Shown here: in pieces, positions 1-64,000 of the stretch
How positions within the stretch are numbered: position 1 is the stretch's first letter
How the letters are laid out: every line of letters begins with the position of its first letter
Assembly (NCBI RefSeq): GCF_003412455.1
Contig: NZ_QTJU01000001.1
Span: forward strand, 1 to 64,000
Reading direction: 5' to 3'
DNA from: Deminuibacter soli
GTDB lineage: Bacteria > Bacteroidota > Bacteroidia > Chitinophagales > Chitinophagaceae
DNA length: 64,000 nt
The notes under the pieces: generated by a model
Database searches by the model: none
Told to the model about the DNA's origin: nothing
What the model saw: the letters and a program-made list of their open reading frames with translations, nothing else
Made by a program: the position numbers and the translations under genes

Positions 1-1128
1 GTCTACACTATAAGGCTTTTCCTTTTGCAGGTTTTTACGCTGTTCGCGGTCAAAGTGATTATATTTTACATACGCAGTGATTCGTTTGTCTTCCAGCCAT
101 TGATAATTCTGTTCACTACCATAACCTGCGTCTGTTGTTACGCTGGATGGTTTCTGACGGAACTGCCTTGTGTGTTGTGCTAAATGAACGATGAGGGTAT
201 TGGTGTCTGTGGTATGCTGATGGATACTGTAAGAGGCGATATATTGGTTATTCGTACTGATTTGTACATTGTAAGCCGGTTTTAGTTGTCCATTCTGCAT
301 ATGATCTTCCTTCATACGCATAAACGTCGCATCAGGATCTGTCTTGCTAAAGCTGCTTCTTTGGTTTCCCAGTACTTTCTCCTGTTGCTCATACTTGTCA
401 AGTGCAGCTGGCCAATGTTTCTTTGCATAGCCTAACTTCTGTTGTATTTTCCCATCAACTTTCTTGTTTTTCAATGCATTATTTATCTTCTCGATGGTTT
501 GGGTTACTTTCTCACTGTCGATTTTGTCAAAACTGCTGGGGTCTGTATCATCCAGCTCACTGGCAGCCACGTTTTGAGCGTGTTGCCACAGCTCGTTTAA
601 CTGCTGTTTGATCTTCTCTTTGTTTGTTTGGATCCTATTACCCCAAACAAAACTGTACCGGTTGGCATTGGCTTCTATCTTGGTGCCATCGGTATATAAA
701 TCTTTGATGCTTAACAGCCCCTCTTCACACAGCAGCAGCACTACTTGCGTAAAAATTGGCTGCAATGTTTTTTGTAAGCGCTTGCCTCTGAACCGGTTAA
801 TGGTATTATGATCGGGTGTGCTCATGCCACTGAGCCACATGTATTGTATATGCTGACTTACAGCTTCTTCTATCTTACGGCTACTGTAAACATTGTTAAT
901 ATAGGCGTATACCAGCACCTTCAATAACATCCGCGGATGATAGCTGCTGGTACCACCTGGTTTGTATTGATGAATCAGCTCGGTAATGTCAATCTTATCC
1001 AGCACTGCATTGACTACCCGAACAGGATGATTCTTGTCTATAAGATCATTTAAATCAGGCGGTAACAACATTGCCTGGTTTTGCAAGTTGCGCTTAAATA
1101 CCACTGATAATGTATTGCCTCTGGCCAT
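1..1128 (-). CDS. IS1182-family DDE transposase (C-terminus missing)
   Basis: At least 376 codons are open from the ATG at 1128 to the window edge, with no stop. The N-terminus ([14 protein letters not shown]) and the helical segment [18 protein letters not shown] match the DUF772-type N-terminal domain of IS1182/IS5-like transposases. [17 protein letters not shown] carries the likely first catalytic Asp and [17 protein letters not shown] the second. The catalytic Glu should lie beyond the edge. The middle part (about residues 170-245) is Lys/Glu/Gln-rich and probably helical, as usual for the insertion domain of this family. No frameshift is seen in the visible part, so the copy may be intact. 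Confidence 0.85.
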
Positions 1129-1205
1129 ACTTTAAGTTACCAATAACAGACCACTGCTGCAACGAAAAAATATCCAGATCAGGTGTATAACTATAAAAAC
1201 AAAAT

Positions 1206-1281
1206 GAGGCTGCCTCTTTCTTGAAGTGCCCCCTAAAAGCGTCTAACTTTAAGGGGGCACTTCATCTTTTGAGACAGCCTC
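1206..1281. repeat. nested inverted repeats at the 5' end of the IS
   Basis: An outer pair (GAGGCTGCCTC 1206-1216, GAGACAGCCTC 1271-1281; 10 of 11 complementary) encloses an inner perfect 13-base pair (TGAAGTGCCCCCT 1222-1234 with its complement 1252-1264). Together they could form a long hairpin upstream of the transposase gene. It may be terminal-repeat structure, or a hairpin that limits read-in transcription into the element. That role is inference. Confidence 0.7.
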
Positions 1282-1335
1282 TTCTTGTTATTAGTATTCG
1301 CAGCCGAAGCAGCTATTAAATACGCACTCCCTCTT

Positions 1336-2391
1336 TTATATCGTCTTTGCATTTACAATTACCTGTTCACCAGGTTTTAAATCACCCAGCACTTCCACTG
1401 CGGCGGCAGTTTCGTTACCGGTGGCAACATCCACTTTCACAGTTTGCCCCGCGCGTACCACAATCACATATTTGCGCTCAGTAGAAGTTACTACCGCCGA
1501 CTTGGGTACAGACATCGCGTTGGGATTTCCTTTTGCATCCAGCACAATATCGGCATACATGCCCGGCGTTAATTTTCCGGCGGTATTCTGCACATCCAGC
1601 TCTACCCGTTCGGTACGGTATTGCAGGTTTACATTTTGTGCAATGCGGCTTACCTGTGCCGTCATTTTTTTGCCCGGGAATGCGCTCAGGTAAAATACTA
1701 CATCCTGCCCCTTGTTTAAATTGGCAGCAATACCTTCGGGTATATCTACCTGCAAACGCAGATGGTTAATTTGCTTCAGCTCCAGCATGGGCTTGTCTTT
1801 TGCAGCAGCACTTACCAATGCGCCGGTATGCACGTTTCTCTCCGTAATTACACCATCAAAGGGAGCCTGCACCTGCAAGTAACCCAGCATGGTTTGTTGT
1901 AACTGCCAGTTGGCACTTTCTGCATTGCTTAAAGAGCTGTCTGCTTCCATCTTCGAATGCGCTGTTGACAAATCCATAGGCGATACAGCACCGGGTGTTT
2001 CCGCGGCCTGCAGCAGGCGCTGGTAATTTTCTTTATCCAATGTGAAATCCGATTTGGAGCGCGCATATTTTTCCTTTGCCTGCATGGTTTGCTGCAACAG
2101 TTCCGGAGCTTCGAGCGTCATCAGCAGCTGGCCACGGTGTACCGGCTCACCAATATCTACCAGTACTTTTTTTACATACCCATTTACTTTCGGAAATATG
2201 CTCACCTCTTCATAAGCTGCCAGCTGCGCAGGCAGTTTAACGGTTTGCATTAAGCCGGCTTTTGTTATGGCAGCCAGCTTGTAAACACTGCCGGCTGCTG
2301 CTGCCGCAGGCGTATGCTTTTCAGATGCCTTGTTCTGGCTGCAGCCATAAAGCGCAATACCTGCAGCGAGTAAAACAATTGTTGTTTTCAT
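1336..2391 (-). CDS. RND efflux periplasmic adaptor (membrane fusion lipoprotein)
   Basis: HlyD/AcrA-type membrane fusion protein that links an inner-membrane RND pump to an outer-membrane channel. The start at 2391 (MKTTIVLLAAGIALYGC) gives a lipoprotein signal with lipobox LYGC, so it is probably anchored in a membrane after cleavage. The barrel-sandwich half-motifs VNGYVKKVLVDIGEPVHRGQLL and VQAPFDGVITERNVHTGALV flank a helical hairpin (about residues 80-145), followed by the beta-barrel and membrane-proximal domains (ARPGM-like LTPGMYADIVL near 310). About 351 aa, typical length. It is the third gene of a minus-strand operon after the TolC-like and RND genes, with 19 bases between it and the RND stop. 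A longer in-frame start at 2511 would overlap the RND gene and spoil the signal peptide, so I reject it. Confidence 0.9.
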   Translation of the reverse strand: MKTTIVLLAAGIALYGCSQNKASEKHTPAAAAAGSVYKLAAITKAGLMQTVKLPAQLAAYEEVSIFPKVNGYVKKVLVDIGEPVHRGQLLMTLEAPELLQQTMQAKEKYARSKSDFTLDKENYQRLLQAAETPGAVSPMDLSTAHSKMEADSSLSNAESANWQLQQTMLGYLQVQAPFDGVITERNVHTGALVSAAAKDKPMLELKQINHLRLQVDIPEGIAANLNKGQDVVFYLSAFPGKKMTAQVSRIAQNVNLQYRTERVELDVQNTAGKLTPGMYADIVLDAKGNPNAMSVPKSAVVTSTERKYVIVVRAGQTVKVDVATGNETAAAVEVLGDLKPGEQVIVNAKTI

Positions 2392-2410
2392 ATCAGTAAT
2401 TTGTTGAAGT

Positions 2411-5400
2411 TTAGTTTTCCGGTAAAAGAGATACATCTTTAAAAGAAGCTTTCTGCTGCACCCAGCCATATACCAGGGGTACAATGTACAGGGCTGCGAA
2501 AGTAGACGCAATCAAGCCGCCAATTACAGCACGGCCCAGCGGTGCAGACTGATCTCCTGCTTCGCCCAAACCGCTTGCCATAGGTACCATACCGGCAATC
2601 ATGGCAAGGCTCGTCATTAGAATCGGACGCAAACGTACGCTCGCTGCTACCGACGCAGCTTTAAACGGATCTTTGTATTCGAAGCGCAGCTTTTCTGCAT
2701 TGGTTACAATCAAAATTGCGTTGGCTACCGATACACCCACACTCATAATAATACCCATGTACGATTGCAGGTTAAGGGTAGCCCCTGTGGCCAGTAACAG
2801 CAATAAGGCACCAAGCAATACAGCGGGCACTGTAGTTAAAATGGTAAGCGCCAAACCAAATGACTGGTAGTTCGCAGTGAGCAGCAGCAACATAACCACC
2901 AATGCAGCAAGCAAACCACTTTGCAGCGAACCGAGCGTTTCTGTTAGCAGGGAAGACATGCCTTTCACTTCAGCCACTAAACCCGCAGGCGGTGTGCCCA
3001 TTTCGTGTATTACCTGTTGCACAGCTGCCGTAGCCGCACCGAGGTCTTTTTTATAGATATTGGCATTCACTGTTACAAACCTGCGGGGGCCTGCCCGGTC
3101 ATATTCGCCGGGCAGGGAATCAACCACAATGTGGGCAATATCTGACAGTACCGGGCGCATTTTTCCTGCCACCACCGGAATGGCCTGCAATTGTTCCAGC
3201 GAATTCATCATATACTCAGGCACCTGCACCTGGGTGTTGTAGGTGTATTGCTTGCTATCATCGAGCCACAGGTTTTTCAGTGTGTAGCGGCTGGATGCCG
3301 TGGCATCAGATACCGTTCGCGCAACATTATCAATGCTCAACCCCAGCTGCGACAAACGCTGTCTGTCCATCTGTATCTTCAGTGTAGGAAATTTCAATGG
3401 CTGGGCAATCTGCACATCACGCAGGTAAGCAATGCCCCGCAGCCTGTTTACAAGCGTGTTGGCATATTGCTCCATATCACCCATGTTCTTTGATGCAACA
3501 CGTATTTCAATAGGCGTTGCAGCACCTTGCGACATCAGTTTTTCCGTTAATTCAATTGGCTCAAACGACAATTTAATTGCAGGAAAACGCTGTTGTATTT
3601 TATTACGCAAGGCATCCTTCAGCACATCAATATCTGTTTTGTACCCCTCCCCGAGCTGTACCTGTATTACCGCCTCGTGCGAGCCGCTGTTAAACACATA
3701 CAGGTTGCTATGCCCATAGTTGGGAGAAACGGTTCCTACAAAAGCAGAAGTGATGGCAACATTCCCCTGCACAGCGCTATCTACCATACCGAGAATATCT
3801 TTCACTGCACGTTCGGTTATTTCGAGCCTGGTACCATCCGGTTCGCGTACACGCAATTGCAGCTGGCCTGCGTTGGAATGCGGCAGCATGTCTTTCCCTA
3901 TCCACACAAAACACCCACCTGCCGCGGCAAGTGATAGCACCAGGTACAACACAACAATGGGTTTACGCCGTGGCATCCACTTGTTCAGCAGGTTTAGCAA
4001 GCGCACTTTCAAACGCTGGAAAAAATCATTTTCTTCCGGGTGGGCGATATCCTGTCCCGTATGCTCGTTAATTTCCTGCACTTCATTATCATCCAGCGCC
4101 AGTCCGGCATGTGCGTGCACAGGAGCTTTGTGGTGATACTGGTACATGCTTTCTTTCAGTAACCAGTTAGAAATAATAGGCACCAGCGTTTGTGCTGCGA
4201 TAAATGAAACAATCATTGCAAAAGCAATAGACAATGAAAGGGGCAGAAACATAGCCTTAGGCACCCCACTCATTACAAACGAAGGCGCAAACACAGCGAG
4301 TATACACAGCAAAATCAGCAGCAAAGGAAAGGAGATCTCGGCACAGGCTTCCAGTATCGCCTGCCGTTTAGACTTACCCATTTCCAGGTGCTGGTGTATA
4401 TTTTCGATCGTTACTGTTGCCTGGTCTACCAGTACCCCAATCGCCAGCGCCATACCGCTCAGCGTCATAATATTGATGGTTTGCCCGGCAAGCTTTAAAA
4501 AGAACACGGCACCCAGTACCGCTACGGGTATGGTAATAATAACCACCAGGCTACTGCGCCAGTCGCGCAGAAACAACAGCACCATTAACCCGGTAAGCAC
4601 TGCTCCAAGGATGCCCTCCGTCATCAGGCTTTTCGCTGCGTTCATTACAAATACACTCTGATCAAATTCATAGCTCAGCTGTACATCGGCAGGCAGCAGG
4701 CTTTGCATTTCAGCCATTTCCGCCCGCAGGTTCTGTACTACTTCCCATGTAGAAGCATCGGCGGTTTTTACAATAGGAAAGTACACCGAACGCTTGCCAT
4801 TCACCAGCGCATAATCCACCACTATGTCTGCTGCATCTTCCACACGCGCTATGTCGTGCGCGTATACAGTAGTTACCCCGTTACTCACTATCGGTATATC
4901 GCCAAAATCTTTTAGTTTCTCTTCCTGCGAGTTTACCGAAGAAATATACATCGTGCTGTCGATACGCACATTGCCTGAAGGTGTCATAGCATTATTACGC
5001 CCCAGGGCTTCCACCACTTGCTCGGGCGACAGGTTATATTCACGCAGTTTCTGGGGATCAACTTTTAAAATCACAGAACGTGCGTTACTGCCAAACGGTG
5101 GCGGAGCCGATAATCCCGGCACTTTACCAAACAGCGGCCTTATCAGCGTTCCGGCCATATCAAATATTTCATTCAATGAATGGGTTTTACTGCTGAATAC
5201 AAGCTCGCCAACCGGCAAGCTCGATGCATCAAAGCGCACCACTTCAGGCGGTAATGCCCCCGGTGGAAAAAACGACATACACCGGTTTACCTGTATCGCC
5301 ACTTCAGCCGCAGCTGCAGCCATATCCGTGTTTTCGTAAAAATTCAGTTTAATAAGTGTGAGCCCCTGTGTGTTTTTGCTTTCAATATTCTTTACCCCAT

Positions 5401-5617
5401 TGATGTACAGAAAATGATCCTGCATACGGGTAGAGAAAAAACCCTCCATTTGTTTGGCACTCATACCGCCATACTGCTGTATTACATATATGGTGGGTGA
5501 GTTCAGCTGGGGAAATATATCGATAGGGATTGAACGGAGCGCTGTTATGGAAAACAGCAGCAAGCCCGCAAACAACACCATTACCGTTACCGGTCTTTTT
5601 AATGCTGCCTTAACCAT
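2411..5617 (-). CDS. RND family efflux transporter, inner-membrane pump
   Basis: 1068-aa resistance-nodulation-division pump of the AcrB/CusA fold. TM1 is at residues 10-30 (VTVMVLFAGLLLFSITAL), followed by a periplasmic porter domain (35-330), TM2-6 (about 335-480), a cytoplasmic linker, TM7, a second porter domain and TM8-12 up to the C-terminus. The TM4 motif reads GVLVDQATVTIENI: the first Asp of the proton relay pair is kept, while the second position (Asp in AcrB) is Gln. The linker between TM6 and TM7 (about 495-535) contains several His and acidic residues (HHKAPVHAHAG). It lies between the TolC-like gene (3 bases upstream) and the adaptor, so all three parts of a tripartite pump are encoded together. 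Substrate unknown: organic compounds or metals are both possible. Confidence 0.92.
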   Translation of the reverse strand: MVKAALKRPVTVMVLFAGLLLFSITALRSIPIDIFPQLNSPTIYVIQQYGGMSAKQMEGFFSTRMQDHFLYINGVKNIESKNTQGLTLIKLNFYENTDMAAAAAEVAIQVNRCMSFFPPGALPPEVVRFDASSLPVGELVFSSKTHSLNEIFDMAGTLIRPLFGKVPGLSAPPPFGSNARSVILKVDPQKLREYNLSPEQVVEALGRNNAMTPSGNVRIDSTMYISSVNSQEEKLKDFGDIPIVSNGVTTVYAHDIARVEDAADIVVDYALVNGKRSVYFPIVKTADASTWEVVQNLRAEMAEMQSLLPADVQLSYEFDQSVFVMNAAKSLMTEGILGAVLTGLMVLLFLRDWRSSLVVIITIPVAVLGAVFFLKLAGQTINIMTLSGMALAIGVLVDQATVTIENIHQHLEMGKSKRQAILEACAEISFPLLLILLCILAVFAPSFVMSGVPKAMFLPLSLSIAFAMIVSFIAAQTLVPIISNWLLKESMYQYHHKAPVHAHAGLALDDNEVQEINEHTGQDIAHPEENDFFQRLKVRLLNLLNKWMPRRKPIVVLYLVLSLAAAGGCFVWIGKDMLPHSNAGQLQLRVREPDGTRLEITERAVKDILGMVDSAVQGNVAITSAFVGTVSPNYGHSNLYVFNSGSHEAVIQVQLGEGYKTDIDVLKDALRNKIQQRFPAIKLSFEPIELTEKLMSQGAATPIEIRVASKNMGDMEQYANTLVNRLRGIAYLRDVQIAQPLKFPTLKIQMDRQRLSQLGLSIDNVARTVSDATASSRYTLKNLWLDDSKQYTYNTQVQVPEYMMNSLEQLQAIPVVAGKMRPVLSDIAHIVVDSLPGEYDRAGPRRFVTVNANIYKKDLGAATAAVQQVIHEMGTPPAGLVAEVKGMSSLLTETLGSLQSGLLAALVVMLLLLTANYQSFGLALTILTTVPAVLLGALLLLLATGATLNLQSYMGIIMSVGVSVANAILIVTNAEKLRFEYKDPFKAASVAASVRLRPILMTSLAMIAGMVPMASGLGEAGDQSAPLGRAVIGGLIASTFAALYIVPLVYGWVQQKASFKDVSLLPEN

Positions 5618-5620
5618 TCG

Positions 5621-7009
5621 CTAGTTTTTTAGAGATTGAATAAATAAATCAAGATTCCCTGTTGCGGCTGCTTTGCCCAGGTTGGCCACATACCATGCAT
5701 TCAGCGCTTCAGCATATTGCAGTTGCGCTGTATATAACACAAACGTGGCATTGGTTAAATCCACCAGGTTAATCATACCTGCTTTATACTGCGCCGTTTT
5801 CTGCTTCCATGCGTCGGAAGCAGCCTGCAACTGCACAGGTAACTCAAGCAGGTTGTGCGATGCAGTAGCAATTGCTGTATCGGCCTGTACAGCAGTATTG
5901 TTCAATGCCAGCTGCTGCTGCTGTTGCGCATAACCTGCAGCTGCAATCTGGTAACGGCTTACGGCCAGTTTGTCTTTCCTGTGCGTACCATTGAATAAAT
6001 CATAGGTAATGCCTATACCCGCCGCATAGTTAAAACGCTGATATCCCAACCCATCTGCTAGCGACTGGTAATGATCATTGAACTGTATGCTCGACCCCCT
6101 GCCCCAGCCGCCGGCGGCAAGCATTATTTTAGGGAGATAACTTTTCTTTACAAGCTCCTCTGTACTGCGATACAACACTGTTTGCTGCGTGTAATATTTC
6201 AGTAAGGGGTTGTTAAGCGAATCGGTGCCTGTTACGGCCGCAGCAATATTCAGCTGTTGCGTTACAGTATCAATATTGATAATGGCAGCAGGTATGCCGC
6301 TCAGGTACGACAACTGCTGGCGCAATTGCGCCAGGTCGCCGCTGCGCTGGTTATATCCCACCCTCGACTTCGATAATTCTGCTTTCGCCAATGAAGAATC
6401 CACGCCCGCTTTTACGCCGCTGCCGGCCAATGCCTTAATAATGGCGTAAACAGACTGGTACCGTTCCATATTCTGTTCATCAACCGCAAGCTGGTACCGC
6501 GTTTTAAGAATATCGAAATACAGCTTGCTGATCTGCCATTTCAGCAAATACAGCTCACGGTCATAATCGGCCTGCTGTACTTGCGTATAGGCAATGGCAT
6601 TGTTTATTTTAGCGCCGCGCAAACCAAAATTTACCAGCTCATATTCGCCGTAAAGCGATACGATATTGCCCGTTTGCGCCTGGTAATTGTTCTCTCCCCT
6701 GATGCCCGCAGAAGTGGCATGTATCACGCCACTGAAAGGCAGGTAAGTGCCAGCCACATCATTGGCCGAACCAACAGACACTTCATCGCCTGCGGTTAAT
6801 TTGGGTAAAAACTGGTGCCGCACATCCGTTTCATTGGCGCGGGCACTGTTGATCATGGCCTGTTTTTGTAAAAGAACAGGTAAATGATGACTGGCAGAAT
6901 CAATGAGCACTGCCAGGGAAAAAGTTTGTTGCTGTGCAAATAACAGGTTAACACAACCCGGCAGCACTACAGCCGCCGCAGTGGTTAACCATTTCAGTAA
7001 ACCATTCAT
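5621..7009 (-). CDS. TolC-like outer membrane efflux protein
   Basis: Outer-membrane factor of the tripartite pump encoded downstream. The ATG at 7009 gives a clean Sec signal peptide (MNGLLKWLTTAAAVVLPG, cleavage near LFA|QQQ). An in-frame ATG at 7048 would add 13 residues in front of it. Two repeated OEP domains follow (about residues 40-230 and 260-460), with long helices rich in Ala, Gln and Leu and the usual motif GVDSSLAKAELSKSRVGYNQ. 462 aa, normal for the family. The stop is 3 bases upstream of the RND start, so translation is probably coupled. Confidence 0.88.
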   Translation of the reverse strand: MNGLLKWLTTAAAVVLPGCVNLLFAQQQTFSLAVLIDSASHHLPVLLQKQAMINSARANETDVRHQFLPKLTAGDEVSVGSANDVAGTYLPFSGVIHATSAGIRGENNYQAQTGNIVSLYGEYELVNFGLRGAKINNAIAYTQVQQADYDRELYLLKWQISKLYFDILKTRYQLAVDEQNMERYQSVYAIIKALAGSGVKAGVDSSLAKAELSKSRVGYNQRSGDLAQLRQQLSYLSGIPAAIINIDTVTQQLNIAAAVTGTDSLNNPLLKYYTQQTVLYRSTEELVKKSYLPKIMLAAGGWGRGSSIQFNDHYQSLADGLGYQRFNYAAGIGITYDLFNGTHRKDKLAVSRYQIAAAGYAQQQQQLALNNTAVQADTAIATASHNLLELPVQLQAASDAWKQKTAQYKAGMINLVDLTNATFVLYTAQLQYAEALNAWYVANLGKAAATGNLDLFIQSLKN

Positions 7010-7208
7010 GCAGTTATAATAAATAATAGATGGAGAATGCCGTTTCATTCAATCACGACACAAGAAACCCACAACCGTTGGCTGTGCAGTAGTAAATACA
7101 AAACATGCCGAAGCTGCGTTACGCACCGGCTTACGGTGCACAACACAATAATAGCAGGCAATCAATGGCGATGAAATGTATACAATGCTTACATCCTGTG
7201 CGTTGGTA

Positions 7209-7613
7209 TTATGCCAGGATAACAGGCGGACCACGCAGGTTGGCCGTACTGTGATAAATACTACGCCAGTAAACGGCAATGGTGGGGAAAAAAGTTTTAA
7301 CAACGCTGTATCCGGCAGACCAGTTAATTCTAACCGGTACTGCAACACCCAGCATATCTTCGGGCTGGTAACGTTTATCGAGAATAAGAAATGACTGCTT
7401 GCGGGTTCCACTGTCGGGAAATACCATGGTATGAATCGGAAGCACCTGGCCATACTGATTCTTTACCACCATCGGGAAGGGCCTCGCCTGGGCCGCAAAT
7501 GCAAATTTGAAGCAAAGTTGCACACTGAAGAATAGCACATACACCACCAGTAACAATACTTTGAAACCGGTTTTGTGTTGTTGTGTAGATCGTGCGTTGT
7601 TGTACCTGCTCAA
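7209..7613 (-). CDS. small secreted protein upstream of the efflux operon, unknown function
   Basis: 134 aa with a hydrophobic N-terminal segment at residues 19-40 (VLLLVVYVLFFSVQLCFKFA) and a likely signal-peptidase site after AFAAQA. The mature part is about 95 residues, basic, without Cys after the signal, and ends in NLRGPPVILA. I do not recognise a named domain. I recall small exported proteins with a C-terminal LRxPP motif next to metal-efflux operons in Bacteroidota, but cannot confirm a link. It is on the same strand as the pump genes, about 200 bases upstream of the TolC-like start, so it is probably co-transcribed. A second overlapping frame (7049-7453) looks like a shadow. Confidence 0.6.
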   Translation of the reverse strand: MSRYNNARSTQQHKTGFKVLLLVVYVLFFSVQLCFKFAFAAQARPFPMVVKNQYGQVLPIHTMVFPDSGTRKQSFLILDKRYQPEDMLGVAVPVRINWSAGYSVVKTFFPTIAVYWRSIYHSTANLRGPPVILA

Positions 7614-7707
7614 GGGTTTACATTATCGCTCCCAAGATACAAAATTTACTATGTTAAGTAATGATGAAGTTTATATAAAAAGAAATAACATATCAGTTAT
7701 ACCAACA

Positions 7708-7742
7708 AAAAAGACCGTTCCTTTTTTATTGAACGGCCTTTC
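7708..7742 (-). terminator. intrinsic terminator after uvrA
   Basis: Arms AAAGACCGTTC (7710-7720) and GAACGGCCTTT (7731-7741) pair with one wobble. Read on the minus strand the hairpin is followed by a T run, as expected downstream of uvrA. A-rich flanks on both sides may let it act in both directions. Confidence 0.8.
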
Positions 7743-7767
7743 CATTATCCGGGCGTAAGCCGGCAGC

Positions 7768-10671
7768 CTACAATCCCATTTCTATCTTCAGAAACTTCGC
7801 TGTGTGGCTTTCTTTATTTTTAATCATTTGTTCGGGTGTGCCTTCAAATAAAATGCGGCCTCCACCATCACCTCCTTCAGGACCAAGGTCAATGATATGG
7901 TCTGCCACTTTTATCACGTCCAGGTTGTGCTCAATCACCAGCACCGTATTGCCGCGTTCTACCAGCTTGTTTAATACATCCAGCAAATGCTGTATGTCCT
8001 GGAAATGCAAACCTGTGGTAGGCTCATCCAGTATGTAGAAGGTTTTACCGGTATCTTTTTTTGCCAGCTCGGTGGCGAGTTTCACGCGTTGCGCCTCACC
8101 TCCGCTAAGCGTTACCGCACTCTGGCCCAGCGTAATGTAACCCAGGCCAACATCCTGCAATACTTTTATTTTACGGTACAGGTAATGCACCGGTTCAAAA
8201 AATTCGCAGGCTTCATCCACCGTCATATCCAGCACATCGCTGATGCTTTTGCCCTTGTAGCGTATTTCGAGTGTTTCGCGGTTGTAGCGCTTGCCATTGC
8301 ATTTTTCGCAATGCACGTACACATCCGGCAAAAAGTTCATTTCAATTACCCGCATGCCGCCACCTTCACACATATCGCAACGGCCGCCTTTTACATTGAA
8401 TGAAAAACGGCCTGCATTGTACCCGCGTATTTTGGCTTCTGGCACTGAAGCAAACAGGGTACGTATTTCCGTGAAGAAACCACAATAGGTTGCCGGGTTG
8501 CTGCGCGGTGTGCGGCCAATGGGCGACTGATCTATTTCAATTACCTTATCTACATGCTCCAGTCCTTTCACGGTTTTATACGGCATGGGCGTAACCCTGC
8601 TATTGTACGCATGTTTCGACAAAATAGGATACAGCGTTTCATTGATCAGCGTGCTTTTGCCGCTGCCGCTTACGCCGGTAATCAGCACCAGTTTACCCAG
8701 CGGCAGTTTCACCGATACATCTTTCAGGTTATTGCCGCTGGCGCCTTTCAGCTCCAGGAATTTGCCATTGCCTGGCCTGCGTTCTGCGGGTATGGCGATT
8801 GATTTTTTACCGCTGAGGTATTGTGCCGTACCAATGCCTGTTTTCACCACTTCGGCCGGTGTGCCGGAAGAAATGATCTGTCCGCCATGTTTACCGGCCC
8901 TCGGGCCAATATCCACCAGGTGGTCGGCAGCCATCATAATATCCTTGTCATGTTCCACCACCAGTACACTGTTACCAATATCGCGCAGGTTGGTAAGCGC
9001 ATGAATCAGGCGATGGTTATCGCGCTGGTGCAAACCAATAGATGGCTCATCCAGTATATAAGTGATACCCTGCAACTGCGAGCCGATTTGCGTAGCCAGC
9101 CTGATGCGCTGCGATTCACCGCCACTCAGTGTTCGTGTGGGGCGGTTCAGTGTGAGATAAGTTAAACCCACATCCAGCAAAAACTGCAGGCGTTCGCGTA
9201 TTTCTTTCAGAATGTCTTTTGCAATCACATTCTGTTTGTTGCTGAGCCTTTTTTCAATACCGCCAAACCAAACCATCAGCTTGTCGAGGTTTTCATTGCT
9301 TAGTTCTGCGATATTTTTCTCATCTACCTTAAACCAGGTACTTTCTTTTTTCAAACGGGTACCATTGCAGGTAGGGCAGGTTTTCAGCTCCATAAACTGC
9401 TCAACCCATTCGCGTATGCTTTCGCTGCTGTTGCCGCCGGCAAACCAGCGCTTCAGCATGGGTACCACGCCTTCAAATTCGCCTTCGTACGGACCCGCTG
9501 CTGCTACTTCATCATAATCAATGATCTCTTCTGTTTCGCCCTGTTCATTGCCGTACAACAACAGGTTAAGGCTCGCAGGCGGCAAATCCTTGATGGGCTT
9601 GTCAAGCTTGATCTTGTATTTTTTGGCCAGCTGCTCCACATTGCGGTACATGTATGCTTCCCTTTCTTCACCCAGCGGCGCAATACCACCATCTTTAATG
9701 CTCAGGTTATGATCGGGCAGTATGGCCTCCATGCTTACGGTATACACAGCGCCCAGGCCTTTACAGGTAGGGCATGCGCCGTACGGTGAGTTAAACGAGA
9801 AACTGTTGGGTGATGGCTCCTCGTAACTGATGCCGGTCTCTTCACACATCAGTTGTTTGGAATACTGTGTAAGCAACCCGCCGTCTTCACTGCCGTTCTT
9901 CGCGGTTTTGCCATCCTGCACCAGCAAAAACATCAGGTCTTTACCCGATTTCAAGGTTTGCTGCACACTCTGGCTCAGGCGAACTTTCATATCGTCTGTT
10001 ACCTGCAGGCGGTCAATCACCACTTCAATATCATGGGTTTTATAGCGGTCAACCTGCATGCGGGGCGTAATATCTTTCACTTCACCGTCCACACGCACTT
10101 TTACGAAGCCCTTTTTACGGATATCTTCAAACAGCTCACGGTAATGCCCTTTACGGCCGCGCACGAGCGGGGCGAGCAGGGTAATTTTCTTATTCTTGTA
10201 TTTTTTGAAGATGTTGTCTACAATTTCTTCCTCACTGAACTTCACCATTTTTTTACCGGTGTTATAACTGTATGCCTCGCCGATACGCGCATACAGCAAA
10301 CGAAGAAAGTCGTACAATTCGGTAATGGTACCCACGGTAGAGCGCGGGTTTTTATTCGTGGTTTTCTGTTCAATGGAAATAACCGGGCTAAGGCCAAGCA
10401 CCTTGTCTACATCAGGCCGTTCCATATCGCCGATAAACTGGCGGGCATAGGCGCTGAAACTTTCCATGTAACGGCGTTGTCCTTCGTTGTAAATGGTGTC
10501 GAATGCAAGCGATGATTTACCGCTGCCACTAACCCCGGTGAACACCACCAGCTTATTTTTGGGAATGCTGATATCAATGTTCTTCAAATTATGTTCCCTG
10601 GCGCCAAACACTTCAATTGCTTCTGTTGTTAGTTGTTCCTGTTGAGGAGACTTCTTTTTTTCCCTTGCCAT
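7768..10671 (-). CDS. uvrA: excinuclease ABC subunit A
   Basis: DNA damage recognition ATPase of nucleotide excision repair, acting with UvrB and UvrC in the cytoplasm. 967 aa from the ATG at 10671 (MAREKKKSPQQEQ). An upstream in-frame ATG would add 51 unrelated residues. Two ABC halves are visible: Walker A GVSGSGKSSLAFDT near residue 45 and [14 protein letters not shown] near 660, with signatures LSGGESQRIRLAT and LSGGEAQRVKLAT. Zinc-binding Cys pairs occur in CPTCKGLG, CPTCNGTR and CDMCEGGG/CEKCNGKR. The full family length is present with no gap. It is transcribed alone and has its own terminator. Confidence 0.97.
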   Translation of the reverse strand: MAREKKKSPQQEQLTTEAIEVFGAREHNLKNIDISIPKNKLVVFTGVSGSGKSSLAFDTIYNEGQRRYMESFSAYARQFIGDMERPDVDKVLGLSPVISIEQKTTNKNPRSTVGTITELYDFLRLLYARIGEAYSYNTGKKMVKFSEEEIVDNIFKKYKNKKITLLAPLVRGRKGHYRELFEDIRKKGFVKVRVDGEVKDITPRMQVDRYKTHDIEVVIDRLQVTDDMKVRLSQSVQQTLKSGKDLMFLLVQDGKTAKNGSEDGGLLTQYSKQLMCEETGISYEEPSPNSFSFNSPYGACPTCKGLGAVYTVSMEAILPDHNLSIKDGGIAPLGEEREAYMYRNVEQLAKKYKIKLDKPIKDLPPASLNLLLYGNEQGETEEIIDYDEVAAAGPYEGEFEGVVPMLKRWFAGGNSSESIREWVEQFMELKTCPTCNGTRLKKESTWFKVDEKNIAELSNENLDKLMVWFGGIEKRLSNKQNVIAKDILKEIRERLQFLLDVGLTYLTLNRPTRTLSGGESQRIRLATQIGSQLQGITYILDEPSIGLHQRDNHRLIHALTNLRDIGNSVLVVEHDKDIMMAADHLVDIGPRAGKHGGQIISSGTPAEVVKTGIGTAQYLSGKKSIAIPAERRPGNGKFLELKGASGNNLKDVSVKLPLGKLVLITGVSGSGKSTLINETLYPILSKHAYNSRVTPMPYKTVKGLEHVDKVIEIDQSPIGRTPRSNPATYCGFFTEIRTLFASVPEAKIRGYNAGRFSFNVKGGRCDMCEGGGMRVIEMNFLPDVYVHCEKCNGKRYNRETLEIRYKGKSISDVLDMTVDEACEFFEPVHYLYRKIKVLQDVGLGYITLGQSAVTLSGGEAQRVKLATELAKKDTGKTFYILDEPTTGLHFQDIQHLLDVLNKLVERGNTVLVIEHNLDVIKVADHIIDLGPEGGDGGGRILFEGTPEQMIKNKESHTAKFLKIEMGL

Positions 10672-10896
10672 ACTTGTGTAATCTCGTTCGAAGGTAAACA
10701 ATGTGGCGTAGAAAATGGTTGGGAAATTGCTAAATAAATTAGGCAGCAAACAGCGGTTGACCGCGGATAGTAAGAAGGCTAAATGATATAAAAAAAGTTT
10801 TTTATTTAGATAGGAATCAGACATTTACATCATAGTACACCAAGCCTGGCACAGAAATTGGCCTGCTTGGATTTTTACAACATAAAACTGATAAAC

Positions 10897-11565
10897 ATGA
10901 AATCCCTGCAAATCACGCTTGCGGCTTTGATCAGCGCGGCAGTTATTTTATCGTCTTGCAAAACCTGGAATAATACGCAAAAAGGAACAGCCATTGGCGC
11001 AGGCGGCGGTGCAGCTGCAGGTGCAGTGGTGGGCAAAATAGCCGGCAATACTGCCCTCGGCGCTATAATTGGTGCAGCTGTTGGCGGCACAGCCGGTGCA
11101 GTGATCGGCCATAAAATGGATAAACAGGCTGCTGAAATTAAAGACCAGATCCCTGACGCGAAAGTAGAACGCGTTGGTGAGGGTATTGAAGTGGAATTCA
11201 ACAATAAAATCATGTTCGGCTTCGATAAATCTGATCTCGGCCCTACTGCACAAAGCAACCTGAACGAACTGGTAACCATCCTCACCAAATACCCAGACAC
11301 GAATATTGAAGTGCAGGGCCACACAGACAGCACCGGTACCGATGCCTACAACATGGGCCTTTCTGAAAGAAGAGCAGGCGTTGTGGCAGATTACCTCAAA
11401 AGCAAAGGTGTTGCCGCTTCACGTGTAACCACAAAAGGCTTTGGTAAAACAGCCCCCAAATACCCCAACTCTACCGAAGAGGGCCGTGCACAGAACAGGC
11501 GCGTTGAGTTCCTGATCACTGCCAACGACAAAATGAAGTCAGACGCCAAACAACAGTCTAACTAA
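10897..11565 (+). CDS. OmpA family lipoprotein with glycine-zipper region
   Basis: 222 aa starting MKSLQITLAALISAAVILSS, with lipobox SSC at Cys21. Residues 31-75 are a Gly/Ala-rich zipper (AIGAGGGAAAGAVVGKIAG), which probably inserts into or lies against a membrane. From about residue 100 there is an OmpA-C domain with GHTDSTGTDAYNMGLSERRA and GKTAPKYPNSTEEGRAQNRR, the usual peptidoglycan (meso-DAP)-binding loops. Likely role: anchoring the outer membrane to the cell wall. The start at 10897 is preferred over one 39 bases upstream because it gives the lipoprotein signal. Confidence 0.9.
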   Translation: MKSLQITLAALISAAVILSSCKTWNNTQKGTAIGAGGGAAAGAVVGKIAGNTALGAIIGAAVGGTAGAVIGHKMDKQAAEIKDQIPDAKVERVGEGIEVEFNNKIMFGFDKSDLGPTAQSNLNELVTILTKYPDTNIEVQGHTDSTGTDAYNMGLSERRAGVVADYLKSKGVAASRVTTKGFGKTAPKYPNSTEEGRAQNRRVEFLITANDKMKSDAKQQSN

Positions 11566-11587
11566 AATACTCCCTTCACAGGGTAAT

Positions 11588-11645
11588 AAACGGATTACAC
11601 ATTTCGTTTTGATGCTGCAATCAAACCGGGTGTTGTAATCCGTTT
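11588..11645 (+). terminator. hairpin after the OmpA gene
   Basis: AAACGGATTACA (11588-11599) pairs perfectly with TGTAATCCGTTT (11634-11645) around a 34-base loop and is followed by GTATTTTG. Likely the transcription end of the OmpA lipoprotein gene. The right arm lies only about 30 bases before the next start codon. Confidence 0.6.
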
Positions 11646-11676
11646 GTATTTTGCATACTGCCTAACCAGCCACATT

Positions 11677-12308
11677 ATGAGAAAAATACTCCCGCTTTTA
11701 CTGACCTTTTTCTTCTCAGCCCTATTGCACAGCCAGGCCCAGGTAAGTTTCGGCTTAAGGGGCGGTGTTAATTTTTACAATATCAATGGTGATGATGTTA
11801 ACGGCGCAGGTCTCGATTATAAACTAAAAACCGGCTTTGAGCTGGGCATTACTGCTGCTGCTTCGCTGGGCGGCGAGTTTTTACGCAGCCTGGTCTTGTA
11901 TTCATCAGTAAAGGCGGCCGTGGACACAATACCACCAACCTCCCGGTAACCTACAACCTCAACTATCTTGAATTACCTGTACCAGTTGTGTTCAAACATC
12001 AAACAGGCAACGGCCACCTGCTGGTTGGCGCAGGGCCGTACATTGCAGCCGGTATAGGCGGAAAGGTACGCGGACCGGGCGATGCCCGTTTCAATGTAAA
12101 ATTCAGCAACACGGCCGGTACCGAGGCTGCTTTTTACTATCGCCCCATTGATGCCGGCATCAACATTCTGTTCGGCTATGAATGGACCAACAAATGGAGC
12201 ATCCGGCTCAATGCCGATCTCGGTGTTGCCAACAATAACCCCAATAACGGATTAGGCAGTTACCACAACGCCGGCTTCAGCATAGGCCTCGGTTACAGCC
12301 TGAACTGA
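11677..12308 (+). pseudogene. outer membrane beta-barrel protein (PorT-like), frameshifted
   Basis: The first part starts MRKILPLLLTFFFSALLHSQ (signal peptide) and continues QVSFGLRGGVNFYNINGDD, a typical start of a small Bacteroidota beta-barrel. At 11878-11882 a run of five T's is followed by a switch to the -1 frame. From 11880 on the new frame reads TQPGLVFISKGGRG..., then NLNYLELPVPVVFKHQ, and ends with the barrel C-terminus SIGLGYSLN. One extra T in the run would restore a single protein of about 211 aa. So this is either a recent one-base loss or a sequencing error. No other disabling change is seen. Confidence 0.75.
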
Positions 12309-12316
12309 AAAAATCT

Positions 12317-12344
12317 GCGAGCTGCAGCCTTCGAGCTACGAGCC
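12317..12344. repeat. solo degenerate copy of the GCTGCAAGC/CGTAGCT repeat
   Basis: The sequence GAGCTGCAGCCTTCGAGCTA and its continuation to 12344 match, in inverse orientation and with about 4 differences in 23, the module that recurs at 37.5 kb and four times at 43.8-44.1 kb. It lies between two convergent genes, like the other copies. Confidence 0.5.
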
Positions 12345-12358
12345 TTATCTTATAAAAT

Positions 12359-12384
12359 AAAAAGAGCGCAGTTGCACTCTTTTT
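12359..12384. terminator. bidirectional terminator between the barrel gene and metZ
   Basis: AAAAAGAGCGCA (12359-12370) pairs with TGCACTCTTTTT (12373-12384) with one wobble. A's precede it and T's follow it, so it can serve both convergent genes. Confidence 0.75.
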
Positions 12385-12419
12385 ATTTATTCATTATTGA
12401 CTATTCACTCAATTCCCCG

Positions 12420-13589
12420 CTAACACTTATCCAACGCCTGCAGAATATCGTTGGCGATATCATCAATGTATTCAAGCCCCACAGAAATGCGGATCAGTCC
12501 TGGTGTAATACCTACGGCCTGCTGCTCTGCCGCACTTAACTTTGAGTGTGTGGTAGAAGCCGGGTGCGAGGCAATACTGCGGCTGTCGCCGAGGTTGGAA
12601 GTGAGCGACAATAATTCCAGTGCATCGAGGAATTTGCTGCCTGCTTCCAGGCCGCCCTTCAGTTCAAAAGTCAGCAGCGGACCGCCGCGTTCCATTTGCT
12701 TTTTGGCAACCGCATAAGCAGGATGCGAAGGCAGGAAAGGATATTTTACACTGTTCAGCTTGGGATGTCCTTCCAGTTTTTTAGCGAGTGCCTCTGCATT
12801 ATCACAATGGCGTTGCATGCGTACATCAAGCGTTTCAAGGCTTTTGGTTAACACCCATGCATTGAACGGAGACATAGACGGACCGGTATTGCGGCAGAAC
12901 AGGTACAGTTCGCGGATCAGTTCTTTTTTACCAACCACTACGCCACCCAGTACACGCCCCTGGCCATCCATCCATTTGGTGGCAGAGTGCAGCACCAGGT
13001 CGGCACCAAACTCAATCGGGCGCTGCAATATCGGAGTGGCAAAACAGTTGTCTACATTCAGCAGGATATTATGCTTTTTAGCCAGCTTGCCAATCGCTTC
13101 CAGGTCAACCACGTCGAGCCCGGGATTGGTGGGCGTTTCAAGGTAAATCATTTTGGTATTGGGCTTAATAAGCGCCTCCCAGCTGCTGATATCATTCACA
13201 TCAGCATAAGAATACTCGATGCCCCATTTAGGCATGTACTTCGTAAGCAGGGTATGTGTTGAACCAAATACCGAAGCGCAGCTAAGGATATGATCGCCTG
13301 ATTTCAGGAACGTCATGAACGAACCAAATACGGCAGCCATACCGGTGGAGAAAGCAAAGCCGTCTTCAGCACCTTCCAGCATACAAACCTTGTCGATAAA
13401 TTCCTGTACAGTGGGGTTACTGAAACGCGTATAAATATTGCTGTCGTTTTCTTCTGAGAAAGCGCCGCGCATTTCTTCTGCATTGTCAAAAACAAAGCTC
13501 GATGTTACAAACATCGGCGTGCTGTGTTCCATTTCATCTGAACGTTTTGTCTGAATGCGTACGGCCTTTGTATTGCGGTGTAAAGACAT
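12420..13589 (-). CDS. metZ: O-succinyl/acetylhomoserine sulfhydrylase-type PLP enzyme
   Basis: 389-aa Cys/Met metabolism PLP enzyme (gamma-family). It should replace the acyl group of an activated homoserine with sulfide to give homocysteine. Visible motifs: YTRFSNPTV, the Schiff-base site HSATKWMDGQGR (Lys near residue 205), LETPTNPGLD and SLGDSRSIASHPASTTH-like SNLGDSRSIASHPASTTH near the C-terminus. The subgroup best resembles MetZ, but the acyltransferase in this window (MetX) would normally supply O-acetylhomoserine, so the true acyl donor is open. It follows the OsmC gene on the same strand by 50 bases, likely in one operon. Confidence 0.88.
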   Translation of the reverse strand: MSLHRNTKAVRIQTKRSDEMEHSTPMFVTSSFVFDNAEEMRGAFSEENDSNIYTRFSNPTVQEFIDKVCMLEGAEDGFAFSTGMAAVFGSFMTFLKSGDHILSCASVFGSTHTLLTKYMPKWGIEYSYADVNDISSWEALIKPNTKMIYLETPTNPGLDVVDLEAIGKLAKKHNILLNVDNCFATPILQRPIEFGADLVLHSATKWMDGQGRVLGGVVVGKKELIRELYLFCRNTGPSMSPFNAWVLTKSLETLDVRMQRHCDNAEALAKKLEGHPKLNSVKYPFLPSHPAYAVAKKQMERGGPLLTFELKGGLEAGSKFLDALELLSLTSNLGDSRSIASHPASTTHSKLSAAEQQAVGITPGLIRISVGLEYIDDIANDILQALDKC

Positions 13590-13639
13590 GTTAGAGAGCG
13601 GTTATATAGTTTGAAGGTTATTGCGTTGTGTGTACTTGT

Positions 13640-14077
13640 TTATGCAATCACGGTTTCTCCGTTGAGCACTACGGTCCAGGTAATTTCAGCACCTGCACGG
13701 CGCAGTGTTTCTGCAACTGAACAATATTTATCAATAGACAACTGAACAGCGCGGTGCGCCTTGATAGGATCAACAGGGCCGGTCATTTCAAAAATAATAT
13801 GCAGCGTTTGCCACAGGGAAGGTTCTTTACCCGGCTCACGCTCACCATCAATCTTGATAGAGAGATTTTCGAGATCCTGTTTTTGTTTTTTGAGAATGCT
13901 TACCACATCAACAGCACTGCAGCCACCTAAACCGGCCAGCAAAATCTGCATAGGTCTGAAACCCGTGCCTTCACCACCCTGGTCTACAGGTATATCAATC
14001 TTTAACTGATGCTGGTTGGCATCTGTTGCGGTTAAGCCATAATCTCCTGAGGTACGAACTAATTCCATTAATGGCAT
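13640..14077 (-). CDS. OsmC/Ohr family protein
   Basis: About 145 aa with the OsmC fold: N-terminal MELVRTSGDYGLTATDANQH, GGEGTGFRPMQILLAGLGGC near the middle, and the two-helix segment AHRAVQLSIDKYCSVAETL. The Cys after GLGG and the Cys in KYCSV are the expected redox pair of peroxide-reducing OsmC/YhfA proteins. The ATG at 14077 is preferred; 14083 is possible, but 14098 lies upstream of the predicted transcription start. Leads into metZ, so it may protect against organic or sulfur peroxides during sulfur metabolism (inference). Confidence 0.85.
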   Translation of the reverse strand: MPLMELVRTSGDYGLTATDANQHQLKIDIPVDQGGEGTGFRPMQILLAGLGGCSAVDVVSILKKQKQDLENLSIKIDGEREPGKEPSLWQTLHIIFEMTGPVDPIKAHRAVQLSIDKYCSVAETLRRAGAEITWTVVLNGETVIA

Positions 14078-14095
14078 ATGCATTGAATTTAGGCG

Positions 14096-14129
14096 CAAAG
14101 ATACGGCATCTCATCACGGCAATACCAAA
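14096..14129 (-). promoter_or_regulatory. promoter of osmC-metZ
   Basis: On the minus strand, TTTG (14126-14129), 22 bases, then TATCTTTG (14096-14103) fit the Bacteroidota TTTG / TAnnTTTG promoter. The start of transcription would fall near 14089, about 12 bases before the chosen ATG. Confidence 0.55.
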
Positions 14130-14169
14130 ATTTGCGAATTACGGAAATGCGTAGCATACAGTTGTTTAA

Positions 14170-14201
14170 AAAGAAAAGGCAGCACCTGAACAAGCGCTGC
14201 C
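14170..14201 (-). terminator. terminator after the TonB-dependent receptor
   Basis: GGCAGC (14178-14183) and GCTGCC (14196-14201) form a stem. Read on the minus strand it is followed by TTTTCTTTTT. It lies 80 bases past the receptor stop. Confidence 0.65.
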
Positions 14202-14281
14202 ACCCTTCCGGGCACAAACAAACGATAAGAAAAAAAGATAGGCAGCCCAGGCTAACAGCCGTGAGCTTTATAAGGAATATT

Positions 14282-17149
14282 TTATTTGAATAAACCGTCA
14301 AAAGTCCAGGTTACGTAGTACAGCGCTCCCATAGTGGGGCCGCCAACATACTGGAAATAGCGGTGGTTAAACACATCGGTACCACCCAGCTTAAAGCTGC
14401 TTTGCCATTTGGGTACATGGTAGGTAACCTGTGCATCAATGGTGCCGTAAGCGGGCACAGTACCGTTGCCAAACAGGTTTTGCCAGTAAAAGCTTTGCTG
14501 CCAGTGCCATACCACATTAAAGCCCAGGTTGCGGGTCACTGCCCTGTTGCCAAAGCTCAGGTTGGTAAACCATTCCGGTGTGTTAAAGCCGGGAATCAAT
14601 GCATCGTCTTTGGTTTTATCCTGCGACAGCTTATTGAAGTTGGCATTGCCACTTACGGTATAGCCTTTGTAAAAATTATAGGTAACACCCAGTGCTACGC
14701 CATAGTTGCTTACAGATGATTTGCTGTTCGTCCACACGCGGTAACGGTTCTGGAATTTTTTATCAGTCATTTCATGCAGCACATTGGCATCGGGGTTTTG
14801 CACATCACCGGTTAAAGGCACAGTAGCATCTACCTGGCCAATAAAGTTTTTATACTGGCTGTAGTAACCATCAATATCTATAAACACTTTGTTATCGGCC
14901 AGCACTGTTTTATAACCGGCTTCAAACGCATGAATCTGTTCGGGTTTAATGGCTTCGAGATTAGCCACTTTCAGGATGCCCGCATTTTTTGCCTCAGCCT
15001 CGGCCTGTGTAGGTTTGGGCGTAGTGGTGTTGATGTATGTTTTTACAGCAGTGGCGTATTTATCGGCTGTTGTAGTGAGGTAAGAATTCTGGAAATAGCC
15101 CAGTCCTGTTTCAATAAACGGCAAACCGCCTACGCGGCGTACCTGCCCGTTGTTTACAAAGCTGAATGCTTCAAACAAGGCGGGGAAACGATAACCCGTT
15201 TGGAAAGATGCACGGAAGTTGTGTTTCTCTTTCAGTGTGTATACTGCAGAAACACGGGGGTTGAATTTGCCACTGAAATAATCGTTCTTATCATAACGCA
15301 GCGAACCGGTTAGCTTCAGTTTTTCATTCAGCAATGTTTTGGCCACTTGTACAAAACCACCTGTTTTTGCGTATTTCAGGTCATTGCCGCCGGGCTGGTT
15401 TCTTTTGTCAATAGGCCGTGAAAAATCAACAAAGTTATTTCCGTCCGGCTGCACCTTGTACAACCGGTAGTCGGCACCAAGCAGCACATCGGCAAAGTGA
15501 ATGTATTTGCGCAGGTTCCAGGTACCTTCTGCATGGTAAAAATGGCTGCGTTGCAGCAATGCCGCACCGCCTGTATGGTTGCTGGTATCTTTTGAGGTGG
15601 GGTAAATGTCCCAGTCATTGCGCTTCTTAATCTTTGCTACCTGGTCGTTAAAGGCAGCAGTACCGGGTGTGTAACGCCCTGCGTCGGCCGCTGCGCGGCC
15701 TGCCTGGTGTGCAGCCAGCAACTGGTTATCTGTAGGATGTGTGGGATCTGCATCTGCTGCCAATGCGGCATTCAGCGCGCGGGTATAATCCGCACTCCAG
15801 ATACTGTCTGATTTAAATGATTTCTCCAGGTTATCGGCCAGCGGGTTCATATTATAGGAATGGCCTGTGTTTTCGATAGAAGTGTATGCTTTGAAACTGA
15901 AATCCGCGTGGGTTAATTCTATTTTGTGGTTTTGCACGGTTACACCCTGCAGGCCAATCCTGTTACCGCGCTGAAAGAATCCATCCATTTTACCATAACG
16001 GTAGGCATAGGATATTTCCAGCCCCGGTGTAATGCGGTAATGCAGTGCCACATCCACTTTGGTGTTGCCAACAGAGTTATCGCCCACCAGGTCTCTTTCC
16101 CAGTACCCGGTACGGTGAACGGTATATTGGTTTTTGTTGCGGTCGGTGATGTTGATGTTCGAGTTATCGCCGTATTTGTTCCACGCGTCGTTAGCTATAT
16201 TATTGGCGCCGTTGAGTATGGGAAATGCGGGGTTAAGGTTGGGCGTAAAATCTGTGTGGTTATCTGCATACCAGTCTGTACCCTTGAAGTAAGTGAAGTT
16301 TACTTTAAACGCAAACTTGTCGTTAAAGGCTTTTGCAAAACGCAGCGATGTTTCGGTTAAGGGTTTTGCAGAACTGCCCTTGCCATCGAAATGATTGAGG
16401 CCGCCTTTCTGGTAAACACTCAAGCCCTGGTATTTGAACGGACTTTTGGTAATGAGGTTCGACATCCCGTTTAACGCATTCATGCCGTACAGTGCAGAAG
16501 AGGCACCTGGCGTAACTTCTATGCTTTGAATATCCAGCTCAGAAGGCCCGATGGCATTACCCAGTGGTACGCCCAGGGTGGCAGCCTGGTTGTCTACCCC
16601 ATCTATCAGCTGCATAAAACGGAAATTGTTCGGCACGTTAAAACCACGTGTATTGAAAATTTTAAAGGTTAACCCTGCAGTGGTCATCTGCACATTTTTA
16701 AGGTTACCGATGGCATCATAAAAAGAGGCAGCAGGTGTTTCTTTCAATGCCCTGATATCAAGCTTTTCAATGGTTACGGGCGATTGCAGCAGTTTCTCCT
16801 GCTGGCGGCTCGCGGTTACTACCACTTCATTGGCAATATAGGTTTGCGTGGTAAGCTGTATGGCCAGCTTGGTGTTGGCGCTTTTTACTTCAAACTCCTG
16901 TGGCAAAAAACCAACCGAAGTAATGACAATACGGAAAGGAAACTTCTGCCCGATAATTAAAGAGAAGTGACCAACCGAATCACTCACGGTTCCTTTTTTG
17001 GTACCCTGTATTTGTATGGCGGCGCCGGGCACAGGCTGGCCTTCGGGTGTAGTAACTTTACCGCTCACCACTACCGACCCATTCAGCTGGGCCAGCAGTG
17101 CTGCGGGCGAAAGCAGCAGCATTAAAAGTAGCAATCTTGTAATTCGCAT
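14282..17149 (-). CDS. TonB-dependent receptor with carboxypeptidase-regulatory-like domain
   Basis: 955-aa outer-membrane active transporter energised by TonB. The start at 17149 (MRITRLLLLMLLLSPAALLA) gives a signal peptide. A CarboxypepD_reg-like domain follows (about 24-105, VSGKVTTPEGQPVPGAAIQI), then the plug (EVVVTASRQQEKLLQSPVTI through NLKNVQMT) and a 22-strand barrel ending in an aromatic residue pair before the last Lys (GLFK). No SusD partner is present, so it is probably not a polysaccharide system. It lies just beyond the cysteine operon terminator on the same strand, and its upstream region carries a TAGTAG palindrome related to sequences near other sulfur genes. Uptake of a sulfur-containing nutrient is a reasonable but unproven guess. 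Confidence 0.88.
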   Translation of the reverse strand: MRITRLLLLMLLLSPAALLAQLNGSVVVSGKVTTPEGQPVPGAAIQIQGTKKGTVSDSVGHFSLIIGQKFPFRIVITSVGFLPQEFEVKSANTKLAIQLTTQTYIANEVVVTASRQQEKLLQSPVTIEKLDIRALKETPAASFYDAIGNLKNVQMTTAGLTFKIFNTRGFNVPNNFRFMQLIDGVDNQAATLGVPLGNAIGPSELDIQSIEVTPGASSALYGMNALNGMSNLITKSPFKYQGLSVYQKGGLNHFDGKGSSAKPLTETSLRFAKAFNDKFAFKVNFTYFKGTDWYADNHTDFTPNLNPAFPILNGANNIANDAWNKYGDNSNINITDRNKNQYTVHRTGYWERDLVGDNSVGNTKVDVALHYRITPGLEISYAYRYGKMDGFFQRGNRIGLQGVTVQNHKIELTHADFSFKAYTSIENTGHSYNMNPLADNLEKSFKSDSIWSADYTRALNAALAADADPTHPTDNQLLAAHQAGRAAADAGRYTPGTAAFNDQVAKIKKRNDWDIYPTSKDTSNHTGGAALLQRSHFYHAEGTWNLRKYIHFADVLLGADYRLYKVQPDGNNFVDFSRPIDKRNQPGGNDLKYAKTGGFVQVAKTLLNEKLKLTGSLRYDKNDYFSGKFNPRVSAVYTLKEKHNFRASFQTGYRFPALFEAFSFVNNGQVRRVGGLPFIETGLGYFQNSYLTTTADKYATAVKTYINTTTPKPTQAEAEAKNAGILKVANLEAIKPEQIHAFEAGYKTVLADNKVFIDIDGYYSQYKNFIGQVDATVPLTGDVQNPDANVLHEMTDKKFQNRYRVWTNSKSSVSNYGVALGVTYNFYKGYTVSGNANFNKLSQDKTKDDALIPGFNTPEWFTNLSFGNRAVTRNLGFNVVWHWQQSFYWQNLFGNGTVPAYGTIDAQVTYHVPKWQSSFKLGGTDVFNHRYFQYVGGPTMGALYYVTWTFDGLFK

Positions 17150-17218
17150 AGCATTTGTTTGTTTTGTAATAGCCGGGTTACGGCAGCAGTTTTGGTTGCG
17201 CAATATAGTCCATTATTT

Positions 17219-17231
17219 TAGTAGACTACTA
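17219..17231. promoter_or_regulatory. perfect palindrome TAGTAG-A-CTACTA upstream of the receptor
   Basis: The 13-base palindrome lies about 70 bases upstream of the receptor start. The flanking TTATTTTAGTAGACT resembles TTAATTTAGTAGAAT in front of cobA (23101-23115), 13 of 15 identical. A regulator site is the simplest reading. Confidence 0.4.
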
Positions 17232-17238
17232 TTTTATT

Positions 17239-17264
17239 AAAAAATCCGGTGTTTTATGCCGGAT
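17239..17264 (-). terminator. terminator of the cysteine operon
   Basis: ATCCGG (17244-17249) and CCGGAT (17259-17264) pair. On the minus strand the stem runs straight into six T's. It follows the last gene of the operon by 10 bases and separates it from the receptor gene. Confidence 0.8.
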
Positions 17265-17273
17265 GATAGTCCG

Positions 17274-18830
17274 TTAAAAGAAAGCCTTAAACAAAATACG
17301 CAGGCTGCAAATGATCACCAGCGTGCCCACGCAGATAAACATGGTCTTTAGCGGCAGTTTGCCTACCAGCTTAGCCGCAATCGGTGCAGCAATTAGTCCG
17401 CCGAGAATAAGCCCTGCTATTACCTGTACCGGTGTTTCGTGCATAATCACGATAAACGTAGTGGTACTGGCAATAGACGTAAAGAATTTGGTTAAGGTAG
17501 ACGTACCGATGGTATACTGCGGATTCCTGCCCCTCGAAATAAGCGTACTGGTTACCAGCGGGCCCCAGCCGCCGCCGAAGGCATCCAGGAAACCACCGAG
17601 CATGGCTACCGGACCAACGCGTGTGATCTTTTTCTGTTTTTTTCTTTTTGCAAAAGCTTTCGCGATAATACGGAAGCCAAGGTAAAAAGTATATACCGAT
17701 ACCAGCGGACGCAGCCAGTGCGCATATTTATCGCCAATGGTAGAAATTACCACCGCACCGCATATAGCGCCAATGGCACCGGGAATAGCCAGTGCCTTCA
17801 GCAGTTTTTTATTCACGTTACCATAGCGGTAATGACTGATGCCTGTAGCCCCCACCGAAAACATTTCAGCCATATGTACGCTGCTGCTGATGGAAGCCAG
17901 CCGCACCCCGGCTGACATTAACAAGGTAGTGGACAATACGCCGTAACCCATACCCATGGCCCCGTCTACCAGCTGCGCCAGGAAACCTGCGCCCAGCATC
18001 CACAAAAAATTATCGCCGCCATACCTGGCCACATATACTTTGGCATTGAGAATCCATGCTGCGGGTATGTAGGAGAAAATGACCGCACCTACAATCATAC
18101 AAATTACAGCAAACACGCAAACACGTACAATGCGTATCCAGAGCGGCGGTTTGTGCGGTGGTTGTTTGAGCGCAGCAGCAGGCGCTTCTGTTACAGCTGC
18201 CGGTGTTTCTACCAGTACTTTGGTAATATCATTCAGCTGCTGTACTTTATGCTGAAAGTCGCCATTCAGTCGCTGGCGAATGGTATGCAGGTTATTGATT
18301 ACATCATTGAGCTGTGCCGGCAGTGCATCGTTCAACACTTCACGCAGGCGCTTGGCAGCGGTGGGTGATTTGCCGTTGGTAGAAATGGCAATTTTAAGAT
18401 CCCCTTTCTGCACAATAGAGCCCAGGTAAAAATCACACAGCTCTGGTGTATCAGCCACATTAGCCAGCAACCGCTTGTCTTTAGCCAGCCTGCGTATTAC
18501 GGCACTTGTTTCGCTGTTGTCAATAGCGATTACCACCACATCTTTTCCCTCCAGGTCGGCCGGTTCAAAATCGCGTTCAATGATATGTACGGCAGGGTAA
18601 TCTGCTGCAAACACCCGCAGTTCGTTCAGTACACGGCCGGCTACGATAGTGATGCGTGTTTGCGGGGCGTTGTGCAGCAGGGCATGCAGTTTTTCAAGCC
18701 CTACATTGCCTGCTCCCACCAGCAGCACATGCAGCTGTTCGAGCTTCAGGAAAACAGGAAACAACGGGTTGTTCTGCCCGTTGTTTTCTGCCTGCGTTTC
18801 TGTTGGTATAACCTGTTGGTTGGTTATCAT
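17274..18830 (-). CDS. fusion: siroheme synthase N-terminal (Met8/CysG-N) domain + TauE/SafE transporter
   Basis: 518 aa in one frame with two known modules. Residues about 30-205 are a precorrin-2 dehydrogenase/sirohydrochlorin ferrochelatase: Rossmann motif LLVGAGNVGLEKL (38-49), Asp104 in VVIAIDNSET at the position of the catalytic Asp, and the LKIAISTNGKSPTAAKRLRE segment. Residues about 230-518 are a TSUP/TauE-SafE membrane domain with about eight helices and the paired motifs LVDGAMGMGYGVLSTTLLM and LDAFGGGWGPLVTSTLIS. The first half would finish siroheme from CobA's precorrin-2. The second half would move sulfite, sulfonate or sulfate. It sits last in the operon, 14 bases after cysI, which fits both roles. 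No frameshift joins them, so the fusion is real unless the assembly is wrong. Confidence 0.9.
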   Translation of the reverse strand: MITNQQVIPTETQAENNGQNNPLFPVFLKLEQLHVLLVGAGNVGLEKLHALLHNAPQTRITIVAGRVLNELRVFAADYPAVHIIERDFEPADLEGKDVVVIAIDNSETSAVIRRLAKDKRLLANVADTPELCDFYLGSIVQKGDLKIAISTNGKSPTAAKRLREVLNDALPAQLNDVINNLHTIRQRLNGDFQHKVQQLNDITKVLVETPAAVTEAPAAALKQPPHKPPLWIRIVRVCVFAVICMIVGAVIFSYIPAAWILNAKVYVARYGGDNFLWMLGAGFLAQLVDGAMGMGYGVLSTTLLMSAGVRLASISSSVHMAEMFSVGATGISHYRYGNVNKKLLKALAIPGAIGAICGAVVISTIGDKYAHWLRPLVSVYTFYLGFRIIAKAFAKRKKQKKITRVGPVAMLGGFLDAFGGGWGPLVTSTLISRGRNPQYTIGTSTLTKFFTSIASTTTFIVIMHETPVQVIAGLILGGLIAAPIAAKLVGKLPLKTMFICVGTLVIICSLRILFKAFF

Positions 18831-18844
18831 ATTTGCCAGTGAAT

Positions 18845-20527
18845 TTATATTGCTACTATTTTTTCCCGGAGTACAAAATCGCCAAAGCTTTCGTTCTTTT
18901 TCCTTTTTGCACTGTACAATCCCAGCAGGCCGTCCAGCTCCTGCAAGATAGCTGCCTCATCGAGGTTTTCCCGGTATTTCGTATTCAGCCTTGTGCCGTA
19001 ACGGTCGCCTCCCAAATGCAGGTTGTAGCGGCCATAGGCTGTGCCGATAAAACCAATCTCTGCTACATATGGCCTGCCGCAGCCATTGGGGCAACCGGTC
19101 ATGCGCACGCTGATGGCTTCTTTGTCCAGCTTATGCCTTGCCAGCAGTACTTCTATTTTATCAATCAGCAGGGGCAGGTAACGCTGTGCTTCGGCCAGTG
19201 CCAGCGGGCAGGTGTTAAAGGCCACGCAGGCGATAGAATTTTTGCGCACTTCGCTTGCCTGCCCCGTATGCGCGAGTACATGGTGTTTTTCAAGAATGGC
19301 TGCAACGGCCGCTTTGTTTGCCGGTTCAATATCTGCGAGTATCAGTTTCTGGTTGGCCGTAAAACGGAAATTGGCCAGTTTCACCTGCGCCACTTCGAGC
19401 ATGGCCGATTTCAGTGTAACTGCTTCGGTATCGAGTACCCGGCCATTTTCGGTAAACACGGTATAATACCATTTGCCTTCATGGTTCTGCTGCCAGCCAT
19501 ACAGGTCGTGCCTTTCCGTAAAGCTGTAAGCGCGCGCAGGTTCCAGTGCAAAGCCACAGCGCTTTTCCAGTTCTGCTTTAAATTGCTCCACGCCCATTTT
19601 ATCGATGGTGTATTTAAGCCTGGATAATTTTCGGTCACTGCGGTTGCCATAATCGCGCTGTATGGTGATGATTTCATATGCTGCTTTAAACAGCTTTTCA
19701 TCCGTATCCACAAAACCCAGCACAGTACCCAGCCTGGGATAAGTATTCGGGTTGCCATGCGTGGTACCCAAACCACCGCCTGCCACAATATTGAAGCCTT
19801 TCAGCTGTTCGTTTTCGATAATGGCAATCAACCCGAGATCGTTGATGAATACATCTACATCGTTGTTTGGCGGAATGGCAATGGCCATTTTGAATTTACG
19901 GGGCAGGTAACGATCCTGGTACAGGTTGTCTTCTTCCTTCGTTTTATCGGTAAGCGGTTCTTCGTTCAGCCATATTTCGTAATACGCACGCGTTTTGGGC
20001 AATCCCAGCTGGCTAAGTTTATCAGCGTAAGCAAATATCTGCTCATGAATGGCAGATTGCTTCGGATGCGCCGCACAAATCACGTTACGGTTCACGTCAC
20101 CGCAGGCGGCAATGGAATCCAGGCCAACGGTATTAAAATCCTGCAGCGTTGGTTTAATATGCGATTTCACAATACCATGTAGCTGTATGGTTTGCCTGGT
20201 GGTTATTTTGATGATGCCTGTTGCATGGTCGCCTGCAATATGGTGCAGCGCTTCCCACTGTTCGGGGGTTAAAAAACCGCCCGGCAAACGCAGTCGCACC
20301 ATGTAAGAATACAGCCATTCCAGTTTCTTCGCGCTGCGTTCCTCGCGGCGGTCACGGTCATCCTGCTGGTACATGCCGTGAAACTTAATGAGCGACTGGT
20401 CATCCTCGTACAAAGCGCCGGTTAAGTCGTTGCGCAGGCTTTCTTTCAGGGTGCCGCGCAGTCCGTCACTGGCCAGTTTGATGCGTTCAACCGGTGATAA
20501 ATTATTGGTATTGTTGTTTTGTGACAT
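18845..20527 (-). CDS. cysI: assimilatory sulfite reductase hemoprotein subunit
   Basis: 560 aa, the catalytic subunit that reduces sulfite to sulfide with six electrons at a siroheme-[4Fe-4S] centre. The cluster ligands are visible as CVAFNTC (about 430) and TGCPNGCGRPYVAEIG (about 475), the CX5C...CX3C pattern. Substrate and siroheme-contact regions also appear (GIIKITTRQTIQLHG, CGDVNRNV). Length matches E. coli CysI (570). It is cotranscribed with the flavoprotein gene 30 bases upstream and with the siroheme-synthase fusion downstream. Confidence 0.96.
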   Translation of the reverse strand: MSQNNNTNNLSPVERIKLASDGLRGTLKESLRNDLTGALYEDDQSLIKFHGMYQQDDRDRREERSAKKLEWLYSYMVRLRLPGGFLTPEQWEALHHIAGDHATGIIKITTRQTIQLHGIVKSHIKPTLQDFNTVGLDSIAACGDVNRNVICAAHPKQSAIHEQIFAYADKLSQLGLPKTRAYYEIWLNEEPLTDKTKEEDNLYQDRYLPRKFKMAIAIPPNNDVDVFINDLGLIAIIENEQLKGFNIVAGGGLGTTHGNPNTYPRLGTVLGFVDTDEKLFKAAYEIITIQRDYGNRSDRKLSRLKYTIDKMGVEQFKAELEKRCGFALEPARAYSFTERHDLYGWQQNHEGKWYYTVFTENGRVLDTEAVTLKSAMLEVAQVKLANFRFTANQKLILADIEPANKAAVAAILEKHHVLAHTGQASEVRKNSIACVAFNTCPLALAEAQRYLPLLIDKIEVLLARHKLDKEAISVRMTGCPNGCGRPYVAEIGFIGTAYGRYNLHLGGDRYGTRLNTKYRENLDEAAILQELDGLLGLYSAKRKKNESFGDFVLREKIVAI

Positions 20528-20557
20528 GTTGTTTGTTTTACTGCTGTACAGTAAGCA

Positions 20558-22255
20558 TTAATATACATCTTTCAGGTACCTGCCCTCTTCCTGCAACTGT
20601 TCCAGGTATGCTTTGGCTTCAGCGGTTGTTTTCGCTCCCTTTTCGCTGATCAGTTCCAGCAGGGCAGCTTCCACATCTTCGCTCATCGGTGCTTTGGCGC
20701 CGCATACATATACCGCAGCGCCATTCTGCAGCCAATCCCATACTTCAGCAGCTTGCTGTTGCAGGCGGTGCTGTACATAAATCTTGTCTTCCTGGTCGCG
20801 TGAAAAAGCCAGGCTTACATTGTGCAATGCACCGGTTTGCACGTAGTTCTGAATTTCTGTCTGGTACAGGAAATCTGAACTGAAATGCTGTTCGCCAAAA
20901 AACAGCCAGTTACGGCCGCTGGCACCCAGCGCATCGCGTTCTGCAATAAAAGAACGGAACGGTGCAATACCTGTACCCGGACCAATCATAATCACGTCTC
21001 TGCTTTCTTCAGGCAGGCGGAACAGGCTGTTGGGATGAATATAAAAATCAAACGTATCGCCAGGTTTCAGCTGTGACAGGAAATCTGAACACAGGCCGTA
21101 TTTTTTCTCCCCATTTATATCAAATCCGCAACGTGACACGGTTAAATGAATTTCATTCCCATGTGCAGCAGGTGAAGATGCAATGGAATACAAACGCGGA
21201 GCGATGGGCTCCAGTATGCTGAACACTTCTTCAAACTGCGCCGCATCTTTTACGGGGTATATCTTCAGCAGGTCAACCAGGTCTATCCGTGTTACGGGAA
21301 TATCCTGCTGTACAATGATGGCATATTGGGCAACCACCCTTTCAGGCAAGTGCTGCAGGTTTATCTTCTTTACCAGCAGTTCGTATGCAGTGGCAGTTGT
21401 ATCCCTGAAAGCAATTTCTGTATCCCCTTTTAAGCCGGTGAGGGAAAGAATAGCTTCCACCAATGCGGGTTTGTTGTGTGGTATCAACCCCAGTGAGTCA
21501 CCGGGCAGATAGGCCACATCTTCCTCCGCACCAATTTCAATATGATGCGTTTGCTTGTTTGAATCGCGGTCGTTCAGGTTGATATTCGTAATAATGGTGC
21601 CGGTATAATTCTTTTTGTGCGCTGCTTTCTTCACGGGTACAGGAGCTGCCGACGCAGTGCCTGACAAGGATTGTATTACCTGTTCAAACCATTGTGCTGC
21701 TTCCGTTTCATAGTCTGTATCACATTTCACCAGCGATAACACACGGTTACCGCCAAGCTTTTGCAGCTGGGCATCTACATCTTCCGCCGCTTTGCAGAAC
21801 AAGGGGTATGAAGTATCACCCAGGCCCAGTACTGCAAACTTCAGGTTGTGCAATTGCAGGGGCTGCTGGTGAATATGATCATAAAACTTTTGTGCAGTGG
21901 CAGGCGGTTCGCCATCGCCCTGGGTGCTGATCACAGCAAACAGGTACTCTTCTTTTGCAAGATCGCTGAGGCGGTATTGATCCAGCCCGGCGAGTTTTAC
22001 GGTAACTCCTTTTTTCTTGGCTGCAGCAGCAAACTGTGTGGCCAGTTTTTTTGAATTACCGGTTTCAGTGCCATAGGTAATGGTGATTTTTTTTACCAGC
22101 ACTGCTGCTGCTTCTGCAACGGCAGGCACTGCCGGCACGGCCTCACCATTGCTTTGCATTAAACCTGCAAGAAAGCCATTCATCCAGATCAGCTCATCGC
22201 GCGAAGCTTTGCTCACCAGCTCCCTGAACACTTGTAAATTAGGCTCTGCTAACAT
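20558..22255 (-). CDS. cysJ: sulfite reductase flavoprotein subunit
   Basis: 565 aa diflavin reductase that passes electrons from NADPH to CysI. An N-terminal extension (1-55) precedes a flavodoxin FMN domain (ITITYGTETGNSKKLATQFA, GLGDTSYPLFC), then an FAD-binding connecting domain (RLYSIASSP, YGLCSDFLS) and an NADPH domain (MIGPGTGIAPFRSFIAER) ending RYLKDVY. Same architecture as E. coli CysJ (599 aa). The first 17 bases overlap the end of cobA, which suggests translational coupling. Confidence 0.95.
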   Translation of the reverse strand: MLAEPNLQVFRELVSKASRDELIWMNGFLAGLMQSNGEAVPAVPAVAEAAAVLVKKITITYGTETGNSKKLATQFAAAAKKKGVTVKLAGLDQYRLSDLAKEEYLFAVISTQGDGEPPATAQKFYDHIHQQPLQLHNLKFAVLGLGDTSYPLFCKAAEDVDAQLQKLGGNRVLSLVKCDTDYETEAAQWFEQVIQSLSGTASAAPVPVKKAAHKKNYTGTIITNINLNDRDSNKQTHHIEIGAEEDVAYLPGDSLGLIPHNKPALVEAILSLTGLKGDTEIAFRDTTATAYELLVKKINLQHLPERVVAQYAIIVQQDIPVTRIDLVDLLKIYPVKDAAQFEEVFSILEPIAPRLYSIASSPAAHGNEIHLTVSRCGFDINGEKKYGLCSDFLSQLKPGDTFDFYIHPNSLFRLPEESRDVIMIGPGTGIAPFRSFIAERDALGASGRNWLFFGEQHFSSDFLYQTEIQNYVQTGALHNVSLAFSRDQEDKIYVQHRLQQQAAEVWDWLQNGAAVYVCGAKAPMSEDVEAALLELISEKGAKTTAEAKAYLEQLQEEGRYLKDVY

Positions 22256-23093
22256 GGGCTGTACGTTTTTGCGGGTGAAGAATGGCTGCGTGCATGGGGG
22301 CTACAGCTTTAAAATATTCCTCCTGGCTGTTGCTGTTGCCTAACCAGGCAAACTGGCGGTGCAGGTCAACCACCTTGCCTATTACTACGAGTGAAGGCGA
22401 CACAAATTGTTTGCCTTTCAGCAGGGTGTTAAACTCGTGAATATGGCAGGTATACACATTCTGCAAGGCAGTGGTAGCCTGTTCTATTACAGCCAGCTGC
22501 ATGGACGCATCGATACCATGCCTGGTTAAATTGGTTACAATGCCTTCAATGGTATCGGCAGACATATAAAACACCAAAGTATCAGTGGTGTGTGCCAGTT
22601 CTTTCCAGTAGGCATCTGCGATCACTTCATTTTTATAAAAAGTAAGAAAACGCACGGCGGTGGAATATTCACGTGCCGTAAGCGGCATGCCTGCATAAGC
22701 AGCAGCACCGAGCGCAGCTGTTACACCGGGTATAATTTCGTAGGGAATGCCCAGCTCTTTCAGCGTGATCAGTTCATCGAGTATATTGGAGAAAATTGAT
22801 ACATCACCACCTTTTAAACGCACCACCAGCTTGCCTTCCAGCGCGTATTTCGCCAACAGTGCATTGATCGATTCCTGCGGGGTGGAATTGCCTTTGCGGC
22901 ATTGTTTGCCCACATAAATAACCTGTGCGGCTTCGTTTACATACCATTTCAGTATGTCATCGCTTACCAGCCGGTCGGTTAATACCACATCGGCCTGGCG
23001 AAGGTAACGGATAGCTTTGGCCGTAATCAGCTCCGGGTCGCCGGGGCCGGCTGCTGCCAGTATCACTTTTCCTGTTGTATGTTGCAGAGACAT
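22239..23093 (-). CDS. cobA: uroporphyrinogen-III C-methyltransferase
   Basis: 284 aa SAM-dependent methyltransferase that converts uroporphyrinogen III to precorrin-2, the first siroheme-specific step. Motifs: AAGPGDPELITAKAIRYL near residue 14, VVRLKGGDVSIFSN, EIIPGVTAALGAAAYAGMPL, and the SAM-binding YMSAD loop. Its product feeds the CysG-like half of the fusion at the end of the operon, so the full siroheme branch is encoded here. It overlaps cysJ by 17 bases. Confidence 0.94.
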   Translation of the reverse strand: MSLQHTTGKVILAAAGPGDPELITAKAIRYLRQADVVLTDRLVSDDILKWYVNEAAQVIYVGKQCRKGNSTPQESINALLAKYALEGKLVVRLKGGDVSIFSNILDELITLKELGIPYEIIPGVTAALGAAAYAGMPLTAREYSTAVRFLTFYKNEVIADAYWKELAHTTDTLVFYMSADTIEGIVTNLTRHGIDASMQLAVIEQATTALQNVYTCHIHEFNTLLKGKQFVSPSLVVIGKVVDLHRQFAWLGNSNSQEEYFKAVAPMHAAILHPQKRTAHVSRA

Positions 23094-23173
23094 TAGTTCA
23101 TTAATTTAGTAGAATAATAAAACGCACCGTGTCTTCCGGTACTGTCTTTTATCTGCTGCATGCAGCGGTTAGT

Positions 23174-24088
23174 TTAAAACAATCCGTCTATTGATAAATA
23201 CCTTTCGCCAGTATCGTAATTGAATGTAAGCACGGTTGCGCCGGCGGGAATTTCCGGCAGTTTCTTTGCCACTGCGGCCAGTGCAGCGCCGGTAGATATA
23301 CCTGTAAATACGCCTTCTTCTTTTGCAAAACGCTGTGCATATTCAAACGCTTCGTCTTTCCCCACCTGTATCACGCCATCGAGCAGCTGCGTATTCATAA
23401 TGGAGGGTATAAAACCGGCGCCCAGGCCCTGCAGCGGGTGCGGTGAAGGACTGCCGCCGCTCAGTACAGGCGACAATTCAGGTTCTACTGCAAACACTTT
23501 CAGGTCAGGAAAATGCTGTTTCAATACTTCAGCAACACCGGTAATATGCCCGCCGGTACCTACACCTGTAATCAGGTAATCGATGCCACCGGGAAAATCG
23601 TTCAGTATTTCACGCGCAGTTGTTTTGCGGTGTACTTCAGTATTGGCTGCATTGTCAAACTGCTGCGGCATCCATGCATGCGGCGTGGCGTTTACCAGCT
23701 CAGTTGCCTTTTCAATGGCGCCTTTCATGCCTTTTTCGCGCGGTGTTAATACAAACTCAGCGCCATAGGCAGCCATCAGTTTCCTGCGCTCAATGCTCAT
23801 TGATTCCGGCATTACCAGTATTAACCGGTACCCCTTAACAGCTGCTACCAGCGCCAAACCAATGCCGGTGTTGCCCGATGTTGGTTCAATAATAACGCTC
23901 TCTTTATTCAACAATCCCTTCTGCTCCGCATCTTCAATCATCGCAAGGGCAATACGGTCTTTAATACTGTTGCCCGGGTTGCTGCGCTCCAGTTTTATCC
24001 AAACGTTGGCACTGCTTCCGTTGTACAGTTTATTGATCCGCAAATGGGGCGTGTTGCCAATGGTTTCTAAAATGCTGTTTGCTTTCAT
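23174..24088 (-). CDS. cysK: cysteine synthase A (O-acetylserine sulfhydrylase)
   Basis: 304 aa PLP enzyme that makes L-cysteine from O-acetylserine and sulfide. The Schiff-base Lys is in [15 protein letters not shown] (about residue 43), the substrate loop is [14 protein letters not shown], and the phosphate-binding loop is [10 protein letters not shown]. Full length. The 124-base gap to cysE contains an ATCAC-TATTG-GTGAT palindrome (24154-24168), so an internal promoter is possible. Confidence 0.95.
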
Positions 24089-24153
24089 GGTTGATTCTTT
24101 TTGCCTTGATTTTCTGATTCAACAAAGTTGCTGCATATTGAACAACGGCTTAC

Positions 24154-24168
24154 ATCACTATTGGTGAT
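24154..24168. promoter_or_regulatory. palindrome ATCAC-N5-GTGAT in the cysE-cysK gap
   Basis: Perfect five-base arms around TATTG, 66 bases upstream of cysK. It could be a protein-binding site or a small RNA hairpin. No T run follows, so a terminator is unlikely. Confidence 0.3.
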
Positions 24169-24212
24169 AGCCCATTACTTCAGGTTATGACACCCTTGTT
24201 TCTGATAACCTG

Positions 24213-25049
24213 TTAAATCACAAAATTCAAAGGCTCGGGAAAAGGATTGTTGTCTTTTACGCGTATTTCGCTTTTATGATAAACGACAGATGCCGCCGGC
24301 ACGCTGTAGGTTAAAAATACATTGCCGCCGATAATGCTATCGTGCCCCACCACTGTTGTGCCGCCTAAAATGCTGGCGCCGGAGTAAATAATCACATTGT
24401 CTTCAATGGTAGGATGGCGCTTGGTATCGGCCCCCTTGCTTTTGGCTACATTAAGTGCGCCCAGTGTTACCCCCTGGTAAATTTTTACATGATCGCCGAT
24501 AACCGTTGTTTCACCAATTACAATGCCGGTGCCGTGGTCAATGGCGAAGGCCTTACCAATAGTAGCACCGGGGTGAATATCGATACCCGTATTGCTATGT
24601 GCATACTCAGTTAAAATGCGTGGCAGTACCGGCACATCCAGCTCCCACAGCGCATGTGCAAAGCGGTATACGGCAGTGGCAAAAAAACCGGGATAGGCAA
24701 TCAGCACTTCCTCCACGCTGCGCGCTGCGGGATCAAACTCCAGAATGGCGTTGGCATCTTCCAGCAACACTTCGTAAATGGAAGGTATTTCTTCAAAAAA
24801 GGCCTCTGCAGCGGTTTGCAGGGTTTGGGTATTGGCAATTACATCCTGCAGCAGGGTTTGCAAATGGCCCTGCAGGTTGGCGTAGGCGTTCTCCACATCC
24901 AGCAGGTTACGCATTTTGCCCTTGGTGGCGCCAAAGAGAAAATGAAATAACCGGTCGGTAAATTCCGCAGCCAGCGTTTTACTGGGATAACCGGTAAATC
25001 CATGCTGGTTGCGTTGAAAAAGAGCCGACAGAAATTGCTGTTGTGTCAT
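24213..25049 (-). CDS. cysE: serine O-acetyltransferase
   Basis: 278 aa acetyltransferase that activates serine for CysK. An N-terminal helical domain (1-150) is followed by left-handed beta-helix hexapeptide repeats (IDIHPGATIGKAFAIDHG, GIVIGETTVIGDHVKIYQG, GASILGGTTVVGHDSIIGG). Catalytic Asp/His are seen in FAIDHGTG. The protein ends in FVI: a C-terminal Ile is the residue that enters the CysK active site in the cysteine synthase complex of other bacteria. It lies between cysN and cysK. Confidence 0.93.
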   Translation of the reverse strand: MTQQQFLSALFQRNQHGFTGYPSKTLAAEFTDRLFHFLFGATKGKMRNLLDVENAYANLQGHLQTLLQDVIANTQTLQTAAEAFFEEIPSIYEVLLEDANAILEFDPAARSVEEVLIAYPGFFATAVYRFAHALWELDVPVLPRILTEYAHSNTGIDIHPGATIGKAFAIDHGTGIVIGETTVIGDHVKIYQGVTLGALNVAKSKGADTKRHPTIEDNVIIYSGASILGGTTVVGHDSIIGGNVFLTYSVPAASVVYHKSEIRVKDNNPFPEPLNFVI

Positions 25050-25094
25050 CGCTTTGCTTTTATCGTTGAATCGTTGGATGTTTCGTTTCGTGGT

Positions 25095-26336
25095 TTATTG
25101 AATCATGCAGGCGCCCACGGTAACATGACTTGTTTCGTCAATTAAAATAGCGCCGCCGCTGGTACGCAGTTTTTTGTATGCGTCAAATGCAACAGGCCTG
25201 GCTACTTTAATTGTTGCCTTTACAATATCGTTCAGGACTGCCTGTTCAGGACTGGCATGCTGTTCCAGCGTGTTTACATCTACCTTGTATTGCAGTTCTT
25301 TTACCACGCTTTTTACCACCGTGCTGTTTAACTGCAGCAGGTATTTTTTACCGGCAGCCAATGGTTTTGTATCCATCCAGCACAGCAGCACTTCCAGCTC
25401 CTGCGCTACGTTTGGCTGGTCATTGCTTTTTACAATTACATCGCCACGGCTAATGTCTACATCATCGGCCAGGTGCAGTATAACGCTTTGCGGCGCAAAT
25501 GCTTCTTCCACTTCCTTGCCATTTAATTCAATGGCCGTAATGGTGCTGGTTACACCGGAAGGCAGCACGGTAACAGCATCGCCTTTTTTGTAGATACCGC
25601 TGTGCAGCTTGCCTGCATAACCACGATAGTCGTGCAGTTCTTCTGTTTGCGGGCGAATAACGTATTGCACCGGGAAACGGGCATGCTCCAGGTCAATATC
25701 CTGCTGTACCTGTACTTTTTCAAGAATAGACAGCAGCGCCTCCCCTTCGTACCAGGGTGTGGTTGCCGCTTTTTCTACAATATTATCGCCCTTCAGCGCA
25801 CTGATGGGAATATAGGTTACCTCTTTTAAACCCAGTGATTTTGCCATGTTGGCGTAATCAATCACAATGTTGTTGTATACATCCTGCGAGTATTCTACCA
25901 GGTCCATTTTATTGATGGCTACCACTACATGCGGCAAACCCAGCAGTGATGCAATAATGCTGTGGCGCCTGGTTTGTTCTACCACACCGCTGCGTGCATC
26001 AACCAGGATAATGATCAGGTCTGAGTTGGATGCACCGGTAACCATGTTACGGGTGTACTGTATATGACCGGGTGCATCGGCTATAATAAACTTGCGGCTG
26101 GGTGTGGAGAAATATTTGTACGCCACATCAATGGTGATACCCTGTTCGCGCTCAGCACGCAGGCCATCGGTTAACAAGGCCAGGTCTATTTCACCGTCTT
26201 CCTTGTTCTTACTCTGTTTTTCAATTGCTTCCAGCTGGTCAATCAGTATGCTTTTGCTGTCGTACAGCAAACGGCCTATTAACGTGCTTTTGCCGTCGTC
26301 TACACTGCCGGCTGTGATAAAACGCAGTAAATCCAT
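25095..26336 (-). CDS. cysN: sulfate adenylyltransferase, GTPase subunit
   Basis: 413 aa GTPase that drives sulfate activation to APS together with CysD. The start at 26336 (MDLLRFITAGSVDDGKSTLI) is set by the family N-terminus; an upstream ATG adds 12 residues of no match. G motifs: GSVDDGKST (P-loop), DAPGHIQYTRNM, and NKMDLVEYS. Elongation-factor-like beta-barrels follow to the C-terminus. There is no APS-kinase (CysC) domain, in line with the APS-type reductase encoded upstream. Confidence 0.95.
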   Translation of the reverse strand: MDLLRFITAGSVDDGKSTLIGRLLYDSKSILIDQLEAIEKQSKNKEDGEIDLALLTDGLRAEREQGITIDVAYKYFSTPSRKFIIADAPGHIQYTRNMVTGASNSDLIIILVDARSGVVEQTRRHSIIASLLGLPHVVVAINKMDLVEYSQDVYNNIVIDYANMAKSLGLKEVTYIPISALKGDNIVEKAATTPWYEGEALLSILEKVQVQQDIDLEHARFPVQYVIRPQTEELHDYRGYAGKLHSGIYKKGDAVTVLPSGVTSTITAIELNGKEVEEAFAPQSVILHLADDVDISRGDVIVKSNDQPNVAQELEVLLCWMDTKPLAAGKKYLLQLNSTVVKSVVKELQYKVDVNTLEQHASPEQAVLNDIVKATIKVARPVAFDAYKKLRTSGGAILIDETSHVTVGACMIQ

Positions 26337-26405
26337 AAATGTGGTTATTAAGAAACCGGCACTTCGCAGCACCGGCGATGAATAAAATGTTGTTGCAATA
26401 CCTGT

Positions 26406-27314
26406 TTAGAAATAGCCGTTCTTTTTCCTGTCTTCCATGGCTGCTTCAGATACCTTATCGTCGATGCGTGTTTCACCGCGTTCACTGGTTTTGGTAGCGG
26501 TTATTTCGCGGATGATATCATCGATATTGGTGGCGACTGATTCAACAGCAGCAGTACAGGTCATATCACCTACCGTGCGGTAACGAACGGTTTTGGTAAC
26601 AACGCTGTCTGTGGGTTCCAGCTGTATAAATTCAGAAGTAGCCACCAGTTGTCCTTCGTATTCCAGCACTTCCCTTTCGTGTGAAAAGTAAATGGATGGC
26701 AGCGCAATTTTTTCGCGGCGTATGTAATTCCAGATATCCAGCTCTGTCCAGTTGCTGATAGGGAACACACGTACGTTTTCGCCCTTGCTTATTTTACCAT
26801 TGTAGATATTCCACAACTCAGGACGCTGGCGTTTGGGATCCCACTGGCCAAATTCATCACGTACGGAGAAGATGCGTTCTTTGGCGCGTGCTTTTTCTTC
26901 ATCCCTGCGTGCGCCGCCTATGCAGGCATCAAATTCAAACTCTTCGATGGTATCGAGCAGGGTAAAGGTTTGCAGTGCATTGCGGCTTGCGAATTTGCCT
27001 TTGGGTTCTGTTAAACCCTTGGCTTTAATGGTATCTGCTACTTTGCGCACAATGAGTTTTTCACCAATCTGTTCGGCCAGCATATCCCTGAAAGCAAGGG
27101 CTTCGGGAAAGTTGTGACCTGTATCAATATGTACCAGCGGAAAAGGGAATTTACCGGGGCGGAATGCTTTTAATGCCAGGTGCACCAGGGTAATGGAATC
27201 TTTACCACCACTAAACAGCAATGCAGGACGTTCAAACTGCCCTGCCACTTCGCGCATGATGTGTATTGATTCTGATTCTAACTGGTCCAGGTAATCCAAA
27301 CGGTATTGTGACAT
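26406..27314 (-). CDS. cysD: sulfate adenylyltransferase, catalytic subunit
   Basis: 302 aa PAPS-reductase-like ATP sulfurylase small subunit. PP-loop FSGGKDSITLVHLALKAF near residue 33, HIDTGHNFPEAL, GGARRDEEKARAKERIFS and the C-terminal family ending DRKKNGYF are all present. It forms the heterodimer with CysN, encoded 69 bases downstream. Confidence 0.96.
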   Translation of the reverse strand: MSQYRLDYLDQLESESIHIMREVAGQFERPALLFSGGKDSITLVHLALKAFRPGKFPFPLVHIDTGHNFPEALAFRDMLAEQIGEKLIVRKVADTIKAKGLTEPKGKFASRNALQTFTLLDTIEEFEFDACIGGARRDEEKARAKERIFSVRDEFGQWDPKRQRPELWNIYNGKISKGENVRVFPISNWTELDIWNYIRREKIALPSIYFSHEREVLEYEGQLVATSEFIQLEPTDSVVTKTVRYRTVGDMTCTAAVESVATNIDDIIREITATKTSERGETRIDDKVSEAAMEDRKKNGYF

Positions 27315-27359
27315 ACGATCTATTTAAAGTCGGAAAAGTTGTTGTTGAAAATAACGGGT

Positions 27360-28088
27360 TTAATTGGCATGTACATGCAGTCCGCATTCTTTTTTATCTG
27401 CATCTTCCCACCACCAGCGGCCGGCCCTGAAATCTTCGCCGGGTTTAATGGCCCGTGTGCAGGGCGCACAGCCAATGCTTACAAAACCGCGGTCGTGCAA
27501 AGGATTATAGGGAATATTGTTGTTGTGTACAAATGCAGTTAATTCATCCGTATCCCAATTGAGCAACGGGTGGTATTTAACTAAGTTGTTGCTGCCATCC
27601 CATTCTACCTGCGTCATGTCGTGGCGGTTGGGTGAATGCGCAGCGCGGATACCGGTGATCCATACTTTTTTATTGCGCAACGCGCGTTGCAGTGGTTCTA
27701 CCTTGCGTATGTGGCAGCACTGTTTGCGGTTGTCAACTGATTCGTAAAAATTGTTGGGACCTTTTTCTCCTACAAATGCCTGCAGCGAAGTAGCATCGGG
27801 ATAATAAGGTGTAATAGGCTGCCGGTATTTCTGCAGTGTACTGCTCCAGGTACTGTAAGTTTCAGGAAACATGCGGCCGGTATCGAGTGTAAACACTTCG
27901 ATGGGTAACTGGTTGCTAAAGATGAAGTGAGTGATCACCTGGTCTTCCCAGCTGAAACTGGTGGAAAATACAACCTGGCCGGGATAGGCTGCTGCAATGG
28001 CATGCAGCGCCGAAGGTATGTCGGTAGCTGCTTCGATGAGCTGTTGCAGATCGGAAATTTCTTTGTTTGCTGTACTCGTAAATGACAT
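27360..28088 (-). CDS. cysH: adenylyl-sulfate (APS) reductase, [4Fe-4S] type
   Basis: About 242 aa reductase giving sulfite. The motifs CCHIRKVEPLQRAL (about 136) and SIGCAPCTRA (about 217) provide the four Cys ligands of a [4Fe-4S] cluster, the mark of reductases that use APS rather than PAPS. The C-terminal KECGLH holds the catalytic Cys. No CysC kinase is seen in the window, which fits. Two starts are possible, 28100 and 28088. The first lies inside the arm of an inverted repeat (28098-28108). It is the first large gene of the operon and is preceded by a Cys-rich leader ORF. Confidence 0.93.
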   Translation of the reverse strand: MSFTSTANKEISDLQQLIEAATDIPSALHAIAAAYPGQVVFSTSFSWEDQVITHFIFSNQLPIEVFTLDTGRMFPETYSTWSSTLQKYRQPITPYYPDATSLQAFVGEKGPNNFYESVDNRKQCCHIRKVEPLQRALRNKKVWITGIRAAHSPNRHDMTQVEWDGSNNLVKYHPLLNWDTDELTAFVHNNNIPYNPLHDRGFVSIGCAPCTRAIKPGEDFRAGRWWWEDADKKECGLHVHAN

Positions 28089-28097
28089 AGTAAAGTG

Positions 28098-28183
28098 CAT
28101 TGATGGTAAGAGAATAAAAAGAACATTGCAGTAGGCTTACTGGCAACAACAACACTTGTTATGGAGGAAACGTACCATCAATG
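28098..28183 (-). promoter_or_regulatory. leader RNA structures between the cysH leader peptide and cysH
   Basis: A perfect 11-base inverted repeat (TACCATCAATG 28173-28183, CATTGATGGTA 28098-28108) would tie the start region of the Cys-rich leader ORF to the start region of cysH. Inside it, a second hairpin (CAGTA-AGCC-TACTG with outer TTG/CAA, 28126-28146) begins at the last Cys codon and is followed on the minus strand by TGTTCTTTTTATTC. These are competing structures of the kind used in attenuation, though the mechanism is inferred. Confidence 0.5.
28137..28178 (-). CDS. poly-cysteine leader peptide of the cys operon
   Basis: ATG at 28178, 13 codons, stop TAA at 28137-28139: MVRFLHNKCCCCQ. 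Four successive Cys codons (TGT TGT TGT TGC) end two codons before the stop. It begins about 28 bases after the predicted transcription start and lies 37-48 bases ahead of cysH. A tiny ORF with a Cys run in front of a sulfate-assimilation operon is what a cysteine-responsive attenuator would look like: ribosomes slow at the Cys run when Cys-tRNA is low. It has no relative to compare with here except the metY leader at 30119. Too short for ordinary gene finding. Confidence 0.65.
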   Translation of the reverse strand: MVRFLHNKCCCCQ

Positions 28184-28195
28184 ATTTTTTATTAC

Positions 28196-28220
28196 CCTAT
28201 CAACTTTGTAGACAAAAATA
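28196..28220 (-). promoter_or_regulatory. cys operon promoter -7 box and overlapping operator-like palindrome
   Basis: On the minus strand TATTTTTG (28213-28220) fits the TAnnTTTG -7 element, although no clear -33 element is seen. It runs directly into the complement of CCTATCAACTTTGTAG (28196-28211), which is 14 of 16 identical to the site at the metY promoter. The site covers the expected transcription start, a position suited to repression. Confidence 0.5.
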
Positions 28221-28486
28221 ACAGACAAACATCATTTTTCCTGCTTTTTTTTAACCACACGGCCATTTTATTTTCCGGGAACACTTGGAAACCAGGGTGG
28301 GCAAAGGTTACAGCCCTGTAAAAAAATACCTTACAAGCGGTAGTTTGTTTAAGCAATTCATCCCGGGTATATACAAACTGCTATTGGCAAAATTTTCACA
28401 TTTCGTAAAACCCAATACAGCAAAGCGTTTCAGGGCGGTTACAATAACCGCAAACGGTTGCTTTGAAAAAAAACCAGGCAATTTTT

Positions 28487-28519
28487 TTTGCAGGTAAACC
28501 AAATGCCACTGTATATTTG
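28487..28519 (+). promoter_or_regulatory. promoter of the SAM riboswitch-metB transcript
   Basis: TTTG at 28487-28490, a 21-base spacer and TATATTTG at 28512-28519 match the Bacteroidota promoter. Transcription would begin near 28526, about 12 bases before the riboswitch P1 stem. The stretch 28221-28486 holds no other feature I can support. Confidence 0.7.
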
Positions 28520-28537
28520 CACCAGTTCTTTTAGATC

Positions 28538-28663
28538 ACTTATCAAGAAAGGCAGAGGGAAACGGCCCGATGAAGCCTTGGCAACCCTCCATCACGTACA
28601 CGTAACAGCGTACCGGACGGAGAAGGTGCCAACTCCTACCCCACCAGTTGGGGAGAGATAAGT
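28538..28663 (+). promoter_or_regulatory. SAM-I (S-box) riboswitch
   Basis: The P1 stem ACTTATC (28538-28544) / GATAAGT (28657-28663) closes a core with the S-box landmarks: CAAGAAAGGCAGAGGGA, the kink-turn and pseudoknot part GGCCCGATGAAGCCTTGGCA, ACCCTCC closing P2, then GGAGAAGGTGCCAACTCC and a P4 hairpin CCCCACCAGTTGGGG. An intrinsic terminator follows 45 bases later. This family turns methionine genes off when S-adenosylmethionine is plentiful. Here it should control the metB-like gene and perhaps read-through into metY. Confidence 0.95.
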
Positions 28664-28708
28664 CAGCGTTAAGTTTAATATCCGCGAAGCCCTCGCATAC
28701 CATATTCA

Positions 28709-28739
28709 AGCTCACCTGACTTCCCGGTGGGCTTTTTTT
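28709..28739 (+). terminator. riboswitch-controlled terminator
   Basis: AGCTCACC (28709-28716) pairs with GGTGGGCT (28726-28733) and is followed by seven T's. It lies 120 bases before the metB-like start and is the likely off-switch of the S-box riboswitch. I did not find a clear anti-terminator pairing by eye. Confidence 0.85.
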
Positions 28740-28860
28740 GTGCCTCCACCTTCTTTACCTGATAAGTTTTCTGCGAGCACTACACTGTCTAAACAACACA
28801 TTTAACAACCGCTCCGGCAGCCCGTTGAGGTAACTGTACGAAGCAACAAACTGTCTAAAC

Positions 28861-30042
28861 ATGAGCAACGCAACACAACTCATCCACAGCATTCCGGTAG
28901 ATCCGCAAACAGGCGCTATTGCAGTGCCTATTTACCAAACTTCCACCTTTGTGCAGGATGCACCAGGCGTTAACAAGGGGTATGATTATGCACGTACCAA
29001 CAACCCCACCAGGGCCACACTGGAACAGATTGTGGCACAACTGGAGAAAGGCCATACCGGCATTGCATTCGGCAGCGGCCTTGCAGCCATTGATGCGGTA
29101 TTGAAACTGCTGAAAAGCGGTGACGAAATTGTTGCAGTAGATGATATTTACGGCGGCGCCTTTCGCCTGTTTACCCAGGTGTACGAAAAATTCGGCATCA
29201 AGGTGCATTACACAGACACCACCAGGGCCGAAAACGTGTTCAACGCCATTACGCCCAACACAAAGCTCATATGGCTTGAAACACCCACCAACCCAACGCT
29301 CAAAATCTCCGACATTGCCGCTATTGCACAAATAGCCAAAGCCAACCGGTGTTTATTGTGCGTGGATAATACTTTTGCTTCACCCGCCCTACAACAGCCT
29401 CTTTCGCTGGGAGCTGACCTTGTAGTGCACTCTGCCACCAAGTACCTCGGCGGTCACAGCGATCTTATTGCAGGCATCGTGGTTGCCCGTGAAAAAGAGC
29501 TGGGCGATAAAATCAAATTTATCCAGAATGCCAGCGGTGCTATACTGGCCCCGTTTGACAGCTGGCTGGTAATACGCGGTATTGAAACGTTACACCTGCG
29601 GGTAAAACAACACAGTGCCAATGCCCTGGAAGTAGCCCGCTTCCTGGAACAGCACCCGCTGGTTGACAAAGTGTTTTACCCTGGTTTGGCCTCGCACCCC
29701 AACCACGAAATTGCTAAAAAACAAGCCAAAGCGTTTGGCGGCGTGGTATCTTTCACATTAAAGAATGATACCGAAGAAGCTGCCATACAATTTGTAACAC
29801 ATACCAGGTTATTTAAACTGGCCGAAAGCCTCGGCGGCGTAAAAAGCCTGCTGTGCCACCCGGCCAACATGACGCATAAATCTATCCCGGCAGAAAAAAG
29901 AAGGGCCAGCGGTGTAGCTGACAGTTTAATCCGTTTATCGGTAGGACTGGAAGAAGCCGAAGACCTGATTGCCGACCTGGAGCAGGCGTTTACAGCAAAC
30001 CTTATTTCTTCACCCGTAAATGCAGCAGCATTGCAGAACTGA
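28861..30042 (+). CDS. metB: cystathionine gamma-synthase/lyase family PLP enzyme
   Basis: 393 aa gamma-family PLP enzyme of transsulfuration. Motifs: IPIYQTSTF-like [50 protein letters not shown], Schiff-base site [16 protein letters not shown] (Lys near 200) and [17 protein letters not shown]. Sequence alone does not separate the synthase (metB) from the gamma-lyase. Its place behind a SAM-I riboswitch and next to metY-metX-hom favours a methionine role. An 11-base direct repeat CTGTCTAAACA occurs at 28785 and again at 28851, just before the ATG. Confidence 0.82.
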
Positions 30043-30087
30043 GCGATTTAACAAGAATACAGCAAAAAACAGGGAAGGATTTAAATT

Positions 30088-30108
30088 ATCCTATTAAATT
30101 TGTAGGAT
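30088..30108 (+). promoter_or_regulatory. metY promoter -7 box inside an operator-like palindrome
   Basis: ATCCTA (30088-30093) and TAGGAT (30103-30108) are perfect inverted arms nine bases apart. The core CCTATTAAATTTGTAG (30090-30105) matches the cys operon site at 28196. TAAATTTG (30095-30102) inside it fits TAnnTTTG. A repressor bound here would block the promoter. No clear -33 element is seen. Confidence 0.55.
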
Positions 30109-30118
30109 ACCATTCAAA

Positions 30119-30193
30119 ATGAACAACAAACACACATACAGCTTGCTGGTGAATAGCTTCAAAGGCTATTGTTGTTCGTGTTGTATGCGCTAA
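30119..30193 (+). CDS. cysteine-rich leader peptide of metY
   Basis: ATG at 30119, 24 codons, stop TAA at 30191-30193. It begins MNNKHTYSLLVNSF and ends KGYCCSCCMR: four Cys codons and a Ser in five positions, then Met. The ATG is about 10 bases past the expected transcription start and 156 bases before metY. Two small hairpins overlap or follow it: AATAGC/GCTATT (30152-30170), and GCGC/GCGC around the stop codon (30187-30199). The stretch CCCCCTCCT follows and resembles the 16S rRNA 3' end. With the CCCC leader of cysH, it suggests cysteine-responsive control of both operons. Peptide function itself is unlikely. Confidence 0.65.
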   Translation: MNNKHTYSLLVNSFKGYCCSCCMR

Positions 30194-30211
30194 CAGCGCC
30201 CCCTCCTATAA

Positions 30212-31597
<1,386 letters not shown>

Positions 31598-31602
31598 AAT
31601 AC

Positions 31603-31646
31603 AGCCGGGTGCTGCGGGCCTGTACAACCTGCAGCACCCGGCTTTT
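31603..31646 (+). terminator. strong hairpin between metY and metX
   Basis: AGCCGGGTGCTGC (31603-31615) pairs perfectly with GCAGCACCCGGCT (31631-31643), followed by only TTT. With 13 G/C-rich pairs it should stop or slow polymerase. It sits 30 bases before the next gene, so metX may be weakly expressed by read-through, or the hairpin may protect the metY mRNA end. Confidence 0.75.
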
Positions 31647-31675
31647 CACAACGAGTACCGGATAAATTAAACCAA

Positions 31676-32755
31676 TTGAGCCAGATATTTACATACAGAC
31701 AGGCTTTTACGCTGGAATCGGGCAAAACCATCAACGGCTTTCAGCTGGCGTATACCACAGCAGGTTTGTTAAATGAACGCAAAGACAACGTAGTATGGAT
31801 TTTTCACGCATTAACCGCCAACAGTGACCCAACAGACTGGTGGCATGGCCTTGTAGGCAGCAATACCTTCTTTGACCCGAAGGATTATTTTATTGTATGT
31901 GTAAACATGCCCGGCAGTTGCTACGGCAGCATTTCTGCGCTTGATACCAATCCTGCAACAGGCACGCCTTGGTATCAAGATTTTCCCCTGTTTACCACGC
32001 GCGATATGGTGCGTGCGTATGCGCATTTGAAAAAATCACTCGGCATTGAACAGATTGCCATTGGCATCGGCGGCTCTATGGGCGGCCAGCAGTTGCTGGA
32101 ATGGGCCGTAGAAGAGCCATTGCTGTTCCGTAATATTATTCCCATTGCAACCAATGCACAACACTCACCCTGGGGTATTGCCTTCAATACCTCGCAGCGT
32201 ATGTGTATTGAAAACGACCCCACCTGGCAGCTTAAACTGCCTGAAGCAGGTATCGAAGGCATGAAAGTAGCCCGCACAGTGGCCCTGCTCTCGTACCGCA
32301 ACTATTATACCTACCATCATTCGCAGGCAGGCATAACCGAAACATCGGCCGACAAACCGGTAGATGAACAGGTATTCCGCGCCAGCACCTACCAGCAATA
32401 CCAGGGCGAAAAACTCGCCAAGCGTTTTAATGCCTTCAGTTATTATTACCTGAGCCAGGCCATGGATAAACATCATTTGGGCCGTGGGCGCGGTTCTGTT
32501 GAAGCAGCCTTGCAGCGCATCAAGGCACGCACACTGGTTATCGGTATCAGTTCCGATATATTGTTCCCGCCCGAAGAGCAGCAGTTTCTTGCACAGCATA
32601 TACCGGGCGCACAAATTTCCATCATCGATTCGCACTACGGTCATGATGGCTTTTTGCTTGAATACGACATCATCACACGGCTCATCAAAAACTTTTTGTC
32701 GCAGCCGGTTAAAAATAGCATCACACAACAAACAACCATTATCAACAATCTCTAA
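31676..32755 (+). CDS. metX: homoserine O-acetyltransferase
   Basis: 359 aa alpha/beta-hydrolase acyltransferase that activates homoserine for MetY. The nucleophile Ser is in GIGGSMGGQQLLEWA (about residue 145); NGFQLAYTTAGLLNER, FHALTANSDP and the C-terminal His in DSHYGHDGFLLE complete the family pattern. The likely start is TTG at 31676 (TTG AGC CAG), since no ATG lies in frame near the conserved N-terminus. Whether it uses acetyl- or succinyl-CoA is not certain from sequence read by eye. hom starts 11 bases after its stop. Confidence 0.92.
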   Translation: MSQIFTYRQAFTLESGKTINGFQLAYTTAGLLNERKDNVVWIFHALTANSDPTDWWHGLVGSNTFFDPKDYFIVCVNMPGSCYGSISALDTNPATGTPWYQDFPLFTTRDMVRAYAHLKKSLGIEQIAIGIGGSMGGQQLLEWAVEEPLLFRNIIPIATNAQHSPWGIAFNTSQRMCIENDPTWQLKLPEAGIEGMKVARTVALLSYRNYYTYHHSQAGITETSADKPVDEQVFRASTYQQYQGEKLAKRFNAFSYYYLSQAMDKHHLGRGRGSVEAALQRIKARTLVIGISSDILFPPEEQQFLAQHIPGAQISIIDSHYGHDGFLLEYDIITRLIKNFLSQPVKNSITQQTTIINNL

Positions 32756-32766
32756 TCGCATATATT

Positions 32767-34026
32767 ATGGACGTTCATAAACAGTTAACCATCGGCCTGT
32801 TCGGATTTGGCGTAGTAGGAGAAGGCTTGTACAAGGTGTTACAGCAAACCCCCTCCCTTAAAGCAAGCATTAAAAGAGTATGTATTAAACACCCCGGCAA
32901 AAAAAGAAATGCGCCGGATGAGCTGTTTACCACCGATAAAAACGACCTGCTGTTCGATAAAGACATCAATGTTATTGTAGAAGTGATCGACGATTCTGTG
33001 GCAGCATTCGAGATTGTATCTACCGCTTTCCAGCAAGGCAAGGCCGTGGTAAGCGCCAGCAAGAAAATGATTGCTGAGCACCTGCCCGAGATCCTGAAAT
33101 TTCAGCAGGATACCGGCCTGCCCTTTCTTTGCGAAGCAGCTGCCTGTGCTTCTATCCCCGTTATCCGCAACCTGGAAGAATATTATGATAACGACCTGTT
33201 ACACGGCATCAAGGCCATTGTAAACGGATCAACCAATTTCATTCTCACCAAGATGTTCGAAGACAAGCTGCAATTCGGTGAAGCGCTTTTACTGGCGCAG
33301 CAACTGGGTTTTGCAGAAAGCAACCCCAAACTGGACGTGGAAGGTTACGATGCAGTAAACAAATGGGCTATACTGCTGAACCATGCCTATGGTATTGTAG
33401 AACACCCGGATAATATCCTGTTCACCGGTATCCAGAACATACAGCTGAGCGATGCAGCGGTGGCAAGGGAAAAGAACTACGACATTAAACTCGTAGCGCA
33501 GGCCCAGAAACTGCGCAACGGCAAGGTGGCAGCGTATGTACTGCCGCAATTCATTAAACACGACGATCACCTTACGTTTGTAAAGAATGAATACAACGGC
33601 GTGGTGATCGAGAGCGGTTTTGCCGACAAACAATTTTTCTATGGTAAAGGCGCAGGCAGCTTCCCCACTGCTTCTGCAGTACTCAGCGATATCTCGGCCC
33701 TGCGTTACAATTACCGTTACGAATACAAAAAACGCTATTACCACACACCCGGTGAACTCACCAGCGATTTCTATGTGAAAGTATACATCAGCTTTAACCA
33801 GCTGGCAGATGTAAACAAAGACGATTTTGAATGGATTGAAGAATGGCACGGCGGCCAGGACAGGAATTACCTGGTAGGTGTGCTGCATTTTGAAAAGCTC
33901 ACGCAGCACGACTGGTGGAAGGCACAGGGCATTTCCCTGATTTTAACGCCCGACCCGGTGATTGAAAGCATCGAGTTGCGCAACATCAAAAAAAGAAGCC
34001 TGGAGCTTGCCGGCATTAACGGTTAA
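32767..34026 (+). CDS. hom: homoserine dehydrogenase
   Basis: 419 aa monofunctional NAD(P)-dependent enzyme that reduces aspartate semialdehyde to homoserine, the precursor for MetX. Rossmann motif IGLFGFGVVGEGLYKVL at residues 9-25; the substrate region contains GSTNFILTKMFE and AQQLGFAESNPKLDVEGYDA. No aspartate kinase domain and no clear C-terminal ACT domain, though the last 60 residues form a short extra region. It closes the methionine gene run and is followed by a terminator. Confidence 0.95.
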   Translation: MDVHKQLTIGLFGFGVVGEGLYKVLQQTPSLKASIKRVCIKHPGKKRNAPDELFTTDKNDLLFDKDINVIVEVIDDSVAAFEIVSTAFQQGKAVVSASKKMIAEHLPEILKFQQDTGLPFLCEAAACASIPVIRNLEEYYDNDLLHGIKAIVNGSTNFILTKMFEDKLQFGEALLLAQQLGFAESNPKLDVEGYDAVNKWAILLNHAYGIVEHPDNILFTGIQNIQLSDAAVAREKNYDIKLVAQAQKLRNGKVAAYVLPQFIKHDDHLTFVKNEYNGVVIESGFADKQFFYGKGAGSFPTASAVLSDISALRYNYRYEYKKRYYHTPGELTSDFYVKVYISFNQLADVNKDDFEWIEEWHGGQDRNYLVGVLHFEKLTQHDWWKAQGISLILTPDPVIESIELRNIKKRSLELAGING

Positions 34027-34048
34027 CAACAGGTGTATTTTTTCATAC

Positions 34049-34086
34049 AAAAGCCAGTAAGGATTCCGCCCCTTGCTGGCTTTTTT
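34049..34086 (+). terminator. terminator after the methionine genes
   Basis: AAAAGCCAGTAAGG (34049-34062) pairs with CCTTGCTGGCTTTT (34071-34084) with one mismatch and is followed by more T's. Confidence 0.88.
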
Positions 34087-34158
34087 GTTTGGTGTAACCC
34101 ACCATGCCCGCGGATAATGACCTCCGAAGCTTGCAGCGCGCAGCTTCCCCCAGTTCCT

Positions 34159-34166
34159 TACCTTTG
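34159..34166 (+). promoter_or_regulatory. -7 box upstream of the glycosyltransferase gene
   Basis: TACCTTTG fits TAnnTTTG. The expected start near 34173 leaves about 15 bases before the ATG at 34188. A TTG at 34131 is a somewhat distant -33 candidate (25-base spacer). Confidence 0.5.
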
Positions 34167-34187
34167 CATCCGAAAATAACCCCAGGT

Positions 34188-35129
34188 ATGAGAGAAATTT
34201 CGGTTGTTATTACGGTGATGAATGAAGAAGACAATATTCATCCCCTAATCGCAGAAATCAGGAAGGCCCTTAGCGAATTGGACTATGAAGTAATTTTTGT
34301 AGACGACGGCTCTACCGACGCTACACGCACACGCATCAAAGAAATCATCGACGATCGCATTACCCTGGTTGAACTTCGTAAAAACTACGGGCAAAGTACT
34401 GCTATGACTGCGGGTATTGACCATACCACCGGCAAATACATTGCCCTGCTCGATGGCGATCTGCAAAACGATCCGTCTGATATTCCCATGATGCTCGACC
34501 TGCTGAAACGGGAAGACTGGGATGTAGTGGCCGGCAACCGCAAAAACAGGCAGGATGGCATGTTCCTGCGCAAAGTACCCAGCAAAATTGCCAATGCCCT
34601 TATCCGCCGTATGACCAAGGTGTACATACAGGATTATGGTTGTACGCTTAAAGTATTCAAACGCGAAATAGCCGAAGAGCTGGGCCTGTATGGTGAACTG
34701 CATCGCTTTATTCCTGTACTGGCTTCTATGCAGGGCGCACGCATTACACAGGTAGACGTAAAACACCATGCCCGCAGGTTTGGCACCTCCAAATACGGAC
34801 TGGGCCGCACTTTCAGGGTAATGAGCGACCTGGTGACCATGGTATTCTTCCGCAAGTACAGCCAGAAACCGATGCACCTGTTTGGCACCATGGGCTTTGT
34901 TTGTTTGTTCCTGGGCATATTAATCAATCTATACTTGCTGGCACTGAAAATAGCCGGTCACGATATATGGGGCAAACCCCTGCTGATACTGGGCCTGATA
35001 TTGCTGCTGGGCGGTATACAGCTGATCACCATTGGCATACTGGCCGAGGTAAGCATGCGTACCTACTACGAATCATCTCACAAAAAAACCTACCAGGTAA
35101 GAAAAATATATGGCCGCACCAAGGTTTAA
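34188..35129 (+). CDS. family 2 glycosyltransferase (DPM1/GtrB-like)
   Basis: 313 aa. An N-terminal GT-A domain carries REISVVITVMNEEDNI, FVDDGSTDATR, and ALLDGDLQNDPSDI (DXD-like) and YGCTLKVFKR. Two C-terminal membrane helices (about 230-255 and 262-285) are followed by a basic tail. This is the layout of polyprenyl-phosphate sugar transferases (GtrB, ArnC, DPM synthase). The downstream flippase-like gene overlaps it by 20 bases, so the pair probably makes and handles a lipid-linked sugar or modifies lipids. The ATG at 34188 is placed next to MREISVV. An upstream ATG at 34104 precedes the predicted transcription start. Confidence 0.88.
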   Translation: MREISVVITVMNEEDNIHPLIAEIRKALSELDYEVIFVDDGSTDATRTRIKEIIDDRITLVELRKNYGQSTAMTAGIDHTTGKYIALLDGDLQNDPSDIPMMLDLLKREDWDVVAGNRKNRQDGMFLRKVPSKIANALIRRMTKVYIQDYGCTLKVFKREIAEELGLYGELHRFIPVLASMQGARITQVDVKHHARRFGTSKYGLGRTFRVMSDLVTMVFFRKYSQKPMHLFGTMGFVCLFLGILINLYLLALKIAGHDIWGKPLLILGLILLLGGIQLITIGILAEVSMRTYYESSHKKTYQVRKIYGRTKV

Positions 35130-35982
35130 CAATGTGCTGAAGCTGCTGCTGAAAATAGCGATCACGGCAGTGTGTATCTGGTATGTAAGCCGCAAAATAA
35201 ACTGGTCGGTATCCCTGCAAACGGTGGCCCGCAGCAATGCAGGCTGGCTGTTGCTGGCCGTACTGTTGTTTGTTGCTTCCAAACTGGTATCTGCCATACG
35301 TTTGAATACTTATTTCCACAATATACAGTTGCGGCTTCCCCAAAAGCTGAATATGCAATTGTACTGGCTGGGCATGTATTACAATCTTTTTTTGCCGGGC
35401 GGTATTGGTGGCGATGCATACAAAGTGATATTGCTGAGCAAACACTACCAGCAACCTGCCAAACAATTAACCGCAGCCGTACTGCTCGACAGGATCAGCG
35501 GCGTGGTTGGTTTAGGTATTCTCGCGGCCATTTATTACTATGCCATTTACCAGGGGCAATACTACAGCACCTGGCTGCCCATACTGGTGGTACCGGGCGT
35601 TGCAGCGTATTACCTGTTTGTAAAATGGCTGTTTCCGTCGTTTATCAAAGGCTTTTGGCCTACGTTGTGGATGGGCATAGCTGTACAGGCACTGCAGGTA
35701 TTGTGTGCATATGCCATTATGCAGGCTTTACATTTAGATGCACATTACACCGCGTATATTTTTATATTCCTGTTATCGTCTATTGTAGCGATACTGCCTT
35801 TTACGATTGGCGGACTGGGAGCGCGGGAACTGGTGTTTGTGTGGGGAAGCAAGCAGTTTTTACTGAACCAGAGTGAATCGGTATGTATCAGCATCCTGTT
35901 TTACCTGATCACCGTAGTGGTTTCGCTGGTGGGTTTAACATGGGTATACCGCAACCCATTAAAGCAAACAGCGGAAAAATAG
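35110..35982 (+). CDS. lysylphosphatidylglycerol synthase TM-region/flippase-like membrane protein
   Basis: 290 aa, about seven to eight membrane helices. The family pattern of the LPG_synthase_TM/UPF0104 group is visible: YYNLFLPGGIGGDAYKVILL near residue 95, LLDRISGVVGLG, and the C-terminal IGGLGARELVF. There is no aminoacyl-transferase domain, so it does not make lysyl-PG by itself. With the overlapping glycosyltransferase it is probably involved in moving or modifying a glycolipid (inference). Confidence 0.82.
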   Translation: MAAPRFNNVLKLLLKIAITAVCIWYVSRKINWSVSLQTVARSNAGWLLLAVLLFVASKLVSAIRLNTYFHNIQLRLPQKLNMQLYWLGMYYNLFLPGGIGGDAYKVILLSKHYQQPAKQLTAAVLLDRISGVVGLGILAAIYYYAIYQGQYYSTWLPILVVPGVAAYYLFVKWLFPSFIKGFWPTLWMGIAVQALQVLCAYAIMQALHLDAHYTAYIFIFLLSSIVAILPFTIGGLGARELVFVWGSKQFLLNQSESVCISILFYLITVVVSLVGLTWVYRNPLKQTAEK

Positions 35983-36015
35983 CTATTCCATATCCTGTAC
36001 GGGTATGGAATAGCT
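35981..36015. terminator. long hairpin between convergent genes
   Basis: GCTATTCCATATCC (35982-35995) pairs with GGGTATGGAATAGC (36001-36014), 13 of 14 positions. It begins inside the stop codon of the flippase-like gene. No T run follows, so it may be an mRNA 3'-end stabiliser instead of a classical terminator. Confidence 0.55.
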
Positions 36016-36034
36016 ATCCGCCTTGCGGTATTAA

Positions 36035-36256
36035 TTAATACTCGTCTTCGTTGAATAGAAAATCTTCCTGGCTCGGGTAATCGGGCCAGATATCTTCAAT
36101 GCTTTCATACACTTCGCCTTCATCTTCCAGCTCCTGAAGGTTTTCAACCACTTCAATGGGCGCGCCGGAGCGAATTGCATAGTCAATTAATTCGTCTTTT
36201 GTCGCTGGCCAGGGGGCATCCTCCAAGTAGCTGGCTAATTCTAATGTCCAGAACAT
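36035..36256 (-). CDS. DUF2795 domain protein
   Basis: 73 aa, strongly acidic (MFWTLELASYLEDAPWPATK ... ending DFLFNEDEY). The sequence matches the small DUF2795 proteins common in Bacteroidota, where the motif LEDAPWPATKDELIDYAIRS is very constant. Molecular role unknown. The family is short, single-domain and cytoplasmic. It is transcribed alone, with a good promoter about 110 bases upstream of the start. Confidence 0.85.
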   Translation of the reverse strand: MFWTLELASYLEDAPWPATKDELIDYAIRSGAPIEVVENLQELEDEGEVYESIEDIWPDYPSQEDFLFNEDEY

Positions 36257-36374
36257 AAGCCTTTAAATTTTATCCGGTAATAATGTTTTTTAAGGAAATA
36301 CATTTCCGTTCAAAATCCTTATCAAAAGATTTGCCGCAATACAACAGCTGACATTTCTTCCTTTGGATTTTTCG

Positions 36375-36405
36375 CAAATGTAATTGTTACAGCGGAATAA
36401 CCAAA
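36375..36405 (-). promoter_or_regulatory. promoter of the DUF2795 gene
   Basis: On the minus strand TTTG (36402-36405), 19 bases, TACATTTG (36375-36382). This is a close match to the Bacteroidota promoter and predicts a leader of about 110 bases. The remaining part of 36257-36589 shows only a possible TAAGTTTG -7 box (36478-36485) for the next plus-strand gene. Confidence 0.65.
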
Positions 36406-36589
36406 TCGGGGTTTCCACCACCGGTAAATAAATATAAAAAATTAACGCCGCCTGCATCTAAATAGCGGTAATGCAGGTAAGTTTGCGGCTACCCCGCCTG
36501 CACAAACGGCAGCCGGGTTTAAAAACAGCGCCAATACTACCAGCCGTTAGTACGCTACGCCTGCAGTACCGGCACCTTAAATATCAGCT

Positions 36590-37243
36590 ATGCTTGTTGC
36601 GCGGGACATTACCAAACAATACGGACAATTACAGGTATTAAAAGGCGTTAGCCTCGAGGTAAAAAAGGGTGAAATAGCCGCTATTGTTGGCTCATCCGGT
36701 GCAGGCAAAAGCACGTTGCTGCACATTCTGGGCACCCTTGATGCGCCCGGCCGCGGCGAAATATGGCTGAACAATGAAGCGGTTCACCAGCTGCAGGGCA
36801 AAAAACTGGCCGCCTACCGCAATACGCACATGGGTTTTGTATTCCAGTTTCACCACCTGCTGCCGGAATTTACTGCCCTCGAAAATGTGTGCATACCCGG
36901 CTGGATAGCAGGCCGTAAAAGAAAAGACGTTCAAACAGAAGCCACCCGCCTGCTTACCCTCCTCGGTCTCTCCCACCGCCTCGATAATAAACCACAGGCC
37001 CTCAGCGGCGGCGAACAGCAACGCGTGGCCGTGGCCCGCGCCCTCATTAACCAGCCCGATATTGTTTTTGCCGATGAACCTACCGGCAACCTCGACAGTA
37101 CCAATGCGCGCGAATTACACGACCTTTTTGTACGCCTGCGCAATGAGTTTAACCAAACCTTCCTTATTGTAACACACAACGAAGAACTCGCCGGTATGAG
37201 CGACCGCGTGCTGCACATGCGCGACGGGCAGATTGTGCCGTAA
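36590..37243 (+). CDS. LolD-like ABC transporter ATP-binding protein
   Basis: 217 aa cytoplasmic ATPase. Walker A GSSGAGKSTLLHILGTLDAP near residue 37, the family-specific MGFVFQFHHLLPEFTALENV, signature LSGGEQQRVAVARALI, Walker [15 protein letters not shown], and H-loop VTHNEEL. The pattern fits LolD (lipoprotein release) or MacB-type ATPases. No LolC/E or MacB membrane subunit is adjacent, so the partner is encoded elsewhere. It ends right before a repeat array. Confidence 0.85.
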   Translation: MLVARDITKQYGQLQVLKGVSLEVKKGEIAAIVGSSGAGKSTLLHILGTLDAPGRGEIWLNNEAVHQLQGKKLAAYRNTHMGFVFQFHHLLPEFTALENVCIPGWIAGRKRKDVQTEATRLLTLLGLSHRLDNKPQALSGGEQQRVAVARALINQPDIVFADEPTGNLDSTNARELHDLFVRLRNEFNQTFLIVTHNEELAGMSDRVLHMRDGQIVP

Positions 37244-37249
37244 ATCGTG

Positions 37250-37650
37250 AGCCTGGAAAACACCGAGAATCGAGAATCGAGACATCGACACGTCGAGACT
37301 ATCTTAGCGAGTGCCAATTTCGAGAATCGAGACATCGACACGTCGAGACTATCTTGGCGAGTGCCAATTTCGAGAATCGAGACATCGACACGTCGAGACT
37401 ATCTTGGCGAGTGCCAATTTCGAGAATCGAGACATCGACACATCGAGATTATCTTGGCGAGTGCTATTCTTTTTCGCCGGAGGCGATTTACACTAAACAG
37501 GCTTGCAGCTCGTAGCTAGAAGCTTGAAGCTGTTTTCCGGTCGAGACTATCTTGGCGAGTGCTATTCTTTTCGCCGGAGGCGATTTACGCTGAACAAGCT
37601 TGCAGCTCGTAGCTTGAAGCTTGCAGCTGTTTTACCGGGCTTTATAACGT
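37250..37650. repeat. left repeat array: 50-base tandem units plus CGTAGCT/GCTGCAAGC modules
   Basis: Four tandem 50-base units start at 37272, 37322, 37372 and 37422. Units 1-3 are nearly identical; unit 4 breaks off after about 40 bases. Each contains GAGAATCGAGACATCGACAC and GACTATCTTGGCGAGTG. From about 37455 the array changes to a second module (GCCGGAGGCGATTTACACT, then GCTTGCAGCTCGTAGCTAGA), which appears twice (to about 37634). The modules recur in inverted orientation at 43.76-44.18 kb. The array lies between the 3' ends of two convergent genes. Short open frames through it are artefacts of the 50-base period. Confidence 0.9.
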
Positions 37651-37746
37651 GTACCAGCTTGCGCCAAAGGTGAGTTGTTGCAGGCAGCCATTGAACCATT
37701 CAACCATCAAACCATTCTTCCATTTTCAAATTTTCAAACTTTCAAA

Positions 37747-38307
37747 TTACCTCGGTTTCCAGGGGATTTCCTGCACCTGCAGCTGGTGGCCGGCGTAGCG
37801 GGCGAGTACAAAGAGATAATCGCTGAGGCGGTTGAGGTATTTGAGTACGATGGGTTCTATAAAAAGCTGTTCTTCCTGCATGGCTACGCAAATGCGCTCG
37901 GCCCTGCGGCATACACAGCGGGCAATATGCGCGGTTGATACGGCAGCATGGCCGCCGGGCAGGATAAAGAATTTCATTTCAGGCAATACCGTATTCATGC
38001 TGTCTATTTCACTTTCCAGCAGTTCAATATCGCTTTCTTTTAAATCGGGAATTTTCATGCGCTGCTCCTTCTCAGGATCACAGGCCAGCGAAGCACCGAT
38101 GGTAAACAGCCTGTCCTGTATTTCGCGCAGCATGCTGATGCTGTGGGTATCATCGTTCAGCTGGTCGCCCAGTAAGCCTATGAAAGAGTTCAACTCATCA
38201 ACCGTACCATAGCTGTCTATGCGTATATGGCTTTTAGATACCCTGGTTCCGCCAATTAAACCGGTTTTACCCTTGTCGCCTGTTTTCGTGTATATCTTGA
38301 AGGCCAT
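37747..38307 (-). CDS. cob(I)yrinic acid a,c-diamide adenosyltransferase, PduO type
   Basis: 186 aa four-helix-bundle enzyme that adds the adenosyl group of ATP to cob(I)alamin. N-terminal KIYTKTGDKGKTGLIGGTRV (the ATP-binding motif), the DSYGTVDELNSFIG segment and the active-site stretch ARCVCRRAER are all typical of PduO-type enzymes. Full length, cytoplasmic. It provides adenosylcobalamin to B12-dependent enzymes elsewhere. Confidence 0.93.
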   Translation of the reverse strand: MAFKIYTKTGDKGKTGLIGGTRVSKSHIRIDSYGTVDELNSFIGLLGDQLNDDTHSISMLREIQDRLFTIGASLACDPEKEQRMKIPDLKESDIELLESEIDSMNTVLPEMKFFILPGGHAAVSTAHIARCVCRRAERICVAMQEEQLFIEPIVLKYLNRLSDYLFVLARYAGHQLQVQEIPWKPR

Positions 38308-38352
38308 GAAAGAATAATTTGAAAATGTGGCAATTTGAAACCACTCACACCA

Positions 38353-39057
38353 TTACACCACCGCTTCCTTATGCGCATTCAGCTTATCGGTTTCAATTAC
38401 CCCGTCACGCAGGCGTACTACGCGTTTGGCGTATTCGGCGATGTCTTCTTCGTGGGTAACGAGTACCACCGTATTGCCGGCGGCCTGAATTTGCCCGAAT
38501 ATTTCCATTACTTCCACAGAAGTTTTTGAATCGAGGTTACCGGTAGGTTCATCTGCCAGCAGCAGCGAGGGGTTGTTAACCAGTGCGCGGGCAATGGCTA
38601 CGCGCTGTATCTGGCCACCACTCATTTCGTTTGATTTGTGGTGACTGCGGTCTGCCAGCCCCACTTTGCGAAGTGCTTCCATGGCCCTTTCCATGCGTTC
38701 TTTTTTGGGAATACCGGCATAAATCAGGGGCAGGGCTACGTTTTCGGCGGCGGTAAGGCGCGGCAGCAGGTTAAATTGCTGGAACACGAAACCAATTTCG
38801 CCATTGCGTACATCAGCCAGCGAATCGTCGGGCATTTTACTTACATCCTGTCCGTTGAGTATGTATTTGCCGCCGGTGGGTGTGTCCAGGCAGCCGAGAA
38901 TATTCATGAGTGTACTTTTACCACTGCCCGAGGGGCCCATCAGCGCCACATACTCATTTTTAAAAATATCAAGCGTAATACCTTTCAGCACCGGTATGGC
39001 CTGGCTACCCATAAAATAGCTCTTGGTGATATTTTCGAGACGGATGATTGACTGCAT
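38353..39057 (-). CDS. MacB/LolD-type ABC transporter ATP-binding protein
   Basis: 234 aa ATPase. Walker [21 protein letters not shown] near residue 40, [20 protein letters not shown], signature [16 protein letters not shown] (MSGGQ instead of LSGGQ), Walker [14 protein letters not shown], and VTHEED. The TGG segment after the D-loop and overall length fit the MacB/YknY group that exports peptides, macrolides or lipoproteins. The permease is not adjacent. It begins one base after the gatC stop on the same strand, so the two are cotranscribed. Confidence 0.88.
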
Positions 39058-39058
39058 A

Positions 39059-39349
39059 TTATTTTTTGATCACTTTCGGAACTTTGAAAAATGCTTCATC
39101 CTGCACAGGGGCATTGGCCAGGGCCGCTTCCCGGGATACAGAACCTTCCACCACATCTTCACGCCACACATTTACACTGTTGCTCATATGTAAAATAGGA
39201 TCCACACCTGTAGTATCCAGTTCATTCAATTTCTCTACAAAGGCAACCATACGCTGTAAATCATGTTGTATAGATGCTTTTTCCGCCTCACTGAACCGCA
39301 GCCTGGCCAGGTGGGCCAGCTGGTTAAAAACACCATCATTTATTTCCAT
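39059..39349 (-). CDS. gatC: Asp-tRNA(Asn)/Glu-tRNA(Gln) amidotransferase subunit C
   Basis: 96 aa. The start at 39349 ([20 protein letters not shown]) matches the family N-terminus; HLARL and the central [17 protein letters not shown] followed by DPILH are characteristic. GatC wraps around GatA and stabilises the GatCAB complex that corrects mischarged tRNA. GatA and GatB are not in the window. A TATTTTTG box just upstream (39355-39362) is too close to the ATG to be sure of as a promoter. Confidence 0.92.
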
Positions 39350-39597
39350 GCTAACAAAAATAACTGAAACATTCATTCATGCTGCCGAAAAAATGGTTGA
39401 ATGGCAAACCGTCTTTTATCCTAATTTAAGGCGATAAAAGTTTTTTTGCCAAACAATCATCGATATTTACACTTTGATACGTCTATATATATAACGGACT
39501 GTAACCCCGTTTGTATCAAATGCATCTCCGGATATGGCGCCAATGCCATGCAGCCCTGAACCCGCTACCCGGTAATGCCAAAAGCCAATGGTGAAGC

Positions 39598-40983
39598 ATG
39601 CAGCAGGAAATATTTACCATATTTATTGTAGAGGATGATTTGTTCTACGGCTCAATGCTGGAGCACATGGTGGCACTGAACCCAGACTACCAGGTAAAGA
39701 AATTTACCTCGGCCGCCAGCTTTAAACAGGCCCTCCACGAAAAGCCGCACGTGGTTACGCTGGATTATTCCCTGCCCGATACCACCGGCGACGAGCTGCT
39801 GGCCATGATCAGGGAAATTAGTCCGGATACCAAAACCATCATGATCTCTGGCCAGGAAGACATACAGGTGGCCATTGACGCGCTTAAAAAAGGTGCCCAC
39901 GACTATATCGTAAAAAACGACGAGGCTAAAGACCGCCTCTGGATAGCCCTTCAAAACCTGCACGAGAATTTCGGACTGCAGCAACAACTCAATTCCCTGA
40001 AAGATGAAGTGGCCAGGAAATACAATTTCAAGAACATTATCGGAACCAGTCCGGCCATAAAAAAGGTGTTCGACCTGGTAGATAAAGCTTCCCGCACCAA
40101 TATCACCGCCAGTATTACCGGCGAAACCGGAACAGGTAAAGAGCTGGTAGCCAAGGCCATTCATTTTAACTCCATCCGTAAAGCCAAACCCTTTGTGGCG
40201 GTAAACATAGCCGCCATACCGGGCGATCTTATTGAATCGGAGCTGTTCGGCCATGAAAAGGGCGCTTTTACCGGGGCCGTAGTACGCCGTACCGGCAAAT
40301 TTGAAGAAGCCAACAAAGGCACCCTTTTTCTCGATGAAATTGGCGAACTGAACATTAACCTGCAGGCCAAGCTGCTGCGTGTGCTGCAGGAAAAGGAATT
40401 TTCCAGGCTGGGCAGCAACGACCTGTTAACAACTGATGTACGCATTATTGTGGCCACCCACCGCAACCTGGCACATGAAGTAAAAAGAGGGCGTTTCAGG
40501 GAAGACCTGTATTACCGCCTGCTGGGTCTGCCCATTCATTTGCCGCCGCTGCGCGAACGCGGGCACGATATACTGCTGATAGCAAAATACTTCCTCGAAC
40601 AGTTTTGCCGCGAAAACGATATGCCCGTTAAAAAGCTGTCGGTAGAGGCAAAAATGAAACTGATGACCTTCCCTTTTCCCGGTAATATCAGGCAGCTGAA
40701 ATCGATGATGGAACTGGCCTGTGTACTGAGCGACGGCGACGAGATAGCGCCTGTTCACCTCGACACCGGTGCTGCTCCTGCAACAGAAATGGCTGCCGGG
40801 GCCGGCGATCACCTAACCTTGAAACAATACACCACACGGATTATCCAGCAATACCTTGACAATAACGACGCCGATGTATTAAAAGTGGCTGCGCTGCTTG
40901 ATGTGGGAAAATCGACCATTTACCGGATGATCAGCAAAAATGAAGTGGTATTGCACAAGAACAAAATTGTGCACCACGGTTAA
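39598..40983 (+). CDS. sigma-54 dependent response regulator (NtrC family)
   Basis: 461 aa. REC domain (1-120) with phospho-acceptor Asp in VVTLDYSLPDTTGDEL and Lys in YIVKND. AAA+ domain (140-380) with Walker A GETGTGKELVAKAI, the RNA-polymerase contact loop ELFGHEKGAFTGA, and Walker B GTLFLDEIGEL. C-terminal Fis-type HTH (about 420-455, VAALLDVGKSTIYRMISKNE). The GAFTGA loop means it activates RpoN-dependent promoters. It is the first gene of a three-gene phosphorelay operon with the hybrid kinase 20 bases downstream and Hpt after that. Confidence 0.95.
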   Translation: MQQEIFTIFIVEDDLFYGSMLEHMVALNPDYQVKKFTSAASFKQALHEKPHVVTLDYSLPDTTGDELLAMIREISPDTKTIMISGQEDIQVAIDALKKGAHDYIVKNDEAKDRLWIALQNLHENFGLQQQLNSLKDEVARKYNFKNIIGTSPAIKKVFDLVDKASRTNITASITGETGTGKELVAKAIHFNSIRKAKPFVAVNIAAIPGDLIESELFGHEKGAFTGAVVRRTGKFEEANKGTLFLDEIGELNINLQAKLLRVLQEKEFSRLGSNDLLTTDVRIIVATHRNLAHEVKRGRFREDLYYRLLGLPIHLPPLRERGHDILLIAKYFLEQFCRENDMPVKKLSVEAKMKLMTFPFPGNIRQLKSMMELACVLSDGDEIAPVHLDTGAAPATEMAAGAGDHLTLKQYTTRIIQQYLDNNDADVLKVAALLDVGKSTIYRMISKNEVVLHKNKIVHHG

Positions 40984-41003
40984 TCACACAAAACCAAGTG
41001 AGG

Positions 41004-43352
41004 ATGCAGGTGGACAAAAACTTATCGGATATATGGTTGCATGCACTGGTTTCCAGTTTGCCTGATGCAACAATGATCACCGACCAGCATCGCAACATTT
41101 TGATCTTGAATCAGCTGTTTTGCGATTTGTTCGGTATTAAACAGGCCCCTGAAGAACTGGCCGGCTACAACTCGTCTGACCTGCTGGCCGAACACGGCGG
41201 CATACTCTCCGACCTTGCCAATGTAGCCAGCCGTTTACTGAACCTTTACGAAACACGGCAACAGGCAGACGGCGATATACTGCGGCTGCGCGACGGCCGC
41301 ATTATTGTGCGCTCACACCGCCCCATACACATCAAAGATCATTTTATCGGCCATTTATGGAGCTACCAGGATGAAACCGAGAAAATACGCATTACAGATC
41401 AGCTTAAAGAACAAAAAGCTTTTTACGAAGACATACTCAACAATATACCGGCAGATATTGCCATCTTCTCGCCCACGCATCATTACCTGTATATGAACCC
41501 CATCGCCATCAGCGATGCCGACCTGCGCAAATGGCTGATCGGGAAAACAGATGCAGACTACTGCATTATGCGCGGAAAGGATATGGCGATTGCAGAGAAA
41601 AGAAGGGCCATCTTCAAAAAAATAACGGCCGATAAATGTGAGCATTCCTGGGAAGAAAGGCTTATCAACAAAAAAGGAGAAGAAAGCTATCACCTGCGCC
41701 GCATGAGCCCTGTGTACGATGAAGCGGGCGCGCTGAAACTCATTATCGGTTATGGCATGGACATTACCGGGCGCAAAAAAATTGAGGAACAGATACTGCT
41801 GAGCGAACGCCGTTACCGCGATTTGTTTAATTACAGCCAGGCCATGATTTGCACGCACGATATGGAAGGCCGCCTGCTGGAAGTAAACCCCGCCTTTTGT
41901 GAAACACTGGAATTAACCGAAACCCAGCTAACCGGCTCGCTATTGCAATCATTGATACCAGACAGCGACAAATCAATGTTTGAAGATATTTACCTGCCTT
42001 CCATCATCAACAATAAAAAGGCAAAGGGCCTGTTCCGTATGCTTACGGCATCGGGCCGGCGCCTGTACCTGCTGTACCAGAACTACTATGTAAACCACCC
42101 TGATCAGCCGCCGTATGTAGTGGCTTTTGCACAGGATGTAACAGACCGCATTAAGGCAGAAAAAGAACTGAAAGCAGCCAAGAAAACGACAGATGAGAAC
42201 GCCAGGGCAAAAGAGAAATTCCTGGCCAATATGAGCCATGAAATACGTACGCCCATGAGCGGCATACTGGGCATTACCGCGCTGCTGCAAAAAACACTGC
42301 TTAACAACGAGCAGCAGGGATACGTTAACCTGCTCAACGATTCTGCCCAAAACCTGCTGAACATTATCAACGATATTCTCGATCTCGGTAAAATAACCGC
42401 AGGGGAAATAGTGCTGGAGAAGATTGAGTTTGATATTATCACCAAAATATCTTCCACGCTTAAACTGTTCCAGGTAAATGCAGCCGATAAAAAACTCGCG
42501 CTGTATTTCGATAACCAGATCGGGAACCGCTACACGGTAACCGGCGACCCAACCCGTTTTACGCAGATTTTAAACAACCTGCTCAGCAATGCCATCAAGT
42601 TTACCCACTCTGGCAGCATTGAACTGTATGCAGGCATAGAAGAAGAAACCGACGACGAAGCCGTGCTACACTTTTACGTAAAAGATTCAGGCATCGGCAT
42701 CGATGAAAACAAACTGATACAGATATTTCAGCCCTTTACACAGGCCTATGCCGAAACTACCCGCAAATACGGCGGCACCGGGCTTGGACTGGCCATTACA
42801 CAGAATTTAATTGAGCTGCAGCAGGGGCAGATATGGGTAGAAAGCAAACCCCGCAAAGGCAGCACCTTCCATTTTACGATTACCTATGCGAAACCCGGAA
42901 ATACTATGGCGCAATCACTCAACACGTCTGTTAGCAGACCTTCCCGGGTAAGCAACCAGCTGGGGCAGTTAAAAGTGCTGCTGGCCGAAGACAACGACAT
43001 TAACCAGCTGCTGGCCAAAAGCATTTTGCAATACTGGGGCTTTGAAACAAAAGTTGCCACCAATGGCAATGAAGCTGTGCAACTGGTACGTAAAGAACAA
43101 TTCGACATCATCCTGATGGACATACAGATGCCGGAAAAAAGCGGCATTGAAGCTGCCATGGAAATACGCGCCATGGCCGATAAACAAAAGCAGCAGATAC
43201 CCATCATTGCCTTAACAGCCAATGCGCTGAAAGGTGAAGAAATGAAATACTTTGCAGCCGGCATGAACGATTATCTTACCAAACCATTTAATGAACACGA
43301 GCTGTATACAGTAATAACCCGCGTTTACCAGTCAAAACGAAACCCCTTGTGA
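41004..43352 (+). CDS. PAS-domain hybrid sensor histidine kinase
   Basis: 782 aa, no clear membrane segment, so a cytoplasmic sensor. Three PAS domains (about 5-115, 135-255, 262-385) precede a HisKA domain with the phosphorylated His in FLANMSHEIRTPMSGILG, a HATPase domain (ILNNLLSNAIKFT, KDSGIGID, GGTGLGLAI), and a C-terminal receiver (LLAEDNDIN, ILMDIQMPEKSG with the acceptor Asp). The ATG at 41004 is preferred over the GTG at 40998. Hybrid kinases need an Hpt partner, and one is encoded directly downstream with a 1-base overlap. Confidence 0.94.
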   Translation: MQVDKNLSDIWLHALVSSLPDATMITDQHRNILILNQLFCDLFGIKQAPEELAGYNSSDLLAEHGGILSDLANVASRLLNLYETRQQADGDILRLRDGRIIVRSHRPIHIKDHFIGHLWSYQDETEKIRITDQLKEQKAFYEDILNNIPADIAIFSPTHHYLYMNPIAISDADLRKWLIGKTDADYCIMRGKDMAIAEKRRAIFKKITADKCEHSWEERLINKKGEESYHLRRMSPVYDEAGALKLIIGYGMDITGRKKIEEQILLSERRYRDLFNYSQAMICTHDMEGRLLEVNPAFCETLELTETQLTGSLLQSLIPDSDKSMFEDIYLPSIINNKKAKGLFRMLTASGRRLYLLYQNYYVNHPDQPPYVVAFAQDVTDRIKAEKELKAAKKTTDENARAKEKFLANMSHEIRTPMSGILGITALLQKTLLNNEQQGYVNLLNDSAQNLLNIINDILDLGKITAGEIVLEKIEFDIITKISSTLKLFQVNAADKKLALYFDNQIGNRYTVTGDPTRFTQILNNLLSNAIKFTHSGSIELYAGIEEETDDEAVLHFYVKDSGIGIDENKLIQIFQPFTQAYAETTRKYGGTGLGLAITQNLIELQQGQIWVESKPRKGSTFHFTITYAKPGNTMAQSLNTSVSRPSRVSNQLGQLKVLLAEDNDINQLLAKSILQYWGFETKVATNGNEAVQLVRKEQFDIILMDIQMPEKSGIEAAMEIRAMADKQKQQIPIIALTANALKGEEMKYFAAGMNDYLTKPFNEHELYTVITRVYQSKRNPL

Positions 43353-43732
43353 TGAATATGACACATTACGCTTCACAGCCGGAGAACAACAACAGGTTAT
43401 ACGACCTAACGTTGGTAAAGGAAATTGCCCGCGGCAATATGGACTTTATCAAAAGCCTGTGCCAGGTATTTATCACAAGCGCACCCATTAACCTTGCAGA
43501 GATGAAAACAACGGCTGCTGCCGGCGATTGGGACCGGGTGGCCAGGCTGGCGCACAAACTTAAATCCACCATCGATACCATGCACATTGAAGAGGCGCGC
43601 AGGCTGGTACGTGAAATAGAAAACAGCGCCCGCGACCAGCAACAAACCAATACCATCGATGGCAATATCAGCCGTATTGAAACCCTGGTAGCCATTGCCA
43701 CCAGCCAACTGAAAGAAGATTTTCATTTGTAG
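43352..43732 (+). CDS. Hpt domain phosphotransfer protein
   Basis: 126 aa. The central helix ARLAHKLKSTIDTMHIEEA holds the transfer His in the HxLKS pattern of Hpt domains. Residues 20-110 form the four-helix bundle. The ATG overlaps the kinase stop (TGATG), a sign of coupled translation. It should carry phosphate from the receiver of the hybrid kinase to the sigma-54 regulator encoded first in the operon. Confidence 0.9.
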   Translation: MNMTHYASQPENNNRLYDLTLVKEIARGNMDFIKSLCQVFITSAPINLAEMKTTAAAGDWDRVARLAHKLKSTIDTMHIEEARRLVREIENSARDQQQTNTIDGNISRIETLVAIATSQLKEDFHL

Positions 43733-43761
43733 AAAAAAACAGCCGTTAGCTGATAGCCATT

Positions 43762-44180
43762 AAGAAAAACAGCTGCAAGCTTCTAGCTACGAGCTGCAAG
43801 CCTGTTTAGTGTAAATCGCCTGCGGCGACAAGCATAATACTCGCTAAAGATAGTCTCAACAAGAAAAACAGCTGCAAGCTTCTAGCTACGAGCTGCAAGC
43901 CTGTTTGGTGTAAATCGCCTGCGGCGACAAGCATAATACTCGCTAAGATAGTCTCAACAAGAAAAACAGCTGCAAGCTTCTAGCTACGAGCTGCAAGCCT
44001 GTTTAGTGTAAATCGCCTGCGGCGACAAGCATAATACTCGCTAAGATAGTCTCAACAAGAAAAACAGCTGCAAGCTTCTAGTTACGAGCTGCAAGCCTGT
44101 TTAGTGTAAATCGCCTGCGGCGACAAGCATAATACTCGCTAAAGATAGTCTCGACGTGTCGATGTCTCGATTCTCGATGG
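43762..44180. repeat. right repeat array: four 98-99-base tandem units, inverted relative to the 37 kb array
   Basis: Units start at 43762, 43861, 43959 and 44057. Each reads AAGAAAAACAGCTGCAAGC, CTAGCTACGAGCTGCAAGCC, GTGTAAATCGCCTGCGGCGA, ACTCGCTAA(A)GATAGTCTC. The last unit continues into GACGTGTCGATGTCTCGATT and CTCGATGGTTTTCC, the reverse complement of the start of the 37.27 kb array, including its flank. It lies between the convergent Hpt and dsbD genes. Homogeneity between units is very high, which suggests recent expansion. Confidence 0.9.
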
Positions 44181-44208
44181 TTTTCCAACTCACGATTCAC
44201 GCTCTCGC

Positions 44209-46203
44209 TTACTTCCGTTTTGCAAACTCGGCTTTCACGGTTTCGAGATGGTTGATGAACTTCTGTATATCGGCATCGTAGCCGTATTTGATATCGCTGA
44301 GCGTTTGTTCGTTTAAGTCAAGAAACATATACAGCGGCTGGGCGTTCAGGTTAAACTTACTCACTTCATAATCGAGGTTTTTCTCGCCGAGGTTTTCAAT
44401 TTTCCTGCCGTCTTTGCTGGTGTATTTCTCTTCTTCGGGCAATTCTGTTCTGTCATCCACATACAGGCTGATGATCACAAAATCTTTCTTCATGCGTTCC
44501 AGTACACCGGGATCTTTCCAAACGCTCTGTTCCATTTTACGGCAATTGGGGCACGAGTGGCCGGTAAAGTCGAGCATTACCGGTTTGTGCAAGGCTTTGG
44601 CAGCTGCCATGCCTTCTGCAAAATCAAAATATGCCTGCAGGCCAAAAGGCATATGCAACACATCGGTATACCGTTTAGGCGGTGCGGCAACAGTGCCCGA
44701 AGCATTGTCTTTTACAGCAGCAGGTGCAGCACCTATTTTGTATTGCAATTCATCCAGGTTAAAATCCTGCGTAGCGCTTGGCGGTAAAATACCACTCATG
44801 GCTTTCAGCGGTGCGCCCCACATGCCGGGTACCAGGTAAGTGGCAAATGAAAACGCTGCAATGGCCAGGAACAGGCGCGGTATGCTGATGTAAGGCAGGT
44901 CACTGTCGTGCGAGAATTTCAGTTTACCCAGTAAGTACAAACCGGTTAAAATGGCAAGCACTATCCACAACGCCAGGAACACTTCCCGGTCGAGCAGGTG
45001 CCAGCCGTAAATCAGGTCAACGTTGGATAGGAATTTCAAACCCAGCGCCAGCTCTACAAAGCCGAATACCACTTTCACACTGTTTAACCAGCCGCCGCTT
45101 CTGGGCAATGACTGCAGCATGGATGGGAACAAGGCAAACAAAGAGAATGGCAGTGCAAGGCCAACACTAAAACCAAACATCCCTACAATAGGCGCCAGTG
45201 AAATACCCTGCTTGCTGGTTTGTCCCAGTAAGGTGCCTACAATTGGGCCTGTACAGGAGAACGACACAATTACCAGCGTTAAAGCCATAAAAAATATACC
45301 TACTAAGCCGCCTTTACCTGCACGTTCATCTGCCTTATTGGCCCAGCTGCTGGGCAGGTTCAGCTCAAATGCTCCGAAAAATGAAATGGCGAACACCACG
45401 AATATCACAAAGAACAAGAGGTTGGAAACAGCGCTGGTGGCAATGGTATATAATACCGTATCCCCAAAAATGAGCGTAAGCAGCAACGTAGGGATGGTAT
45501 AGATAAGCATAATGGAAAGCGAATACCAGATAGCGTTACGTACACCTTGTTTCCTGCTACCGCTTTTTTTCAGGAAAAAGCTCACGGTAACCGGTATCAG
45601 CGGGAACACACAAGGGGTAAGCACGGCCACTAAACCGGTAACCAGGCAAAAAAGAAATACAGATAACAGTGATTTATCCTGGATATCGTTACCCGCCTTT
45701 GCAGCAGTGGTACCGCCGGCCTGCGGTGCAGTTGCTGCTGCGGCTTTTACTTTAACAGAAAACATTTCGCTGCCACTCGGGAAATCATCCCCGTTTTTGG
45801 CCAGCCAGTCAAAGTTGCCCTTTACTACAGCACTGTCGGCCGCGGAAATATGCAGCGGGTATACAAACGTTGCGCTGTCTGTAAAAAAGCGGATATCGCC
45901 GGCAGCTGCATCTTTTGCCTGCTGCAGTTTACCCTGCTGTGTGGCAGTATCGGCAGCATGCACATATTTCGCTGTTTTTACAGAATCGAAGTGAATGGCA
46001 GATACAAACGGATCGTCTGCATTCTGCTTGTTTACCGGGAACAGGGCAATGCCCTTGCTGATGCCGGTTTTTACAACCAGGTTAACCAGTGTATCGTTTA
46101 CACGGTTAACGGCAAAAGAAAACTGCACAGGCCTGGTATCCTGTGCAGCTGCTATAATGATACTACTGAATATGATAACGAATACCGCTAAAAATCGCTT
46201 CAT
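44209..46203 (-). CDS. dsbD: thiol:disulfide interchange protein DsbD
   Basis: 664 aa. Signal peptide MKRFLAVFVIIFSSIIIAAA, an N-terminal periplasmic DsbD-alpha-like domain (about 25-165), a central eight-helix membrane domain (about 185-470) with the redox Cys in VLTPCVFPLIPVTVS and FSCTGPIVGTLLG, and a C-terminal thioredoxin-like domain with FTGHSCPNCRKMEQSVW. It passes electrons from cytoplasmic thioredoxin to periplasmic thiol proteins. The next upstream gene on the same strand encodes a free DsbD-alpha-like protein, only 21 bases away. Confidence 0.93.
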   Translation of the reverse strand: MKRFLAVFVIIFSSIIIAAAQDTRPVQFSFAVNRVNDTLVNLVVKTGISKGIALFPVNKQNADDPFVSAIHFDSVKTAKYVHAADTATQQGKLQQAKDAAAGDIRFFTDSATFVYPLHISAADSAVVKGNFDWLAKNGDDFPSGSEMFSVKVKAAAATAPQAGGTTAAKAGNDIQDKSLLSVFLFCLVTGLVAVLTPCVFPLIPVTVSFFLKKSGSRKQGVRNAIWYSLSIMLIYTIPTLLLTLIFGDTVLYTIATSAVSNLLFFVIFVVFAISFFGAFELNLPSSWANKADERAGKGGLVGIFFMALTLVIVSFSCTGPIVGTLLGQTSKQGISLAPIVGMFGFSVGLALPFSLFALFPSMLQSLPRSGGWLNSVKVVFGFVELALGLKFLSNVDLIYGWHLLDREVFLALWIVLAILTGLYLLGKLKFSHDSDLPYISIPRLFLAIAAFSFATYLVPGMWGAPLKAMSGILPPSATQDFNLDELQYKIGAAPAAVKDNASGTVAAPPKRYTDVLHMPFGLQAYFDFAEGMAAAKALHKPVMLDFTGHSCPNCRKMEQSVWKDPGVLERMKKDFVIISLYVDDRTELPEEEKYTSKDGRKIENLGEKNLDYEVSKFNLNAQPLYMFLDLNEQTLSDIKYGYDADIQKFINHLETVKAEFAKRK

Positions 46204-46224
46204 CGGGTATATTTATGGGGGTAA

Positions 46225-46677
46225 TTACTGCAGCTTGATATCGAATGATTTGGTGGTAGGCGGCAAACACTGGCTGTCATCACACGCCATGTATTCCACA
46301 TTTCCGGCGATGTTGGTTTTTACATTGCCTTTCAGTTTCACTGTTTGCACAAAAACCACAGATTCGTAGTAATATTTTACGTCCACGCCAAAGTTCTGGT
46401 CATGGTCTACCTTTAAAGTACCCACTTCTTTTGCTTTGCCATCCATTGTTACCAGCGGGTTGCTTTTGAACGTTAATTTGGTAGGAATGGGGCCGCCGTC
46501 GGGTGTGGTTTGCGAATAAATGTGCCAGGGTTTGGCCATTACTGCAGTGACTGTTACTTCATACACTTTATCTGCCTTCTTTTTAGCCGCAAATGTCCAT
46601 TTAACCGGATCTTTTACCTGTGCCATTGCACCCAGCGTTACCAGCAGGGCTGCAAATAATAACCATGATTTTTTCAT
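46225..46677 (-). CDS. secreted DsbD alpha-domain-like protein
   Basis: About 150 aa. The start at 46677 gives the signal MKKSWLLFAALLVTLGAMAQ. The mature protein resembles the N-terminal substrate-binding domain of DsbD (KPWHIYSQTTPDGGPIPTKL, KYYYESVVFVQTVKL) and keeps the Cys pair in YMACDDSQCLPP, which would exchange electrons with DsbD. It precedes dsbD on the same strand and is probably a periplasmic partner that relays reducing power, or a duplicate of the DsbD domain. Confidence 0.85.
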   Translation of the reverse strand: MKKSWLLFAALLVTLGAMAQVKDPVKWTFAAKKKADKVYEVTVTAVMAKPWHIYSQTTPDGGPIPTKLTFKSNPLVTMDGKAKEVGTLKVDHDQNFGVDVKYYYESVVFVQTVKLKGNVKTNIAGNVEYMACDDSQCLPPTTKSFDIKLQ

Positions 46678-46918
46678 AATGTCATTTGTATGATAGTAAG
46701 AAAACTGAAAGACGAAAAAGTACAGCTGCACTTTGTTAATTCAGTCCTAAAACAGCAAATATTGCCGGTAAGTGGGGCATATTGCCGGCTGCGTGAAAAT
46801 AAGGGTTACCTGAACCCGGCACAAGCAGTTGCGTGTGAATTATTTGTATGCAGCCAACGGCACAGCATGCCCTGCCATACCAGGGCGTAAAGTTATACCG
46901 GATGGTCTAAAAAAAATG

Positions 46919-47899
46919 CTATTTTTTAATGAACGCCCAGTTATTGTAAATGTACACAGCCACGAGCGCCCAAAAAAACAGGGCCGGCAATAATGCCTTG
47001 CGCGGGTACAGGAACACGTTCGATGCAAAAGCACTGAGCGGCACAATGGCCAGCAAACCTGCCTCCCAGCCGCTGGCATAGGTTAAAAAGCCTACCGGCA
47101 CCAGTACCAGTACCGCCAGTAACAATACCGCCCAGTTTTTACGCACCTGTATTATCATGCGGTTGCTGTTGATATTCCAGATATACATACCGCTTAACCA
47201 CAAAAGCAATAGCAAACCCGCGGTGATGGACATAGCCAGCACATTGGTGGGCTTTTTTACATGCAGTTTCCATTGCGGCAGGTAATCCATTACATCGGCA
47301 AACTTGTCTTCCAGGTACAGGGCAGACAGCAGGAAGTAAAAAGGCGTTAATACGCCCAGCAGCAGTATAAACCATTCGTTGAGGCGGAAGGGGCGTAATA
47401 TGGCCAGCGCCATAAAACACAGCAGCACCACGCTGAATGTGGGATGGTAAAAAATAACCGTGCTGCCGGCAATAAGCCCGATATTGAAAATAATGGTTTT
47501 GGCATTGTTTGAATTGTACAGCTGCGTCATTTTATGCAGCAGCCATATAATAAGCGAATTGCAGATAAGCGCCGGGGTAATATGGTTCCATTCTGGTAAA
47601 AGCGCTGTAAGCAGCACATAGGCCATGGCCGTGGTAAATGCCTGACGCTGAAACATACGCAACTCGTTAAGTACATAGTTTAAACGCAGGGCCTGCACCA
47701 GTACCAGTATGTGGTACAATACCATCAGCACCACTTCGGGGAGGGTTTTGAGGTATACGAGCACATCGCTCACCAGGCCATCGCGCAGGTGTACCACCAC
47801 TTCGGGCGGGTCAATAAAAAAGTGAACATGCAGCGCAATGCTGAGCATTACAAGCCAGAAAATACTGGCCGAATATTTTTCCCGGAATAATGATACCAT
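46919..47899 (-). CDS. multi-pass membrane protein, probably DUF6427 family
   Basis: About 326 aa with nine to ten hydrophobic helices and no catalytic motif I can name. It opens MVSLFREKYSASIFWLVMLS and includes NEWFILLLGVLTPFYFLLSA in the middle and ends NWAFIKK. I associate this pattern with the DUF6427 membrane proteins of Bacteroidota, whose function is unknown. It lies 41 bases before the start of the next gene on the same strand, so it is probably in one transcript with the secreted protein upstream. Confidence 0.65.
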   Translation of the reverse strand: MVSLFREKYSASIFWLVMLSIALHVHFFIDPPEVVVHLRDGLVSDVLVYLKTLPEVVLMVLYHILVLVQALRLNYVLNELRMFQRQAFTTAMAYVLLTALLPEWNHITPALICNSLIIWLLHKMTQLYNSNNAKTIIFNIGLIAGSTVIFYHPTFSVVLLCFMALAILRPFRLNEWFILLLGVLTPFYFLLSALYLEDKFADVMDYLPQWKLHVKKPTNVLAMSITAGLLLLLWLSGMYIWNINSNRMIIQVRKNWAVLLLAVLVLVPVGFLTYASGWEAGLLAIVPLSAFASNVFLYPRKALLPALFFWALVAVYIYNNWAFIKK

Positions 47900-47940
47900 A
47901 CAAGTAGTCTGGAACACATAACCCTGAAAGCCGTTATGCG

Positions 47941-49464
47941 TTAGAATTCAATTTTTGCAAAGGAAACGTAATTTCGGTAATTAACCGGCAAAACCAGCTG
48001 GCGGCTTCCCACCTGTTTGGCAAAACGCGGCATAAAGTCGTACCCCTTGTCCAGGTTCTTAAAAGTGGGCGTACGCTTTACCACGCCTTCTGAGTTAATC
48101 GTTTGATCAGTGAGCAGCCAATCTCTTTTCTCCAGCAGGTTGAAAATGAAATGTACTTCCGAACCGGTGGTCATGGTGCCGTATCCCAGGAAGTTGTCGG
48201 TATTGTCATCGTACTGCGATTTGCGCACCACGTTGGCCCATTCCATTTTACCGGTGGTATCAAACGAAAGAATGGCAATGTTGTCAGAAAAATAACGGGT
48301 TACCTGGTAGCCAAAGTTATTGTAACGCCACCAGGGGTAGTAACCGCCGTATGGACTTGAGTAATAATAATAAGAGCTGTACGGACTGTAATATGGTGAG
48401 CCGAAGCCGTTCATATAATCCCAGCGGTTGTAGGGGCCAGAGCGTGCAGAAGTATACACCGATTCAGACGCAATTACATAACCGCCGTCTTTACGCATGA
48501 TAATATTGCTCAGGAAAAAGTCGTTGAACGCGGTTTTCATGCCGTTCTCGCTTTTGGCCTCGTTACGCAGCTGATCGCTGAGGGTATTGGCATTATTGTA
48601 AATGAGCTGACCGGTATTCTTATTCCACAGTGAGCAAAACAGTCCGTCTACATTGCCGCGTTTGCTTTTGCTGAAGAAAGAGGTAACCAGGTAATGTTTG
48701 TTGCTGTTGTCAACTTTCAACCGCAGATCGTCCATGTACAGCTTCATCAGGTCAATCTCCACATTGGTTACAGAATCTTCCATGGCCCTTTTGGTGTACA
48801 GTCCCAGGCGGTTGATATTATCGTTTTGTGAAGAACCGGTAGCCCGCAGGAAAGCGAAATCGCCATCATTGTCGAGCACAAATTCTGTCAGGAAGCTGTT
48901 TTTTTCTTCCATGGGTATTACCACGCGTGCACGGTGTACAGGTGTAAGTTCCTTATCAAACAGGCTCATGGTAACCGCATGGTAGCGTTCGTTCTTGGTG
49001 TTGATTTTTACCACACCTATGCGTTGCTTATCGTCACTGTTCAGCACCGTGTATATTTTTTTGCTGGCGCTGTAATTAATATTCGATGTATCCAGCTCAA
49101 TAGGCTCCCCTACTTTTTTGCCATCTGCATTAATTTTTAACGCCATGCAGTACACTACATTTCTGCGCTGGTACTGGTAAAAGAGGTAGAAATAATCCCG
49201 GTAGGCCAGGAAATCGGTTTGCAACAGGCGCTCGGGCAAGTTCAGCTTCTGCTTGTCAACCATTTTCATATCGTTGTCGTAGAGGGCGATAAAATGGTTG
49301 TCGCGGTATCCTTTATAGATAAGAATGTTGTCATTCATTTTCCCGATGATCTCAAAGTTGAGATTGCGGGCATCATCCCGGTCTGGCTCGGCATAGGTAA
49401 TCTTCTGCGAATGGGCAAGGGTTACCAGGAATAAACCGAAAAGAATAAAAAATGATTTTTTCAT
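47941..49464 (-). CDS. secreted protein with a Tyr-rich insert, unknown function
   Basis: About 507 aa after the start at 49464 (signal MKKSFFILFGLFLVTLAHSQ). The mature part has repeated beta-strand-like segments (ALYDNDMKMVDKQKLNLPER, GLYTKRAMEDSVTNVEIDLM), as in beta-propeller-like proteins of this phylum. Residues about 355-390 hold a striking stretch of Tyr, Ser, Pro and Gly (SPYYSPYSSYYYYSSPYGG, then PWWRYNNFGY). No known domain recognised. Probably periplasmic or surface-associated. Upstream of the DUF6427-like gene on the same strand. Confidence 0.7.
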   Translation of the reverse strand: MKKSFFILFGLFLVTLAHSQKITYAEPDRDDARNLNFEIIGKMNDNILIYKGYRDNHFIALYDNDMKMVDKQKLNLPERLLQTDFLAYRDYFYLFYQYQRRNVVYCMALKINADGKKVGEPIELDTSNINYSASKKIYTVLNSDDKQRIGVVKINTKNERYHAVTMSLFDKELTPVHRARVVIPMEEKNSFLTEFVLDNDGDFAFLRATGSSQNDNINRLGLYTKRAMEDSVTNVEIDLMKLYMDDLRLKVDNSNKHYLVTSFFSKSKRGNVDGLFCSLWNKNTGQLIYNNANTLSDQLRNEAKSENGMKTAFNDFFLSNIIMRKDGGYVIASESVYTSARSGPYNRWDYMNGFGSPYYSPYSSYYYYSSPYGGYYPWWRYNNFGYQVTRYFSDNIAILSFDTTGKMEWANVVRKSQYDDNTDNFLGYGTMTTGSEVHFIFNLLEKRDWLLTDQTINSEGVVKRTPTFKNLDKGYDFMPRFAKQVGSRQLVLPVNYRNYVSFAKIEF

Positions 49465-49591
49465 AGTGCTCATCGGCATAATTATTACTAACAAATGTAA
49501 GAATACAATATTGCTAACCATCAAATAACGCCAAAATGCCCCAGTTATTTACACAGTACGCCCTTAATTTTCACTGAATTCACCGCCGGAA

Positions 49592-49622
49592 TTGCGCCCG
49601 GTTTTAATTTCGCCTACATTTG
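49592..49622 (+). promoter_or_regulatory. promoter of kup
   Basis: TTG at 49592-49594, 20 bases, TACATTTG at 49615-49622: an excellent match to the Bacteroidota promoter. Expected start near 49629, about 30 bases before the GTG start codon. Confidence 0.75.
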
Positions 49623-49657
49623 TTAAACTTTTTTAGCATTTAATACAATATCTACAA

Positions 49658-51685
49658 GTGGCCAAGCACATCAATAAGGTATCAGCAGCCGGATTAATTA
49701 TAGCGTTAGGCATTATTTATGGCGATATAGGCACATCACCTTTGTATGTATTGAATGCCATCATCAACGGACGTGTTATCAGTGAAGACCTGATTCTCGG
49801 CTCTTTGTCGTGTATCATCTGGACCCTCACCCTGCAAACAACCGTGAAGTACGTAATACTTACCCTGAAGGCCGACAACAAGGGTGAAGGTGGCATTTTC
49901 AGTTTATACGCCCTGGTGCGGCGGCAAAAGAAATGGTTTGTATTCCCGGCCATTATCGGCGGCGCCTCCCTGCTCGCAGATGGTATGATTACCCCGCCCA
50001 TCTCCGTAACCTCTGCCATCGAGGGTTTAAAAATCATCCCGCAGTTTCATTCTATCCCGCAATCGACCATTGTAGCCATTGTGGTGGGTATCCTTATCAT
50101 GCTGTTCTTTTTACAGCAGTTTGGTACAGGTATTATTGGTAAGCTGTTCGGTCCGCTCATGTTTCTCTGGTTTATTATGCTGGCGGTGCTGGGCATGCTG
50201 CATATCAGTGACGATATCGGCATTTTCAAAGCACTGTCGCCCCATTATGCCATAAAACTGCTCACCGTTTATCCCAAAGGCTTCTGGATACTGGGCGCCG
50301 TGTTCCTGTGTACCACGGGTGCCGAAGCCCTTTACTCTGACCTGGGGCATGTAGGCAGAAGCAATATCCGCATTACCTGGGTGTTTGTGAAGGTGTGCCT
50401 TATCCTCAACTACCTGGGGCAAGGCGCCTGGCTGCTCACCAGGAAAGGCAATGTGTACGCCAACAGCGATCTGCTGGCAAAACCCGAATTTATGCTGCAC
50501 CATCCCGGTGCAACGGAGCTGAAGAGTGTATTCTACTCCATTATGCCCGAGAGTTTTATCTACATCGGCATTGTTATCGCCACCAGTGCAGCCATTATTG
50601 CCAGCCAGGCCCTGATCAGCGGTTCGTTTACCCTGGTGAGTGAGGCCCTGCGTTTGAACCTCTGGCCTAAAATGAAGATCAACTACCCTACCGAGGAAAA
50701 AGGCCAGCTGTTTATCCCGGGCATCAACACCCTGCTGTTTATCGGCTGTTTGGGTATTACGCTGTATTTCCAGTCTTCTTCCAACATGGAAGCAGCCTAT
50801 GGTATGGCCATTACGTTGTGTATGATCAGTACTTCTATCCTGTTTGCCAACTACCTGGTAGGCCGCAGGGTGCAGTCGTTCTGGATTTACCTGTACCTGG
50901 CCGTTTACCTTGCGATAGAAATCTCGTTCCTCATTGCCAACCTCGAGAAATTCCCGCACGGCGGTTTTGTAACGCTGATAGTAGGCGGTGCCCTGTTTGC
51001 GGTAATGTATGTATGGTTCCGCAGCCGCAAGATCAAAAACCGTTACGTGGAGTTTGTTCGGCTGGAACATTACCTGCCCATGATACAGGAGCTGAGTAAC
51101 GATAAATCGGTACCCAAATACGCCACCCACCTGGTGTACATGACCAGTGCCAATAACCCTAAGGAAATTGAGCACAAGATCATTTACTCTATTCTTAACA
51201 AGAAACCGAAACGCGCAGATATTTACTGGTTTGTACACGTAGATGTACTGGACGACCCGTATACCTGCGAGTACGTGGTGGATCATATTATACCGAACGA
51301 TATTATCCGTGTGGAATTCAGGCTGGGTTTCAGGGTTGAGCAGAAAATCAACCTCATGTTCCGTAAAGTGGTGGAAGACCTGGTAAACAACAAGGAAGTA
51401 AACATTACCAGCCGCTACGAAAGCCTGGAAAGAAACAATGTGGTAGGCGATTTCCAATTTATTGTGATGGAAAAATACCTCTCGAACGACAATGAGCTGC
51501 CGTTCCTGGAGCAGGTGATCATGCGTTTGTATTTCTGGCTGAAGGAAATAAGCCTAAGCGAGGAACGCGGCTTTGGACTTGACCCGAGTTTTGTAACGGT
51601 AGAAAAGTTCCCGCTGATTATTTCTCCCACACCCAGCATACCTTTGAAACGTGTGTTTACCGACAACTCAGATTTTGATTACTAA
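49658..51685 (+). CDS. kup: KUP-family potassium transporter
   Basis: 675 aa proton-coupled potassium importer. The signature GIIYGDIGTSPLYVLNAIIN is at residues 18-37 and about 12 membrane helices follow up to residue 450; the last 220 residues are a cytoplasmic domain. The start is GTG at 49658 (GTG GCC AAG); no ATG fits the conserved N-terminus MAKHINKVSAAGLII. It has its own promoter and terminator. Confidence 0.95.
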   Translation: MAKHINKVSAAGLIIALGIIYGDIGTSPLYVLNAIINGRVISEDLILGSLSCIIWTLTLQTTVKYVILTLKADNKGEGGIFSLYALVRRQKKWFVFPAIIGGASLLADGMITPPISVTSAIEGLKIIPQFHSIPQSTIVAIVVGILIMLFFLQQFGTGIIGKLFGPLMFLWFIMLAVLGMLHISDDIGIFKALSPHYAIKLLTVYPKGFWILGAVFLCTTGAEALYSDLGHVGRSNIRITWVFVKVCLILNYLGQGAWLLTRKGNVYANSDLLAKPEFMLHHPGATELKSVFYSIMPESFIYIGIVIATSAAIIASQALISGSFTLVSEALRLNLWPKMKINYPTEEKGQLFIPGINTLLFIGCLGITLYFQSSSNMEAAYGMAITLCMISTSILFANYLVGRRVQSFWIYLYLAVYLAIEISFLIANLEKFPHGGFVTLIVGGALFAVMYVWFRSRKIKNRYVEFVRLEHYLPMIQELSNDKSVPKYATHLVYMTSANNPKEIEHKIIYSILNKKPKRADIYWFVHVDVLDDPYTCEYVVDHIIPNDIIRVEFRLGFRVEQKINLMFRKVVEDLVNNKEVNITSRYESLERNNVVGDFQFIVMEKYLSNDNELPFLEQVIMRLYFWLKEISLSEERGFGLDPSFVTVEKFPLIISPTPSIPLKRVFTDNSDFDY

Positions 51686-51695
51686 CGATTAACAT

Positions 51696-51732
51696 AAAAA
51701 AGCCGGGCATCACACGATAACCGGCTTTTTTC
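51696..51732 (+). terminator. terminator after kup
   Basis: AAAAAGCCGG (51696-51705) pairs with CCGGCTTTTT (51721-51730), followed by T's. Only 14 bases remain before the rhodanese gene, so that gene depends on read-through or on a promoter inside this stretch. Confidence 0.85.
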
Positions 51733-51745
51733 TTTCAGCAACAAG

Positions 51746-52030
51746 ATGAAACAGATTAACGCGCAGGAGCTCAAAAACATGCTGGCGCAGCAGCAGCCCG
51801 TAATGCTGATAGATGTTCGCGAGCCCTTTGAACACGAAACATTCAATATCGGCGGCAAGCTGATACCCCTTGGCGATGTACTGCAGCAGTCGGCCGAAAT
51901 ACCGTTTGACCAACCGGTGATTGTGTATTGCCAGAAAGGCGTACGCAGCCAGCTGGCCATACAGCGCCTGGAAGAAAAGTTCGGCTATACCAACCTTATT
52001 AACCTGAGCGGCGGCGTAAGTGAATGGTAA
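51746..52030 (+). CDS. rhodanese-like domain protein
   Basis: 94 aa single rhodanese domain (MKQINAQELKNMLAQQQPVM). The catalytic Cys is in VIVYCQKGVRSQLAI and the start motif LIDVREPFEHETFNIGG is clear. Such proteins transfer sulfane sulfur or act in thiol redox balance. It lies between kup and oxyR with an independent hairpin in front. Confidence 0.88.
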   Translation: MKQINAQELKNMLAQQQPVMLIDVREPFEHETFNIGGKLIPLGDVLQQSAEIPFDQPVIVYCQKGVRSQLAIQRLEEKFGYTNLINLSGGVSEW

Positions 52031-52045
52031 CACTGCCCGGGTGAA

Positions 52046-52987
52046 TCAGGAAGCAACCGGTACAACGAGGTTCTTTTTGTTTTTCTTGATTTTATCGGGC
52101 ACGGCGCTGAGCAATACCTGCTTAAACGCCTCTACCAGCTTGCGTTTCACAAAATCGCGGTGCACTACCAGGCTCACCTCCCTTACAGGCGCAGGCTGTT
52201 TAAAATGGCGCAGGTTGCGAAGTTGTGCGGCCGACATATCCAGTGTGGCCAGCTCGGGCAAAATGGTGATGCCGTCATTCAGGTCTACCATGCGGCGCAG
52301 GGTTTCCAGGCTGCCGGCTTCATATTCAAAATGGCTGCCTTCCTTGGTGCTTTTGCGCAGCTCGCACAAGTTAATGATCTGCGAGCGGAAACAATGTCCT
52401 TCTTCCAGCAACCAGAGTTTGCCGGGATCAATATCTTTCGTTAATACATAGGTTTTATTGTATGCATCGTTGTGTTTTGACACGTACACCAGCATCTCTT
52501 CATAAAACAACACATCTTCCCGTATGCCCGCTTCATGCAGCGGTGTAACCAGCACACCGGCATCTATTTTACCTTCACGCAGCCTGGTGATGATGTTGGC
52601 GGTGGTGAGCTCATTGATCACCAGTTTCACCTGCGGAAACTTCTTTGTAAACAAGGGTACAAACAAGGGAATCAGGTACGGCGCAAGTGTAGGAATAATG
52701 CCGATGCGTATTTCCCCATTTACAATGCCTTTACGGGATTCTACCATTTCTATCAATCCGTCACGCTCGGCCAGTATGCGGCGGGCCTGCTCAATTACCT
52801 CGCTGCCTGCTTCAGTGGGCAGTACGGGTTGCTTGCTCCTGTCGAATAGTTTTACCCCCAGTTCTTCTTCCAGCTTCTGTATCTGCATGCTCAGCGTGGG
52901 CTGTGTTACATAACAGTGATTGGCTGCTTCTGCAAAATGCCGGTGTATGTCTACTGCTACAATATATTCCAGTTGTGTAAAGGTCAT
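52046..52987 (-). CDS. oxyR: LysR-type peroxide regulator OxyR
   Basis: 313 aa. N-terminal winged HTH (FAEAANHCYVTQPTLSMQIQ) and a C-terminal LysR substrate-type domain. The redox Cys pair is visible in LEEGHCFRSQIINLCEL: nine residues apart, the same spacing and surroundings as Cys199 and Cys208 of E. coli OxyR. A long Lys-rich tail ends the protein. It is divergent from katA, and the region between contains a dyad of the expected type. It should sense peroxide by disulfide formation and activate katA. Confidence 0.94.
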   Translation of the reverse strand: MTFTQLEYIVAVDIHRHFAEAANHCYVTQPTLSMQIQKLEEELGVKLFDRSKQPVLPTEAGSEVIEQARRILAERDGLIEMVESRKGIVNGEIRIGIIPTLAPYLIPLFVPLFTKKFPQVKLVINELTTANIITRLREGKIDAGVLVTPLHEAGIREDVLFYEEMLVYVSKHNDAYNKTYVLTKDIDPGKLWLLEEGHCFRSQIINLCELRKSTKEGSHFEYEAGSLETLRRMVDLNDGITILPELATLDMSAAQLRNLRHFKQPAPVREVSLVVHRDFVKRKLVEAFKQVLLSAVPDKIKKNKKNLVVPVAS

Positions 52988-52992
52988 AAACG

Positions 52993-53032
52993 ATCTATCA
53001 ATTTTATCTATGAGAATATAAAATTAATCGAT
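52993..53032. promoter_or_regulatory. dyad between oxyR and katA, likely OxyR operator
   Basis: ATCTATCAATTTTAT (52993-53007) and ATAAAATTAATCGAT (53018-53032) are inverted with 13 of 15 complementary positions around a 10-base centre. The AT-rich ATCTAT/ATCGAT ends recall the ATAG..CTAT half sites of OxyR. It lies 6 bases from the oxyR start codon and 77 bases before the katA ATG, so it could act on both genes. Confidence 0.6.
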
Positions 53033-53108
53033 TTGTACGATGCAGAAAAAAGTAAAACATTTGTACAGTAATAACGTCACAGTTTCCTCACTGATAAAAA
53101 ACGTCCCC

Positions 53109-54620
53109 ATGAGCGAAAATCAAAACCAACCACTCACCACCGCATCAGGCATTCCTTACTATTACCATGAAGACAGCCAGAGCGTTGGTGCGCGCGGCCC
53201 GTTACTGCTGCAGGATTTTATCCTGCACGAAAAGATGGCCCATTTTAACCGGGAGCGTATTCCCGAACGGGTAGTACACGCCAAAGGCTCGGGCGCATTT
53301 GGCACGTTCACGGTAACACATGATATTACCCGGTACACACGCGCAAAGATTTTTAACCAGGTGGGTAAGCAAACAAGGGTATTCACCCGCTTCTCTACAG
53401 TAGGCGGTGAAAAAGGCAGTGCAGATACTGAACGCGATCCGCGCGGCTTTGCCGTTAAGTTTTATACGGAAGAAGGCAACTGGGACCTGGTAGGCAACAA
53501 CACCCCTATCTTCTTTATCAAAGACCCCAAGAAGTTCAGCGACTTTATACATACGCAGAAAAGAGATCCGTACACCAACTGCAAAAGCACAACCATGATG
53601 TTTGATTTCTGGAGCCTGAACCCGGAAAGCCTGCACCAGATCATGTTCCTGTTCAGCGACCGCGGTACACCATACGGTTACCGTCATATGCATGGTTTCG
53701 GAAGCCACACGTTCAGCTTTATCAATGATAAGAACGAAAGGCATTGGGTGAAATTCCATTTCAAATCATTACAGGGCATCCGCAATTTTACACTGGAAGA
53801 ATCGGTGAAGATGAAAGGGGAAGACCCTGATTTTGCACAGCGTGACCTGCTGCAGTCTATCGACAATAAGGCGTTTCCGCAATGGGCACTGAAGATCCAG
53901 CTTATGACTGAAGAACAGGCAAAGTCTTATCGTTACAACCCGTTCGACCTTACCAAAACCTGGAGCCAGAAAGAGTTCCCGTTGATAGATGTGGGCGTGA
54001 TGGAACTGAATGAAAACCCGCGCAACTATTTTGCAGATGTGGAACAGGCTGCGTTTGCGCCTGCGCATGTGGTAGATGGCGTAAGTTATTCGCCGGACAA
54101 AATGTTGCAGGGGCGTATCTTGTCGTACCCGGATGCACACCGTTACCGTCTCGGTGCCAACTACGAACAGCTACCTGTAAACCGCTGTCCGTATGCCATT
54201 AACAATTACGAACGCGATGGCGCCATGCGTATTGACGGCAATGGTGGCAGCAGTCCCAATTATTTCCCCAACAGCTTCGACAATATCAAACCCGATCCTG
54301 CTTATCAGCAGGCACCATGGGAACTCGACAGCAATGTGGCCGCACACTTCGACCGCAATGGTGAGGGAGAAAACGATCACTACAGTCAGCCCGGTATTTT
54401 TTACCGTGAAGTATTGTCAGCAGAAGACAAACAGCACCTGGTACACAACTTTGTATCAGCCATGAAGGGCATTGACGGGCCCAGGAAAGAGGATATCATT
54501 AACCGCCAGCTCTGCCATTTCTTCCGTGCTGATATTGGCCTGGGAATGGCCATTGCACAAGGCTTAGGTGTAAACCTGGAGCAGGCCATGCCGCAAAAAC
54601 ATACACCACAATCTGCATAA
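53109..54620 (+). CDS. katA: catalase (monofunctional heme catalase)
   Basis: 503 aa. The N-terminus MSENQNQPLTTASGIPYYYH and the active-site block FNRERIPERVVHAKGSGAFG (catalytic His), GNNTPIFFIKD (Asn), and heme-ligand RILSYPDAHRYRLGANYEQL are typical of small-subunit clade 3 catalases. The ATG at 53109 is preferred over 53040, which adds 23 residues without match. Divergent from oxyR and probably its main target. The end is followed by a perfect palindrome. Confidence 0.96.
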   Translation: MSENQNQPLTTASGIPYYYHEDSQSVGARGPLLLQDFILHEKMAHFNRERIPERVVHAKGSGAFGTFTVTHDITRYTRAKIFNQVGKQTRVFTRFSTVGGEKGSADTERDPRGFAVKFYTEEGNWDLVGNNTPIFFIKDPKKFSDFIHTQKRDPYTNCKSTTMMFDFWSLNPESLHQIMFLFSDRGTPYGYRHMHGFGSHTFSFINDKNERHWVKFHFKSLQGIRNFTLEESVKMKGEDPDFAQRDLLQSIDNKAFPQWALKIQLMTEEQAKSYRYNPFDLTKTWSQKEFPLIDVGVMELNENPRNYFADVEQAAFAPAHVVDGVSYSPDKMLQGRILSYPDAHRYRLGANYEQLPVNRCPYAINNYERDGAMRIDGNGGSSPNYFPNSFDNIKPDPAYQQAPWELDSNVAAHFDRNGEGENDHYSQPGIFYREVLSAEDKQHLVHNFVSAMKGIDGPRKEDIINRQLCHFFRADIGLGMAIAQGLGVNLEQAMPQKHTPQSA

Positions 54621-54642
54621 CAGCATCCCCAATGTTTATTCT

Positions 54643-54672
54643 CAGAGCAGCCATCCGCGGATGGCTGCTCTG
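54643..54672 (+). terminator. perfect 30-base palindrome after katA
   Basis: CAGAGCAGCCATCCG and its exact complement form a 15-pair stem with no loop bases. No T run follows (TTGATG), so it may act as an mRNA end barrier, a Rho-independent-like stop, or a protein site. Confidence 0.55.
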
Positions 54673-54764
54673 TTGATGACCACAAACAGCCATAGCCAAA
54701 AAAGCTAACCGCTATTCGCTATAACCTATAAGCTATTCCCTATCTTTAAGCAAAGGCTTTTGCT

Positions 54765-56087
54765 ATGTCGTTTATAATTGTTTTGTCAGGCATCGTTCTG
54801 CTCGTATTACTGATTACTTTGTTGCGCTTAAATGCATTTCTTGCGTTTCTGATTGTTTCTATCTTAATGGGCCTGGTAAAACACATGACTGTTACGGCAG
54901 TGGTGGGTTCTATACAAAAAGGTATTGGTGATATACTCGGTTCGCTGGTTATACTCATTGGCCTGGGAGCCATGCTGGGCAAACTTATTGCCGACAGTGG
55001 CGCGGCTGTGCGCATATCTACCGCACTCACCAACCTGTTTGGCAAAAAATACCTGCAATGGGCTATGGTGCTTACCGCATTTATTGTAGGCATTCCCCTG
55101 TTTTATGGCGTAGGTTTCGTGTTGCTGGTGCCATTGGTTATTACCGTTACCAGCCGATACAATATCCCGGCGGTATATATCGGATTGCCTACGCTGGCAG
55201 CACTTTCTGTAACACATGGTTACTTACCGCCGCACCCCTCACCTGTTGCATTGATTCAACAGTTTCATGCGCAAATAGGCATGACCTTGTTATACGGGCT
55301 GTGTATTGCTATACCGGCTATAATACTGGCCGGGCCTGTGTTTTCAATTACACTGAAAAAATACACCGCCAAACCGCTCGCCACCTTTGCCGCAAAGGAA
55401 ATACCTGAATCTGAGCTGCCCGGTACCTTCACCAGTTTTATGGCTGCTTTTTTACCGGTAGTATTGATTGCCCTGCATGCCGTTTTACAAATTACCACAC
55501 CCGCTACCAGCAAATTCTATCCTATACTGCACTCTATTGACGATGGTGCTATGGCAGTAATCGCCATGCTCATCAGCGTACTCACTGCGGCCTATACCCT
55601 TGGCGTAAAACGCGGTAAAAAAATGGAAGCTGTAATGGGTACACTCAGCGAATCAGTGAAAGATGTGGTGCTGATATTACTGATCATTGGTGGTGCCGGT
55701 GCATTAAAACAGGTGCTAACAGACAGTGGCCTTAACAACGCCATTGTAGACCAGTTACAAAACATGCACGTACACCCGCTTTTGCTAGCCTGGAGCATCA
55801 GTGCTATAATCCGCGTGTGTATTGGCTCTGCCACCATTGCCGGTGTTACAACCGCCGGTATTGTTGCCCCGTTAATTGCTACCACGGGCGTTAACCCCAA
55901 CCTCATGGTGCTGGCCACTGGCGCTGGCAGCCTTATGTTTTCGCATGTAAACGATCCGGGCTTCTGGATGTTCAAGGAGTACTTTAACCTAACCTTTAAA
56001 GACACGCTGAAAACATGGAGTATCATGGAAACCATTGTTTCCGTGGTTGGACTAGTGGGCGTGTTTGTGATTAACAGCTTCCTGTAG
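54765..56087 (+). CDS. GntP-family permease
   Basis: 440 aa, about 12 helices. The gluconate:H+ symporter pattern is clear: IVLSGIVLLVLLITLLRLNA at the start, VGIPLFYGVGFVLLVPL, LAALSVTHGYLPPHPSPVAL, RVCIGSATIAGVTTAGIVAP and a MFSHVNDPGFWMFKEYFNL box near the end. The family includes gluconate, fructuronate and D-serine (DsdX) transporters. The genes that follow (RidA, D-threonine-aldolase-like, dipeptidase) point to D-amino acids rather than gluconate. No sugar-acid genes are nearby. Confidence 0.9.
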   Translation: MSFIIVLSGIVLLVLLITLLRLNAFLAFLIVSILMGLVKHMTVTAVVGSIQKGIGDILGSLVILIGLGAMLGKLIADSGAAVRISTALTNLFGKKYLQWAMVLTAFIVGIPLFYGVGFVLLVPLVITVTSRYNIPAVYIGLPTLAALSVTHGYLPPHPSPVALIQQFHAQIGMTLLYGLCIAIPAIILAGPVFSITLKKYTAKPLATFAAKEIPESELPGTFTSFMAAFLPVVLIALHAVLQITTPATSKFYPILHSIDDGAMAVIAMLISVLTAAYTLGVKRGKKMEAVMGTLSESVKDVVLILLIIGGAGALKQVLTDSGLNNAIVDQLQNMHVHPLLLAWSISAIIRVCIGSATIAGVTTAGIVAPLIATTGVNPNLMVLATGAGSLMFSHVNDPGFWMFKEYFNLTFKDTLKTWSIMETIVSVVGLVGVFVINSFL

Positions 56088-56198
56088 CAGGCCGCGCTGT
56101 TTGTCGAAATACCGGGCCGTATTATATGGCTGCCGCCAATAAGTTTCACGGGCAAACGGGAGATGACTTATTTTTGGCACTCATTCAATATACCAGCC

Positions 56199-56663
56199 AT
56201 GACACCTGATGAACGTTTCGCCCAAACGGGCCTTGTTTTACCACCGGCACCTACTCCACTCGGCGTTTATAAACCTTACCTGATTGATGGATTGCATTGT
56301 TATGTATCGGGGCATGGGCCAGTACAAAGCGATAAATCCCTCATTATTGGCCGCATTGGCAAAGACATGAGTATGGAAGAAGGCAAGCTGGCTGCAAGGC
56401 AGGTTGGTCTTACCATCTTGTCTACACTCAAAACCAATCTCGGCAGCCTCAACAAAATAAAAAGAGTGATTAAAGTGCTGGGCATGGTAAACTGCACACC
56501 GGAGTTTGAAAAACATCCTTATATAATCAACGGCTGCAGCGAACTGTTTGCCGAAATATGGGGAACCGACAACGGCATTGGTGTAAGAAGTGCAGTAGGC
56601 TTCGGCTCACTGCCCGATAATATTCCCGTTGAAATTGAAGCTTTGTTTGAATTACATCCCTAG
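56199..56663 (+). CDS. RidA/YjgF family protein
   Basis: About 154 aa. The start at 56199 (MTPDERFAQTGLVLPPAP) matches the longer RidA subgroup better than 56163. Motifs: YVSGHGPVQSDKSLIIGRIG, LKTNLGSLNKIKRVIKVLGM, VRSAVGFGSLPDNIPVEIEA. Many members deaminate reactive enamines released by PLP enzymes. The next gene, 3 bases on, is a PLP amino-acid enzyme, so a clean-up role is plausible. Not all subgroups keep the catalytic Arg. Confidence 0.85.
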   Translation: MTPDERFAQTGLVLPPAPTPLGVYKPYLIDGLHCYVSGHGPVQSDKSLIIGRIGKDMSMEEGKLAARQVGLTILSTLKTNLGSLNKIKRVIKVLGMVNCTPEFEKHPYIINGCSELFAEIWGTDNGIGVRSAVGFGSLPDNIPVEIEALFELHP

Positions 56664-56666
56664 CAC

Positions 56667-57764
56667 ATGCAGCAACAGTGGTTTCATATCAGCAATATTG
56701 ACACAATAGATTCGCCTGCCCTGGCTTTTTATCCTGCGCGCATCAGCGAAAACATACGTACGGCCATTACCATGGCAGGTGATGTTCAACGCCTGCGTCC
56801 GCATGTAAAAACCAACAAAACAGCCGAAGTATGCAGTATGATGCTGCAGCAGGGCATCACCCGTTTTAAATGCGCCACCATTCGTGAAGCAGCCATGCTG
56901 GCGCAGGTACAGGCACCCGATGTATTGCTCGCGTACCAGCCGGTTGGCCCCAAAATACAGCGGCTGCTGCAACTGGTGAAGGAATATCCCCATACCACCT
57001 TCTCCTGCGTTACCGACAACGAAGCGCAGGCACGTGCTATTGCGGCTGTGTTTGAGCAGGCAGGCAGCAGCATCGGTATTTACATCGATCTCAATGTGGG
57101 TATGAACCGTACCGGCATTGTGCCCGGTGAAGCTGCTTTACAGTTGTACACGCTCTGCCGCACATTGCCCGGCCTGCATATAAAAGGCTTGCATGCATAC
57201 GATGGCCAGATTCATGATGCAACGGAAGAAGCCCGTAAAACGCAGGCAGACACAGGGTTTGCGCCTGTGGCAAACATGATGGAAGCTATTCAGCAGCAAA
57301 CAGGCAAACGCCCGGCAGTCATCGCAGGCGGCTCTCCCAGCTTTGAAGCACATATTGCGCGCGAGCAGGTAGAGCTCAGTCCGGGTACTTTTGTATTCTG
57401 GGACAAAGGCTATGCACAGATGATGCCTGACCAGCGTTTTCATTATGCAGCGCTGGTGCTCACCAGGGTGATCTCCATCGTTAACAAGGAACTGCTCACG
57501 CTTGACCTGGGGCACAAAGCCATTGCGCCTGAAATGCCGCAGCCGAGGGTGTATTTCCTGAATCATCCAGGCGCTACCATTGTGGCGCAAAGTGAAGAGC
57601 ACCTGGTAGTACAGGTACCTGATACCAGCGTGCACAGCATTGGCGATGTATGGTATGGCGTGCCGCACCATGTATGCCCCACCGTTTCTATGTACGATGA
57701 AGCACAGGTGATAGAAAACCATACCGCCGTGCAAACCTGGAAAATAACGGCCAGAGGCAGGTAA
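56667..57764 (+). CDS. D-threonine aldolase / D-serine dehydratase-like PLP enzyme
   Basis: 365 aa of the alanine-racemase-like fold III group. The PLP Lys is in RPHVKTNKTAEV (near residue 48) and the metal-binding pair His-x-Cys of the D-serine dehydratase-like C-terminal domain is in GVPHHVCPTVSM (near 335). Also AYDGQIHDATEE and GGSPSFEAH. It should cleave D-threonine-type amino acids or dehydrate D-serine. Substrate is not settled by sequence. Operon with permease, RidA and dipeptidase. Confidence 0.88.
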   Translation: MQQQWFHISNIDTIDSPALAFYPARISENIRTAITMAGDVQRLRPHVKTNKTAEVCSMMLQQGITRFKCATIREAAMLAQVQAPDVLLAYQPVGPKIQRLLQLVKEYPHTTFSCVTDNEAQARAIAAVFEQAGSSIGIYIDLNVGMNRTGIVPGEAALQLYTLCRTLPGLHIKGLHAYDGQIHDATEEARKTQADTGFAPVANMMEAIQQQTGKRPAVIAGGSPSFEAHIAREQVELSPGTFVFWDKGYAQMMPDQRFHYAALVLTRVISIVNKELLTLDLGHKAIAPEMPQPRVYFLNHPGATIVAQSEEHLVVQVPDTSVHSIGDVWYGVPHHVCPTVSMYDEAQVIENHTAVQTWKITARGR

Positions 57765-57809
57765 CTGCGCTTCAGCCATCAAATCATTCACCATCCAACA
57801 ACAATCCCG

Positions 57810-58880
57810 ATGTTCACCATAGACGCCCATCTTGATCTCAGCATGAATGCCCTTGAATGGAACCGCGACCTGCGCCAGCCGGCGCACGCTATCCGTGCAA
57901 GGGAAAAAGGCATGACCGATAAGCCAGACCGTGCCAACGGCACCGTAGCACTGCCCGAGCTGCGCAAGGGCAATACCGGCCTGGTAGTGGCCACCCAGAT
58001 AGCCCGTTTTGTTGCACCAGACAACCCGCTCCCCGGCTGGTTTTCACCTGAACAGGCATGGGCGCAGACGCAGGGACAGCTGGCCTGGTACAAGGCCATG
58101 GAGCAGGCAGGTGAAATGAAAATGATCACCGGCTTAAAAGAACTGCAGGAGCATATTGCCCGCTGGAAAAACAGTACCGATACCAGCAAGCTGCCGGTAG
58201 GCTACATACTTAGCCTGGAGGGTGCAGATTCCATTGTAAACCTTGACTACCTGCATACTGCCTACAACAATGGCCTGCGTGCATTGGGACCTGCGCACTA
58301 TGGCCCCGGCCGTTATGCCAATGGTACGGATGCCACGGGTCATTTAAACGATATGGGCAAGGCGCTGATTAAGGAAATGCAGCAACTCAACATGATTCTT
58401 GATGCCACGCATCTTTGTGACGATGCGTTCTGGGATGCGATGGATATATTCAGCGGTAATGTATGGGCCAGTCACAACAACTGCCGCGCCCTGGTAAACC
58501 ATAACCGCCAGTTCAGCGACGAGCAGCTGAAGGAACTGATTAAGCGCAAAGCAGTGATTGGCGCCGCATTCGACGCCTGGATGCTGGTTCCCAACTGGGT
58601 GCGCCAGCAATCGACGCCCAAAGAAATGCAATGCAACCTCGACAAGGTAATTGATCACATCGATCACATTTGCCAGCTGGCAGGCAATACCCTGCACGTA
58701 GGCATCGGCTCTGACCTTGACGGCGCTTTTGGCACAGAACAATGCCCTTACGATATTGACACCATTGCAGATTTCGCCAGCATCCCTGCACAGTTAGCCA
58801 GGCGCGGCTACACACCGCAGGATATTGAAAACATCATGCACGGTAACTGGCTCCGCTTTTTGGAAAGGGCGTGGGGGTAA
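57810..58880 (+). CDS. membrane dipeptidase (M19, renal dipeptidase family)
   Basis: 356 aa binuclear zinc peptidase. The N-terminal metal motif DAHLDLSMNA (HxD) is at residues 6-8, the bridging Glu is in ILSLEGADSI, and the His residues are in WASHNNCRALVNHNRQFSDE; GIGSDLDGAFG carries the conserved Asp. No signal peptide, so cytoplasmic. Family members cut dipeptides and accept D-amino acids at the C-terminal position. Fits the D-amino-acid theme of the operon. Confidence 0.92.
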   Translation: MFTIDAHLDLSMNALEWNRDLRQPAHAIRAREKGMTDKPDRANGTVALPELRKGNTGLVVATQIARFVAPDNPLPGWFSPEQAWAQTQGQLAWYKAMEQAGEMKMITGLKELQEHIARWKNSTDTSKLPVGYILSLEGADSIVNLDYLHTAYNNGLRALGPAHYGPGRYANGTDATGHLNDMGKALIKEMQQLNMILDATHLCDDAFWDAMDIFSGNVWASHNNCRALVNHNRQFSDEQLKELIKRKAVIGAAFDAWMLVPNWVRQQSTPKEMQCNLDKVIDHIDHICQLAGNTLHVGIGSDLDGAFGTEQCPYDIDTIADFASIPAQLARRGYTPQDIENIMHGNWLRFLERAWG

Positions 58881-58902
58881 GCCAACGATAATAGCGATGC
58901 CG

Positions 58903-59243
58903 TTGCCGGTGTCCTCACCGGCAATAATAATATCGTATTGTGGCGATGCCAACGAAGGGGCTGCGGATAACGCGGCCCCTTCGTATTTAGTGCCGTTGCC
59001 GGTGTCCTCACCGGCAATAATAGTATCGTGTGGCGGCTGTGGGGACACAGCCTCAGGCGATGCCAGCGAAGGGGCTGCGAATAACGCGGCCCTTTCGCAT
59101 TTAGTGCCGTTGCCGGTGTCCTCACCGGCAATAATAGTATCGTGTGGCGGCTGTGGGGACACAGCCTCAAGCGATGCCAGCGAAGGGCCGCGGATAACGC
59201 GGCCCCTTCGCATTGATGCCGTTGCCGGTGTCCTCACCGGCAA
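58903..59243. repeat. left REP-like array (three hairpin types) next to the RAYT gene
   Basis: Hairpin 1 (stem TTGCCGGTG, loop TCCT) occurs at 58903, 58996, 59110 and 59222. Hairpin 2 (stem GGCTGTG, loop GGGA) occurs at 59035 and 59149. Hairpin 3 (CGAAGGGGC with GCCCCTTCG and variants) occurs at 58953, 59067 and 59181. Units repeat every 93-114 bases in the order 1-2-3; the first unit lacks hairpin 2. The array fills the gap between the convergent dipeptidase and RAYT genes. Open frames inside it arise from the repeats. Confidence 0.9.
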
Positions 59244-59261
59244 TCTCATCACAACGTACAA

Positions 59262-59777
59262 CTAATCCCTGTAATCATGCAGAAACTCGTAATTCTTAAC
59301 TCCCTGCTCATAATACATCGCCGATGAATATGGATAAAGGGCCGGTTCGTTTGCCAGTTGCCAATGTTCCTGTAACGGATTTTCATGTATATAGTTGAGC
59401 TTCTGTGCGATTGTTGCAGTATTGTATAACAGAAACTGATCGCTTCCCCGCTGCCAGAAATTATACTTGCGGTCTGGTAAGTTCACCTTAAAGTAAGGCA
59501 ATTCCCAAGGTACATTTTGTTGAAGATATTCCTGGAAACGATGCGCGGTATATTTCATAAAACTACTGACCGCGCTTTCTTTGTTTGTTGTCTTAAGCAT
59601 CGTCCAAATAACATGCAAGTGATTAGGCATTATCACAAAGCCATACACTCTGATGCGCTTTTTCTCTGAAAGAAAGGTGAAGGTATCGAGAATGATATGC
59701 TGTAGCTGGTGTTTGCCAATCAGGTGCCGCCATTCATGTATGGTGGCTGTATAGAAGTACATTTCATTAGTTAGCAT
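59262..59777 (-). CDS. REP-associated tyrosine transposase (RAYT, Y1 HUH)
   Basis: 171 aa. The HUH metal motif is MPNHLHVIW (His53, His55). The downstream helix has several Tyr candidates for the nucleophile (Tyr118, Tyr129 in KLNYIHENPLQEHW); the NYIHENP motif is typical of this family. RAYTs are single-copy relatives of IS200 transposases that do not carry terminal repeats of an IS but are flanked by REP sequences, as here on both sides. Likely role: cutting or spreading the hairpin repeats. No frameshift; probably active or recently so. Confidence 0.9.
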   Translation of the reverse strand: MLTNEMYFYTATIHEWRHLIGKHQLQHIILDTFTFLSEKKRIRVYGFVIMPNHLHVIWTMLKTTNKESAVSSFMKYTAHRFQEYLQQNVPWELPYFKVNLPDRKYNFWQRGSDQFLLYNTATIAQKLNYIHENPLQEHWQLANEPALYPYSSAMYYEQGVKNYEFLHDYRD

Positions 59778-59820
59778 GTTTCAATTTACGCAAATTGTTC
59801 ACATGCAGTATTTATTGTCG

Positions 59821-60076
59821 TTGCGGCTGTCCTCACCGGCAATAAAAGTGTTGTGCTCACCCCAATGTGGTGGCTGTGGGGACACAGCCACAGGCGATGC
59901 CAGCAGAGGGCCGCGTTATTCGCGCCCCTCTCCATTAATGCCGTTGCCGGTGTCCTCACCGGCAATAATAATATCGTGTGGTGGCTGTGGGGACACAGCC
60001 ATGGGCGATGCCAGCAGAGGGCCGCGTTATTCGCGACCCTCTGCATTGATGCCGTTGCCGGTGTCCTCACCGGCAA
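59821..60076. repeat. right REP-like array next to the RAYT gene
   Basis: Hairpin 1 is at 59821 (degenerate), 59944 and 60055; hairpin 2 at 59872 and 59983; hairpin 3 at 59905 and 60014. The order and strand are the same as in the left array. Hairpin 3 differs in sequence from the left side (GCAGAGGG with CCCTCTGC) yet stays self-complementary in the second copy. The array ends 7 bases from the stop codon of the LD-carboxypeptidase. Confidence 0.9.
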
Positions 60077-60082
60077 TAGAAC

Positions 60083-60991
60083 TCACTCCTCCACCAGCCG
60101 CACGCCGCCATCTGCCACCTGCAAACGGTAATGCCCGCCGGATTTCAGCGCATAGTTATCGCCGCCATGGCTCACCGGGAAGTGATAACATACAGGGTAA
60201 TCGTATTCTGCAAGATGCGAGTGGATAATGTTTTCAATGGTATCACCAAAAGGAATCACCGTGTCCTTCATCTCTGTAAACCCGCCCACAACCAGTCCTG
60301 CCAGGTTGCGCAAAGCCCCGCTGCGTTTTAATTGCAGCAGCATGCGGTCAACATTGTAGAGGTATTCGCCGATATCTTCCATAAATAAAATCTTGCCGCT
60401 TGTATCCAATGCAGAAGTCGTACCGGTAGCATGCACCAGCAATGACAGATTGCCCCCCACCAGCTCGCCTGCAGCAATACCTGTTTTATTCAGCGGGTAC
60501 GCCTCACAGGCATAGTTTGCCCTGCCCCCTTCCAGCGCATGCCGCAGCGATTGCACATACGGCCCCTGCCAGGCATCATCATTAAACGCACCGGCCATCG
60601 GTGCATGCAGGGTGGCAATGCCCAGCTGCGTGTGAATATGCGTATGCAGCAATGTAATATCACTAAACCCGATCACCCATTTGGGTTTTGCGCGAAAGCG
60701 GGTGAAATCAATACGGTCAATAATACGGCTAACGCCATAGCCTCCGCGGCCGCACAATACCGCCTGCACACTATCATCATCGAGCATCTGCTGCAGATCG
60801 GCCAGGCGTTCTTCATCGGTACCGGAAAAATAATGGTGCTGGTTGCCCAGGGTTTTGCCAACGCGTACCCGGTAACCCCATTGCTGCAGTACATCGATAC
60901 AGGTTTGGGCCCGCTCAGCAGGCATGAAGCCTGCCGGACAAACAATGCCTATCGTATCTCCCTTTTTAAGATAAGGTGGTATGGTAATCAT
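60083..60991 (-). CDS. LD-carboxypeptidase (S66 family), cytoplasmic copy
   Basis: 302 aa serine peptidase that removes D-Ala from the stem tetrapeptide of recycled muropeptides. N-terminal PPYLKKGDTIGIVCPAG, CGRGGYGVSRIIDRID, nucleophile Ser in WVIGFSDITLLHTH, Glu in FMEDIGEYLYNVD, and His in YHFPVSHGGDNYALK. No signal peptide. It overlaps the second S66 gene upstream by 4 bases, so both are in one operon. Confidence 0.92.
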   Translation of the reverse strand: MITIPPYLKKGDTIGIVCPAGFMPAERAQTCIDVLQQWGYRVRVGKTLGNQHHYFSGTDEERLADLQQMLDDDSVQAVLCGRGGYGVSRIIDRIDFTRFRAKPKWVIGFSDITLLHTHIHTQLGIATLHAPMAGAFNDDAWQGPYVQSLRHALEGGRANYACEAYPLNKTGIAAGELVGGNLSLLVHATGTTSALDTSGKILFMEDIGEYLYNVDRMLLQLKRSGALRNLAGLVVGGFTEMKDTVIPFGDTIENIIHSHLAEYDYPVCYHFPVSHGGDNYALKSGGHYRLQVADGGVRLVEE

Positions 60992-62016
60992 CTTAATTCG
61001 GTTAAGGTAGCGCCTGCTTCATGTACAATGAGCTGGTGACGCACACCACATTTTAAAGCCATGTTGTTTTTCTGGTGCCCTACAGGGAAATCGAAACAAA
61101 CAGGGTAACTGTATTGCTTTACTTTCTCCATTACAATATCGTACAAGGTACGGCCAAACTCATCGCCGGGCTCATCGGGTTTAAGGCTGAAGCCCCCGAC
61201 GATTAATCCCTTCAAATGTTGCAGCTTGCGGGATCTTTTCAGGTTCCAAAGCATGCGGTCTATACTGTAGAGATATTCGTGCGTGTCTTCAATAAACAGG
61301 ATTTTACCGGCAGTAGGCAGGTCAGATGCGCTGCCTGCGAGTGTTTCAATGGTATTCAGATTTCCGCCCACCAGTATGCCGCTTGCTTTTCCTGTGCGGT
61401 TATTGGGGTTCATCACTGCACTGTACTGCATTTTTTCGCCGCTCAGCGCCTGGTAAATAGATTGTATGGTTTGCTGCTGCACTGCATCTGCGAGGGCGGC
61501 ATTTTCCGGGAAACTGTTGGTCATTTTACTGTGCAGCGAAGCAATGTGGTAGTTGTGTGCGAGATGGCAATGCAGCACAGTGATATCGCTGAAACCGATG
61601 ATCCACTTGGGATGCCTGCGGAAACGGGTGAAATCTACCTGGTCAATAATGCGTACAAAACCATAACCGCCCCTTGCACACAGTACGGCTTTGATGTGCG
61701 GGCTATCGATCATCTGCTGAAAATCGGCAAGGCGTTCTGCATCTGATCCGCCGAAACTGCCGTCGCGTAATCCCACGGTTTTGCCGGTTTCAACCGTAAA
61801 TCCCCAGGCGGTGAGTTGCTGTACTGCGGGCTGGATATCTTTTTCGGGAATATAACCCGAGGGACAGGTAATACCGATCACATCTCCTTTTTTGAGATAC
61901 GGCGGGATAGTCCATGCGGGTGCCGTTTTGCCCGGCGCAGCCATCAGCCGGGATATGGGCAATGCGGCAGAAGCCAGTGCCAGTGCCGATTTGCCTAAAA
62001 AATGCTTCCTGTTCAT
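60988..62016 (-). CDS. LD-carboxypeptidase (S66 family), exported copy
   Basis: 342 aa paralogue of the next gene. The start at 62016 (MNRKHFLGKSALALASAALP) gives an N-terminal export signal; the NRKHFL pattern is Tat-like but lacks the double Arg. Motifs: PPYLKKGDVIGITCPSG, CARGGYGFVRIIDQVD, Ser in WIIGFSDITVLHCH, Glu in FIEDTHEYLYSID, His in FDFPVGHQKNNMAL. Likely acts in the periplasm on peptidoglycan peptides, while its partner acts inside. Confidence 0.9.
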   Translation of the reverse strand: MNRKHFLGKSALALASAALPISRLMAAPGKTAPAWTIPPYLKKGDVIGITCPSGYIPEKDIQPAVQQLTAWGFTVETGKTVGLRDGSFGGSDAERLADFQQMIDSPHIKAVLCARGGYGFVRIIDQVDFTRFRRHPKWIIGFSDITVLHCHLAHNYHIASLHSKMTNSFPENAALADAVQQQTIQSIYQALSGEKMQYSAVMNPNNRTGKASGILVGGNLNTIETLAGSASDLPTAGKILFIEDTHEYLYSIDRMLWNLKRSRKLQHLKGLIVGGFSLKPDEPGDEFGRTLYDIVMEKVKQYSYPVCFDFPVGHQKNNMALKCGVRHQLIVHEAGATLTELR

Positions 62017-62080
62017 GGGCTGAAGATACTGCATATGCCATTTGAATAAACACGCCGGTTACAACTTCGTACGCGCTTGT

Positions 62081-62112
62081 TTTGGGTTAGCGCGCCGTTT
62101 AAGGTATTTTTG
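62081..62112 (+). promoter_or_regulatory. promoter of metG
   Basis: TTTG at 62081-62084, 20 bases, TATTTTTG at 62105-62112. Expected transcription start near 62119, about 55 bases before the ATG at 62175. Confidence 0.7.
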
Positions 62113-62174
62113 TATTCTGTGGCGCGCTGCCCGGCCACTTTAAAAGTTCAGCAGCATAAAAAGAAGCACAGCAA

Positions 62175-64000
62175 ATGAATCAACCGAAACGATATTTAAT
62201 TACAGCAGCCTTACCTTATGCCAACGGGTTAAAACACATTGGCCACCTTGCCGGCGCTTACCTGCCTGCGGATATTTATGTACGTTACCTGCGTGCACAA
62301 AAAAGGGATGTTGCATTTGTATGCGGCAGTGATGAGCATGGAACAGCTATTCCTATCCAGGCCATGAAAGAAAATACCACGGCACAGGCCATCATTGATA
62401 AATACCATCCCATTATTCAGCAGAACTTTGCTGACCTGGGTATTTCGTTCGATATTTACCACCGCACCAGCTCACCCATTCACCACGAAACAGCACGCGA
62501 GTTTTTTACTTCGCTGCATGAAAGAGGCGAACTGGAAACAAAGGAAACAGAACAGTATTACGACGAAACGGCGCAGACCTTCCTGGCCGACCGTTATATA
62601 AAAGGCACCTGCCCCAACTGTGGTAACGACAGCGCTTACGGCGACCAGTGCGAACGCTGCGGAACGGCACTGAGCCCGGATGAACTCATCAACCCGGTGA
62701 GTACCTTAAGCGGCTTGCCCCCTGTTAAAAAACTTACCACGCACTGGTACCTGCCGTTAAACCGCCACGAAGAATTTCTGCGCAAGTGGATACTCGCCGA
62801 TCACAAAGACGACTGGCGCGCAAGCGTGGTAGGCCAATGCAAAAGCTGGATTGACGGTGGCCTGCAGCCACGCGCCGTAACGCGCGATCTTGACTGGGGC
62901 ATACAGGTACCGCTGCCGGAAGCACAAGGCAAAGTATTGTACGTATGGTTCGATGCGCCGATCGGTTACATCAGCGCTACCAAGCAATGGGCTATTGACA
63001 ACGGCAAAGACTGGCAGCCTTACTGGAACGATAAAGAAACCAAGCTGGTGCATTTTATTGGTAAAGACAACATCGTATTCCACTGCATCATTTTCCCGGT
63101 AATGCTGCAGCTGCACAACAACATACTGCCCGATAATGTGCCTGCCAACGAGTTTATGAACCTCGAAGGCGACAAAATGAGCACCAGCCGCAACTGGAAA
63201 CTGGAAATGCAGGATTACATTGATGACTTCATCAAGCCGGAAAACGGCGGCTCGCAAATGGCCGATGTGCTGCGTTATTATCTCACCGCCATTGCGCCGG
63301 AAACAAAAGACAGCGAGTTTACCTGGAAAGGTTTCCAGGATGCCAACAACAGCGAGCTGGTAGCCATATTCGGCAACTTCGTGAACCGCGCCTTTGTACT
63401 CATGCACAAACTGTGCAACGGCAAAGTGCCCGTGTTTCACAATGAGCTGATGGATGATACCGATAAAAAGATCATTGCCCAAATCAGTGCCACCAAGGAA
63501 AAAGTGGAAACACTGCTGGAGCAGTATAAGTTCAGGGAAGCACAGTTTGCGGTGATTGACCTGGCACGTGAAGGCAACCGCTACCTGCAGGAAAGAGAGC
63601 CCTGGAAAAAGGCATCACTGATTGAAAAGATCAACAAGGGCGAAGCAGAAGGCAATGTAGCGCAGCTGCAGCAGCTGATTGACAACAGCATGCACATTTC
63701 CCTGCAGTTAACTGCCAACCTGGCGATATTCATTAATCCATTCCTGCCCTTCACTGCGCAGAAAATGCTGCACATGATGAAGGTGGTAGATAAAATACTG
63801 GACTGGAGCAATGCCGGCAGTATGAAACTGCTGAGCGTTGGTTATTCACTGCGCGCACCGGAGCTGTTGTTCCGTAAAATTGAAGATGCAGAAATTACGC
63901 ACCAGGTAGAGAAACTGAAAGCTGGTCTGGCAGCAGCAACCGCTGCACAACAGGTTGCAGATACTAAAGCACAGGCCAGTGCAGCTGTTGAAATACCTGC
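62175..64000 (+). CDS. metG: methionyl-tRNA synthetase (3' end outside the window)
   Basis: At least 608 codons, no stop before the edge. The HIGH-type motif is KHIGHLAGAY (near residue 20), the zinc-binding insertion CPNCGNDSAYGDQCERCG (about 145-162), and the KMSKS-type loop GDKMSTSRNWKLEMQD (about 335). The anticodon-binding helical domain is visible to about residue 560, then an Ala/Gln-rich linker (AATAAQQVADTKAQASAAVE) that should lead to a C-terminal tRNA-binding domain. Charges tRNA-Met. Adjacent to, but not part of, the methionine synthesis genes. Confidence 0.96.
   Translation, partial: MNQPKRYLITAALPYANGLKHIGHLAGAYLPADIYVRYLRAQKRDVAFVCGSDEHGTAIPIQAMKENTTAQAIIDKYHPIIQQNFADLGISFDIYHRTSSPIHHETAREFFTSLHERGELETKETEQYYDETAQTFLADRYIKGTCPNCGNDSAYGDQCERCGTALSPDELINPVSTLSGLPPVKKLTTHWYLPLNRHEEFLRKWILADHKDDWRASVVGQCKSWIDGGLQPRAVTRDLDWGIQVPLPEAQGKVLYVWFDAPIGYISATKQWAIDNGKDWQPYWNDKETKLVHFIGKDNIVFHCIIFPVMLQLHNNILPDNVPANEFMNLEGDKMSTSRNWKLEMQDYIDDFIKPENGGSQMADVLRYYLTAIAPETKDSEFTWKGFQDANNSELVAIFGNFVNRAFVLMHKLCNGKVPVFHNELMDDTDKKIIAQISATKEKVETLLEQYKFREAQFAVIDLAREGNRYLQEREPWKKASLIEKINKGEAEGNVAQLQQLIDNSMHISLQLTANLAIFINPFLPFTAQKMLHMMKVVDKILDWSNAGSMKLLSVGYSLRAPELLFRKIEDAEITHQVEKLKAGLAAATAAQQVADTKAQASAAVEIP

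Follow-up and report, generated by a model that had tools for sequence, protein, structure and literature searches.

Organization of the locus

The window, by which we mean the whole stretch of 64,000 nucleotides of Deminuibacter soli DNA that was analyzed, carries on its minus strand a probable sulfate-assimilation operon beginning with cysH. An open reading frame of only 13 codons, containing a run of cysteine codons, lies between the promoter element at 28220-28213 and cysH. In the direction of transcription, the features are:

28213..28220, minus strand: TATTTTTG, which fits the Bacteroidota -7 element TANNTTTG
28197..28211, minus strand: candidate operator, an imperfect palindrome (CTAC-N7-ATAG) located where transcription is expected to start
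28173..28183, minus strand: 5' arm of a long-range helix, covering the leader start codon (evidence: covariation)
28137..28178, minus strand: leader ORF of 13 codons, MVRFLHNKCCCCQ followed by a stop (evidence: sequence; type conserved in relatives)
28143..28154, minus strand: four Cys codons, TGT TGT TGT TGC, one codon ahead of the leader stop
about 28126..28146, minus strand: small hairpin that begins in the last two Cys codons and extends across the leader stop
28101..28136, minus strand: spacer between leader stop and cysH, C-rich and G-poor (rut-like) in relatives
28098..28108, minus strand: 3' arm of the long-range helix, directly 5' of the likely cysH start (evidence: covariation)
27360..28100, minus strand: cysH, PAPS reductase family (PF01507), likely start 28088
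26406..27314, minus strand: cysD-like gene, second PF01507 protein
25095..26372, minus strand: cysN-like GTPase (GTP_EFTU match)
18845..25049, minus strand: remaining genes of the probable operon, with names assigned from sequence reading alone

The leader starts with ATG at 28178-28176 and stops with TAA at 28139-28137. The original prediction, made from sequence alone, had claimed a 13-codon ORF with a Cys run at 28178-28137 between promoter and cysH, an 11-base inverted repeat around it, and an inner hairpin starting at the last Cys codon. The ORF held exactly; all 11 bp of the repeat, CATTGATGGTA (28183-28173) and TACCATCAATG (28108-28098), match; and the hairpin, which begins within the last two Cys codons, is present at about 28146-28126. 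This hairpin shows no sequence conservation and was negative in the terminator scan, and the leader RNA of the window as a whole is no more stable than its shuffles (z = 0.07). We take 28088 (MSFTS), and not 28100, to be the likely start of cysH, because the start in relatives comes about 13 nt past the repeat arm, and because the ATG at 28100 falls within this arm. The genes at 18845..25049 are serine acetyltransferase-like, cysteine synthase-like, siroheme methyltransferase-like, and sulfite reductase flavoprotein- and hemoprotein-like.

Of 60 relatives, 55 have a TANNTTTG element at most 95 nt from the leader ATG, compared with 3 of 120 control windows, and the distance from the end of the element to the ATG is 34 nt in the window and 28 nt (median) in the relatives. 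We conclude that the leader transcript has a 5' UTR and is not leaderless, with the transcription start being inferred from the position of TANNTTTG and not mapped. The palindrome CTAC-N7-(G/A)TAG is likely to be an operator, a candidate inferred from its sequence; that its regulator is of the Rrf2 type is possible, and no more than a guess. This palindrome is common to most family leaders, with two copies upstream in three of them (L003, L007, and L008), and is also found near both other leader loci of the D. soli genome.

On the opposite strand, a SAM-I riboswitch (Rfam RF00162; 28537-28664, plus strand) precedes a divergent methionine-type gene at 28861. It was the only nearby match to the Rfam 15 covariance models, in which no family matches the leader itself.

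Conservation of the leader before cysH

We located cysH in 194 of 299 genomes of the family Chitinophagaceae and in 80 GTDB contigs, and drew additional upstream regions from family genomes, which gave 170 cysH upstream regions in all, from partly overlapping sources. A sense-strand ORF with 7-40 codons and a Cys run at its end was present in 67 of the 170 regions, and on the antisense strand in none. The same test with the other 19 amino acids gave no comparable contrast, the highest being leucine with 34 sense versus 23 antisense ORFs.

Once duplicates and three sequences lacking a clear cysH ATG had been dropped, 60 leaders remained. The peptide ends in Cys in 51 of these, and in all 60 the last Cys lies no more than 2 residues from the stop; use of TGT (226) and TGC (96) is mixed, and the peptide ahead of the run varies widely. 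Where cysH was scored as the first gene of its operon (77 Chitinophagaceae genomes), a strict rule finds a leader in 48; in some of the remaining 29, the start is mis-called or the Cys tail is weaker. Since the genomes are related, these counts are not independent events. The TGY-run pattern TGYTGYTGYTGY occurs 334 times in the 5.83-Mb genome; the run alone therefore proves nothing, significance drawn from these TGY4 runs by themselves was rejected, and the case rests on comparison.

Three relatives near the window (L002, L005, and L033) have lost the Cys run and kept both helix arms. Palindrome-rich repeat sequence occurs in the leader 5' of cysH in these three and in L009, with the Cys run lost or shortened and the arms remaining.

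RNA structure, spacer, and terminators

Among 15 distinct relatives in the window's clade, the leader-start arm is paired with the one preceding cysH in 81% of cells, and 6 of the 11 pairs have changed on both sides. The covariation score of this helix is 0.221, versus a shuffled mean of 0.112 (none of 500 shuffles reached the score) and 0.119 for the best slid control; the arms were picked by hand, which favors the structure. Within the set of 60 family leaders, pairing reached p<0.05 in 9 for the start arm and in 6 for the Cys arm, so that the start-arm helix is not general in the family and is significant in the window's clade only. Pairing of the Cys codons with the cysH start was rejected as a general rule, there being no excess (6/60) despite the striking cases of L140 and L144. 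The original prediction had proposed checking whether the Cys run and the inverted repeat persist in relatives while other codons vary: the former is clearly the case across Chitinophagaceae, and the latter holds in the window's own clade only.

In a fold model of the window, a lone stalled ribosome leaves the cysH start closed (7.4 to 8.2 kcal/mol), and release of cysH by such a ribosome is thus unsupported by the model. A stalled ribosome together with a second, upstream one does open it (6.1 kcal/mol in the window; clade median 6.6 to 4.3).

The spacer of the family leaders has a C/G ratio of 1.97, with C exceeding G in 92%, against 1.24-1.27 and 58-69% at other gene starts. By analogy, this composition resembles Rho loading sites; Rho dependence was not tested. 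No intrinsic terminator was found in the window's leader, and terminator-like sites occur in 2 of the 60 family leaders, where 2.5 would be expected. An intrinsic terminator as the output in Chitinophagaceae was rejected for this lack of excess.

Leaders before other genes

Besides that of the window, the D. soli genome has two further leader loci. At C18:326888, the leader MLTQPNAYRFTVNISCAGLAACCCCCC precedes SusC, SusD, and a sulfatase; at C17:813257, the leader MKNLINQNCKQFRQALMQAFANTNYQPSFFSGCCC (MKNLINQ...GCCC before the stop) precedes SusC, SusD, an M14 peptidase, an ATP-grasp protein, and a luciferase-like (LLM) monooxygenase. The best NCBIfam match of the monooxygenase is dimethylsulfone monooxygenase SfnG, at 246 bits versus a cutoff of 383, and we therefore regard it as an SfnG relative without assigning it as SfnG. 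In the opposite orientation at the same locus, MFSKHLVQRYCCC stands before a glutamate dehydrogenase (L232, 5130-6428, minus strand) with no obvious sulfur link. Those matches in this genome to the operator-independent pattern TTTG..ATG..Cys3-stop that were inspected by eye proved to be out of frame or non-leaders, and a Cys6 match at C20:128750 lies inside an ORF and is not a leader.

In other genomes, leaders precede a siroheme methyltransferase/sulfite reductase operon (L234, L239), metX (L336), and a PhyH dioxygenase, the last in Chitinophagaceae (L233) as well as in family f53 (L329, L330). This PhyH-family enzyme of unknown role, with leaders in two families, is a possible candidate for a sulfur-scavenging function. 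Two leaders precede cysS: one is MFFLSHTCCCCCCC (60 nt; L335; cysS profile 445 bits, cutoff 340), and for the other the cysS gene was identified by sequence (L346). Of all the indications that charged tRNA(Cys) is what the leaders sense, these cysS cases are the strongest. A class-wide scan for Cys6-stop gave mostly non-leaders, and matches were retained only where a short in-frame ORF stood before a gene. Leaders before cysH or other sulfur genes were found in families f2, f3, f5, f6, f7, f17, f39, f40, and f53; outside Chitinophagaceae each case rests on one to few genomes, so breadth is shown and frequency is not.

Two arrangements occur in relatives. In four cases (L270, L296, L297, and L298), a leader with 7-8 Cys starts about 12-19 nt past the end of a SAM-I aptamer; SAM-I directly before a Cys leader was seen only in families other than the window's. 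In G401 (L302), a Cys or Met/Cys leader is followed by a strong intrinsic terminator, and in G470 (L253 end/L283) cysH is preceded by two tandem leader-terminator units in which Met and Cys are mixed.

Proposed mechanism

We consider it very likely that the window ORF is a cis-acting leader that senses Cys-tRNA(Cys). The data show a conserved Cys run placed at the stop, the gene context, a covarying helix, the spacer composition, and a lack of intrinsic terminators in the family; there are no expression or ribosome data, and translation, stalling, the direction of control, and the output step are inferred. With ample cysteine, the ribosome would complete the 13 codons and depart, and the leader RNA would refold, with the leader-start arm pairing with the arm before cysH and cysH and the downstream operon being repressed. 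With scarce Cys-tRNA, the ribosome would halt on the Cys codons beside the stop and, best with a second ribosome at or near the leader start, occupy the leader arm, leaving the cysH start free. Rho-dependent termination at the C-rich spacer may be a second or even the main output, in which case the halted ribosome would shield the start of the spacer.

The output is left undecided because the helix covaries in the window's clade only, the lone ribosome fails in the model, and the spacer is rut-like. Helix-based translation control is as likely as not to be the output in the window; for Rho-dependent termination we lean slightly to the negative; an output of another kind is unlikely; and the helix and Rho may possibly act together. 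The original inference that low Cys-tRNA stalls ribosomes here and opens cysH translation or transcription is supported by the comparative data, with stalling and the choice between transcription and translation remaining inferred.

Alternative explanations

The best-surviving alternative retains cysteine sensing and makes Rho-dependent termination the sole output: Rho would load on the spacer after ribosome release, a halted ribosome would shield it, and the helix would be secondary. In its favor, the Cys run adjoins the stop, the spacer is C-rich and G-poor in 92%, Chitinophagaceae show neither intrinsic terminators nor a family-wide helix, and the same proposal has been made for actinobacterial cys leaders (PMC1262725). 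Against it stand the covarying helix in the window's clade, the length of the window spacer, just 36-48 nt, and the weakness of base composition as evidence for a rut site. We are inclined, by a narrow margin, to doubt it.

A classical attenuator, with terminator and antiterminator, does hold for relatives with strong intrinsic terminators (G401, at L302, and G470, at L253/L283). It is very unlikely in the window, which lacks a terminator, as the 60 family leaders lack an excess of them.

Equally improbable is that the Cys-rich peptide itself senses a metal, a thiol, or the redox state. Cys-rich regulatory leaders that sense copper exist in Bordetella. Here, however, conservation is confined to the Cys run and its position at the stop, without a spacing motif, and the targets are sulfur genes and cysS.

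That the ORF is a chance one, control resting solely with a repressor at the CTAC-N-GTAG site, is all but excluded: the operator-like site is widespread and a single TGY run is common in a genome, but the count of 67/170 sense versus 0/170 antisense and the recurrence of leaders at cysS and other genes, also outside Chitinophagaceae, speak against it. A leader sensing Cys-tRNA(Cys), with helix, Rho, or both as output, remains our preferred reading.

Relation to known leaders

In 2005, a comparative study predicted that actinobacterial cys operons are preceded by leader peptides with a Cys run close to the stop; it detected no terminators and suggested Rho with polyY motifs (PMC1262725). Mycobacterial polycysteine leaders have been detected by ribosome profiling (PMC4633059), and the M. 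smegmatis leader was tested (Canestrari 2020, doi 10.1111/mmi.14498, as cited in PMC9031893, PMC9094748, and PMC13236596); the original prediction's mention of Cys-rich uORFs in mycobacteria thus held. The present leaders share with the actinobacterial ones a short ORF with a Cys run near the stop before cys or sulfur genes, the lack of a conserved terminator, a pyrimidine-rich spacer, several loci per genome with a shared response, and, in the window's clade though not family-wide, a leader RNA able to pair over the downstream start region. They differ in belonging to another phylum, in having no peptide similarity outside the run, and in their covarying leader-start helix, their SusC/D sulfur-scavenging and cysS targets, and their SAM riboswitch composites. 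Unlike the tested mycobacterial cases, which are leaderless, with the transcript beginning at the ORF start codon, the window ORF has a promoter and a 5' UTR (transcription start inferred).

Other systems are less close. The uORFC-8-2 motif of Rhodobacterales likewise places a leader with Cys codons before cysS (PMC8632094), but its Cys codons are a pair at positions 14-15, it includes an intrinsic terminator, and it is alphaproteobacterial. In the E. coli tnaC Rho attenuator, as may be the case here, a ribosome halted at the leader end may shield a rut site past the stop, and C-rich, G-poor RNA does follow the leader stop family-wide; tnaC, however, halts through a specific nascent peptide and free Trp, whereas a run of hungry codons is proposed for the window leader. 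Classical trp/his attenuators share leader codons for the product amino acid, but the window has no intrinsic terminator or antiterminator. SAM-I riboswitches (RF00162) regulate sulfur genes in the same genomes; the one in the window serves the divergent gene. Within the same phylum, leader-peptide attenuation has been proposed before amino-acid operons of Flavobacterium psychrophilum (PMC9723704), whose main text names no cysteine leader. We found no report of a cysteine leader in Bacteroidota in the literature searched, coverage being partial and the supplements of PMC9723704 excluded, which is consistent with the original statement that no case was known in Chitinophagaceae.

Implications

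We conclude that the window leader is of the same kind as the actinobacterial polycysteine leaders, in a leadered form, in another phylum, and with composite forms. A bolder reading, which we favor modestly, is a class-wide cysteine regulon of Bacteroidia built on ribosome-read poly-Cys leaders with up to 8 Cys, seemingly convergent with those of actinobacteria, the outputs of which would vary by lineage: intrinsic terminators, in some cases a tandem pair (G401, G470); control by helix or Rho in Chitinophagaceae; and a two-input form with a SAM-I aptamer and a 7-8 Cys leader within about 20 nt (L270, L296, L297, and L298). The apparent convergence with mycobacteria raises the question of why poly-Cys at the stop is reinvented, and the composite of SAM aptamer and Cys leader would offer a model for one transcript combining two sulfur signals. 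Short and readily overlooked by gene finders, the leader would mark sulfur-acquisition genes that are otherwise unrecognizable, such as the SusC/D systems and the PhyH dioxygenase. If this reading is true, cysteine control in Bacteroidota would rest on a ribosome-read leader.
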